DNA of 64,000 bases from Chamaelirium japonicum. Its lineage: Eukaryota; Streptophyta; Magnoliopsida; Liliales; Melanthiaceae. Below the pieces are notes generated by a model, which was not told where the DNA came from, ran no database searches, and was given only the letters and a program-made list of their open reading frames with translations. Position numbers and translations under genes: made by a program. Where the stretch lies: contig OX393550.1 of assembly GCA_947650365.1 (NCBI GenBank), positions 103,679,843 to 103,743,842 of the forward strand, written 5' to 3'. Shown in pieces: positions 1 to 64,000 of the stretch. How positions within the stretch are numbered: position 1 is the stretch's first letter; each line of letters begins with the position of its first letter.

Positions 1-1130
1 ATTATGTACGGTTCTTGAACCGTCTCCTTGGAACACCATAAGCATGAGGAAGAAAGAAGTATACGCTCCGTGTGTGCTTGGCACTAGAGCACGGTAGATG
101 CGTAACTACATACGAGTACTAAGGGTTGAGCCCGAGACTAGTTCGGAGTTGTATGTAGTAATCCCTAGCCATAAGTGAACTTCGCTGCATAGGTGCGATG
201 CACTGGGGTATGTTGCGAGTTGACTAGTTGACTTTGCTAGAGGCACCCTCCGGTGGCCTCAGTTAATAGTAAGTAACTAGTAGATATCACTTAAGTAATG
301 GCCGCTAGGTATCGCACGCTAGAAATGGTCAAAATGAGGCGTCGGGGCGTTTTGGTAAAAACCTCACTCTGCCGGACCTCACTGTTGGCCGACCCTAGTG
401 ATAGGACACCTTGCTAGGGCCGGCCCTATGATGTAGGGATAAGAATCCCTCATCTATAGGGCCGGCCATATGGATAGGGATAGGGCGATAAAACGGTTAA
501 GATCGAGCCCTAAAAAGTGGGAAAACAGATAAATACAACGAGAGATAAAAAGGAGATAATAGAGAGATAATGAGGGGGGGTCATTATCCCCTTGGATCCT
601 TATCCAAGGGGGTTGGCCGGCCCTATAAAAGGACCTATGGGCGCCGGCCCCATGTGCTGAAAAAACCGAACCCCCTCTCTCTCTAATCTCTCTAGTTCTC
701 TCCCTATTCAATCTCTCGTTTCCTGCTTGCTACTTCGTCTTCCTCGCGTGGAGTTCTGAAGAAGGAGAAGGGTCGTTCTTCGAAGGCACTCAGAGATCCG
801 AGAGCGATATTTCGTGCATCGTGTGAGATCGGGTGAACAAGAAGGCAACATCTCCATTCGTACCGTCGGCATCTTCGCGAACGATCTTCCGTCTCCATCG
901 ACAAAGAAGACAATTCGCCGCGGTTAAAAGATCCGTACGAAAGGTATGCGTAATCTAACATGTAGATCTAGCGAGCATTATGATTTGCATCCATGCTAGT
1001 TAATTATTACGCTAGATTGTCGTTAGGGGTTTTCGATTCTCGTGCATACACATGCACACATATGTAGATTAGTTTCTATGAAAAGTTAAATAGTGTAACG
1101 TGCACCATGAATGGTCTTTCGACCGCCAAA
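1..1130 (+). mobile_element. LTR-like retrotransposon sequence, left copy
   Basis: This stretch is homologous, in reverse orientation, to about 3500-4440. Shared landmarks in the same order are the GCACGGTAGATGCGTAACT block near 93, the GCCGGCC-rich TATAAAAGG segment at 615-640, the CTCTCGTTTCCTGCTTGC block near 712 and the AAGATCGGGTAAACAAG-like block near 825. The opposite copy is followed by a tRNA-Met-type primer binding site, so both are probably LTRs of one family. The 5' end lies outside the window and homology stops near 1130, before the LTR terminus. No coding sequence was seen. Which superfamily it belongs to is not resolved. Confidence 0.55.
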
Positions 1131-1531
1131 TCGCTTCCGCTGCGAGCCTCTGACCCGGATTAACTTCCAACATGTGCTCGAGGCAACAAGGGGTTACCGG
1201 GTCGGCTATTTTCCACAGAGTCACAAGGGATTTGGGGGGTCGGTGGGCCTAGCCTGGCTTGGTCAAGCCTTGTGGCCGGTTGTACAGTCGCCGGTTACCC
1301 GGCTGGGAGAGAAGTCATTGATCTGGTCTCAATGGAAAAACAAGAAAAACAGAAGAAATTGGGGAGGCGACCGACCTGGTGTAGTGGCTCGGCTTCTACT
1401 GCAAGGGTCGTCAGCTCTGGCGGCTCCTTCTTCGGCTGCTCCTCCCTGGCGCCGGCTACTCCTCTCCGGCCGGCTATGCTCTGGCTACCGTGCGCCAAAC
1501 ACACAGCAAGAGGGAGAGAGAGATTGAAAGA

Positions 1532-1536
<5 letters not shown>

Positions 1537-1568
<32 letters not shown>
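1537..1568. repeat. (GA)n microsatellite
   Basis: Run of GA dinucleotides within a purine-rich region that extends loosely to about 1975. Predicted proteins here are low-complexity artefacts. Confidence 0.9.
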
Positions 1569-1569
<1 letters not shown>

Positions 1570-1623
1570 AGATCGGAGGGGGGTAAGGGGGGTCGAGTCT
1601 AGGTTTTATAGGTTGAAAGGAGG

Positions 1624-1788
1624 GGGCGGTGGCCGGCTTAGGGGTCAAGGAAGGGGGGCGGCGGTCGGGCTTAGTGTCAAGGAGGGCGACGGCCGGGCTT
1701 AGGGGTCAAGGAAGGGGGGCGGCGGCCGGGCTTAGGGTCAAGGAGGGCGGCGACCGAGCTTAGGGGTTTAGGAGGGCAGCGGCCGTCG
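1624..1788. repeat. GC-rich minisatellite, about 30-bp unit
   Basis: Five to six imperfect tandem copies of a unit resembling CGGCGGCCGGGCTTAGGGTC followed by AAGGAGGG. Copies differ by a few substitutions and small indels. It lies just beyond the left LTR-like copy, and no gene was seen in it. Confidence 0.8.
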
Positions 1789-1979
1789 GGGATAGGGATG
1801 GGGATCGGGTAGAGAGAGGAGAGAGATCCGTGAGAGAGAGTGAGAGATCGGGTGAGAGGGGGGAGATCGGAGAGATGGGAGAGAGATCAGAGAGATGGGA
1901 GAGAAAGAGAGGGATGAGAGGGAGCTGGGTCAGGTTCGGGTTCGGGTGAGATGAGGGGGAGAGGGAGAGAGGGTCGGTT

Positions 1980-3450
1980 GAGATGGGTTTGGTTTTTTTT
2001 TTTTTTGGGTTTTGGGTTTTTAGTTTAGTTTAGTTTTTTTTTTCTTCTCGTAATCTCGATCGAGCTCGACTCGCGTCGTACCGAGGTGCGCCGGCACGTG
2101 AACCTCGCTGGGTCCAATTGACCCACCACAGTACCTATTTATTATAAAAATTATATTATATAAAAAAAACATTCGTGCCCTACCTCGATACTCGTGCTCA
2201 TATGTTCGTGTAACTACACCACAGTTGCAGCCCTGCAACTTGTACCCGAGACCCACTGCCTGGTCCCATTCAGGCACGCACAACCAAAAACATCACCGCC
2301 AAATATATTAAAATAATATTATATAGAACTGGGTTGTTCTGGGCAAAAACACCCTGGAATGCCGGTCGATACAAATCGAATTTGAAGTATCATAGTCCCT
2401 ATCTCAAGTGGATTTTTCGGCTTAAGGATTACATTACATACTCTGAGAACGTCGATGCTCCTTAAAACTGGCTATCACCCTAATGCTCTGGAGCTTAACC
2501 TATATATGGTTAGACTGATAGGAAAGGCCTCTCACTACCATGGTGCCTTGATTATAAACTTGACAATTGATGTCATAGTATATCTCTGTCTCATTATTGG
2601 TTTCGATGCTGGCCAAATAGTGACACCCAACAAGTCAGGCAATATCTTAATGGTGCCATAATTGAATGTGACGAGTTTACACTATCATCAAAGGTCGATT
2701 AAATAATATGCGTTATTAGTGGAATCCTATCCTAACAAGGTCGCTTGGACCTGAGAAAAATGACATCCCTTTAAAACATTGATAATTGAATTATCGCATC
2801 GAGGTTCTCTACAGAAATATAAAGAACAATAAAAAGAAACAACAATACAAATGAATCAAATTCAGGGTCTGATCCCTGAACTTGACTAGCACAGTGCAGG
2901 CTCTTTGTCACTTTCACTAGGTTCCTCGATCCGGTGCAAGTCTCTGTAAACGATCTCTTGCCGCTTTAGACCTTTGCCATCATTGTGTACGTTTCACTGG
3001 ATCGCCATTGTCCTCTAAGATTCTGCTCATTCTCTAGTAGTAGACTCCATGATAAGTCCTCATTCTCAATCTATAACCGAAAAAGATCTGGTACTCTCCG
3101 AGTAAGTACTCACCGTATACAATTTTCTAAAAAGAAAAGAAAAACATACATGGTAAAAAGCTTGGAAATCAAGGATGGTTAACCTCCATCTCTTGCCCGA
3201 CTACGGCTTTAAAACCTACCATACACAGAAGAAAATATATCCAGATAAATACTAGCACGGGGTCAAACCCCCGGTAGCAAGCAATCATATATCCAGATTA
3301 TTATACAGTGGCACCCTGCAAGATTGATTCATAGAACACACAATATCTATAATATGCATAATCTACTTGTAGAACCCCGATGATGGCACATACTAATTAT
3401 TCACGTACACGACGGTTTCATGAAAAATATAAAATGCACACCACTAGCAT
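1980..3450. other. Non-coding sequence, probable retrotransposon interior
   Basis: No gene is recognised. The stretch is AT-richer than its surroundings, holds T- and A-runs, and lies between two oppositely oriented LTR-like copies. From 3450 downward on the minus strand it would be the internal region after the primer binding site, but no gag or pol reading frame is visible. A large non-autonomous element is possible. Confidence 0.4.
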
Positions 3451-3451
3451 A

Positions 3452-4440
3452 GCTCTGATACTAATTATTGAAAATAATTCTATGGTAGAGGCCCGTAGCA
3501 TAATCAAAGGGTAGGTTCGAAGACCGTGGATGGTGTGCATTACATATCAAAATTTTCATCAAAACGTTCTATACGTGCATGTATGAATCTAGCATGACAA
3601 CTACATGACCACCTAACATCGATCTAGCGAAAAGAATAATCTAGTATGCATGGATATTCTATCTCTACACTAGATCCTGCAAAAATAGAAATATCATGGA
3701 TCTTCTACGTAAAATATTGACAGTATAAGATTGCGAGGAATGCATTCTTGTTTACCCGATCTTGCACGATACACAACACCTCATCGATGGATTTCTGAGT
3801 ACCTTCATACGATGAGCCTTCTCCGTTTATGAAACACCAAGTAAGGAAGACGCGTTGAGAAGCAAAGTCGCAAGCAGGAGAGAGACGAGTGACGAGAGAT
3901 GGAAAGGAGGGACGACTAGGGCAACCATTAGGGCTGACCCCCCTTCTCCTCTTGCTTTTTTACAAGGCCGGCCACTCCCCTTGGATAAGGATCCTAGTGT
4001 ATAGGGATGACCCCGTTAAATCTCTCTCTATATCTCTATCTCTTCCTAACTTTTAGGACTTGCAAAGACCGAGTCAAAACCTCCTATCTTATCCCTTATG
4101 GCCCGCCCCTACATTGGAGGTAACAACCTCCTAATAACTAAGAGGCCGACCTTAACTTAGTCTCTCAACATTTAGGGTCGGTCCGTCTAGTCCATAGCGA
4201 TCCCTTACCATAAGTGGACTTCGTCCCAGTGCATCACACCTATGTGACGAAGTCCACTTATGGTAAGGGATCGCTACGTGTGTCTCTGTACCACTCTAGG
4301 GTTTTCCCTTAGCAAACACACGAAGTTACGCATCTACCGTGCACTAGTGCAAAGCATACACGGAGTGTATGGTTGGACTATTTGCTTCCTCTAACATTGT
4401 TATGTGGTTCGAGAAGATGGTTCAAGGATCGTACATTATA
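3452..4440 (-). mobile_element. LTR-like retrotransposon sequence, right copy with primer binding site
   Basis: Read on the minus strand, this copy parallels 1-1130. Its downstream end is followed at about 3452-3470 by AGTATCAGAGCT, which matches the usual plant primer binding site complementary to initiator tRNA-Met (TGGTATCAGAGC) apart from its first bases. That identifies it as an LTR and sets its orientation. The upper boundary is uncertain. It carries a perfect hairpin at 4195-4276 that the left copy lacks. Confidence 0.6.
4195..4276. repeat. Perfect inverted repeat, 31-bp arms, 20-bp loop
   Basis: Positions 4195-4225 are the exact reverse complement of 4246-4276, separated by a 20-base spacer. 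The arms contain GATCCCTTACCATAAGTGG and its complement. The related copy near 165-210 has one arm-like segment only, so this looks like a local snap-back duplication inside the LTR. Confidence 0.95.
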
Positions 4441-4647
4441 TGGATAAGGTGTAACCTTCAGGGACCAGGGTTCATGGCTTCTAACTTGAACTCGATCGAC
4501 ATACTACCTGAGTGTACCATCGACCCTCTGAGTCTGAGTAAACATGCTTAGCCACCCAGAGTGCGACGTAGGCTGCACTCCAATTCTCTTGGACTTACTA
4601 TGTTCTCCCGTATACCCCTGCTCCCCGCTTAGTAGTGGTAAACTCGC

Positions 4648-4993
4648 TGTTATGAATCATGTGCCCCCTCAAAATCGGTGATAAGAGGGAGAGGGCAACA
4701 TTATATAAAGATGTGGAACTTCCACCCCTTTACCGATGTGGGACTATTATATTCTCAACACCAGCCCGCACGCAGAGCGCCTCTTGATTGGAGGGAGAGA
4801 AAGAAGATCTTAATCATAGGAAGAAAGAGGGTACGACGGGACCATATGAAGGGGAGACGGGGTGAGGCTAGCTCTGATACCATGTTACGAATCCCGTGCC
4901 CCGTTAAAAATCGATGATGAGAGGGAGGGGGCAACAATATATACAAATATGGAACTCCCATCTCTTTATCGATGTGGGAGTATATTCTCAACA
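4648..4993 (-). mobile_element. Complete TRIM retrotransposon, 346 bp
   Basis: Two direct repeats, 4883-4993 (111 bp) and 4648-4760 (113 bp), roughly 80% alike, are the LTRs; each begins TGTTGAGAATATA and ends in ACA on the minus strand. Directly inside the 5' LTR, at 4871-4882, the minus strand reads TGGTATCAGAGC, the classical tRNA-Met primer binding site. The internal region of about 122 bp has no coding capacity. The flanks are CTCGC and CTCGT, a 5-bp target duplication with one mismatch. TRIMs of this size are non-autonomous and depend on an enzyme source elsewhere. Divergence of the LTRs says the insertion is old. Confidence 0.88.
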
Positions 4994-5308
4994 CTCGTTG
5001 TCCCTCCACTTGGTGCCATGATGCGACTCCAGCGATGGAGAATACCGTCATACTCGAGTGCTCATATGACTCGGTTCCTTCCATATTAACCATGTCGTAC
5101 ATCTGATTACCCTGCCGAGTAATCAGATCCAGTTACCAGTCTAACTAATTACCACCAGGCCTGGGTTTAATATGACGTCAGTCAGACCAAGGAACACACC
5201 TCCCGTTAAGGGTGTGGATGGCCTGCAGGAGTGACACGCTGATGTGATGCCAACCCGGTAACCCAGCACACCGTGGTTTTCGATCACATAACTGGACCCT
5301 TACACATT
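4994..5308. other. No gene seen
   Basis: Unassigned sequence between the TRIM and the hAT-type MITE. Nothing codes and no repeat is recognised; it may belong to an older retrotransposon into which both elements inserted. Confidence 0.4.
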
Positions 5309-5316
5309 GGTGCGCC

Positions 5317-5787
5317 TAGGGGTGGCAACGGGTCGTGTCTTGTCGGGTTCGTGTCGTGTCTAGTTTCGGGTCGTGTCCAAAACCCCTAAACCCGTACTTG
5401 ACCCGTTTAACTAATCATGTCTAGATTCTAAACTCGTACCCGACCCGTTTATAAACGGGTATATCCGATAAGACCCGCTTACCACACGGGTCTATTCAGT
5501 TGACCCGATCTGACCCAGTCCGACTCGATCCAACCTGACCCGATAGTCCCGCTGGTACTACATATTACAGTATCGGATTACGGGTAGACCTGACTTGACT
5601 CGGCCCATTGAATTTTAAACGGGTCTTCTTGGGTCTACCGTGTCCAGACCCTAAACCCGGACCCGACCCGTTTATTAAACGGGTCTATCGTGTCGACCCG
5701 TTTATAACCCGAACCCGTTTAGCCCTAACCTAGACCCGCTAACTTCGTGTCGGGTCTGCCGTGTCGGGTTCAAAATTGCCAGCCCTA
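5317..5787. mobile_element. hAT-type MITE with 8-bp target duplication
   Basis: The 471-bp element begins TAGGGGTGGCAA and ends TTGCCAGCCCTA, 12-bp terminal inverted repeats with one mismatch. It is bracketed by perfect 8-bp direct repeats GGTGCGCC at 5309-5316 and 5788-5795. An 8-bp duplication and TAGGG-TGGCAA ends are typical of hAT superfamily non-autonomous elements. The interior is built of many variants of GACCCGTTTA / TAAACGGGTC, giving strong self-complementarity. There is no transposase. Confidence 0.92.
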
Positions 5788-5799
5788 GGTGCGCCAAAG

Positions 5800-6310
5800 C
5801 ACCACATAACTGGTTAGCCCACCAGACGTGGTTGTTCAGGGTTTAAGACCGTTTTATCATAGACAGAAACACAGCTTAGTGCACCGGTGTCTGCTCACCT
5901 ATCTGTGCATCGTGTTGGTTCTATTCGGCCATAATATTGTGCTTGGTAATGACCGTGGTGGAGACACACACGCTCTGTTATCCCAATAGCTTATCCTGAT
6001 AGGGCGACCGACTTTAATTAGAGCTGTGAATGAATTTAGATTACATGGGACTAGTCCATTGAGTCTGCCACTCAAGTGGATTACCATGTAACCATAGCTC
6101 TCTATTCTGTAATCAGAACACATACTAAGGTACTTAGCAAGATGCATTCCTAATCTATCAACCATACACAGCTAAACTATAAGTTTTTACGAGCTATAGA
6201 CCTCATCAATTCCAACATCGTGGGGGATACACGGCTACCGTGGTACATCCGACCACGGAATATTTTCTCCCTGATAGTTGAGCTGACCTTTTAAAGTGGT
6301 TCGGACCCTT
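5800..6310. other. No gene seen
   Basis: About 500 bases without a recognisable gene or repeat. Only short chance reading frames occur. Confidence 0.4.
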
Positions 6311-6316
6311 CTCCGC

Positions 6317-6835
6317 CCTAAACCTGTAAACGGATCAGATTTGGATCGGATTAGGCTATATCCAAATCTGGTTCGTTAAGTAAACGAGTCATCGGATTCG
6401 GATGTTATTTGATCATCAGATCAAAAAACCCAATTCATATCCATTTAAATAATCGTATCAGATTCAGATCATGGACAAGAGTACTTCGGACGGTTGTGAT
6501 ATCGTTAAGCGTCGAACCGATAAAAGAATAGTTGATTCCGAACTTGGGACCCAGAAGAGTCAGGATAAAATGTGTCTCGATCGGGGGACCATGAGAATCT
6601 TTTTTATATTAACCCTTAGGACCTTAGATCTAAATCGTTCTAATCTAACAATGACTAAAATATAATATATTATGTAATATTTTGTCGGATCGGATTCTTA
6701 GAGGATTAGAGTGGCCTAAATCCATATCCGGGTTGTTAATAGTTATCGGATTCAAACTGTTATCGGATTATTGGATCAAAAAAACTTATTTATATCCAAC
6801 TAAACTGATCGGATTCGGATCAAAATCCGCTCCAT
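6317..6835. mobile_element. Putative MITE built of GGATCGGATTC motifs
   Basis: Both ends carry dense GGATC/GGATT motifs in opposite orientation around a unique centre, as in foldback hAT-like elements. I could not find clean terminal repeats or a target duplication, so the boundaries are approximate. Confidence 0.35.
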
Positions 6836-6954
6836 AGACAGGTCTTTTCTCAGGTTCGCCTAGACGTTGATGGTTGAGGTGTAGTCCTAATCTCACCCGA
6901 CTTTATGGAAGCCGACCCACAAATGCAGAAAGCAACGGTAATCCGAGCCCGTGC

Positions 6955-6971
6955 CACGTGCTATCCACGTG
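6955..6971 (+). promoter_or_regulatory. Two adjacent G-boxes upstream of the DUF1645 gene
   Basis: CACGTG occurs at 6955-6960 and again at 6966-6971, about 180 bp upstream of the start codon. Paired G-boxes bind bZIP and bHLH factors and can act as abscisic-acid or light response elements. That fits reports of stress-responsive DUF1645 genes. Function here is inferred. Confidence 0.6.
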
Positions 6972-7063
6972 TTCTTTTCTCATTCGCCACAGTTTCTGAA
7001 GGGACGTTTACATAAACCTATGGGACGACACACCAGACCCATTCTGCGGCCTGCCGCATTTCC

Positions 7064-7071
7064 AAACCCTA
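7064..7071 (+). promoter_or_regulatory. Telo-box
   Basis: AAACCCTA lies about 80 bp upstream of the DUF1645 start codon. In plants this motif is frequent in promoters of ribosome-biogenesis genes, including snoRNA clusters. It is of interest because four snoRNA genes lie downstream in the same orientation. Confidence 0.5.
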
Positions 7072-7152
7072 GTGCCACCGCCCCGCGCCTCCTCCCCTCT
7101 CTCTCCTTTTCCGATCGTCGCCGGTCGGTGATCCGATCGAGTGATCGGGCCG

Positions 7153-8340
7153 ATGATGGCCTCCGCCTGCGTGACCAACACCGGAGTCTCACCGGAGACG
7201 TTCCTCGACTACCCTCCGGCGTGCCCGACCTACGGCTGGCTTAGCCCTAGGATCTCCTTCAGCTGCGACCTCGCCGGCGACGGGCCGAAGAGCTCCACGG
7301 AGAATCCGGAGGCTGGCTCGTACCCGGCCGGACCGTCGGGGGAATGGAGGGACAAGCCAGATCCGGACGCCTCCGCGAAGGATCTCATCGATTTCGAGTT
7401 CCTGCTCGAAGATCCCGCCATGATGCTCACCGCCGACGAGCTCTTTTCTGGAGGGAAGCTGGTGACGCTCCAGAAGGCGGCGGCCGCGCGTCCCGCGGCG
7501 GAGCCCTCGAACGAGATCCCATCGCCGGAGCCGCTGGACTCACTGGGTGCTGGGAGCCTCTTGGACCCCTCCGCTCCGTCTCCCAAGGCCCCGAGGTGCT
7601 CGAGTAGGTGGAGGGAGCTGCTTGGCCTGAAGAGACAGCAGCAGCAGCAGCAGGGCGCCAAGATGGAACAACAGAAGGCCGCTGCTTCTGCGCCACTTAA
7701 GAACCCTAACCCGAAGTCTTTGAAGCATTTCCTCCATCGAAACCCCAAATCCTCCACGACTGATCCGTCTCTGAGCCTCCCATTGCTCCGGGATGGTGAT
7801 TGCGACTCTACATTTGTTTCGTCCCACGTTTTCCTCTCCTCCTCCGGCGTCGGCCCCGACCACGAGGAACCCCCCCGCCTCTCACTCGACTCGGAGAAGC
7901 CGATCCAGGTCCCGATCTCCCATGGCCGGATGCCGCCCAGGGTGCGCGTCCCCCGGACGGGGTCCGCGGCCGCGAGATCCGGACGTAGCACGGCGCGGCG
8001 CGCGGCGCCGGCGCCGCGGGCGGCGTCAGTGGACAGCCCGCGGATGAACTCGTCGGGGAGGGTGGTGTTCCAGGGCCTGGAGCGGAGCTCGAGCAGCCCC
8101 GGTAGCATCTACGGCGGGCTCAGGGTGAGACATAGGGGGGTGGAGAGGGCCTACTCGGCCGGCGTCAGGATCACCCCGGTGCTCAACGTCCCGGTGTCGG
8201 TCTTCGGTCTGGGCCAGCTCTTCGCCCCGCAGAAGAAGGAGAGGGACGGAGCCTCCTCCAGAAACGGCGGCGGTGGCGGTGGCGGTGGCGCCGGCAATAA
8301 CGGCAGCATCAGAGGCAAGATCGAGAGGGAGAGGGCATGA
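7153..8340 (+). CDS. DUF1645 family protein
   Basis: A 395-residue single-exon gene. The frame is open from 7141, but that codon is GTG, so I start at the first ATG, 7153 (a second ATG follows at 7156). DUF1645 hallmarks appear in order: FEFLLEDP near residue 81, ADELFSGGKLV just after it, the basic SSRWRELLGLKR segment near 155, PKSLKHFLHR near 192, and the C-terminal AGVRITPVLNVPV followed by FGLGQLF. A six-glutamine run follows the basic segment and a glycine tract lies near the C-terminus. There is no signal peptide or membrane segment. Members are plant-specific; a rice member is linked to stress tolerance and grain length, but the molecular role is unknown. Coding GC is high, as in many monocot genes. 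A good splice donor sits 10 bases past the stop, which suggests an intron in the 3' UTR. Confidence 0.9.
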   Translation: MMASACVTNTGVSPETFLDYPPACPTYGWLSPRISFSCDLAGDGPKSSTENPEAGSYPAGPSGEWRDKPDPDASAKDLIDFEFLLEDPAMMLTADELFSGGKLVTLQKAAAARPAAEPSNEIPSPEPLDSLGAGSLLDPSAPSPKAPRCSSRWRELLGLKRQQQQQQGAKMEQQKAAASAPLKNPNPKSLKHFLHRNPKSSTTDPSLSLPLLRDGDCDSTFVSSHVFLSSSGVGPDHEEPPRLSLDSEKPIQVPISHGRMPPRVRVPRTGSAAARSGRSTARRAAPAPRAASVDSPRMNSSGRVVFQGLERSSSSPGSIYGGLRVRHRGVERAYSAGVRITPVLNVPVSVFGLGQLFAPQKKERDGASSRNGGGGGGGGAGNNGSIRGKIERERA

Positions 8341-8350
8341 CGAGATCCAG

Positions 8351-8352
8351 GT
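8351..8352 (+). other. Candidate 5' splice site just after the DUF1645 stop
   Basis: The sequence CCAG|GTAACC begins 10 bases after the TGA. If used, it would place the four downstream snoRNAs in a 3'-UTR intron of the DUF1645 transcript. No transcript evidence is available from sequence alone. Confidence 0.35.
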
Positions 8353-8385
8353 AACCAAAATATCAATAAAAATTTGGCACTTCTA

Positions 8386-8522
8386 CTTGAACATACAAGG
8401 GGACATTCACCCGACAAAATGCTGACGTGGGGCCATCTGCCAGCGCTCAGTGCATCCGCCATCGCACCGACGCCCACCCAGACCTACTGTTTGTCCGCAT
8501 TATGTGCCCTTTTTTGTTCAAA
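8386..8522. mobile_element. Short TA-flanked MITE, degenerate copy
   Basis: Begins CTTGAACATACAAGGGGACA and ends near GTTCAAA, flanked by TA dinucleotides. It is a diverged relative of the better-preserved copy at 10543-10696. No coding capacity. Confidence 0.65.
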
Positions 8523-8732
8523 TAGTATCTTCCATAAAAAAAAATAAGCTCAGTTGACCGTTCTTTCAGGTTCCGAAATGATTTTTCTTTTGAGATCGAA
8601 TATTTTTTTTAATATTTTAATATTCGAAAATCTATACTGTGCCATATCTCTCTCTCTCTCTCATCTGATTTTAGATCCATTTTAATTATTTTTAAAAATA
8701 TTATAAAGGTTGTGGTTTGTCGTGTAGTGCTT

Positions 8733-8821
8733 TGGGAGATGATGCGAGATATGGATTAGTTCAGAGAGGCTGCCAACTGCCAGCTCTGCTGAAAATAATT
8801 TTGCACGTCAGTCTGATCCCA
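8733..8821 (+). ncRNA. Box C/D snoRNA, copy 1 of 4
   Basis: About 89 nt. A closing stem TGGGA/TCCCA brackets box C (ATGATGC, 8739-8745) and box D (CTGA, 8813-8816). Immediately upstream of box D is the guide TTTTGCACGTCAGT, complementary to ACTGACGTGCAAA of large-subunit rRNA. Counting five bases from box D places the predicted 2'-O-methyl on the A of CTGA in that rRNA sequence, by my reckoning yeast 25S Am876 (guided there by snR72). A second CTGA further upstream could be box D', but the sequence before it differs between copies, so only the box D guide looks constrained. Box C departs from RTGATGA at its last base. Confidence 0.8.
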
Positions 8822-9590
8822 TGGGACCCATACCCCACTTCTGTATCCTGGTGGCCCCCACCTCTTACCAGTCCTTCCCCTCCTATCAATTCCAATGGCC
8901 ATATAGTAAATCTTTCTGTTCCCCCATGTGCCATGCAACTCATGCAGCATGTGCCTTTGTGGGCTTCTTCAGCACTATCTCAAATCAAATGGTGTAGTTC
9001 TGATTGTGTAGATTCTCTTAGCTGTTCATGTTTATGAATTATGATTATCATATTTAAGGGGTCTCTTAATTGTGACGCATTAGAGATTAATCAAGTCGCC
9101 ATGTTGGATTAATCCACTGGCCGCATGTGAAATCTTCAATGATTCCTTGCTGAATAAGGTGCAGTCGTAGAATTGACTAATGGGAAAAGAAAGACGAGTT
9201 TACTTGGATTAATAAAATGATATTCAAATTTCAATAAAGCAAGCGGATACTAGATGGATGATCAAGACGTCTGTGCCAAGGATCGAATGAGATAACAATC
9301 ATTGGGAATAAAGTGCATGTAATAAAGATCATTGTTTTGCTTTACCCTCTTCTGTCGCCGTTACCGAAGAAGGTTTTGTTTGATCATGAATCGGAAAAAT
9401 AAATATTGCAATGCAATTGATTGTAGAAGTAAGTTTACTAGTAAACGATCGGAAGTGATAGAGGGAACTCTTGATCCGACGAGATGTGGGAGAGAGGGCG
9501 GGAATGGGGAGGTGACATGTGGCACCAAATGTCTGCATTTTATTAGTATTTTAAATTTTTTATTTTTTCTTTGCTTTGTTGTGTAGTGTT

Positions 9591-9680
9591 TGGGAGATGA
9601 TGTGAGATATGTATCATATGATTCATATCCGAGGCTGCCAAGCTCTGCTGAAGATAATTTTGCACGTCAGTCTGATCCCA
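9591..9680 (+). ncRNA. Box C/D snoRNA, copy 2 of 4
   Basis: About 90 nt. Stem TGGGA/TCCCA, box C ATGATGT at 9597-9603, box D CTGA at 9672-9675, and the same guide TTTTGCACGTCAGT before box D. It differs from copy 1 mainly in the segment between box C and the putative box D', which contains an extra ATCATATG-like stretch. Its surrounding spacer is clearly homologous to that of copy 3. Confidence 0.8.
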
Positions 9681-10542
9681 CCCCTCTTTTTTTCTCGTGT
9701 AGTGATTCCCACCTCTATTTGTTTGAATTGTTATATAAAAAAATTTCTGTCCCATTTTTGGCATCGAGCATATGCCTAGTGTCTTTCGACTCTATTTTGA
9801 ACCTAATAGGGCAGATCAGATAGTGTAGATTGTCCTTACCTAATTTTAGTACTATAAAGATATTTGAGGAAGTGATGTGTCCGATTAATTGTGCCACTTA
9901 ATGGTAAAGCCATGTGGTCTGTGAAATGATTAATGATCATCACGAAATAATAAGGCTAGCAAGTGATAGAGTGTGGTTACTTCACCATAAGATGCATTGG
10001 TAGAAATACGACTAATAGGATACGTAAGACTACAAATAAAATTCAAATTTTGACATAGAAGTATTAGAAAGCATTTGCAGCTAGTGAGTAGTAGATGGGT
10101 GTCCCAGCGCTTTGTGCCAAAGATCAAAGGACGAGATAATAACCATAAGCTATCAAGCATAAGTATGAGTTGTATGACCATTTTTCTCTTTACCATCTTT
10201 AGTCATTGTTCTCAAAGTCATGTGGCACCAAATGTCTCCATTTTATTAGCATTTGTAGATAGATGTACTGAATTGTCTTATCCCTTGACTATTGTGATAG
10301 TGGAAATAATATGTTACATATGAAACAAGTGGGACATATTGTTATAACAAAGTTGGAATTGCTTGAAGACCATGTCATTAAAGAATCCATGGTAGTTGGT
10401 TTGATTTTTTTTTTAAATTTGAATTTGAAATACTGTCCTTTTGGCTAAGTTCATGTGTAGTATCCAACAGAGATATCGAATAAACTTATTCCAAAGTGGG
10501 TGCTTTTTAGTAGTTTGTAGTTCTTATTTTTGAGCCCTGCTA

Positions 10543-10696
10543 TTTTGAACATACAAGGGGACATACTTGCTGGCATAATGCCAATGTGGGGGGCTTTGCC
10601 TAGCGCTCAGTGCACTGGCCATTGCCCCAAACGCTTAATGAAGCCCCCCCTGCATCGACATTATGTCTGAGTGTACGTCCCCTTGTATGTTCAAAA
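10543..10696. mobile_element. TA-flanked MITE with 24-bp terminal inverted repeats
   Basis: 154 bp; left end TTTTGAACATACAAGGGGAC and right end its near-perfect reverse complement (one mismatch over 24 bases), flanked by TA on both sides. The TA duplication suggests a Tc1/mariner-like origin, although the ends are not those of Stowaway. It sits in the spacer between snoRNA copies 2 and 3. Confidence 0.85.
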
Positions 10697-10721
10697 TAAC
10701 ATTCTCCTTGGTTTTATAGTG

Positions 10722-10724
10722 CCG

Positions 10725-10748
<24 letters not shown>
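10722..10748. repeat. Poly(C) run
   Basis: About 27 consecutive C residues just upstream of snoRNA copy 3. Length is likely unreliable in any assembly. Confidence 0.85.
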
Positions 10749-10755
<7 letters not shown>

Positions 10756-10811
10756 AATTTTAAGTTCATTTTAAAAATTTTTAATTTTATTTTGCTTTGG
10801 TGATTAGTGTT

Positions 10812-10892
10812 TGGGAGATGATGTGAGATATGTATCATATCCAAGGCTGCCAAGCTCTGCTGAAGATAATTTTGCACGTCAGTCTGATCCCA
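10812..10892 (+). ncRNA. Box C/D snoRNA, copy 3 of 4
   Basis: About 81 nt, the shortest copy. Stem TGGGA/TCCCA, box C ATGATGT at 10818-10824, box D CTGA at 10884-10887, same guide upstream of box D. It shares with copy 2 about 600 bp of downstream spacer, so these two are the most recent duplicates. Confidence 0.8.
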
Positions 10893-12089
10893 CCCCTCCT
10901 GTTTCTCGTGCAGTGATTCCCACCTCTATTTGTTTGAATTGTTATATAATACCATTTTTGTCTCATTTTTGGCATGGAGCATATACCTTGCGCTTTTCAA
11001 CTCTTATTTGAACCTAATAGTGGTGTACATTGTCTTCACCTAATTTTAGTATTATAATGATATTTGAGAAATTGAGGTGTCTGATTAGTTGTGCCACATT
11101 AGGTAAACCCATGTAGTCTGTGAATTGATCAATGATCATAACGAAATAATAGGACTAGCAAGAGATATAGTGGTTACTTCATCATAAGGTGCATTGGTAA
11201 AAATACAACTAATAGGATAAGACAAATAAAATTAAATTCAACTTTTGAAATAGAAGTATTAGAAAGCATTCGTTGCTAGTGAGTAGTAGATGGATGTCCA
11301 AGCCCTTTGTTCCGAAGATGAAGGGAGGAAGCAACAACCACAAGCTGCCAAGCATAAGTATGAGTTGTATGATCATTTTTCTTTTCACCACCTTTAGTCA
11401 AAGACAGGTTTACTAGAAGGAAAAAAATTATAAATAGTTGGAGGTATAATCACGCTTACTACTTTCTAGCATAAAATTGGAACTGATAGAGGAAACATAT
11501 AGAACATCTCTCAGCACAAGAGAACCTATAAGAACCTTGCCAAATGATCCAAGAAATTTATTTCTTTGGAGAAGTAAACGTAGATGGTTTACTAGAAAAA
11601 TAGATAGTTGAATGTAAATTATTTACTTGGTGAGCCATGGGTTGTTAGTTATCTGTATCGAGAAGTACAAGACGTTGGCAAAATTGCATGGTTATAGAAG
11701 GTATGCCTGATTAAGGATCACTTGTTTGATAGTTGCTCGAGTGGAACAAATCGTTCCAGGATTGAAGCTATGCCAATGACCTCAAAAGAAGATAATATGA
11801 AAGGAAATCTTACTCTTGACATTATGAAAAAATAAATTTTGGACAGAAAAACTACATTTGCTAGAGAATGTCTTGATTATAAATACAATGTACAAGGCTA
11901 TCATATCCCTTGATTGTCGGGATGATGATGAAAGCACGTGTTACATATAGAAAGCATGAGATATGTTAGGGAAAGTCGGATTTTTTTTGTGGATTAATTT
12001 ATGATGCACACATTCTAATTCTCCTCAGATTTTAATTTCATTTATTTCCAGTAATTTTAAAATATTTTGGGGTGCTTTGTTTTGTAGCA

Positions 12090-12180
12090 TTTGGGAAATG
12101 ATGCGAGATATGAATCAGGTCAGAGGCTGTCAACTGTTAGCTCTGCTGAAAATAGTTTTGCACGTCAGTCTGATCCCAAA
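12090..12180 (+). ncRNA. Box C/D snoRNA, copy 4 of 4
   Basis: About 91 nt with the best closing stem, TTTGGGA pairing with TCCCAAA. Box C is ATGATGC (12098-12104) and box D CTGA (12170-12173). The guide is AGTTTTGCACGTCAGT, again matching the rRNA segment over 13 bases. The middle differs from copies 2 and 3 and is closer to copy 1. Confidence 0.82.
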
Positions 12181-12359
12181 CCCCTACTCCACTTTTCTCT
12201 TTTGGTGGTCCTCACCATTTTCAGTTTGAACTATAATGTTGTTAACTACTTAACTTCTATCTCGAGTTTTGTGCCATGGAGCCATGTTCCTTGTGGTTTG
12301 CTGCATTTTTTCCAATCCAAATAAAACAAAGGCTGCCGATGATGCAATATACGCTCGGG

Positions 12360-12534
12360 CAGTGTTTTAAAACTCAGTAAAACTTGATTGAGTCAAACCG
12401 AATCGACTCAAATCGGTCAGATTTCGAGTCGAGTTATTCAGCCAAGTCGGACCGAGTTTGGATAAAACTCGGCCGAATCGAACCGAAATTACTCGACGTA
12501 GCTGACTTTCGGGTCGAGTTCGCGTCATTGAACA
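12360..12534. mobile_element. 175-bp MITE with 11-bp target duplication
   Basis: Ends are TGTTTTAAAACTC and, on the other strand, TGTTCAATGACGC. Flanks ATACGCTCGGG (12349-12359) and ATACGCTTGGG (12535-12545) form an 11-bp duplication with one mismatch. The interior is made of ACTCGG/CCGAGT motifs. A 9-11 bp duplication would fit a Mutator-like origin. It lies inside the spacer of the fourth snoRNA unit. Confidence 0.8.
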
Positions 12535-13829
12535 ATACGCTTGGGGTTGCAATTTGATCAAGTTATGTAGATTCTCCTCAATGATTATCTTTTTATCTTC
12601 TTTTATCACATACTTTGTTTTTTAATGCAACTGTCCTTGTTTTTCTTCTTGTGGTGCATTAATTTAATTTTTTTGGGGGATTTTGTGCGTTAACTATAGG
12701 GAAATATATTTTTGATTTGTCTTATGATTTACTCTTTATGAAGCCGACCTCAAATTTATGAGACAAGGCCCTGTGGTTATGGTCACTGCTATGAATTACT
12801 CTTCAACTCCAAACCTTCAAGTTTGACGTGTTGGCACCCAAATTGAGAGTGAAAAGGTTTGGTGTTGAAGGTACACAAGTGTTCCATTTTAAGGTAGGTG
12901 GTAGTAGGGACACACTCAAGTTTGTTTGAAAGGGCAAAGCTCGAGTAAATATTGAGAAGATGTAGATGTTCAGTCCAGCAACACCGTCATGTGGGGGAGT
13001 GATCCATCTCTGAGTTGCAACACATTCTATAAACCCATGTTCATGTCAAATCATTAATAATCATCAGGAAAATAACTTGTAGCCCATATCACAATGAAAT
13101 ATTTGAAAAGTAGTTGTAGTAGAAATCTAACCAATTGGAAAATATGCTTGCTTGGCAATAAGTTGAACAGCATCTTTCTAGAATTTTGAAATAGATATAT
13201 AAGTAACCATCTATGCTAAACATTCTAATCGATGAATAGATTGATGTCCAAACTGTTGTCGCCAAAAAGTAAAGAGTGTGTATAACAATATTATTGGTGG
13301 ATGAGGGTTAATTAAAGACCATTATTATCTTTGCACTCTCCAATCATCCTCATTCTATGATGTAGGAATTAGCAAAATTTTATACAACAATGAATAATTC
13401 TTTGGATATTTCTTGAAAGATTGGTGGTTGTCTGTTAAGTATTTACTTTTTCTGGAGGAAAATAAAGATGGTGGCATTGCTTGAGCGAGGATCGTTGTGA
13501 AACATCTTGTTGAAGGCTGTGAAACAAGCATCATTCCATAATTGTCTGAAAATGTAGACTTGGAGTTGTCGTCGACCTTAAACTGTTGGTTAAGAAAACA
13601 TGTTTATCATCACTTTAAGTAATGAGTTGTGGTGACCATCGATAGCAAATATGACTATAGCAATGAGATGATCAACTTAAAGTTGATGCGAAAGATATCA
13701 TGAAAAATTAAATTTTAGATGGAAATCTATACTTCATTATACTAGTGTCCTCATTACACGAGGTACAAGACTATCATCTCTCTTCATTGTTAGGAAGGCG
13801 ACATGTTACATGTGAAAACCGTAGGATTC

Positions 13830-15670
13830 TAATATAAGTATCCTCATGTACACTCACGCACGAGCATGCACACACATATAGGCATAGAGAAACCCTTTAT
13901 CTATGATAACACAACCACCATTCTTCCACACATCTTAGATTAATTTGGAGTAACACCTAGTGGAACATTGCTTTGTATGTCCCTATAAAGCTTGAAATTT
14001 CTTAGATCTATCCAAACCTAACAACTTGAAGTCCCAAAACCACTTTTTTAAAGGAATAATGGAAATTTAAAATTTTATTAACTTGTTCATTTTTTGCCTA
14101 AGGGATTGGGTCTATGCTTTGGTCTAACCAATTAAGTCCTGTTTCATTAAACCCGAGAACAGATTCCACCCGGATCAGATCCATCTTGCTAATGTAACTA
14201 CATGTTTCTTTAAGCCCAAACCCAAACACACCCGAATAGTCTCATCTAAATCTACTTTTATACATATTAATATTTATAATATTAAGCTTTGGACTCCACA
14301 AAGAGCATTGAAGGAAATTCACTTACCATGGGGATTGGGCCGATTGGCAATATAGCATGCTTAGACAACTAAGCAGGAGGGAAGATGATACTGGTTGGGT
14401 GAGGGATCTCACCAAAATAGAAGGATCTCACTCTAAGTGAATGATGTAGGTTTTGTAATTTGCACATTTAGTTCACATCATGGTAAGTTTTGGTTATTTG
14501 ACGAGGATTTCGGGGTCGGGTGTGGATGAAATTTGGTGGTGAGCTAGGTTTATGGGTTAGCTAACTATGGTGAAAATTTGAAGGTGATCATTGGGTAAGT
14601 CGATGTGGAGATATCTAGGATTTTCCAGACCTGGGTTTCACAGTCCAGATATGGAATTAGTTACTATTGGGTTTCAATTAGGTTTGGAAAATTGGTGCTT
14701 TTCATGTGGAAGACTTTAGGAATGTTGGAGCTTCGTTAGAATCATGTTTCAAGAGATTTGGATGGGTTCTAATGAGTTTTTTTATTGCGAAACATGATTA
14801 GGTCGTAGAGCTTCAGTAGGGTGAGAAGATTATATTGGGTAAAAAGGTTAGAAAGAGAGAGGAGATAAGAATATTACCAGGGCATATCAGACCCTGCGAC
14901 CTCTTGCCAAGTATCCTAGGTCTCTCCCTGTTGGGGAAGACAGGCCATCACAACCCTCTTTAAAGTCAAGTGCTTCATAATATTTTTATTCATCATTAAC
15001 ATTGTTCATAGTAGTGGCTTTGGGGTACTTTTATAGCCTCCCAAACAATACATTACTACTGGTACTAGTTCTAGGGCTCCTCGTACACATAGGAGTTGAT
15101 TCGGATGCCTAATAAACTTACGAAACCCTTATAACATTGGTTTTGAAATATGCAGAAATTAAACCAAAAATAAATCTGAAAATATTAGATGACACACCAA
15201 ATAAATTACGAATGGCTCCAAACAAGTGGGCCATCAAATCTAGTCTGAGTCAGGCCTTGGAATCCGTGCATGATCCCCCATCATAGGGCTAGGGTGAGGA
15301 ATGGGAGGCCTTCCACCTGCCCTTAGGAAGTTTTCCATCCACATGTTATGATCATCATGTTCCTAGATGTGATATCCGTTTTCTATGTTTGATCACAGAG
15401 CTCGCATGCTTTTTTGATTGATCATTTCAAAGTTTGAGACTGTAGGCTTGCGATGAATCTTGTTGTCATCATTTAAAACAAAAAGAACGGTTTTACCTGC
15501 TTGCATATAATTAAACCTGAAATTATTATTTCCCAAGAGTTTAATGTACTGAAATAAAACCCAAGCCTAAACCGCGTATGTTTGAAATAGCTGAAAGAGA
15601 TGTATAGCATCTATCTACTTGTAAAACTTTATGGCTTGGTATTATAATGTCGATTGTCAAATATTTTGTG
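13830..15670. other. No gene seen
   Basis: About 1.8 kb of AT-rich non-coding sequence. No repeat or RNA was recognised. If the splice sites near 8351 and 15675 are used, this is intron. Confidence 0.4.
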
Positions 15671-15675
15671 TGCAG

Positions 15676-16090
15676 GGACAGGAAAACGACGAATTCATGA
15701 GGGTTGTGTAAACTGTAAAGAAATGCATTGGATGTTCTTGCAAGCTGGAACAACGCTGTTGCCTTCATCCAATGGAATCCTCTGGAGCTCGAGGTCTCTA
15801 CTAGCGATCTCACAATCAATTCTGAACATGGTTCCTTCTGCGACCTCCTCGACAATCAGGATGATCTATGAATATGATTGTTCTTTTTTCTTTCTTCCAT
15901 ACTGTTCTTTTGTATAATGCTGTGAATCAATCCGCCTTTTGCTGTCATCTTTTGTGACAATGCTTAATCTGTGGATCTATTTCATGATCCGGTTGAACCG
16001 GAAAGTGTCCGCAGCTCACCAGCCTCGACGGTTTACTTGTGTAACATTGTAGTTGCTTCCTCTTTCTGTGCTGTTAAGGAAAAGCTGTTG
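15676..16090 (+). other. Possible terminal non-coding exon
   Basis: A plausible acceptor, TTTTGTGTGCAG|GG, ends at 15675. The following sequence is less AT-rich and ends in T-rich stretches like a 3' UTR. It could be the end of the DUF1645/snoRNA host transcript. The evidence is weak: no long reading frame and no clear AATAAA. Confidence 0.22.
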
Positions 16091-16200
16091 CCACTACAGA
16101 TTCTCTTTTTTTTCTTTTCTTTTCATCTCCTTTAGTTCTTGGTGGTTTGCTAGTGAGATTACTCATATTCTTTTTAGATGATTTGCTGTAGGTGGAAGTA

Positions 16201-16600
16201 GAGGAGTGTTGCAGTGAGCTATCAGCTATAAGAGAAGAAAATGAGTTGCGATTGAAAATGCCACTTTATAAGTTTCAAAATTGATTGAAATTTAGTTGGT
16301 GTGTTGTTTAGGGTAAGATGATCATCATCACCAATTTTCAACAAATGGTAGAAGCTTTATCAATCATCAAATAGTAGAATCTTTATCGACCGTTCATAGT
16401 AACTTTTAATTTTTTTTAGCACGTTTAATGATCCTATAAGTTTTGGAATTTCTTAAAAATTATCAAATTGGTAAGGATGGTCTTCTTACCCTAAACAAAA
16501 TACCCACTAAATTTTAACAAAAATTAAATTATTTAGGGTGGCATTTTGATTGTAGCTCATTTTCTCCTATTGTTGCTTATAGCTCATTATAACATTCCTC
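16201..16600. mobile_element. Foldback MITE with arms of about 120 bp
   Basis: The left arm (GAGGAGTGTTGCAGTGAGCTAT at its start, then AGAAAATGAG, AAAATGCCAC, GTTTAGGGTAAGA) is repeated in inverted order at the right end finishing at 16600. The centre of about 150 bp is unique. I could not define the target duplication, so the superfamily is open. Confidence 0.75.
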
Positions 16601-17027
16601 ATATATCTTCTGTTTTATATAGTAATATAATTGGATGACTTGGTAATTTTGTATGGAGATCAAAGTTGGTCATGGCAGTTGCTATATACATCACAGTTTT
16701 TCATAAAGGCAGGTCATGACTTACGGGCAACTCTGTCATTTGCTTTTGCTTGGGGTAGCTTGTGACCCCCGTCTTCCTCTTTCGTTCCTCCCTAACTCAT
16801 TGTTGCTCGTGCATGTTGCCGATCTCATTCAGCTGTCCCATTCAACGTCGTCAATCCCATCAAACCCACCACCACCACCTCCATCTTTTGTTTTTCTTCC
16901 TCTTCGATCTCCTCTATCTTCCTCGATCTTTTTTTTCTGCCTACATTTGACCATTTTATACCGTTTGATACTACAACCCATTCGGCCTAGTAGACTGAAT
17001 GCTCTATAGAAGTACTCGTCTGCCATT

Positions 17028-17207
17028 TATCACTCGGCCTCCAAAGGCCGAATGATCTCTGGGAGCACTTGGCCTCTAACAGCTGAATATCGTGCACTAG
17101 GCCTCCTTTCGATCACTCGGCCTTCAGCGGTTGAATGGTCTATACGTGCACTCGGCCTTCAACAGTTGAATGGTCTGTAGGAGCGCTTGGCCTCTACTGG
17201 TTGAATG
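17028..17207. repeat. Minisatellite, units of about 36-45 bp
   Basis: Four to five imperfect copies of a unit like CACTCGGCCTTCAACAGTTG followed by AATGGTCT. No reading frame runs through it convincingly. Confidence 0.75.
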
Positions 17208-17209
17208 AG

Positions 17210-18524
17210 ATTACAGATCGAGTTACTTTTTCAGATGGAGGAAGAAGAAGAGGAGGGAGCAGGAGGAAAGCGGGGTGAGCAGCAGCATTCATGGATAAGA
17301 AAAGGGTAGAATGGGGGTTGTCTTGTGGAAGTCCCCATGTCACCTGTTCACTGGACTAGGGCATTCGACAGAAGCATGGTGCCTTTATCTGGTTTTTGGG
17401 GGATTCCAGCTTTGAATCCATTTATGTACTCACTTTATCTAATGCACATGTTGGGGTCTGCCTAACCCCCTCCCGATATATAGGGAATAAGTGTTTTTTT
17501 TGCTGGACCAGTCAGGCGATCAGAGGACAGGGCGTTAGAGCAAGAGCTCAAAGTGGTCCGGAGATTGAAACAGTAGGAGGTTATTAAATCCCATAATCCC
17601 TTGAACATGACATCAACGACCATGGATTTTTTTATTTTTTTTGCAATTCAAAACCAACCTCTTATTACTCTGTCATTCTCTATCCCGGCATTGGGTACCA
17701 ATCCCAACTAGTTGCCTAGAGCCAGTAGGCCGGGGAGCGGCCATGATTCGTACGTGCAAACAAGGCACAACGGACTTGAGGGAAAGTTCGCTCCACAACG
17801 TACATACCGGGAGTCGAACATTGAAGGATTGAACCTATCCAACTTGGGAGAGGATGTTCCACTTGGACAAGAGCCCGTTGGTTTTGTTCACATTAGTCGG
17901 CAGAGGAGAATTGGAGCTACCTTGTCCCTATGCCAAGTTAGCAGGGATAGAAACCGGTGCTATTGCGATTGTATCTCGTGATTAGTCAACTGAACACCCA
18001 TGTTTACAGGAAAACTAGTACGTTCTTTTTCTTTCGTGTGTTTTACAGGCAACCAAAAATAGCCTTTGATTTTTTTATCTTTTCAAATTAATCGAAGGGC
18101 AGTTTTGCAACCTAAAGGAGTCGTTTGGTTCTTGTGTTTTAAGTCTGTGATTCTGAAAACACATGTGCAAACAGTTTATGATTGTTTGGTTAATGGTGTG
18201 TGATGTGTGTAAATAGATGCACACTTACTTAATTTGTACAGTTTTTGCACATAAAACTGTGCAATTAAAATTTAACCTAAACACATGAAATTTTAATTGC
18301 ACATGTCACATGCGCAAGTAGATGTACGCACATCATTTGCACGACAACCAAACGACCCGAAAAGGTTTTCTTCTGGGCCTCCTAATACTTTTAAGTTTAT
18401 TTTTTTTTCTGTAATAGGGGGCCCGACTACAGTTGTAGAGGCGAGAAATCGGAGAAGGAAGTCCACCTCTCTCTTCCTCTCTAGGTCTCCTGCTCCAACC
18501 ATTCTCCCCATTTGAAGCCCAATA
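17210..18524. other. No gene seen
   Basis: Unassigned non-coding sequence. Short open frames near 17640-17980 show no recognisable domain and no homology I know. Confidence 0.4.
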
Positions 18525-18532
18525 GCGCGCAT

Positions 18533-18870
18533 TAGAGATGGCAAGGTGCGGTTTTGGTGTGGTTTTGGGCAAAACCAAAATCGCACCGTAACAACGAACC
18601 ACCACACCGAAACCGCACCGCACCGCAATGGTGTACCATTATGTAAAACCAAAACCACATCATGCAGTGCGGTGCATCGCGGTTTATCATTATAATGGTT
18701 TAAACGGTGCGGTTTTATGTGACATTGGACAAAACCGAAACTGCACCGCAGCACCGAACCGCAAACTGAAACCGCATTGTGACGGTTTGATATTTTGGCA
18801 AACCAAAACTGCATTATGCGGTGCTGTTTAGCACGGTTCTTGGTTTTAAACCGCACTGCTGTCATCCCTA
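18533..18870. mobile_element. hAT-type MITE of the CCGCACC family, complete copy
   Basis: 338 bp, ends TAGAGATGGCA and TGTCATCCCTA, flanked by GCGCGCAT (18525-18532) and GCCCGCAT (18871-18878), an 8-bp duplication with one mismatch. The interior is dense in GGTGCGGTTTT / AAAACCGCACC. Further partial copies lie at 39090 and 58608. Confidence 0.88.
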
Positions 18871-19083
18871 GCCCGCATCCCTCGTCCAATGGTCGAATGT
18901 TGTAGCTAATGATGTTTGGAAGCCCCCCTCCCTCCCTGCCTCTCAGTGTTTTCTAATTTTTCAAAAATTTACCTAATAAAAAGTATATTCAAAAGTATTT
19001 ATTTATTTTATTTTTAATTATAGCACATGTTCATCCGGTTGACCCGGTGGTTGAACCAGTGATCCTGACCGATCGCTCGATCA

Positions 19084-19250
19084 GGTTAACACCCAGTTGG
19101 TGTTACGTTGCACCCTTTGAACACATGTCCTCAGTTCGAATCCTAGGGGCCACGAACGCTGTTGTTCGACAGGCATGGCAATGTCGGTAGGAAAAGTCGA
19201 AGTTGCGATGGTATGGCTCGAACCCTGGCCCCATAACAGTACAATCGCCC
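19084..19250 (+). mobile_element. tRNA-derived SINE, copy 1
   Basis: A box A-like GTTAACACCCAGTTGG and a box B-like TCAGTTCGAATCC have the spacing of an RNA polymerase III tRNA promoter. The body (GGGGCCACGAACGCTG, GCATGGCAATGTCGG) matches the better copy at 30451. The 3' end is diverged and no poly(A) tail remains. Confidence 0.7.
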
Positions 19251-19676
19251 GATGGTAGGTACCACGACAGGTGAATCGTACTCCACCTGACGGTGCACTC
19301 CCTCGGCGGTTGTGATGCGGGACGATAAGGGAACCGAAGAAGAACGATTGGAGACTATTTCAGAGTCCCTAGTACAGTGTGCCAGTACTGGTGGGCAATG
19401 AATTAGTGTAGTGCTTTCATGATCCAAAGGCTCCACATTCTGCACCCTTTGGTTCCATTCTCTCTTTAGTAGCCATCGTTCACTGAATCCACCATGGTAT
19501 TCTGTTCATTCCCACAGGTCAACCCCATCATGTGAATGAATCCATGGGATGCCCCCCTTAACTTTATGGGGTCCATCGGCCATCAAGTAGGCCCCACACC
19601 CTTTCTTCTGCATCCATACTTGGCCATGCCACTCCCTGATGCCATACATGAGAATGTAGGGAGCTTCAGGTCATGA

Positions 19677-19681
<5 letters not shown>

Positions 19682-19725
<44 letters not shown>
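19682..19725. repeat. (GA)n microsatellite
   Basis: About 22 GA repeats. Confidence 0.95.
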
Positions 19726-19726
<1 letters not shown>

Positions 19727-19768
19727 CATTTTCCTAAGTTGGATTTGGTTGCTCCTATCCAATTTTTA

Positions 19769-19981
19769 TGGCTGCAAATAGTAATTGGGCATGTCAGCGG
19801 CCCGGATCATAATCCAAATCCGATGTGAATCCGATTGAAAAATCCCAGAATTTGTATCAATTTCGTGGTCTGAGATCCGATTAAAAATGAACTAATCCGA
19901 TTCGAAAAATAATCAGGTCAAATTCAGATCTAACACTATCTGATCCGAATAAAATTCGATCCGAAACATTTACGCAGCCTT
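19769..19981. mobile_element. Putative small MITE of GGATC/GATCC motifs
   Basis: Begins GGCTGCAAATA and ends TTTACGCAGCC, with many AATCCGAT motifs in both orientations. The target duplication is unclear. It resembles the element at 6317-6835. Confidence 0.4.
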
Positions 19982-19984
19982 TCT

Positions 19985-21205
19985 AATGCATACAGCTAGC
20001 CCTAATCCCGAATTACACGAACGGTTGTGTTGCTGCTCGATCGGATCACACATTTTCTACTCTTCGTTAAGCGTCCGAGAGGAAAGCTCATCCAACGTAT
20101 AATAGAGATATATGATAACACAAAAGGTGATTGGAGAACTTTTTCGAAATGGAACAGATGAGAGGAGTGGATAGAGATTAATGGGACAGATAAGGAGTGA
20201 TTCATATGATTAAGACTATTTTAAAACAAAAAATAAGAGTGGATGTGGTAGAGACTAATGGTCATTTATCTTATTAATGGGTGATTTATGCAATTAAGAC
20301 TTTTTACAAAACAAAAAAGAAAAGATGATAGGATAAGGGGTTAATAGGATTTTTTTTTTTAAACTTCATTGTTGGTCGTTTAATATCAATTGCACTTCTT
20401 TGAAACCAGCAGTCACTATCATTAGTATCTATCATTTTTTTAAAAAAAATTACACAAAAAAATAAAAAATGGGAGGAACGGAGGCCGCCATGCGGCACCA
20501 AAGGCCTGAGCTTTATAAGAATAGTATTAGTGTAGATAGATTAATAGATAGATGTAAAAATCTTTGTTTGATCCCCACACTTGCCTAATTATGTAGTCTC
20601 AGTATAAATATTTCCAGATGAATGGTATGGTGAAAGATGATGTGACATAAAAATCTATCATGTTTAGAACACCTTAAATGTCGACAACTATACGGTTGAT
20701 GATCCATCGATAAGATAACTCTCATGGGGATGTGGTCCACAAAGATGTATAAATAAGGATGAATGCTAGTCATACAAATTTTTTTTTTTATAAGTATATA
20801 TATGAACATGGTTGAAGTTAATCCCCCCCTATTCATGCATGCAGATGTGTCGGTTGGTCCCGACCGATATGATTGTTGATTGCTTCTGACTGACATGATG
20901 TTGTTTATGTCAGTCGATCCTGACCGACTAGAGCAACCGACAACATATCATTCATCGATCGAGAGTGACTGACATGATGTGCATATCAATATACCCAAGA
21001 TGTGGAGGGGACACATGGATCATTTCTTTTATCTTACGTTGGGGGTGTTAGTAATTTGTGGGGTGCAAATAGCAAAACCCTTTTGGCAATTAGGGTGAAA
21101 TATTTGACTAGAGTCTAGAGATGATTAAACAATAGATTAAGATTCGATTAAACAATATATTAACATACGCTATCTGTTCACTGCAATATTACTGCTAACA
21201 ACTAA
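19985..21205. other. No gene seen
   Basis: AT-rich spacer up to the LINE target site, with no coding or repeat assignment apart from T and A runs. Confidence 0.4.
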
Positions 21206-21289
21206 TCATGAAGATTTTTTTTTTTTTTTTTGAGAACCCCTCCTAAAGGAGGGAGGGTTTGGCGGACCCCAACCAGAAATCATTAAAAC

Positions 21290-24200
21290 CTAAGATAACA
21301 GATTGTTACAAAAACTGATAGCCTCCGCTCCTAGTTTATCTCTCCAAGGCACAATCCAAGCACTGAAAAAGGAAATCACCGAGTGCCGCAACTTATCCAG
21401 CCCTGCAGACTTACCGTTGAAGATTCTGCTATTCCGCTCAAGCTAGATAACCCACACGATTGCCATGACCAAAATGTCCCACGGCTTCCGGATCTCCACC
21501 GGGATTTTCCTTCTTCTCCAAAAAGTCCAAAGTCCCCTAAGGGTCCTGGGGTGCGAAGATAGTCCTGCTTTACTCTCGAAGTGATCCCACAGGACCCGGG
21601 CAAAAGGGCATCCGAGCAGAAGATGTGAGGACGTCTCCTCTTCCGAGGCGCAAAAGGTGCAGGAAGCATCCAATGCCTGGGGGTGATGACGCCGCATCAG
21701 ATTCGCCTTCATCAGAATCTTATTCCTCGAAGCCAACAAGGAAAAGATTTGGACCTTCGATGGAGCCTTCGACTTCCAGATAGCCTTAGACGGCCCGTGC
21801 CGCTGCATTCGAGGTAGGAGATGATCATAGAAAGATCTAACTGTGAATACTCCTGAGGATGTGCCGCTCCACCGGACCTCATCCCGGACTGGCCTGAACG
21901 AAGCCGCCTGAAGAATCACGTGGAGGTCCTGCAACTCTTGCTGACCATCATGATTCAAAGGAGTAACGAACCTCAAACGCCACCCGATCGACCCTTGCCT
22001 CCTGCTAGCCTGGGAACGGACTGAAGCTCCCTTGTTTCGGGCCAAAGAGAAAAGTGTTGGGAAGAGTTGCTCTAGAGGTCTGTCCCCTAGCCAAGTATCC
22101 CTCCAGAAACTAATATCTCTCCCATCACCTAACACCAGCGTAGTAGCCTCCCTGTAGAGATCCTTGACCCTAAGGATGCCCCTCCAAAAATGAGATATCC
22201 GGCCGGACACTCGACCCCGTGCTTGCAGAGGAGAGAACCTCCTAAAATACTTTGCCAGAATGACGTCCCGCCAGGATCCGCCTGTTCCCTGCTGCAGTCT
22301 CCACCACCATTTCCCCAACATGGAGATATTGAATCTACGCAAGTCAAGGACTCCCAGACCGCCCATCTTCTTCGGCAGGCAGACCTGGTCCCATCTCATC
22401 AGGTTGTAGCCACCTATGCTAGCACCCACCCCATGCCAAAGGAAGGATCGCCGAATCTTGTCAATCCGGTCAATCACCCAAGACGACAGGTAGTAGAAGG
22501 AAAGATAGTAGCAGGGAATAGAGGAAAGAACCGAGTTTACCAGCACTAGCCTTCCCCCCGAAGATAGAAATCTAACTTTCCAGCCCTCCAATCTCCTCTC
22601 GATCTTAAGAATCAGCTGCTCCCAATCCTCTCGCCGCAGAGCTCTATCACTGATAGGCAGCCCTAAATACTTCATTGGCAGGGACGCTACCTTACAGTTC
22701 AAAAGCCTGGCCAACCCGCTGCCTGCATCCCCTGGACCTATGTAGTAGAGGCTGCTCTTCTGGAAATTGATCCTCAGGCCCGAAGTCAGCTCCAACCCGT
22801 AGAGGAGGATCTTGAGTGAGACCATCTGGAATGGACAAGCCGCTGTGAATAAGAGAGAGTCATCAACATAGTGCAGATTAGAGGTAGTCCAACCGTGACC
22901 GCCCACTCCCTTAACCAGCCCCTCTGCATTCGCCTTACGGACTGCGGCATCAAAGGCATCCACCACCAGAATGAACAGGTAGGGGGATAACGGGCACCCT
23001 TGTTTTAGTCCCTTGTACACCTTGAAGTCCTTGCCTTGCTCCTCATTGATAAGACAAGATAACTTCGAGGAAACCAAAATCTCTCTAATCCACCCCAGCC
23101 ATCCACTAGAGAAGCCTTTGGCCTGCAACAGATCAAGCAAGAACTCCCACCTGATCTGATCGAAAGCCCTCTCAAAGTCGATCTTCAGCAAAACTCCTTC
23201 TTCACCAGACTCGCGAAGGTGGAAGATCGTCTCATGAGCTGCCGCCACACTATCCAGGATTAATCGCCCCTTGATGAAAGCGGTTTGGGAGGGAGAGACA
23301 AGCAGAGAGATGTTGTCCGCAAGCCTATTGGCTAGGACCTTCGCAATGATCTTGTAGAGACAATTTGAAAGGGAGATCGGCCTGTAGTCCCGAATGGTCT
23401 CTGCAGAAGATTTTTTAGGGAGGAGGATAATCCACGAGTGGTTCAGGCAATGAAGACGCACCTTGCCCGAGAAGAAGTCACGAAGCAGCCGGCAAAGGTC
23501 GCTCTCCAATATGTCCCAGTACTCCAGGTAGAAGGACATTGGGAACCTATCTGGACCCGGGGCCCCATCTCCTTTGGATTGAAAGACAGCCCTCCGGAAA
23601 TCCTCGTATGTAAATTCCGCATCAATGCCTGAGCCTCCTGGTAGCCTTGGAAAATCTGCACCACTCCAATCAAAGGAAATCCCCGTCGAAGCCTCCGACT
23701 CCGAGAACGAAGTCTTGAAAAAGGAAGTGGATGCCCCCAAGATGTCCGCCGTAGTCGTCAACTCTCATTCCTCGTGCCACAGAGAGGTCAGAAAGTTCTC
23801 CCTCCTCCGAGCGTTAGCTACCCTGTGGAAGTAGGTGGTGTTCGCATTCCCCAACTTCACCCACTGATCCTTCGAACGCTGCCTCCACATCTCCTCCTCC
23901 TTCCTCAAGATCAGCACTAGGCTCTCATTCAGCTCCTTCAACCTCGCGGACTCTAGTAATGTAAGGGCAGCAGATTCTCCCTTCACCTCCAGAACCTGAA
24001 TCCCAGCCAAGGTTGAGGCCTTCTGCCTCAGAACATTGCCGAAATGGGCCTTGCTCCAGCACTGAAGCTTCTTCTTGATGTACCTGAGTTTCCTTGCCAT
24101 ATTCAAGGCCGAGTTCTCAACCCTACCTGCTTCTATCCACCAACCAGCCAGCAGGTCCTTGAAACCTTCCTCCAGCGACCACATTGACTCGAACCTAAAG

Positions 24201-24922
24201 GGGGGCCGGACAGTAGCAATCAAGTCAGTTGAGAGGAGGATCGGAGCATGATCAGAAACGCAGGAGGCCAGTCTTGTCTGAATTGAACCCGGAAAAAGCA
24301 CATCCTATTCCGCCGAGATCAGGAACCTATCCAGCCTGGCCAGAATGGGATCCTCTCGCTTATTACTCCACGTGAAGGTACGCCCAGTCAAAGGGAGATC
24401 AATGAGCTCATGGTGCCGGATAAAATGGGAGAAAGCCCTCATTGCCGAAACATCTCCACCACTGCGAAGTCGCTCCCCCGAACCACGAGTGACATTGAAA
24501 TCCCCCGCGATGACCCATGGGCCTTGAAAATTTGTCCTAAGCAAGGACAGCTCCGTCCAGAAGTCGTCTTCCCTACTGTGATCCGTCGGGCCATAGACCG
24601 AAGACAGCATCCACTCCTCGCCATCTAAACGATTTTGAAGAACCAGAGAAAGAGAGAAGACCCCAACATTCATGCTCTTCAACAAGAAGAGGTCATCACT
24701 GAAACCTATCAGAATGCCTCCCGACGCGCCTGTAGCATCTTTAGCTTCCCACTTAGCAATCTTCCTAGTACCGAGCGAACGAAAAAAATGGCTCGTCGGA
24801 TTCTCCCGCTTCGACTCCTGAATACAGATGATGTCCACATCGTGAATGGAGGCAAAAGAACTGGCCGCTCTCCTCTTCTCCGATTTCCCTAGCCCTCTAA
24901 CATTCCAAGATAATATCTTCAT
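21290..24922 (-). pseudogene. LINE ORF2: endonuclease / reverse transcriptase / zf-RVT, three in-frame stops
   Basis: Starts at ATG 24922 (MKILSWNVRGLG) and ends at TAG 21292-21290, about 1,210 codons in one frame. The AP-endonuclease part shows WNVRGL, QESK, GDFN and SDHAPILL. The reverse transcriptase part has the YVDD catalytic box near 22870. The C-terminal zf-RVT part has SFYD-type linkers and CTFCASEEETSSHLLLGC. In-frame stops occur at 24307-24305 (TAG, probably from TGG), 23767-23765 (TGA, probably from CGA) and 21445-21443 (TAG, probably from TGG). All three fit C-to-T change on one strand or the other, as expected from methylcytosine decay. There is no frameshift, so the copy is fairly young but dead. 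Confidence 0.92.
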
Positions 24923-24971
24923 AGAAACAAAACAGACTCCACACCACCACCAGATCCCAAAGCTAGCCCAC

Positions 24972-26933
24972 TCAGGAGGAGGCCAACTTCGCCCTTTTCT
25001 CCTCCAGAGCCCTGATAGAATCAAGAAAAAAACGCACACTATCTAGCTCAGGGGTAGTAATGAAGCCACACTTCCTAACAATGTCAAGAATTACATCATC
25101 CTCCAAAAGAGAAAGGGGGAGGGACACAGAAGGATCCGCCTGATCCAAATCCAAAAGGCGCATCTTGGACCGCACGAGAGCCTGGGCAACCAGAGGATCA
25201 TCCGAGGAGCGCTGCAAAATCTGCCTGAAGCTTCTCCTAGCCGACTGAAACTGGGCGGCTCCCGTCGAATCTGACGAAGCCTCCGGTCTCCCATGGTCTG
25301 CGCACTGCATAGCTGCGGTCCTCTGCACCCCGTCCCCCTAACCTGTCACATCCCTACTGTCGACACCAAGGTTAGGAAGCTGAGGAATCGCCATGATGGG
25401 GCTATCCATAATTATAGGCACATCCTCCTCCTGGGGGCCCAAGGGGGGGCCCCCCTCCTCCAACCCCACATGGATTCCCTCATGCAAATCAGCAAGGGGG
25501 GCAACGTTGCTGGCAGAACAAGCAACGTGCGCCCTTTGGATAGAAAAAAAGGGCAACGTCACCAGTCACGCCCAACTCGAGGTTCGAAACAATACCTGCA
25601 TCCTGGGAGAATTGCTACAGGGATGGCGTACCTGGCTCATGGCTGTTGCTCGCTTCTCCTCCCGCCGGATCCCTCCCGGCCGCTGGCGTACCAGGAAACC
25701 GTGGTGGCCCGGTGCACGGTTGCCTGAAACGCGTGGGCTGAGGCGAAACCACCGGTGGACCGAAGCCCGAGGGAATCACTGGCTCGTCGGAGGGCATCCT
25801 ATCACCGATGCCGTGATCCAAGGGAGGAAGATGGCCAACGGGGGGAGGAGGGAGCGAAGTGCAATCTCCTAGAACCTGAGTGGAGAGCCGAATCCGAAAC
25901 ACTCCACATCCATGAGCGAATTGAACCGAGGGGGGATTAGGACGGGTTCGTAGCAGAGCATTGTAGCCTGGCAGAAACGGCGGTGGGAGATCGATGGGAA
26001 AACATTGTGGTACTCCCGCACCTCGCCGTAAGGATCGAGCAGCGCCCGCAGCGAACCATCCCCCCAAGCATCGAAAGGCAAGCCGAAGACGGTGACTCGC
26101 AGTGCTGTCCTCCTCCTCCGTGCGACAGCCCCTGCCAGCTCCTCCCATGGCCGGTAGGAGACGAAGACCGCTCCCAGATCCCGCACACCCCGACCAACCT
26201 CGATCTCCAAAAACTGCCGGAAGGGGAATTCCACAAGAAACTCTCCGTTCCCTATCTCTTGCGCTGGCCACTCCCAGGATCCTTGCCAAGCGTGATGGAG
26301 GTGCCCGGACAACTCCACCGCCGTCACAGCCCTCCGGAAGACCCGACAGACCCCGGATCTATTCAGCACCTCCATCATCTCCCCCCTCCGGGGATCTACC
26401 GGCAGCTCCATTGAGGCCCCCGCACCCGCAGTAGAAGACCCGGTAGAGCCTAAGGAACAAGCCATCCCGCACCGGTGGGAAGTGTGCCCGACCTTCCCGC
26501 AGGCAAAGCAGACGAGAGGATTCCGGCAGGCCGCTACAGCGTGGCCCCGCTCGCCACACCAGTGGCAGCGCCGCACCGGAGGCCCTCTGCGAAAAGGCCG
26601 AGAAGAACGGCCGGGAGGATCCCTCGACCTCGGTCCCACTGTAGATCTGGCCGGACGGTGCAAGATATCGGCGAATGAGACTCTCTGATGGGAGGTCGCC
26701 GATGAGGATGGGTTTGAAGCGCCCCCGAGACGCCTATCTCGGGAACGACGCTTCGCCTCAGCTCCTCCAGAACCCCTCCCCCCGAGAGCCCTATCCCCTG
26801 ATCTCGAGACCCCTCGGGAGCGTGCAGAGCCTACAGGACGGTGAAGATCGGGCCTGGGAGACTTTCCCCTAGATCTCCCCCGGATCTCCCTGGTTCTCGA
26901 GGAGCCTCGGGATCGCCCTCTCGCCATCCCCAA
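24972..26933 (-). pseudogene. LINE ORF1: zinc knuckle plus DUF4283-like protein, interrupted
   Basis: Opens at ATG 26933 with an arginine/serine-rich region, then CHWCGERGHAVAAC and CFACGKVGHTSHRC near residues 135-170. A DUF4283-like RNA-binding region follows (ending MDVECFGFGSPLRF), with a stop at 25869. Downstream, proline-rich sequence continues in another frame. The original frame reopens at 25562, has a further stop near 25336, and closes after the C-terminal EEKRAKLASS at 24972. The zinc knuckle lies before the DUF4283-like region, which I associate with monocot elements. Confidence 0.8.
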
Positions 26934-27071
26934 AGAAAATCCCCCTCATGAAGATTTCAGCTGAGGATATTCAACATAATCCACTTGTTTGTTTCAGCCT
27001 CATGCAATTGTTACATTGTGTTATTCTTTTTTCTTTGGGTAAATTACCAAAAAAACCTCCCCTGAACAATA

Positions 27072-27317
27072 GGAAAATTTTATTCATACTCCAAAAGTCT
27101 GTAACTAGCCCCCGTCTCCCACCCGTTTCACAGTAACTTACACAAAAATTTTAAAATATCATTTATACCCTTATTTAATACCCCACATCCAACTAAAACC
27201 TAAAACATAATCTTTTAGACATCGACTGCAATTGGAAAAAATTGTTATCGAGATTACCTTGATCGGATTCCTCCAAAAGAGATCTAACCCCTCTAGCAAT
27301 GGGGAAAGAACAGAGAC

Positions 27318-27411
<94 letters not shown>

Positions 27412-27652
27412 ATGGGGCTTTAACATCGGAAAGGAATGGGATACCCTATACTCCTGGGGCTTCAACATTGGAAAGAAATGGGGTATGATCAAGATGGGGC
27501 AGGCCATTTAACTGGGGTGTATTCAAGGTGGGGTGTAAGAGAAATGATATTTTTGGGATAAAAATGGGGTATGTCCAAAGAAAAAGGGGTGTGTTCAAGT
27601 TTGTTGAAAATTGGGGCTAATTACAGATTTTTGGGGTATGAATAAAATTTCC
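27072..27652. mobile_element. Nested foldback element, 581 bp, 10-bp target duplication
   Basis: Ends are GGAAAATTTTATTCATACTCC and the complement of GGAAATTTTATTCATACCCC, with arms continuing CAAAAATCTGTAATTAGCCCC. Identical CTGAACAATA lies at 27062-27071 and 27653-27662. The centre holds the (TC)n run 27320-27408. It inserted into an existing Mutator-type MITE. Confidence 0.88.
27320..27408. repeat. (TC)n microsatellite
   Basis: About 44 TC repeats inside the nested foldback element. Confidence 0.95.
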
Positions 27653-28098
27653 CTGAACAATAAACCTCATTGCATATCGGTCCTTCAAAACTTTTTGTTG
27701 AGCAATTTGAACCCTGAACTATGCTTCGTTTGCATTTAACCCCGTTTGTCAACTTTTATTCAGGACCCCTCTGTCAACTTTTATTCAGGAAATATCGTTA
27801 TCATAGTAAGCATAAGTTAAATATTATTTTTAAAAAAAATTTATTAGAAATTGATAAGGCTATTTTTTTTGTTTTGAGGGGTTTGATAAGGATTTTTTTT
27901 TTTTTAAGAAAAATCTACCAATCTCCCTCTTGAAGAAGCTAATAATCTCATTGTGACACTATCCAGTTCCCCTCTCTCTCTCTCTCTCTCTCTCTCTCCC
28001 GCGTGCGCACACAGTTATTGGGTAAGAATGAATCGCTCTTTAATTAGAGCAAGAGCCCATATATAGGAAAGTGAGTATCAGTCACAAACACAAAGGAA

Positions 28099-29320
<1,222 letters not shown>

Positions 29321-29323
29321 GAA

Positions 29324-32300
29324 CTATAACTTCTCGACCGGGAATCCAATGACCGGTTTGGTTTGCGATGCCAGCGCGCGGAGCTCCTCACTCTCTTGAT
29401 CCGTGAGCCTCCACCCAAGAGCACCTACAAACTCCATCGCCTGCGCTGCGTTTTTGGCCCCTGGGATTGGCACAATATTCTCCTGAGAAATCAACCAGTT
29501 CAATACCACCTGGAAGTAAAAAAAAGAACGAAAAAGTTCATCAGCAGATCCCTTTGTTACTCTAAAGAGCATCGAAGAGCAAATTCTTACATTTCTCTTA
29601 GCATTTAACAAACACATTCACAGTTCCATGTTAAAAAAGACAACAAAAGTTTTAGGGCAAATTACAAAAACCTCCCCTGAACTACTCACCTCATTTCATA
29701 TTGGTCCCTTAACCTTTTTCTCGAACAATTTGAAACTTGAACTATACTCCGTCTGCATTCAGCCCCCTTCGTCAACTCTTTATCCCAGAAATACACTTAT
29801 CAATTTCCAATAAGACTATATTTTTAATATTTAGTGTATGCTTGCTAGGACAAGGGTATTTTCAGAATAAAAGTTGGCGGAGGGGGTTAAATGCAGATGG
29901 AGGCTCGGAGCATAGTTCAAAGTTCAAATTGTTCAGAAAAAAAGTTGAGGGACCAATCCTAATTGAGGTGTATATTTCAGTGGAGGTTCTTTGTAATTTG
30001 CCCAAAGTTTTTAGATTAAAGGATAGTACCTGCGTGGGAGTCTTCCCATAACTCTGGCCGATCTCTTTGATCCTGGAAACAAGTGGTTGTAGCTGCACAA
30101 CATAGAGACCCTTCAACAAGGAGTTGTAGGTGATGTTAAAAAGAGGCAAGCAAGTGCGACGCATCCGGTTCTTACCTTTCGGAGGAATTCAGGAGTGTAG
30201 ATTCGGCCTCTCGGCCCAGTTGGAGGATTCTCTGGCGTGTATTTTCCGGTAAGGGCACCTGAAGTGGAATCATAGGGTTGTACTGTTAAAATTTCGGTTT
30301 ATTAGGAATTTGAATTTAGACGAACAAGCTAGGTGCAGTCTAAATAACTAGTATATTATCCAATTCTTAATAATCGTAAGATGTAGAAAGGCATTCTTGC
30401 ATCTTTGGATGCCTAAAAAAGATAAGGTATCAAGATCATATGTAGTTCTACCCAACTGTTAACACAATTGGTATTACGTTGCACCCTTAGGGCGCAGGTC
30501 CTCAATTCAAATCCCGTAGGCCACGAACGTTGCCGTTGAGCAGGCGTGGCTATGTCGGCAGGAAAAAGAGTTAGTTGCAAAGGTATCGAACACTGGGGGT
30601 TGATACCCGTGTAGTTGTACTAGTAGGTTGTAACTTTACAACCAAAAAAAAAAAAAATCATCTATGGTCCATAAGAATCACAAATTATCTGAAAACCAAA
30701 AGGTTTCAGATTATTAAAATAAAATCAAGGGATACTCGCACCCTTAACAGAAGATTCACAAAGTATGAAGCAAGCCACTGCAGACAAAATAATGATCAAT
30801 GGAGTAGCTCCTATGAAACACTACCATATGATGAACTTAGTCTAAAGTAAAAAGATATGTTGAAGTTGCAACGATATTTTTGTCTCAAGATTTGTCACTT
30901 ATAATACTAGTTTCGAGCAACAGAAAAAAAATCCTTGTTAATTATACTATAGAAAATAATGATTTATAAATAAAAGACCAGGGTTCGAAACCTTTCTTTG
31001 AAACTTTTAAATGAGTGGCAAAGAAGGATTAATAACGCAAACCCCAAGTAGATGGTTATGGTAATGATACTTTAGAAAATGCTTGTTTGGGGATTAAAAT
31101 CTGACCAATATATTGCACAAACAATCTTTTATGCAGAATTTTTTGTACAAAAAAATTAGATGTTTTTTTTTTGGGCGGAAAAATTAGATGTTTCCCCCGG
31201 AACAAAAATTATTCAGATATCATTTCAACTTCCAAGTTTTTTTTTTAAAAAAATTAAGGTTCTAGGGGGGGAAGGGGGTTGCGAAAACCCCTACATGGTC
31301 ATATTCATCCAACCAATTTCATTTAAAAGAAACAAAATATAAATATAAAAATCATGCCTTGCGCGATCGGAGAATATGCAATCAAAGTGATTCCCAGTTC
31401 ATTGCATGCTGCCTTTACACCATTCTCTTCAGGAATCCTGTAAATCAGACTGTAATTTACTTGGTTCGAGGCCAATGGAATTCCGCGCTTCTTCAGTTGT
31501 TTATAAGCATCTCTCAGACGTTTCTCTGGTGCATGCGAGAAAAAAAAAACTCCTCAATCATCTATCCTACAAAGGACACAGTCCCTTCCAGTAAAGGGAG
31601 ACCGTTTAAGGGACCAAGCTAGAAAATCACCGCTATAATTCGAGACGCCGACAGCCTTGACAAGGCCCTGCTCAACTGCATCTCCAAGTCCATCAATGTA
31701 TCCTATAAATACCAACTGAACAATGTTAACTTCAAAAAAGATGGTTCTTTAGATCGAAAGGACAACTAAAGGTCAGCTACCTTCATTCCCCCATATCCCC
31801 GGCCTGAAATCACCAACATCCATCGAGTTAGTCAAGGTTAACTTGTAACTGAATTTCAAGAAATTAGCAATAGAAACAGGCTCAACAAGCACACCAATGG
31901 AGCTGGTAGAGTTCGACGGAGGAAAGACCAAGGCGAGATAGCGAGTCTTTGAGAGCAGAAACAACACTCCCTCGGCCTAACCTCCAAGGCAGCGCTGCAA
32001 ATTTGGTTGCAACAGCAACCTCAACAGAATCCTTTTGTTGTCTTTCCTTGATAAATCTGTGATGCAAAAAATAGAGCCAATGGCATTCTAAAGTTGTCTG
32101 ATTTGAGAGTGAAATTCCACGATTGGAATGAAATCAAGATTTATGAGTGGTCAAGCACCTTCCAAGTAAGGTTTCTGAGTTCACTGCTCCCATGATCTGC
32201 AAAACAAAGAACATACTTCTGATTTATCATTCTAAGATTCTTTTGTCTTGTCAAATGGGAGTCACGAGAAAGAAGCAACAGTAGATGCACTCACACCCGC

Positions 32301-34232
32301 ACCATATACTTCAGCAGTATCAAAGAAGGTTATGCCACCATCCATGCTTGAATCAAAAGCTGCCTTAGCTGCCTTCAGCTTCCTATCTGGTGTTTCAAAT
32401 ACGATAAGAAACAAAATTGGAAGATAGTTCCCCACAAAATAATAACATATAAGCAGAAGCTTCATAAAAATTTCTAAACCTCACAACAATTGCATATAAC
32501 CCTGTCAAATCTCATGAGGAAAAATCATGTGATGTCTAAGTTCATTTTTTTTTTAAGGTAAGATTGATTACTCGATGTCCACAATTCAAGGACAATATAA
32601 GGAATAATCCCCTCATAGCGACAAATTATATAAATAGATAGTCATAATTAAGCTAAAAGGGTTGAACTTTTGTACGGCAAAATGTACCGCCACAACTATA
32701 CCAGAGCTTAATGCAAAAAACAAAAATAAAGGTACGAAAAACTATCGCTAGGAAGCAAAGCAAGAAGATACTCCATTTATGCGTACAACGAAGGCTCCCC
32801 GAACTTGTAACAGACGGCTAGGAACAAGAAGAGGATAATTAGTCTCTATAGCAGGTCCTTCAATAACAAAAAATTCTAACATAACCCTAAACCTCGACAA
32901 AATACGAAGCAACGTTCAAAATATCAACCGGTACGTATTGTACCGGCCGATACGTACCACATACTGGTATGAACCGGTACCGGTCGTATCTGTGGTATCG
33001 ATGGTACCGGTTCTTGTATTACCTTGTACAAACATTGCAATCAATACGTACCAACCGATATATACCGGTCGGTTGTTTATATTGCTTTTCTAGCCTTTGG
33101 GTTCAGTTTTTGAAATTTATTTGGCATCTTGACTTGTGGAGAGTTGGGGAGAGCTGATATAGGATTCCTAAGGTGTTTTGCACATGATTTTGACGGATCA
33201 AAGCCCAAATTGAAGCCCAATTTTCCCCTGAAGCGCTCAAAACTTGATTTTTAGGAGAAAGGTACAATTTTTCTCAATGTTTTATGCAAATCATATTGAG
33301 TTTGTTGTTTAAGTAAGAATCTAACATTTAAACACTTTAAAATGTTAGATCCAGACAATTTGGTGAATCTTTGCCTCCAAAATGGAAAATACTTAAATTT
33401 GGAAGAGGGTTTCATACGAATTTGAAGGGTTGATATTTGATTTGAATTTCAACAAATTTGTTCATTGCAAGTTTTTAAAACATATTTAGAGCAAAATCTA
33501 CATGTTGTTAGCATCCAAATTAAAAAAATCCCTATATTCAGATGATTGGTGTAGCGCATCTGGCTTCTATTTTTTATATTTTATGTGAGTTGCACGTTCG
33601 ATGGCACGTGGCATTCGTATTTATTTTGATCCTAAGTAATCATATTCTTTTGCGATTGGTGCGAAGCACGGTTTCAAACTTAGTTCGAACTTGGCCTATT
33701 GCACATGTAGTTATGCTAGGCTTGTACTTCGTGTGAGAGGCTTGCGTGGGCCTGATCTTGTGTTTGGTAGTTATTCCTTGAGGATTTGAATCGTTTCAAA
33801 TTGGGTAATAGATCAAAGCCCCTTAATCTCGTTCCCGAGATTGCCGTTACCCACCTCATACCCGCACGCAACGCATGACGCCCCCTTTTCTTTCCTTTAT
33901 TTGATCGCGACCCTCGTTGTGGGCTTGATGTACAACCATAGAAAAAGAGAGATCAAGAGAGGAGAACACATCAAGGCAGTGATCGGGAGAGGAAGAGAAG
34001 CCGACCCGCGACCACTCCTTTGATAGCCTTTCTTCGATCAAGGTAGGCCCTCATATCACCCTCCTCTTCTGTTCTCTCTATTGAAACACACTAGCACCAC
34101 CGGTGGCCAATGTGGCCATCACATGCACCACCATTTTGAACTCATCGACCCATCGCAGCACAATAGCCCCTGAACCTATTGAACCAGCAACCATGCCGAC
34201 TGACCACCACCACCGCACAAATCATGTGCAGG

Positions 34233-34307
<75 letters not shown>

Positions 34308-37300
34308 CACATCGTCTGAAGAGAAGGAGATCCTAATGTACTTATATAATATCCCCTCCCAAACATAGAAGACGTGTTTTAAAACCGTTCGCCGCTACGG
34401 ATTTCATAAGAACTCAGTAGTTAAGTGTGCTCGAGCGAGAGTAGTACTAGGATGGGTGATGTAGGCACGTGCAGATTTTCAGGACAACACGTCAGGGATT
34501 CGTGTGCCGATGATGAAACAATCGTCCGATCAACGATCGGATGATTTCTGGAGATACCTCTTTTCGTTTCGTTCAAGTTTTACGTTTATTTCATTGTAAT
34601 TGGACTAGTAGATCATGAGTTATTATTGATTTTATTTTAGGTTACCTATGGTGCAGGGGATGTTTGCACCCGATTTAATGTTTGGGCTAACCCAATTCAT
34701 TATATCACTTAAAGGCGTTTTTATTATTATCCATAGGATCATTAGGGAAGCAACTAAGGGAGGGGATTAAAGGAGGCCCTAAGGAGTCATCAAGGGCCAA
34801 GATCGCATGTGAGAGGAGATCCAATAGATTCCTCGCCTCAAAGGAGCCGCCGACCTGCTTTACCGCTTGAACATGCATCCCGAGGTGCGGAATTTCATAC
34901 CGCATGGCCTCCAAGGCTGCGGTTGGCCCTCTTGCACGTCCTCCTATCTCCTCTTCATCTCCTTCGATTTTTGATCAAATCTCGTGCCTCTGCATCGAGA
35001 TCTAACGATCCTCATGCCTTTCCAATGAAACCCTAATCTTATAAAGGGGAAAACTATAACCCTAAGGGGGGCATGCTATATTTTGATTGAAGAACTCTCC
35101 AAGAGGAGGCTTGTTGCCCTCTTTGCTTCTTCTCCAAGTTTCGTCTATCTTCTAACCTAGATTCTTCCCAAAACACCTTTTAATCCCTCCGTTATTCTCT
35201 CTCTCACAATCAAGTGCAGATTTTGCACTTGATCTACCCTTTTTTTGACGGATTCATCTACCTCCTTATCCCACTCTTTTGAACTGCCTTCTACCATTTG
35301 CCGTTTCATCCCGGGTATCGATCTGCGCCAAGGCTACGTTTGCATTGACTGAGGCACGTTTATAGCGGACCATCGTTTCTCTTGGGTGGTAATCGTCACT
35401 CGTCTTAGCTATATATTTATTTGATCTTGATCTAATATTGTTGGCCCTCTCTAGTCTCATCCGTGGTTGCTTCCATAATGAATCATCTTTATTTTCAGAT
35501 GTGTTCTCTGAATGCCTATTGCTACGATATAATATTTAATTTCAGTTTTAGTAATTGTATGCTTATTTATTCGATATCAGGCGCTTGAAGAGAACTTGTT
35601 AAACCCTAGTTGTGAGAGGCCTTCATTGGATTTTATTATAAAGGAGTCGTGCATGATCTGGGTATTTAAATCTCATTTTTAAGTCTATAAAATCAGCAAA
35701 GAAATCTTTGGGCACCACTAGCACACACGAGGTTGCATCAATGGGTGACCCCCCTGGGAAGTCCTCGTGTGGGCACAGGCAAAGTGTACAATATCTTGTG
35801 TGTTTGGGGCGAATGTTGCAAAATGATACCAGAGCCGGTTCTCCTACCAATGGAGGGGGGGGGGGGGGGGTCTAACCCTACACGTGGATGTGTAGCCCTT
35901 AAGGGAGTTGGATTGTGACGACCAAGATTTAATAGCCAATACTCCTGAGACTGTGATACTAAGATGGGTAAGGTGAGGTGTACAAGGACATGAGTTAGTC
36001 CTACATCGCCTAAAGAGAAAGGGATTCTGAGCTACTTATATAACTTCCCCTTCCAAACATAGAACACGTGTTTTAAAACCGTGCGCAGCTACAAATTTCG
36101 TAAAAACTCCGTAGTTAAGCGTGCGGACATAGGTAAAACGAACAATATCTTGTGTGTTTGGGGTGGATGTTACAATTGGTTCATACCAAGTTGGGGGGGT
36201 TTAAAATTTGGGTTGAATTTACTCAAATTGATCATAAGTTATGATGATAAACCATATTTTATCAAAGTTTTGTAGTTTAATTTTCAATTATCTTTGTGTG
36301 TGTTGATTTTGCTTAGTTTTAGTGTATTATACTATTTTGCTATATGACTTACAAACTTATGACTTGTTGCCATAGTTGTCAAGGCGTCAAGGTGAGGCTA
36401 GGCGCCCGGAGGGAGCCTAGGAGGCGTGAACTTATGTGCATAGGCGTGACCTTATGTGCATAGGCATCCTCCAGGCACGGGTATATATGTATAGTCTATA
36501 CTTGTAGGTATATATGTAATAGGCAGCAATATAGCACCTTACTAACATGAAATTGAGCATATTCTAGTCAAATGCATGCAACACAATGACACATACATAG
36601 CATATTTCATTATCCATGGCTTGTACTATGTTTCATGAATCATTTCATTATCCATGACTTGTGTTTATGACTTATAGCTTGAATTTATGAGTTATGAATT
36701 GTGTTTCGGATCTTTCGATTCATTTCATTATATGATAGAATGATGAAGTACAGTACCGAATAATCAGCAATTGACTTTAAAAACTTAGGACGACCGGTAC
36801 ATAGTTATATGTCATTTACTAATGGTACGAAACATAAAAAACCAACATTTTATATTACTGTAGAATTTTTAATTTCTTTTAAAAATCCTTTGAGAAGAAA
36901 AGTCAATTCATACCGAAACAGCCAATACGACGACTGATACCGGTACGAACCGCCGGTACATATCATTTTTGGGTTGGTCAATACGGCGACTGATACCGGC
37001 ATTTAGATTCATGATAAGAAGATACAAAAATATAACAAAATAGCAAACTGAAAAAAAAAGAACATATCATGTAGTTCATTGTTAATGTCATATGATTTGA
37101 TCAATATGTATGACGTGGTATAGTATTTGGTGGAGTCTCCTATAAACTTCATAACTCTTAATTGTTAAGGAAAAGCAAAAAACACAAGCTGTAATCACAC
37201 ACAAAAGCAAGATAGTTTTTTAATGAGGTTTGACAGTGTGTCTACGTCGTCACTCGACACCAGCTCCACTTTGTGTTGAAGTAAGACAATGAGCAGTTGC

Positions 37301-38156
37301 TCGGTTACAAGAGTTATCTCTCAGACTCGCCTTCTCAATCTCTCATAACCCATGAATTAGGGCTTTACAGCATGAATCAGGGCTTTACATATATTTATAG
37401 ACAGGAGCCACCACCAAAGAGAAATATCCAAAATACCCACACCACTACTCGAACTCACTAACTTGACGCAAGTCAAAATCCTTATCTCGACACCAAAAAA
37501 ATTTGGTCGTGTGTGCCTAGTGCGTGATCATCGTGCCGGAGCAAACAATACTCCTAGGTGCTATCAGGCTCCACACATAAAATTAATGAAATGTTCAGTG
37601 AGGGGATATTTTCACACCATTTGTTTCCCTCAAAGTGAAAGGAAAACAACAACAACATCAACTACCAAGCAAAACCATTTCCTCAAAAAGATGGTCATTG
37701 TTCATTTGTTCTATTCAAACTGCCCCATTTAAACCACCAATAGCAGCATATACCTCCTTTTCAGTAAAGGGTAAATCATCATAGCATCTCATACAAGTGA
37801 TCAACATCCGAAATAAAATAAAATAAAACAAACCCAATTCAGCAATCAACCCATTCAATTAAACCAAGGAAGAAATGGCCCAACATTGCATTAAGACCAA
37901 CAACCCTATAACACCATCTCACAAAAAAGATGAAAGCCTTACCATCCCATTGGGAGTCATTCCAGTAGGAGGTGTCCCCCCATGACCAAGCCCCGATCCC
38001 AAGCCTGGTGACCTTCACATCCGACCCACCCAACTTCACCTTGTCCTCCGCTCCCCTCAGGGTTGTAGGATTCTCAGAAGCAACAGCTCTCGTTGCAACG
38101 AGAGCGCGTCTGCATTGGAACAGACCCAAACCTGCAGAACTGATTTGCAGAGCCAT
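29324..38156 (-). CDS. Aldo/keto reductase, chloroplast type (At1g06690-like), ten exons
   Basis: Exons on the minus strand: 38156-37943, 32386-32295, 32196-32159, 32056-31895, 31803-31781, 31702-31631, 31525-31358, 30258-30176, 30092-30030 and 29509-29324. Joined, they give 366 residues with no interruption. The product resembles plant plastid NAD(P)-linked oxidoreductases such as At1g06690. The first ~30 residues look like a transit peptide and the barrel begins at [19 protein letters not shown]. The catalytic tetrad is D94, Y99 (FFDTAEVYG), K133 ([10 protein letters not shown]) and H168 (LYQLHW). The C-terminal cofactor loop is [15 protein letters not shown] and the protein ends GFPVEKL. 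Exon 7 is followed by GC instead of GT (CAAG|GCATGA); all other introns are GT-AG. Intron 1 is 5.6 kb and carries Cassandra remnants; introns 7 and 9 hold a SINE and a Mutator-type MITE. The substrate is unknown. Confidence 0.93.
29655..30003. mobile_element. Mutator-type MITE in the last intron of the reductase gene
   Basis: 349 bp with terminal inverted repeats of about 140 bp beginning GGGCAAATTACAAA. Flanks AAAGTTTTA (29646-29654) and AAAGTTTTT (30004-30012) are a 9-bp duplication with one mismatch, the Mutator signature. It ends 27 bp from exon 9 without disturbing the splice donor. Confidence 0.9.
30451..30657 (+). mobile_element. tRNA-derived SINE, copy 2, in reductase intron 7
   Basis: Box A-like GTTAACACAATTGG and box B-like TCAATTCAAATCC, a body shared with the copy at 19084, and a terminal poly(A) of 14 bases. 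Flanking ATCATATGTAG and ATCATCTATGG may be the target duplication. It is antisense to the host gene. Confidence 0.82.
32930..33085. mobile_element. GGTACC/CCGGTA-rich MITE fragment
   Basis: Dense inverted motifs such as ACCGGTACGTA and TACCGGTCG in reductase intron 1. A related fragment lies at 36895-37005. Boundaries are not defined. Confidence 0.4.
34237..34303. repeat. (GA)n microsatellite
   Basis: About 33 GA repeats directly abutting the Cassandra fragment. Confidence 0.95.
34308..34463 (+). mobile_element. Cassandra LTR fragment with 5S-rRNA-like sequence
   Basis: Contains CTTATATAATATCCCCTCCC, then ACGTGTTTTAAAACCGT, then 5S-like AGTAGTTAAGTGTGCTCGAGCG and AGAGTAGTACTAGGATGGGTGA. 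Both ends of the LTR are missing. It lies in reductase intron 1, antisense to the gene. Confidence 0.8.
34470..35640. other. Intron sequence without recognised gene
   Basis: Part of reductase intron 1. It resembles decayed retrotransposon DNA in composition, but no LTR, primer site or domain is clear. Confidence 0.35.
35741..36174 (+). mobile_element. Cassandra element, 5'-truncated, 3' LTR lacking most of the 5S segment
   Basis: Remnant of the 5' LTR (35741-35820, GGGTGACCCCCCTGGGAAGTCC), then a primer site TGATACCAGAGCC at 35824-35836. A short interior with a G-rich run follows, then a 3' LTR at 35914-36174 (TGTGACGACC to GATGTTACA). The 3' LTR passes from AACTCCGTAGTTAAGCGTGC directly to GGACATAGGTAAAACG, so the middle and end of the 5S-like domain are deleted. 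Confidence 0.85.
36180..37935. other. Intron sequence with repeat fragments
   Basis: Proximal part of reductase intron 1. It has a short GGCGCC/AGGCG-rich MITE-like stretch at 36380-36480 and a CCGGTAC-rich fragment near 36895-37005. A retrotransposon-like stretch lies near 37150-37480. None has clear ends. Confidence 0.35.
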
Positions 38157-39089
38157 GGAAGCTCCCACCCAGGGGATTACAAAGATGAGGGCTTTTCTCT
38201 AGAATCCTGACGCTACCATCGGAAAGATTTGAACTTTGGAAAGGGTTTCAGGAATTGCAGAGATTTCGACTGAAATTATCGAGAAATCAAGGATTTCGGG
38301 ACATGGGTTCGTCGTGGGATGCAGATTGGAGTGATGGGTTTCTGGATTTGAGGAAGAAATACTCGATCCGGGATAGGATTGGGTGGGTGGGATTCTCCGG
38401 AGTTGTGTTAGTTGAGCACAGAAAGGAGATGAGGCGCGTAATGCTTCACGAGTTTGGACTGTCAAACGGCAAAGCTCTAGAGACGTGGAGGAACGAGGGA
38501 CCAAGCACGAGCAATCACCTTCGGGTTGGCAGCGGGTTGGGTTCGGGTCGGATCCTCTCTCAACCCATACCCATATCTATTCGGGTACGACAGGATCCAT
38601 ACACAGGGGGAGATTTGGGCTGGTCTGACCCGTAAACCCGAATCCGACCCGAATACTGGACAAGTATGGGCAGACCTAGTAAAAAACTTGGATGGGTTTG
38701 AACAAAAAAAAGACCATCTTGATTTTAATAGTTGGGTTTGGGCACCGGTGTTACCCAACCCCATGAACCCAAGTACAAGGCTCCCAATTCCAAAATATCA
38801 TCTAGGTTTGAAAGATAATTTTATTGAATACACAGATGTATTACTAACAAATATTATACATAACTTGAGTTATTAAAGTTTGAACACATAATTCAATAAA
38901 GATCTAACTCAGTATGCTTCATTTTCAATCAAATGACTTTGACATCTTAATTTTGTTATTTGTTGCCCATCTACATAAGCATTTCTAATTGGGCAACCAG
39001 CCCAACCCGCTCATTAGTTTTACAAATTGGGCAACTCGAGCTATCGATTCTAGGAACCCGAATGGGCAAGCACAGGTTGGGCTTCCACG

Positions 39090-39221
39090 TAAGGATGGCA
39101 ACGGTTTTGGGCAAAATCGAAACCGCACCGCAACACTGAATCGGCACACCGAAACCGAACCGCATCGCACCGCGACGGTGTACCATTATGTAAAATCAAA
39201 ATCGCACCATGCGGTGCGGAG
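39090..39221. mobile_element. hAT-type MITE of the CCGCACC family, left half
   Basis: Begins TAAGGATGGCAACGG and carries CGAAACCGCACCGCAAC and ACCATGCGGTGCGG. It stops abruptly at the first base of the gypsy LTR, so it was truncated by that insertion or a later rearrangement. Confidence 0.8.
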
Positions 39222-39968
39222 TGTGGGGGAGGATTACGATCGTCGTACGGTCCCCCTCCAACAGTCGATAGAAGGTGTTGATCTTCGACATGTGGCGCGT
39301 TGTGTGGGTGCAAAATCTGGTTAACGTCCTACAGTGGGATCCGCAACCCTGCCTGGGGCCCACGGAGATGACAATGGGACCCGCATCCCTTCCTGGGGCC
39401 CACACAAACTATCTGGGGTCTGGTAAATTCCCCCGGATATTTACAAGAACCCCCCGGTATTCCCAAACATCTATAAATAGCAAACCCGACAAATGATTCC
39501 GGATCCGAAAAACTAGATCGAAAATCATTATCCCAAATCCCACTTTCTATTTTCCAGAGCTCCTAGAGCCTTCTGGTATTCAGACTCTAACTAAGCCCAT
39601 TCCACCCTCTATTTACTTGTATAAGCACTCATCGGCCTGTTGAGAGTAGCTCTACTTCTTTCAGAGATAGTGGACTCAAAGGTTGTGTCTTACTGCATGG
39701 AGACATAGGCTTCGGCCAAACCTCGTCACCACATCTTGTGTCAGCTTTCTCTCTCTATATATATGTATATTCTGTAGTGTCTGTGTGACATCTAAACACA
39801 CGACAGCTCAGTGCCCTATAGTGCAGGCGCTGCTTCCATACACTTATCTTCCTTTTTTGTCGCCCTACAGCTTCGAGCAACTCTCGTTTCAAAGCATCAT
39901 ACTTAAAACTCTACCCTTCAATTGACTATTGGAGGGGGACCGTACGACGACCGTAATCCTCCCCTATA
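39222..39968 (+). mobile_element. Gypsy-type LTR, 747 bp
   Basis: Runs from TGTGGGGGAGGATTACG to CCGTAATCCTCCCCTATA. Two bases later, TTGGCGCTGTCTGTGGGATC at 39971 is a typical gypsy primer binding site. Unusually, the LTR ends form an inverted repeat of about 45 bp. A diverged partial copy is at 51078-51761. Confidence 0.85.
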
Positions 39969-40319
39969 GCTTGGCGCTGTCTGTGGGATCATTCCCTATC
40001 AACTAGCGACCTCCAAGCTTCCCAGCTCCTTCGATCAAACAACAACTACCGATAGCCCGAGCAATCCTTCTGTCTCCATCGCTATACCAGAATGGTGAAG
40101 ACACGACCCGTGAACCAGCCAGAGAGAAGTAACAGGCATCCAGACACTCAACATCCGATAACTCCCTCAATGAGTCGTCAGTTCGTAGCGAGCCTACACC
40201 AGGAGCAGTAACCCGCTGTAGATTCAAGGAGTCACCCGTCGGTTGATCGCGTCGCTCAGGCTCAACCTCGACAGTCTCCTTAGCTTGCCAACATGACTTC
40301 TCAATGTGTGGGGAAAGCA

Positions 40320-41790
40320 CACGTCTCACCTGTCGCCGACCCACAGGTGACGTATCAGATCATGGTAGAGGACTTCTAACACCTTGCTCTAATGAAACAG
40401 AATACTGCTCTCCGAAAGATCGCCATCGAAGCAAGAGTTGACCTCCCATGGTCAGCCGCCAGTATTAGCGATGGAGCAGACGTTTCATCGATCACTTGAC
40501 CCATCCCTTGCTCCTTCCAAATGATCCATCGTCGACACCTCTCGACAGTTCCTCAAGGCCTCCTCGAGAGGACCCTCACCTCTTCCTCCTAGACAGACAG
40601 TTTGGGAGCATCTCGACGAGTCCACTCGTTAACCCGAGCCTCTCGGCTATCATCCTCCAACCCTCGCTGTTGGAGGGAGGTTCGGAACAGAGGACATAGC
40701 TCTAGAACTCGACCATATCTTAACAACGACCAAACTCTGGTGGAACATCACTAGGAAATGAGGGCTTCCGAGTCCAACCTTCCTCCCATCCCTCCGAGAT
40801 GCCTCTCCGACCAACGAGGTTACCGTAGGAATGACCACGCCTCTAAAGGGCCACTTCATCAGTAAATTCTCCAAGCTTAGTTTTCTCGAAGCAGGAGAAT
40901 TCCCACTCTCCCCAGGTTCGACTATCTAATGGGAGATCTGATGCTGCCTGTCCTTGCCTTAATGCGGGCGTTGATGCCACACGACCACGAAAACTAGGTT
41001 CTATAACTCATCTTTGCTGACAACCTGGACGATATGTCGTTGGATTAGTATCATAATCTCTCGATAGGTTCCGTCAGCCTTTTTAGGGACTTAGCAGACC
41101 TCTTTGTCCAACACTATCAGCTGAACCTCAGGCCAGAGAAGAAGCTAGACTCCCTCTACCAACTACGGATGGGCTCGGATGAAACCCTATGAGAGTTCAC
41201 TCGGAGGTTCTAGAATGAGCATGCAGCACTCTCCGGACATTACCTCGATGATGAAGCAATCATACTGGCATTCCAAAATGCCCTGCGTTATGATCTACAC
41301 ATCTACAACGACCTCATCCGCAATCCTCCTCTCTTTCACGGAGCACTCTTCGATCGGATCTAGCGGGAGATCGAATTTGAGGATGATCAAGTTGCTCGAA
41401 AGTGTTGTGACCTTAGGAAGTGCCCTTCGGATAAAGAGCTAGCAATACCGATAGCCTGAGTTCTCAATGCTCAGGCTGAGGAAGGTGAAGCCTCCAAGAG
41501 GCTGAAGCGGGCAGACAATAAACCCGCAGAGCCTTAGAGAGCCACATGCACCGACTGGAAATCTACCCATCGACATCATCCTCGAACAGATCCAACACGA
41601 AAACTTTCTCAAGTAGCCAAACCCTCTCCAGCCTGATTCGAAGCACATGGCAAACAAATCGGTCTACTGTAACTTCCACCGATGCCACGGACATCCAACG
41701 GTGAAATACAAGTCTCTCTCGTATCACTTGAAAGACCTTTGGCATGAGGGATACCTCCAGGAGTTCAAAGGAAGATGGGGATCCTGTTAG
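40320..41790 (+). pseudogene. Decayed gypsy gag
   Basis: Read through stops, 41080-41790 gives LADLFVQHYQLN, YQLRMGSDETL, EFTRRF, ALRYDLHIYND and later CNFHRCHGHPTVKYKSL. These match the retrotransposon gag domain and the C-H-H-H-containing CxFHRxHGH motif of plant gypsy gag. Several in-frame stops break it. No protease, reverse transcriptase or integrase follows; the region beyond is tandem repeat. Confidence 0.75.
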
Positions 41791-42174
41791 GGACCCCCGC
41801 TGCAACTAAGGGAAAGCATCCCATCGACCAATCAGAGTAGAAGGCCGTAGATCATCAACAATTCAGAATGTCGCTCACCTAAAGTCCATGATGTAACATT
41901 TTCTAAATTATCAATAAAATGACAATTGAGCACCTTCCATGTAGAGATCATTCTCAAACTCTTGATCAATTAGTGCGTCGTCACTATCGAGCTCCCAAGA
42001 TATAAGCTCAATGTTCCCTTCGCTGATTCGATCGCACAGGGTCCCCCCCCGATCGACCAACGTTCAAAGACACCAGCTACATACCCTGCAACCAGTTGGG
42101 TCGGTAAGAGCCTTGCCTCGACCAACTAAAGACAAGACTTGTTTGATCACCCTGTGTCTCCCCACGATCAACCA

Positions 42175-43520
42175 CTATTCAAAGCTACAGTTAGTTTGGT
42201 TCGGGTTGAGACACGACCGGCTAACTTACAACGGTACAAAGCAACGTTCCCTGACGTAGTTTCGACTGAAATGATGCTTCGCCTAAGTCTAACTGATACA
42301 AAGGTATTATGCTGAGTACTCCGAATAATTGGTATCGCACATGCTCCCGTTGTCACGTAAAGAGACATACACTAGTGTCTCGCTATAGTTAGTCCCGTTC
42401 GGGTTGCGACAAGACCGTCTAACCTACAATGGTACAAAGCTACGTGCCTTGACGTAGGTTCGACTGAAATGGCACTTTGCCTAAGTACAATCGGTACAAA
42501 GGCATTACGCTAAGTACTCCGAGTCATTGGCGTCGCACATGCTCTCATTTGTAATGACACATGCACTAGTACCTCGCCACAGTTAGTCCGGCTTGGGTTG
42601 CGACACGACCGGCTAACCTGTAACAGTACAAAGCTACGTGCCCGATGTAGGTTTGACTAAAATGGCGTTTCGTCTAAGTCCAACCGATACAAAGGCACTA
42701 CGTTGAGTACTCTGAATCATTGGCGTCGTACATACTTCCGTTGTCACGTAAAGACACATGCACTAGTGCCTCACCATAGTTAGTCCGACTCGGGTTGCGA
42801 TAAGACCGACTAACCTGCAAGGGTACAAAGTTACGTGACCTGACGTAGGTTTGACTGAAAAGGTACTTCGCCTAAGTCCAACCAATACAAAGGCACTATG
42901 TTGAGTACTCTGAATCATTGGTGTCACACATGCTCCCGTTATCACGTAAGGACATATACACTAGTGTCTCGCCACAATTAGTCCGGCTTGGGTTGTGACA
43001 CGATCAGCTAACCTGTAACGATACAAAGCTATGTGCCCCAACATAGTTTCGACTGAAATGACACTTCACCTAAGTCCAACCGATACAAAGTACTACGATG
43101 AGTACTCTGAATCATTGGTATCGCACATGCTTCTGTTGTCATATAAGGACACAAGCACTAGTGCCTCGCCATAAGTAGTTCAGTTCGGGTTATGACATGA
43201 CTGACTAACCTGCAACAGTACAAAGCTACATGCCCCAACGTAGGTTCGACTGAAACGACACTTCGTCTAAGTCCAATCGATACAAAAGGCACTACGCTGA
43301 GTACTCCGAATCATTGGCATCGCACATACTCCCATTGTTACGTAAGGACACATGCACTAGTGCCTCGCTACTGTTAGTTTGGTTTGGGTTACAACACGAT
43401 CGACTAACCTACAACAATACAAAGCTATGGGCCCTAACACAGGTTCAATTGAAACGATGCCTCGCCTAAAGTTCAACTGATACAAAGGTGCTACGATACG
43501 TACTTTGATTTCTAACCCTT
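42175..43520. repeat. Seven tandem units of about 197 bp
   Basis: The block AGTTAGTCCGGYTTGGGTTG recurs near 42190, 42388, 42579, 42777, 42977, 43173 and 43374, steps of 191-201 bp. Each unit also has GGTACAAAG, GTAGGTTCGACTGAAATG and GCACATGCTCCCGTTGT. The copies are diverged but collinear. It sits downstream of gag. Confidence 0.9.
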
Positions 43521-43539
43521 ATCGATCAATAAGGGCCTG

Positions 43540-44760
43540 GGCCCTATCCTTGGCATTCAAAGATAAAGCCCAAGACAGTGACACCGTCTCAGCCCAAGGA
43601 GATAACCTTGGCATTCGAAGACAAAGTCTGAGGCAGGCTCCACCGCCTCAATATTCGACAAACCCAAGGCTCTGGCCTTGGTATTCAAAGACAAAGTCCG
43701 AGGCAGGCTTTGCCGCCTTGGCACCAGACAAAGTTTGATGTAAGCTTTGCCTCCTCGACACCAGACAAAGTCCGAGGCAGGCTTCACTGCCATAGCACCA
43801 GACAACATCCGAGAAAGGCTTTGCTGCCTTGGCAGCCAGTAAAACCCGAGATGGTAGCACCGTCTACGCCCAAGGAGACAACCTTGGTATTCGAAGACAA
43901 AGTTTGAGGCAGGCTCCGTTGCCTCAGCATCCGACAAAGTCCAAGGCTCTGCCCTTGGCATTCGAAGACAAAGTCTGAGGCAGGATTCACTGCCTCGGCA
44001 CTAGACAAAGTTTGAGGTAGGTTTCGCCGCCTCGGTATCCGGCAAAACCTGAGAGGACAGCAATATCTCAGCCCAAAGAGATACCCTTGGCATTCGAAGA
44101 CAAGGTCCAAGGCAAGCTTCGCCACCTTAGCACCAGACAAAGTCTAAGGCAGGATCCACCGTCTCAGCATCCAACAAAGCACAAGGCTCCGCCCTTGGCA
44201 TTCGAAGACAAAGTCCGACGTAGGCTTTGCCACCTCGGTACCTCACAAAGCTCGAGATGTTGGCACCGTATCGGTCCAAGAAGATAACCTTGGCATTCGA
44301 ATACCAAGTCTGAGGTTGCTGTCACCTCCTTGATACTCAACAAAGTCCGAGGTCGTCATTGTCACCTCAGTACTCAACAAAGTTTGAGGCCGCCAACGTC
44401 GCCTCGGCACTCGAATACAAAGTCTGAGGCCGCCGTCACCGCCTTGGCACTCAACAAAGTTCGAGGTAGTTGTCGCCATCTCGGCACTCAAATACAAAGT
44501 CCAAGGCCACTATCGCAGCCTCGGCACTCGAATAATATGTCCGAGGCTGTCATCGTTGCCTCGGTACTCGAATACAAAGTTCGAGGCCACTGCTACCGTC
44601 TCGGCACTCAACAAAGTCTGAGGTTGTCGTTGCCGTCTTGGTACTCGAATGCAAAGTCCGAGCCCACCATCGCCGCCTCGGCACTCAACGAGTCCAGGGA
44701 GACAACTCCGGCTCTTGCAGACAAAGTCTGAGGTGTTCAAACACCTTCGGCACTCAACGA
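43540..44760. repeat. GACAAAGTCCGAGGC repeat field
   Basis: Dozens of imperfect copies of a unit containing GCATTCGAAGACAAAGTC, CGAGGC and CGCCTCGGCAC. Spacing is about 45-80 bp in the first half and about 60 bp in the second. Long reading frames across it exist on both strands only because the unit is stop-poor. Confidence 0.85.
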
Positions 44761-44933
44761 GCCCAAGTTCCTATTGAAATCCAATGGTCATACTTGCTCT
44801 GTTCTTCCCTCGACTCTGGACGACTTCGTATAGGGTCATACTAGGATCACAATACCTCCAGAATTGATAAATTCTGATGTAAGATGAAGAAGATACGTAT
44901 TGTCGAAGTTTCCCCTGCAACCGAGGTGTTTGT

Positions 44934-44964
<31 letters not shown>

Positions 44965-46260
44965 GGGGGGGGGGGGTCGGTTGCCAGGGGTCCCCGGCAA
45001 CCGACCCCAGGCACATCCCAATTGACCCCCCAACCTGTTGCATCAAATAGCACCTCACCTCAGTCAACTGACCACACGTACTACTATCAACCTTCATTAT
45101 CATCAGACCTCTGCAAACCCATCACTCATGCTCTTACCACTCGCATCTCTCTGCAACTGAGGTGTCGGTTGGGGGAGTGGGGGGTCAGTTGTCGGGGGGT
45201 TCCCGACAACTGACCCCAGGCATATCCTGACCGACCCCCCCCTTTGTGTGTGTGCACCTTGACAGATCCCCTCCCCCGAAAGGGGTGTGCACCTTTAACC
45301 GACCCCCCCTTTTTTGCACCTTGTAAGCCCTCCTCCCCTTTACTCCTCTCCTCCATCAAACAGTGGCGAGGGGCGCCATACACCAAAGATGAAAACTTGT
45401 GTTTTTGAGTTGCATTCGATCTCACTTTCCCATAAAAAACCAATAATCACCCTAGCTCCGTTCTTTCCTTGTCTCTGGACGATCTCGTAGAGGCTCATGC
45501 GAGGATCATAATGACTCTGGAATCGATGAATTCCGATCCAGGATGCAGACACTACGTCTTATCGAACATGGCTCTGACTCGCATTTCTTACTCCCTGGCC
45601 TCTCTTACCCGACCCCCCCCAGGTGAATTTGGACTGTGGTCGGTTGTAGGACTATGCAAAAACCGACCCAAACCGCCTAACCGAACCGAAACCAACCAAA
45701 ATTTAACCGAAATAACCGAACTGAACATCAAACCGAACTGAAAACAAATCGGATCGAAAAAACCAATTAAATCGGTTTCGGTTCCCGGGTCTGGAACACC
45801 GAACCGAAACCGAAAAAACCGACCTGACTTCTTAAATCATAAACCCAACGGCCATAATACTTTTGTTTCCAGTAAGTGCAAGTATGAAGTAATTATGTTA
45901 CATCTACAATGCTTCAAAAGAGTGAACGTCGATTGATTTTGCTTTGAACTTTCATTTTGGCACTATGTAAGGAAATAATCATCCACTTATTTGTGACGAA
46001 CTGGCGATTAAGATTTAAGAGATAAGGGCTCTAGCATACCTTATATCAACCGAAACCGAACCGAAAAATGATCACACCGAACCGACAAAAACCGACTATT
46101 TCGGTTTCGATTTTGATTTTTTGAAAACCAAAAAAAAATAAAACCGACACCGAAACCGACCGACAAAACCGACACACACCCCTAGTCGGTTGCTGGGGGT
46201 CCCCAGTAACCGACCCCCATGCTCCTTCTTAACCGACCCCCCCTATTGCACCTTGACCTA
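44760..46260. repeat. Two copies of a roughly 0.65-kb block, the second split by a MITE
   Basis: 44788-44905 and 45449-45560 are homologous (CTCTGGACGA-TCGTA, GATCA-AAT, GAATTC-GAT). Each is followed by a hairpin-like GTCGGTTG...CCCC...CAACCGACCCC stretch. The second copy continues at 46185 after the hAT MITE. (TG)n followed by about 29 G residues occurs at 44931-44976. Confidence 0.7.
45647..46184. mobile_element. hAT-type MITE with perfect 8-bp target duplication
   Basis: 538 bp, ends TAGGACTATGC and the complement of TAGGGGTGTGTCGG, flanked by identical GTCGGTTG (45639-45646, 46185-46192). The interior is rich in AACCGAAACCGAC near both ends with a unique centre. It interrupts the second copy of the 0.65-kb block. 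Confidence 0.9.
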
Positions 46261-46412
46261 CCCCTCTCCCCCTACTGCTGCTCTCTTACCCGACCCCCCT
46301 GCACTCATACCCGAACCCCCCAGCCCGACCCTCCCTGCTTCCCTTTGATCAACCCCCCCTTGCTGCATCTTGACCAACTCTTGTCCCCCCTGCTGCTCAC
46401 CTTGACCGACCC

Positions 46413-47618
46413 TGTGACGACCAAAATCCAATAGGCCAAGAGCCAAGAGCCAAGACTCCTGAGGCTGGAATGCCAAGATGGATGAGATGAGGTGAGGTAT
46501 ATAAGGCCACGAGTTAGCCCCACATCGCCTGGAGAGAAGGAGATCCTGAGCTACTTATATAATTTCTCCTCTCAAACATAGAAGACGTGTTTTAAAACCG
46601 TGCGCCTCTACGGAATTCGTAAGAACTCCGTAGTTAAACGTGCTCTGGCTCCAAACACACAAGATATTGTCCGCTTTGCTCGTGCCCACATAAGGACTTC
46701 CCAGGGTGGTCACCCATCCTAGTACTGCTCTCGCCCGAGCACGATTAACTACGGAGTTCTTACGAACCGGTTTTAAAATGCGTCTTCTATGTTTGGGAGG
46801 GGAAATTATATAAGTAGCTCAGAATCTCCTTTTCTCTAAGCGATGTGGGGCTAACTCGTGGCCTTGTACACCTCACCTCACAATACGATCAAGATCCAAT
46901 ATGCCAAGAGCTAAGACTCCTGAGGCTGGGATGCAAAGATGGATGAGGTGAGATGAGGTGTACAAGGCCATGAGTTAACCCCATATTGCCGGGAGAGAAG
47001 GAGATCCTGAGCTATTTATATAATTTTTCCTCTCAAAAATAGAAGATGCGTTTTAAAACTGTGCGCCGCTACGGATTTTATAAGAACTCCGTAGTTAAGC
47101 GTGCTCGAACAAGAGTAGTACTAAGATGGGTGACCACCCTAGGAAGTTCTCGTGCGGGCACGGGCAAAGCGGACAAAATCTTGTGTGTTTGGGGCGGATG
47201 TTACAAAATGGTATCAGAGCCGGTTCTCCTCGGGATGGGGGGGGTCTAACCCTACACGAGGACTTGTAGCCCTGAGGGGGGTGGATTGTTACGACCAAAA
47301 TCCAATAGACCAAGAGCCAAGAGCCAAGACTCCTGAGGCTGGAATGCCAAGATGGATGAGGTGAGGTGAGGTGTACAAGGCCACGAGTTAGCCCCGCATC
47401 GCCTGGAGAGAAGGAGATCATGAGCTACTTATATAATTTCCTCTCTCAAACATAGAAGAAGCATTTTAAAACCGTGCGCCTTTACGGAATTCGTAAGAAC
47501 ATCGTAGTTAAGCGTGCTCGGGCGAGAGTAGTATTAGGATGGGTGACCCCTCTGGGAAGGTCTCGTGCGGGCACCTACAAAGCAGACAAAATCTTGTGTG
47601 TTTGGGGTGGATGTTACA
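46413..47618 (+). mobile_element. Rearranged Cassandra element in one GACCC target duplication
   Basis: The block runs from TGTGACGACC to GATGTTACA and is flanked by GACCC on both sides (46408-46412, 47619-47623). Inside, in order: the first ~230 bp of an LTR (46413-46643), an inverted LTR segment (about 46647-46880), and an almost complete LTR (about 46881-47205). Then come the primer site TGGTATCAGAGCC (47209-47221), a ~65-bp interior ending in a GAGGGGGGTGGAT purine tract, and a complete 332-bp LTR (47287-47618). Each LTR has the 5S-rRNA-like domain (e.g. GTTAAGCGTGCTCGGGCGAG at about 47508). Cassandra LTRs are known to carry a 5S promoter. No protein is encoded. Confidence 0.93.
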
Positions 47619-47639
47619 GACCCCTTCTGCCAGGTGGTT

Positions 47640-47940
47640 TTGGCCTAGGTCGGGTGCCGGAGGTCATCGTCGATCGACCCCCTTGGCAACCGACCCCCCT
47701 TTGCAAGACCCCACCCCTGCCCGACCACCCCGCCTTGCGTGATCAGCCGCTAGCCTGCACGATCATTCGCCCGCATAGCTGCTCGTCGGCGCCGACCGTG
47801 GGTCGGCGGACGTACAATCGGTTTTGCACCATGAGAGTCCCAGTCAGCTAGGTTGGCACCTGCCTGGCTGGCTAGGAGGGGTATGGGTGCAAAATCTGGC
47901 TAACGCCCGATAGTACGACCCACAGGGCAGTTCGTGCAAC
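47640..47940. mobile_element. Partial LTR-proximal sequence of the gypsy family
   Basis: GTTTTGCACCAT, GCTAGGTTGGCACCTGCCTGG and GGGTGCAAAATCTGGCTAACG match 51020-51095, the region joining the 70-bp minisatellite to the second LTR. The copy stops near 47930, where minisatellite begins. Confidence 0.55.
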
Positions 47941-47944
47941 TTAT

Positions 47945-48376
47945 CGCCCGCCGGCACTGATCGCTTGCCTGCGCGATGGTCAAACTCGGACAGCGGGTTG
48001 GCAGATGCACACCTGGCCAGCCCTTGGCAGGGGGTTGGCGGGCGCGATAGTTGGCCTCGAACAGTGGATCGACAGATAGGCACTTGGTCGGCTCTCGATA
48101 GGGGGTCGGTGAGCACAACGGTTGGCTCTGGACAGCGGGTCGACAGACGCACAACTGGTCGGCCCTCAGTAGGGGATCGACGGGCTTAACGGTCAGCCCG
48201 GATAGCAGGTTGGCAGACAAACACCCGGCTGGCCCTCGGTAGAGGGTCGGCGGGCACAACGGTCGCCCTCGGACAGCAAGTCGGCAGACACGCACTTGGC
48301 TGGCCCTCAGCAGGAAGTCGATGGGCGCAACGGTCGACTATGGATAGCGGGTCGGTAGACGCGCACTCGGCCGACC
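47945..48376. repeat. 70-bp minisatellite, first field
   Basis: About six units of a 70-bp GC-rich repeat containing GGGTCGGCGGGCGCAACGG, TCGGCCCTCGGTAG and ACAGCGGGTCGGCAGACG. It is the same family as 50437-51020 and, inverted, 52400-52735. The tract is interrupted at 48377 by an LTR-type insertion. Confidence 0.88.
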
Positions 48377-48381
48377 CTTGG

Positions 48382-50426
48382 TGTAACGATCGGTACTAGA
48401 AAGAAAAAAAAAACTCAACTAAAAACTAAACTACCAGTCGACTCTTGGTGTAACGACCAATCGACCCTCGTGTTGCCCCCTTGTTTGCCTCGGGCGCGGC
48501 CACCGACTGTGCACCTGACCATAGCCAAATCCTTCAAGCCCTACCATGAGTTGAGAACCCTCTTAGGGCGTCGAGCCCGATCCCTCGAGATCGGGCAGTC
48601 CTTTGATATTTTATTAATAATTGTTTTAAATCCATTGCCGGTATGGTCTTGACCATGCTAGGCTATATTATCGTGCCTTGCTAACTGGTGTTGTGCATCA
48701 GCTATTGTCAATCGGCTTTGGCCATGGGTTCAATCCTTAGTATTGCACTATCTTGTTTTGTGTGTAAAGCCATTGTTGCATTGCGCACAGTACCATCGAG
48801 CCATAAAAGTAATCACATCGACCTACGTGTCGAAGGATCGGTGATGATGACCTCTATACCCTTTTGCCAAACCTTGCCGATCTCGGGATCCGACCGGGTA
48901 AGATGTAATAGTTGTCTTTAATCCGAGCTCAGGCTCGTGCGGTTTGCTAAATCATTACAGTAAAAACCATCGTGTCCACACCTAAACTCGAGGGCATCTT
49001 GGGCGGATGACAAACCAAACCCTTGATCTTTTTCGGAACACCACCATAGATGTATTGTTTAAGTGGATAACTAGTAATGTATGGAAATGTGCAACTTGTC
49101 AGACCTTGACCGTGACGGCCCGTTGGACGTGGAGCGGATTGGACAATCAGAATTTTATATCGCAATAACTAAGGCAAGCATTCACTTGCTCTGAGGTTAT
49201 TTTCGAATTATGTTTTCGTATGCATAATTTGTGATATTTGTAAATGATTCATCGTATATTGTATGACATAACCATGAGTCGTAGGATGATTAATATTGGG
49301 TTATGGTGGCAAATTGGGTTTGACATTGTTCAATTAGAATTGCATGGCGAAATTCTTAATGTAGTCAATTAACACTCTTGTTGAGGCCCGTGCTTGCTGG
49401 ATGATTGAAAACGATCAAACACTGTATTTTTACTATATATGACATAGGGTTAGTGCTATGACATATTCTATTGGAAATTATTATAGTGTGCCTCTAAACA
49501 TATTATAATTAAGAGTTGAATGAAATATTGAATGGGAGTTGAAAAGCAAGTAGCTGAGTGGTAGTTCATAACATTTTTCTCTCAGATTGTTTCTCTCTTT
49601 GATATCGTTATATTAAATCTTAATTTTAAAGACACCCTCGCACACACTCACCCCCTTAGAGCAGGGGTTTACTTGCCAGTCAGTGGTTTGGACTGACCCC
49701 GTATGGGGCACTACTCTTTCCACGAGTAGATTTTTTTACAGAGTGGTACCAGAGCTGGAGTACGGGTAGCAGCTGCGGAGTAGTGGCAGTAGCAGAGTTA
49801 ATAGCTATAGCTTTCTCTTTGTAGTAGTCCTTTGTATGCCTTATGTTGTATCTATTGGGATTGTATTATGGATATTAGAATAAGAATATTGTTCGGTTTG
49901 GTTTAGCTTGTGGTATTGTTAGTATAGATTGTAGTTGCAATGATCAAATTGTGTTTTCTTGGTAGGCCTTTTCTCAAGGCCCAAGCCTAGGATATCTCAC
50001 AATGAAAAATATAAGTCTCTAAGTGACCTAATTGACTAGCCCATTAGATAGGATATGTGAACCAGTGCCCGAGTGCTAGAGAGCGGGCGAGGCTACTCGG
50101 CTCGCCGTCAAAGGCTTGAGCCTCGTGCTCCCCTAAGAGGGACTCCTGTCAGCATGTGGGGCACTGGCAGGCCGCACATGCTGAGAGGATAGCCCGGTTG
50201 AAGGTCGAGCGTAATCATCTCCCTGTCGATGAAACGGTTTCTCTATATTTTCTTTCAAAATAAAAATCTTTTTGTAAAAAAAAGTAAGTTTTAAAATATT
50301 CCTTGAGAGAGTAGAAGCCCTGTGAGAAACCCTAATTGGAGTAGACAGTTGACCAAACCCTAAAACCCTTGGTTTTTTTCTCAATTCACACCCCAGGAGT
50401 CGGTTTCAGATTTCTGGGGCGTGACA
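48382..50426. mobile_element. LTR-type insertion, 2,045 bp, CTTGG target duplication
   Basis: The minisatellite is split by a block starting TGTAACGATCGG and ending GGGGCGTGACA, with CTTGG on both sides (48377-48381, 50427-50431). Read on the minus strand it opens TGTCACGCCCCAGAAATCTG, a common gypsy LTR start, so a solo LTR is possible. On the plus strand, however, another TGTAACGACC starts at 48451 and a primer-like TGGTACCAGAGCT lies at 49744 after a TTTTTTACA end. It may therefore be composite. No coding sequence was seen. Confidence 0.65.
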
Positions 50427-50436
50427 CTTGGCAAAG

Positions 50437-51020
50437 GGTCGACGGGCATGATGGTCGGCCCCGGACAGTGGGTTGGCAGACGTGCTTCCGGTCGGCCCTC
50501 GATAGGGGGTCGACGAGTGCAATGGTCGGCTCTGGATAGTGAGTCGGTAGATATGCACCCGATCGGCCCTCGACAGGGGGTCGGTGGGCGCAACGGTCGG
50601 CCCCAGACAATGGGTTAGTAGATGCTCACCCGATCGGCCCTCGATAGGGGGTTGGTGGGTATAACGGTCGGCCTCAGATAGCGAGTCGGCAGACACGTAC
50701 CCGGTCGGCCCTTGGTAGAGGGTCGGCGGGCGTGACTATCGGCCCCGAACGGGGAGTCGTCAGACGGACAATGATTGGCCTCAGACAGTGGGTTGGAAAA
50801 CACGTACCTGGTCGGCTCTCGGTAAGGGGTCGACTGGCGCAACGGTTGGCCCTGAACAACGAGTCGCTAGACGTGTACCCAACCGACCCTCAGCAGGGGG
50901 TTGACGGGTGAAACGTTTGTCCCCGGACAATGGGTCAGCAAACGCGCACCCAGCAAGCCCTCGAAAGGGGGTCGGCGGACGCAACGGTCGACCCCGGACA
51001 GTGGATCGACAGATGAACCG
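50437..51020. repeat. 70-bp minisatellite, second field
   Basis: Eight to nine units of the same repeat as at 47945, continuing after the LTR-type insertion. It joins the second gypsy LTR copy through TTTTGCACCATAAAAGCC. Confidence 0.88.
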
Positions 51021-51077
51021 ATTTTGCACCATAAAAGCCCAACCAGCTCGGTTAGCACCTGCCTAGTTAGGAGGGGG

Positions 51078-51761
51078 TAGCTGTGGGTGTGAAATCTGCC
51101 TAACATCCTATAATGGGACCCGCAACCCTGCTTAGGGCCCACGGAGATGACAATGGGACCCGTAACTATGCCTGGGGCCCATACATATTATCTGAGTTCT
51201 GGTAAATTCCCCCGGATATTTATCAGAACCCCCGGTATTTCCATACCTCTATAAATAACAGACCCGACAAATGATTCTGGATCCGAAAAACCAGATCAAA
51301 AATCATTATCCCAAATCCTATTTTCTGTTTTCCAGAGCTCCCAGACCCTTTTGGTATTCAGACTCTAGCTAAGCCCATTCCACCCTCTTTTTACTTGTAA
51401 AAGCACTCCTCGGCCTGTCGAGAGTAGCTCTACTTCTTTCAGAGATAGTGGATTCAAAGGTTGCATCTTACCGCACGGAGATGTAGGCTTCGGCCAAACT
51501 TCGTCACCACATCTTGTGTCACCACTCTCTTTCTCTTTCTCTCTATTCTGTAGTGTCTGTGTGACAGCTAGACACGTGATAGCTCAACACCCTACAATAT
51601 AGGTGCTGCTTCCATACACTTATCTTCCTGTCTTACCACCCTGCAACTTCAAGCAACTCCCATTCCAGAGCATCGTAATTAAAACTCTACCCTTTAATCG
51701 ACTGTTAGGGGGGGAAGGGGGGGGGGGGGGGACAGTACGACGATCGTAATCCTCCCCCACA
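51078..51761 (+). mobile_element. Second gypsy LTR copy, 5' end replaced
   Basis: Collinear with 39297-39968 at roughly 85% identity by eye and ends GATCGTAATCCTCCCCCACA. It lacks the first ~75 bp of the other copy, including the inverted terminal block. It is flanked upstream by minisatellite instead. A run of about 23 G interrupted by AA lies at 51709-51731. Confidence 0.8.
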
Positions 51762-52310
51762 CGCAGTAGAGCACTGAGCTGTCATGCACTGATCTGTCAC
51801 GCTAACGCTGTAGAGTAAGAAAGAGAGAAAAAGAAGAAGAGTTGGTGGTGACGAAGTTCGATCGAAGCCTACGTATCCGTGCGGTAAGACACAACTTTTG
51901 AATCCACTATCTTTGAAGAAGTAGAGCTACTCTCGACAGGCTTAGGATTTCTTATACAAGTAGACAGAGGGTGGAGCAGGCTTGATTGGAGTCTGATCAC
52001 CAAAAGGCTCGAGGAGCTCTAAATAGTATATATGGGAATATCGGGGGTTTCGGTAAATATCTGGGGGGATTTACCTGACCCTGAATAGTATGTGTGGGGC
52101 CTTGGCGAGGCTGTGGATCCCACTATCGTCTTCGTTGACCCCAAGTAGGGTTGCGGGTCCTACGGTCATCTCCGTGGGCCCCAAGCAGGGCTGCGGGTCC
52201 CACTGTTGTCTCTGTGGGCCCCAAGCAGGGCTGCGGTCCCATTGTCATCTCCGTGAGTCCCAGGCAGGGCTGTGGGTCTTATTATCGGCGTTAGAAATAT
52301 TTTTCATCTA
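51762..52310 (-). mobile_element. Inverted, diverged gypsy LTR copy
   Basis: On the minus strand this repeats the LTR order: five copies of a ~37-bp GGGCCCACGGAGATGACA unit (two in the other copies), the TAAATCCCCCCAGATATTTACC block, and the GAGTAGCTCTACTTCTT block. It lies tail to tail with the copy ending at 51761. Confidence 0.75.
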
Positions 52311-52399
52311 CAGTTACCCCCTCCCAGTTAGGCAGGTGCTAATCTAGCTGGGACTGTATGGTGCAAAACTGCTTGTGCATTCATCGATATGCTATCTGG

Positions 52400-52735
52400 G
52401 GAGGACCGTCGTGCCGTCGACCCCCTGTCAAGGGCCGATCGGGTGAGTGTCTGCCGACCCGCTGTCCGGGGCCGACCGTCGTGCCCGCCAGCTCCCTGCC
52501 AAGGGCAGGCAGGGTGCGTGTCTACCGACCCTCTGCCAATGGCCGGACAGGTGTGCACTTGCCAACCCGCTATCCGGGGCCTGACCGTCGCGCCTACCGA
52601 CCCTTGCCAAGGCCGACCGGGTACGCGCCTGCCAACCCGCTATCCGGGGCCCGAACGTTGTGCCCTCCGACCCCCTACACAGGGCCGACCGTGTGAGTGT
52701 CTACCGATCCACTGTTTGGGGCCCGACTGGCGCGC
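52400..52735. repeat. 70-bp minisatellite, third field, inverted
   Basis: About five units of the reverse complement of the 47945 and 50437 repeats (CCGACCCGCTGTCCGGGGCC). It follows the inverted LTR copy, so LTR plus minisatellite form one inverted module. Confidence 0.85.
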
Positions 52736-52925
52736 GGCCGGGTTGGGCACGCGGGCGGTGCACGGGTCGGGCGCACGGGCGAGCGGGCCTGCGGGTCGAC
52801 CGCACAAGTGAGCAGGTCTACTGGTCTGGCGCATGGGCGAGTGGGCCTGCGGGTTGGGCTCGCGGGCGCGAGCGGGCAAGCGGGTCAGGTCGCAAGCAGG
52901 CGCGCAGGCGGTTGCAAGTGCACCG
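52735..52925. repeat. Very GC-rich short tandem repeats
   Basis: Repeats of GGGCGAGCGGGCCTGCGGGT and close variants. Open frames through it are low-complexity. Confidence 0.6.
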
Positions 52926-52969
52926 TCGGGCCCGGTCGGTCGCCGCCAACCAGCTACAGTCTCTGCAGA

Positions 52970-54600
<1,631 letters not shown>

Positions 54601-54610
54601 GCACCCTATC

Positions 54611-57078
<2,468 letters not shown>

Positions 57079-57079
57079 T

Positions 57080-58165
57080 CTTTTTTTTTTGAAAGGTAAA
57101 AACGAATAAATTAAATAGGTCAAACAGTACATCACATGACTTACTCCAAGTGAGTAAGCAGAACCACAAGGTTCCAGACCCCTTTAGTAGGCAGACCAAC
57201 AAGGTAGCTACCAAAGGCTCTGGATCCTAACCAAAAGTCTAAAGACACTCAAAACAAACCCACCAAATTAAAACACATAACAAGCAGAGGGAGACATAAC
57301 AGAAGATACTCAGAAGAAATACCGCCAACCGTCAAAGAATCTCCCCTGCAGAACCCAATCACTCCCCTTCAACAGTCGAAAAATCTCCCCAGAGCCTCTG
57401 CTACTTCCGACCACGATCCAGCTTGCTCCTAGAAATCCGATCGCAGGGACCCTTGGGCCAACTCTCCTTATTCCGCTTGCCTATTCGTGAAGCCTTATCC
57501 TTATCCTTCTCCACCACTTCCTTCTTGAGTGCAAGAGACACCGAATCAACTCCTTCGATATCTTCCCCATTCTGCTGTGTAAACTCCCCCGCTTTATAAG
57601 CCTCCTTATCTAGACGGCCTGCATCAAAAATGCCAAGAATGGAGATAAGTTCTTTGTCAACCTCTAACCAATGAAACTGTTTACCATCCGAAGATAAGGA
57701 AGAGAAGTATCTCCGTTCACGACTATTCAGTTTAAAGTGCCCCACATGTTCCCCGGTCTTCATGTGAAGATGCTCCACACATCTTTAACCTTCAGCACCG
57801 TTTCTCCATCAAATACACCCTCACGAATCACTTGATTTAGATTAATCATTGTGGTGTCCTTGCCCCAATCTATAGGATCGCTTACTCCTTGATCCTCTAT
57901 TACTTCAATCTCAAGGACCGCATCCTCCGAATCATCTGCTACACCAGCTTCTGGCCTCGTAACATCCTCTGCTATCCTAGCATCTAACTCTGTAACATCA
58001 ACTGCTTCCAGATCCTCTGCATCAACTCTAATAGCATCAGTAGCAATCGAATCCTCACCAATGTTTGCCAAGACATCTGTGCTGGCTGCCCCAAGCCCAA
58101 CCTCATGCTGCAAGCCATCTATTCCCCCTTCCTGCGAAACAACACCACCTTCAAGCTGCGTAACA
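57080..58165 (-). mobile_element. Retroposed sequence with poly(A), coding remnant inside
   Basis: On the minus strand the block ends in poly(A), seen as T at 57080-57090. It starts near 58160, with ATATATCT at both edges as a possible target duplication. Inside, two overlapping frames (58113-57760 and 57778-57401) give an acidic segment (GEDSIATDAIRVDAEDLEAV) and a basic C-terminus (KNRE-type, SKLDRGRK), separated by a frameshift. I do not recognise the family. A LINE ORF1 remnant or a processed pseudogene are both possible. Confidence 0.45.
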
Positions 58166-58607
58166 TATATCTCTTGTTATCACTGAATATGGCATTTATG
58201 ATCTAAGGTGATAAATTATCTACAAAGGCATCACATATGTGTCTTGCAATGCTATTATGCTAGCATTAAGTTCCATGTAAATTTTGGGATGCAATGAGAA
58301 AAAAGAACGGTAATCAGATATCATCACGACATTAAGTTCCAGATAAATTTCTGATCGAGTCGACGACAAGGACGACAGTGACGGCTATAGCGGCTGATGT
58401 GGAGAAGCTGGACGTCCTTTTCCGGATGGGAACCATCGAATTAGTGATCTAGCTGGTGGAGCGAAAGAGGAGGAGGATGATATGGAGGTTGATCCGCCTC
58501 CTCTAGATCTTGGGGATTTTCTCCTCCAAAGATTGCAAGGTTCCCCTAATAGCATAGTATTCAACACCCAGCAAGTGCTCGATGATTTTCTCCTCCAAAG
58601 ATTGCAA

Positions 58608-58867
58608 TACCGAACCGCCACACCGAAACTGCACCGCACCGCGACGGTGTACCGTATATAAACCGAAACCATACCATGCGGTGCGATGGACCACGGTTTA
58701 ACATTATAATGGTCAAAACGGTGCGGTTTTGGGCAAAACCGAAACCGCACCATAACACTGAAACTACACCGCACCGTGACGGTTTTATATTTTGGCAAAC
58801 AAAAACCGCACCATACGGTGCGGTTTTCCGCGGTTCTCGGTTTTAAACCGCACCGTTGCCATCCCTA
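58608..58867. mobile_element. hAT-type MITE of the CCGCACC family, right part
   Basis: Ends GTTGCCATCCCTA at 58867 and carries GGTGCGGTTTT and ACCATACGGTGCGG motifs like the copy at 18533. The left terminus is missing. Confidence 0.78.
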
Positions 58868-59439
58868 CCTTGGATGGGGCTGGCTTGAAGTTCCCACCAC
58901 TGACCTTCTCCCCTCATAGCCCTCGAGTTGTGGAGATCCTTCATCGTCCATTTGGATGAAGGAGCATATATGGTGGGGCTGCGCCGGTGATGACTGATTG
59001 TAGTGTGGCTTCAGTTGCTCGGCAACTAAGGGTGTAAAACGGGCCGACCGGGCCAAACATACCTCGGGCCAAGCCGGGTCGGGCCTATAGATCGACGTCA
59101 TGTCTCGTTCGTCCTCAAGGGGCCCAATCAATTGCGAAGAGATGGAGGTCTACATGAAGATTGCTTAGTCTGGTTGTTGGGTTGCTGGCACATGGGGCTC
59201 CTTCTATCAGGAGAGGGACAGAGATGCTAGAGAGTTGGCTTGTGTTAATGTTGTGGTGAGAGGCGTGAGAGGAAAGGAATGTGATGGGAGCCAAGTACGC
59301 CCTATCAGCTGGGGGTCAGGATTCTCCAATCATGGATGTCAGCTGGGGGTCAGCATCATCTATCGGCTTCTCGCTTTCAGTGATGTAGATGGTACTAAGT
59401 CCATTTTAGTTAGCTCATATTCGTGAGTTGGAAAGGTCT

Positions 59440-59643
59440 GAGTCTTGAGACTTAAGGTAGTTTTTATTTTATTTTCTTCCTAGAGATCTAGGACTGGTTG
59501 TGTTAGACCTACGCTGGTCAGTCGAGGTTCTTTTTGGTGCTTGTTGCCTCCTAGGCATTGCTTTTATTTTCTTTTTAATAAACTGGTAGGGGTTTAGGTT
59601 GAACCCCACTCGGTCACATAGAAGGATTCTCAAAAAAAGAAAA
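59440..59643 (+). mobile_element. LINE 3' tail
   Basis: AATAAACTGGTAGGGGTTTAG, GGTTGAACCCCACTCGG and a terminal A-rich TCTCAAAAAAAGAAAAA match the tail at 62160-62240. It is 5'-truncated; the left boundary is unclear. Confidence 0.6.
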
Positions 59644-59901
59644 AGTCAACTACTCCTCTATGGATGTCACATGTATTCAATTAATCTTGATAATCCTATC
59701 TTCGGGCCTCTGTGCGATGCACCCTAAGCCTCCATACGGTGATCGACGTTGTACCGAGCGCCATAAAATTCGAGCCTCCATAAGGTGCTCATCGTTGTAC
59801 TGAGGAGGAGCTAGGGTTGCTTTCGACCCCAAGCCTTAGTGTACATGTTTTTTGTGTGGTGTGTGTGTGTGTGTGTGTGGAGGGAAAGGAAAGGGGGGGG
59901 G

Positions 59902-59995
59902 TTGTTGGGATTTGTCCCACATTAGCTAGGGGTTGGACAATCGTACTCTCAGTGGACCTCCCCTTACAACTCGGGTTTTGGAACATGATGGTATC
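59902..59995 (+). mobile_element. Possible short LTR (TRIM-like) fragment
   Basis: TGTTGGGATTTGTCCCACAT at 59902 resembles the start of TRIM LTRs, and GGAACATGATGGTATCGATC near 59977 is a weak echo of LTR end plus primer site. No partner LTR was found. Confidence 0.3.
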
Positions 59996-60363
59996 GATCT
60001 ACAGTATCTCTCTACTACATGTAGAGAGAGATAAAAAGAGATACAAATCAATTTTTTTTTAGACTCGAAGCTAGAAAACTGCTCAGATGATTCCATAGGA
60101 ATCCGATTTTCTCAAACAAAACTGATTCTAGCTTTGCAGAAATCGGCTACTGACACCGCATCCAAGCAAGCTTTTGTAGGGATCTAATTTTCACATAATC
60201 ATGGGGAATTAGAGGCTGGGGCCCGAAACTAGTATCCAAACGGGTACGGATGATTTCAAAGCCGTATCAAAATCCCCAACTCAAGTTATCTACTAATTTA
60301 ATATTATCCGATCTTTAATAAATATCTTCTTTAATTAAATATAGTAAACCTAGGGTTTGGAGG

Positions 60364-60366
<3 letters not shown>

Positions 60367-60437
<71 letters not shown>
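60367..60437. repeat. (GA)n microsatellite
   Basis: About 35 GA repeats. Confidence 0.95.
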
Positions 60438-60441
<4 letters not shown>

Positions 60442-60652
60442 TTATTTTTCAAATACAAACACCATAAACGTTATTATACTCGTACATGCTCAAATACCCA
60501 GGAAAGATACGTAATCACTCTAAACATACCACAACAAATCCCATAGAACCAAGGACTCGACCCAGCAACGTACCCAAGCCCTCATAACCCCATGGTAAAC
60601 TAAGGACTCGGAGCTTCTTCTCTACTATGAACGGCAATGCCAACGGGGCCCA

Positions 60653-61060
60653 TCATGGGCTGGACTCCGCTGAAGGCGGCGGCGAGAGGAGGTGATCGAT
60701 GGTGGGAATAGTTGGGATCTTGGGGATGGAAGAAGGGATGGTCGGATGGAAGAAGGCAGTGGAGGCAACTCAAACTTCGGCAGGGGTGGGGAGCGGCGGC
60801 AACTCAAACTTCGGAACATCCGGCAGCGTCGGCTTGGGGAGCGTCGGCACCTCCGGATCGGCGGCAGTGTCGGCTTGGGGAGTGTCGGTGGAAGCGTCGG
60901 CTTCGGCAGGGTGGGGATGGTCGGCAGCGCGGGAGGAGCCTCCGCCGCCGCCTCGGGGCTGTCGAGCAGCCGGCGAGCCGCGTGGCACCGGGTGGTGGCC
61001 GAGAGCGCCGAGGGTGAAGAGGAGGCCCATGGTGGCGATGTAGGAAGCCTTGGAAGCCAT
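60653..61060 (-). pseudogene. Proline-rich, PELPK-like secreted protein gene with frameshifts
   Basis: Opens MASKASYIATMGLLFTLGAL, a secretory signal peptide. The expected mature protein appears in alternating frames: ARRLLDSPEAAAEAPPALPT and LPKPTLPPTLPKPTLPPI in one, PEVPTLPKPTLPDVPKFEL in the first frame, then LPKFELPPLPSS, then IPSSIPKIPTIPTIDHLL ending at TGA 60655-60653. At least four small indels are needed to join them. LPKPTLP and PKFELPPLP repeats are typical of plant cell-wall PELPK-like proteins. A TATA box lies 78 bp upstream. Either it is a recent pseudogene or the assembly has indels in this GC-rich repeat. Confidence 0.65.
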
Positions 61061-61137
61061 GGTGGCCTATGAGAGAAACGAGTGCAAGAGGTCTAAAGGG
61101 AAGGGTGGGATGAGGGGGGTGTAGCAATTGGTTGGGT

Positions 61138-61145
61138 ATTTATAG
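61138..61145 (-). promoter_or_regulatory. TATA box of the proline-rich gene
   Basis: The minus strand reads CTATAAATACCC here, 78 bp upstream of the ATG, leaving a leader of about 45 bp. Confidence 0.6.
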
Positions 61146-61201
61146 GAGATGCATGGCTTTGGGGCCCATGGAAAGGGTTTGAAAGGGAGTGACACGTGGC
61201 T

Positions 61202-61220
61202 GGGGGGGGGGGGGGGGGGT
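61202..61220. repeat. Poly(G) run
   Basis: About 18 G residues upstream of the proline-rich gene. Confidence 0.85.
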
Positions 61221-61799
61221 GGTTGGGTTGGTTGGTTTGGGTTCCATGGGGTCGTGTATGGTTGGGAAGAGCGGGGAGGGGGTGGTAGTTAGTTTTTTGT
61301 TGTTGTTAGCTCACCACACAGGACATACTTTTGTTTAGTCATTGGTCCTAACCTAACGTTGACTATTCAACGCTTAACAAAGTACGCACACTCACATTCT
61401 CAGGTTTAGGGTTTGGATTTAGGTTCGGTTAGGTTTAGAGAGGATGGCATGGGATTTGAAATTTTAAAGTTCTGATTTTAAAATTTCAAATCAGAGCATT
61501 ATCGTTATCGAGCATAACTAAGATGATTAACTCATCTCTAGATCGGAGAACGGCTTTTATTAAAAGACAAACTTTTGGAAACACCATAAGAAGATAAGCT
61601 ACTAGAACAATATCGAGATTTATTTTTATTTCTTAATTAACCATGAAGATCGATCGATCATCCACATGCCTGCCATCCCTAGTAAATTGCATGTTGGGCA
61701 TGCATATGGCGGTCACCGGAAGTAAGTTAAATAGGTCTATAAAGGATCTCATTGTTTATTGTTTTTGCACTCCAAACAAGAGTGAGGGCCAATAAACAA

Positions 61800-62240
61800 G
61801 AGGGCGCCTTCTTCTGGGCTGCGGGTTCTCTAGGGAGATTTGGTCGCACTTTCTGTCGAAAATTAGGTATGCGCTCATCGTCGGTCTCCTTTGAGCTTCT
61901 TTGGAGGACCTAGCGGCGAAAGAAATTCCGGGGTCCCGACAGGCGAGGGTGGAACATGCTGGCTATCGGGATTTCTTGGACGATTTGGCTGGAGCGCAAC
62001 GCAACTGTAGAACCTTTCAGGGGAGGACTGGTCCGACAGAAAACGTCATCTCTCATACCAAATCCCTGATCCACCTATGGGTGTGTAATGGAGCGCAGGG
62101 ACCCCATGATTTCCTCCTACATCTTTATAATTAGCTCGTGGGCTCCTTCTGTTATCTTCTCTCTCGTTTAATAAATTGGTAGGGTCTAGGCCGAAACCCC
62201 CTCATTCTCTTAGAGGAATATCTCAAAAAAAAAAAAAAAC
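61800..62240 (+). mobile_element. 5'-truncated LINE: end of ORF2 and poly(A) tail
   Basis: Translation with frame changes gives FSREIWSHFLSKIRYA and then GISWTIWLERNA, the C-terminal end of plant L1 ORF2. After AATAAATTGGTAGGGTCTAG comes poly(A) to 62240. AAACAAGAG at the left edge and AAACAAGAA after the tail suggest the target duplication. Confidence 0.8.
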
Positions 62241-62244
62241 AAGA

Positions 62245-63470
62245 ACGTGAAATGGAATATGCTACCTTGTAAGTTAAGAAACCAAGCATACAAGCAAAAA
62301 GATTAGGATTTTCAGATCGTGGCAAATGCAACAATCAATAGGATTTTTCTAATCCTCCCTAGCTTCCAAAAGAAAGAATGTAAAATTATTTTATTTCTTT
62401 CGCAGAACCAGGAGAATATTGGATCTAGCCATAAGAAGAATGCACGTATAAATAACTCGACCACTTCTACATCTTCGACCCCTGAGGACATTACGAGCGT
62501 TCCCCCGATGATCAGTACAATAAGATATGCCTATTTATCTATCTCTTGACTAAAAATAGAAGCACGTTTGAAAAAGGATCCTAGAGTGTACATGTGCCTA
62601 GGGTTGGACCAGAAGGGTCTCTTAACGCCTTCTTTATTTGGTTGTTCCAGGTTACTAGGATCAAGCGTGAGTGAATTAACATGGTATAGCATCGCTTCAG
62701 ACGGCAAGGCTCAAGGTGAAGACACAATTCAAGCTGCTAAATGAAGTTGGATTAATGCCGGAAGCCATATATGTGTACCAAACTTGTGAACTGTGGAGAT
62801 CGAAAATTGTGTTGGGATCGATCGAGCCCTGATGTTCGTATCGAAAGTTCTGAGTCGCGGTCCCAACAAGTAATAAGCCCTCAAAACCTATTGGTAGGCA
62901 CTAGGCATTCAAAGGCATGAAGAGATTCAGAGCTTTGTGAAGAGACTCAGGGCTACTGAGGGTGCACGTACGAGGTGAAGTATGAAGGAAGGGCCATGAG
63001 AGAGCAATGGATTAGTTAGTTTTAGAGAGGAATATTTGTCGTTTGAGCTAGGAAAAATATATTCAAATTGGGGTCATAGTGAGAAATCTGATCAGTGAGC
63101 GCAAATTTTGTTCTTAGGCATGGCCGAAACTCCTTTGCTATGTGTGCTGCATCACTTTTAAAAGGGAGATTTAGTGAGGCCGTCCCTGACAAAGAGATCC
63201 TTTTAGCCTAAGTCATTTTGAAATGCTGTGGAAGGAAATTGTCCTCCACAACATTTTAAATTTTCTTTGAAATGCCACTAAACCAGTACTGAACCCTCCC
63301 TTCACCGCCGCAGCCGACCTAACCGAATCCCCCATTGCCGCCACGACTGCCAGACCTAACCGAACCCCCCCCCGCTGGACCTAACCGATAACCCCCCAAA
63401 CCTAATTTACAGTCCATGGATAAACCCTAGACCTAGGATTTCTTAACCTAAAACCGAATGATCGAGGTTG
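62245..63470. other. No gene seen
   Basis: About 1.2 kb of non-coding sequence. CCTAACCGA-CCCC motifs near 63310-63400 form a weak short repeat. Confidence 0.4.
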
Positions 63471-63473
63471 CTA

Positions 63474-63650
63474 GGGTCGAGCGCGAGGTCGCCGGGGGTC
63501 GAGCTTGTCGGGGTCGAGCGCGAGGTCGCCGGAGTTCGAGCTCGTCAGAGTCAGCAGGGTCGAGCTAGACGTTGCCGGGGTTCGAGCTCGTCGGGGTCGA
63601 GGTTGGGGTCGCCGCTGCCGCCGGAACTGTGGGAGAAAAAACGGGATCGA
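63474..63650. repeat. Minisatellite of GTCGAGCGCGAGGTCGCCGG units
   Basis: Three to four imperfect units of roughly 50 bp containing GGGTCGAGC, GAGGTCGCCGG and TTCGAGCTCGTC. Frames on both strands are artefacts of composition. Confidence 0.75.
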
Positions 63651-63877
63651 GGTCGAGGTCGGGTTTACCAAAAAAAAAGTAGGGACCTTAGGCAAAACGA
63701 TCTCTTCGAAGGTCCTGTACTTGGGATTGATCTGTTTCCTGGGACCTTAGGCACATTAGCCCCTTTTAAAATTTGGAAAGAAGTGAATTTGTTGTTATGT
63801 TTGTAAGAAAAAAAAAAAAACCTTCAACTTGAGAAGACCTCTTAGGCTCCCTTTTGAAATTTGTATGTTTTTTGTTT

Positions 63878-64000
63878 TTTGAGAACCCTTCCTGTAAGAG
63901 GGAGGGTTAGCAGCCCCCAACCAAGTATTTTAATAAAATTAAGTTACAATATGATTACAGAGAGCCCGAGCCTCTACACTAAAGGTCACAACCCAAGGAA
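63878..64000 (-). mobile_element. 3' end of another LINE, running off the window
   Basis: T-rich start, then TGAGAACCCTTCCTGTAAG, GGGAGGGTTAGCAGCCCCCA and ACCAAGTATTTTAATAAAATT match the 3' end of the LINE at 21218. It belongs to the same family and orientation; the body lies beyond 64000. Confidence 0.78.

Follow-up and report, generated by a model that had tools for sequence, protein, structure and literature searches.

What are the four related short sequences that recur on one strand of this stretch of Chamaelirium japonicum DNA, and does their repetition reflect a single function? We approached both questions in the window, that is, the whole 64-kb stretch that was analysed.

Identity of the four copies

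A cmscan comparison with 4227 Rfam families gave, as its only gathering-level matches in the window, four copies of RF00343 (snoZ122, a box C/D snoRNA). Each covered model positions 1–89, with scores of 47.9–56.5 bits (gathering cut-off, 38 bits) and E-values of 5.8e-6 to 4.2e-4, better than expected by chance. The sequence-only reading, which had proposed a cluster of four box C/D snoRNAs and a covariance comparison with Rfam, was right on this point: all four lie where it had placed them, the Rfam borders being at most 2 nt away from its own, and its stems, C and D boxes and guides coincide with the motif positions in Table 1.

Table 1. Positions, in the window, of the snoZ122 copies, their motifs and associated features.
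Feature	Positions	Strand	Details
Open frame, possible host or mere neighbour	7153-8340	+	ATG to TGA, 395 aa, upstream of cluster
snoZ122 copy 1	8731-8823	+	RF00343 47.9 bits, E 4.2e-4
Copy 1 motifs	box C 8739-8745; guide 8800-8812; box D 8813-8816	+	box C ATGATGC
snoZ122 copy 2	9589-9682	+	RF00343 49.2 bits, E 2.2e-4
Copy 2 motifs	box C 9597-9603; guide 9659-9671; box D 9672-9675	+	box C ATGATGT
snoZ122 copy 3	10810-10894	+	RF00343 51.0 bits, E 8.8e-5
Copy 3 motifs	box C 10818-10824; guide 10871-10883; box D 10884-10887	+	box C ATGATGT
snoZ122 copy 4	12090-12180	+	RF00343 56.5 bits, E 5.8e-6
Copy 4 motifs	box C 12098-12104; guide 12157-12169; box D 12170-12173	+	box C ATGATGC; 7-bp closing stem
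Tandem duplication of units 2 and 3	9549-11400	+	~1.2 kb, spacers included; repeat families D1, D3, D5-D8, D10

All copies carry the box C core AUGAUG near the 5' end, CTGA as box D and a terminal stem (5, 5, 5 and 7 bp in copies 1–4, G-U allowed), with TTTTGCACGTCAGT directly 5' of box D. In the window, TTTTGCACGTCAGTCTGA is present at four places on the + strand, its core of 10 nt (GCACGTCAGT) is absent from the − strand, and the guide was found nowhere else. When both strands of the 64 kb were scanned for a box C (RTGATGH), a box D 50–129 nt downstream and a stem of 5 bp or more, four matches were obtained, all on the four copies; the last base of box C was loosened in this pattern because the copies lack the consensus A. 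A permissive Rfam search of positions 6000–20000 yielded nine further matches, all under the gathering score of their own family, and a tRNA search found none.

With respect to the RF00343 consensus, the guide, box D and 3' stem of the copies agree, while their middle segment differs, with small insertions; copy 2, for example, has a 9-nt insertion absent from the other three. The printed consensus is in upper case at AUUUGCACGUCAGUCUGAUCCC and mostly in lower case in the middle, the same pattern as in the four copies. The last base of box C is also discordant, being C or U in all four instead of the A of RUGAUGA, a single departure that we count against an assignment to the snoZ122/snoR72Y type. 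The predicted whole-RNA folds were unremarkable (z = -1.89, -0.31, -0.40 and -1.16 for copies 1–4), as is common among box C/D snoRNAs.

Overall, we put at about 0.95 the probability that the four sequences are paralogous plant snoZ122 genes, functionally of the snoR72Y/yeast snR72 type, that arose by tandem duplication. The array is real but ordinary, consisting of further copies of an already known guide family. Its use lies in annotation, adding four genes for an already described guide to one plant genome, and the view of how snoRNAs work is left unchanged.

The predicted rRNA target and its published counterparts

The guide of every copy, TTTGCACGTCAGT, formed a 13-nt pairing with LSU rRNA in 11 of 11 LSU-like loci, free of G-U pairs in eight and with one G-U in three. 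The loci, of eukaryotic type and not plant rRNA, were those kept by a pattern filter from 24 fetched; as the fetching pattern contained the core of the target site, the match at those bases is not independent, but the LSU identity is. The sole locus among the 11 that was compared with Rfam (L009) matched LSU_rRNA_eukarya at 1778.7 bits. Within this set of loci, then, the 13-base LSU complementarity that the sequence-only reading had proposed was indeed present. Fetched loci L009-L012, L015, L017 and L019-L024 come from genome records labelled as bacterial, whose contigs bear eukaryote-like LSU rRNA, probably through contamination.

The box D + 5 rule selects the A at position 889 of the RF02543 model. 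When seven mapped Arabidopsis sites (803–945) were slid along the printed model consensus, an offset of +4 (A885 to 889) accommodated six of the seven, U803 being the miss; this was the best of 21 offsets, the next one accommodating four. As far as sequence comparison goes, these data fit the equivalence of the selected A with Arabidopsis 25S A885 and yeast Am876. The earlier suggestion of the yeast Am876 (snR72) target is hence supported by the model position, by the offset and by the published tables.

RiboMeth-seq has placed a methylation at A885 of Arabidopsis 25S rRNA, with SnoR72Y named as its guide; a footnote to the latter indicates multiple gene variants (PMC8053127). A single table row in PMC11542601 joins yeast Am876 with Am886 of tomato and tobacco and with Am881 of P. 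abyssi, and according to the same review one rRNA site in Arabidopsis is shared by as many as four C/D snoRNAs. AtsnoR72Y and SnR72 also share a row in PMC3511168, numbered Am883 and Am874; this numbering is 2 lower than in the other tables, which we counted against our preferred assignment. By position, the four copies would share their rRNA site with Arabidopsis SnoR72Y (25S A885) and yeast snR72 (25S Am876), a likeness of target alone. For N. crassa CD5, snR72 and snoR72Y are given as counterparts (PMC2780460); at the equivalent site, however, CD5 is a double guide, whereas the present four copies appear to be single guides. In PMC5122169, snoR72Y is counted among recent plant innovations and the name snoR72 is used for an H/ACA family, so that names alone are an unsafe basis for comparison. 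For plants, the literature already contains the family, its target and several variant genes for the guide.

A snoZ122 RNA would be excised from a precursor and then assembled, with fibrillarin, into a C/D k-turn RNP. Its guide would pair with ACTGACGTGCAAA of 25S rRNA, and 2'-O-methylation would fall on the A located five positions away from box D, equivalent to Arabidopsis A885 and yeast A876. The redundant copies would plausibly provide dosage, not new targets. For Chamaelirium japonicum, transcription, processing, RNP assembly and methylation are all predictions.

Duplication, conservation and alternative readings

The duplicate segments of units 2 and 3 (approximately 9549–10205 and 10770–11400) are 85–92% alike and spaced by 1195–1221. 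We aligned the 700 nt downstream of each copy (the spacer), expressing alignment scores as z values against 60 mononucleotide shuffles. Spacers had been said to differ widely in units 1 and 4. This held for unit 4, which aligned weakly with the other units (z = 2.3–3.0), but not for unit 1, which aligned well with units 2 and 3 (z = 15.1 and 12.6, respectively). The 300 nt upstream aligned weakly in all six pairs (z = 2.2–4.7).

Could only some of these copies be working genes, the others being snoRNA pseudogenes young enough to retain intact-looking boxes and guide? The units did arise through duplication, about 0.5 kb of extra DNA parts copy 3 from the block that adjoins copy 2, and predicted sites based on unexpressed snoRNAs are mentioned in PMC8053127. 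Against this, the snoRNA was better conserved than its spacer in the three pairs for which the contrast was run: 82/83 versus 541/643 identical positions for units 2 and 3 (Fisher p = 3.6e-5), 79/85 versus 426/590 for units 1 and 2 (p = 7.8e-6), and 77/81 versus 422/555 for units 1 and 3 (p = 2.0e-5). These contrasts are conservative, because gapped alignments make the spacers look more alike than they are. The three pairs with unit 4 were left out of the Fisher contrast, as their spacers hardly align (snoRNA 81/91, 74/83 and 73/83; spacer 400/569, 403/567 and 393/537). Nonetheless, the guide, box D and 3' stem form a block without a single difference among the four copies (23 of 23 columns), that of unit 4 included. 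Hence we regard partial pseudogenization as possible, albeit on the unlikely side.

The idea that the shared blocks belong to a transposon or dispersed repeat with only a superficial likeness to a snoRNA deserves very little credence. Transposon-like DNA does occur within the cluster, with inverted-repeat ends at 8387–8521 and 10545–10694, but these elements lie outside the snoRNA matches, and the latter match a curated family over its full length and contain an rRNA guide that is absent elsewhere in the window. The reading was rejected, being contradicted by the family match and by the rRNA complementarity.

Along the four-copy alignment, columns 1–14 (5' stem and box C minus its variable last base) were invariant at 13 of 14 positions, columns 15–66 at 27 of 52, and columns 67–77 at 9 of 11. 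Taken with the invariant guide block, this pattern fits selection on a single guide, as far as can be judged by alignment: the guide stayed identical while the duplicated DNA around it diverged. The sequence-only reading had contrasted a constrained guide with an unconstrained segment before the putative D' box. The former part stood, while the latter did not entirely, since the pre-D' segment is partly conserved, with AGCTCTG directly 5' of the internal CTGA in all four copies.

The identity of the internal CTGA and its preceding 7 nt in all four copies might hint at a second rRNA contact, namely a D' guide for another methylation or an accessory pairing beside the main site. Some duplexes agree with this: next to an alternative D' (CTGC), the abutting segment of copy 3 forms a 13-nt duplex (one G-U) and that of copy 2 a 12-nt duplex (two G-U), both in L011, and TCAGGTCAGA of copy 4 pairs over 10 nt directly 3' of the main site in three of the 11 loci (L011, L012 and L021, with none to two G-U). 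Copy 1 forms a 14-nt non-guide duplex with two G-U in L021. However, the non-guide duplexes (at least 10 nt, at most two G-U, counted over the 11 loci, which are not plant rRNA) numbered 31, 41, 32 and 48 for copies 1–4, within or near the range of 22–69 given by shuffled snoRNAs (six shuffles per snoRNA). Moreover, no duplex abutting a D' candidate is common to all four copies, only copy 4 forms duplexes beside the main site, and the Rfam consensus varies in its middle part. The internal CTGA is also paired within a hairpin (CAGAG/CUCUG and neighbours) in the predicted folds of copies 1 and 4, a hairpin that copies 2 and 3 do not form in the same way and that may possibly be the reason for the invariance of AGCTCTG. 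We therefore take the non-guide duplexes with these loci as probable chance pairings, and consider a second contact improbable.

Surroundings and a possible host gene

We also asked whether the array might be carried in a spliced 3' UTR of a protein-coding gene at 7153–8340. A telo-box-like AAACCCTA was found by motif scan at 7064, upstream of this frame, and a splice-donor-like CAG|GTAACC, with its GT at 8351, lies 10 nt past the stop codon. These two strings permit an intronic origin in the 3' UTR, no more, and the region is rich in strings that resemble splice donors or acceptors. A Pfam search with the frame gave no match at E 0.001, and no plant snRNA-type upstream element was found at the cluster by motif scan. 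The copies are spaced 0.8–1.3 kb apart, which is wide for a plant polycistronic snoRNA cluster. That the frame is a gene, or the host of the snoRNAs, is conjectural, and we hold the 3' UTR arrangement to be rather doubtful. If true, one protein gene would also supply several redundant copies of one methylation guide.

The two inverted-repeat elements of the region are short and MITE-like, with inverted repeats near TTGAACATACAAGGGGACA. The first lies before copy 1 and the second before copy 3, where it sits in the extra DNA. The block CATGTGGCACCAAATGTCT is found 73 nt before copy 2 and 591 nt before copy 3, and a run of 24 C stands at 10725–10748, upstream of copy 3, where the assembly may be weak. 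Farther away, the window contains long tandem-repeat arrays at 42187–43508, 43689–44689, 47985–48382 and 50435–50873, with periods of approximately 37–40, 71 and 198 bases.
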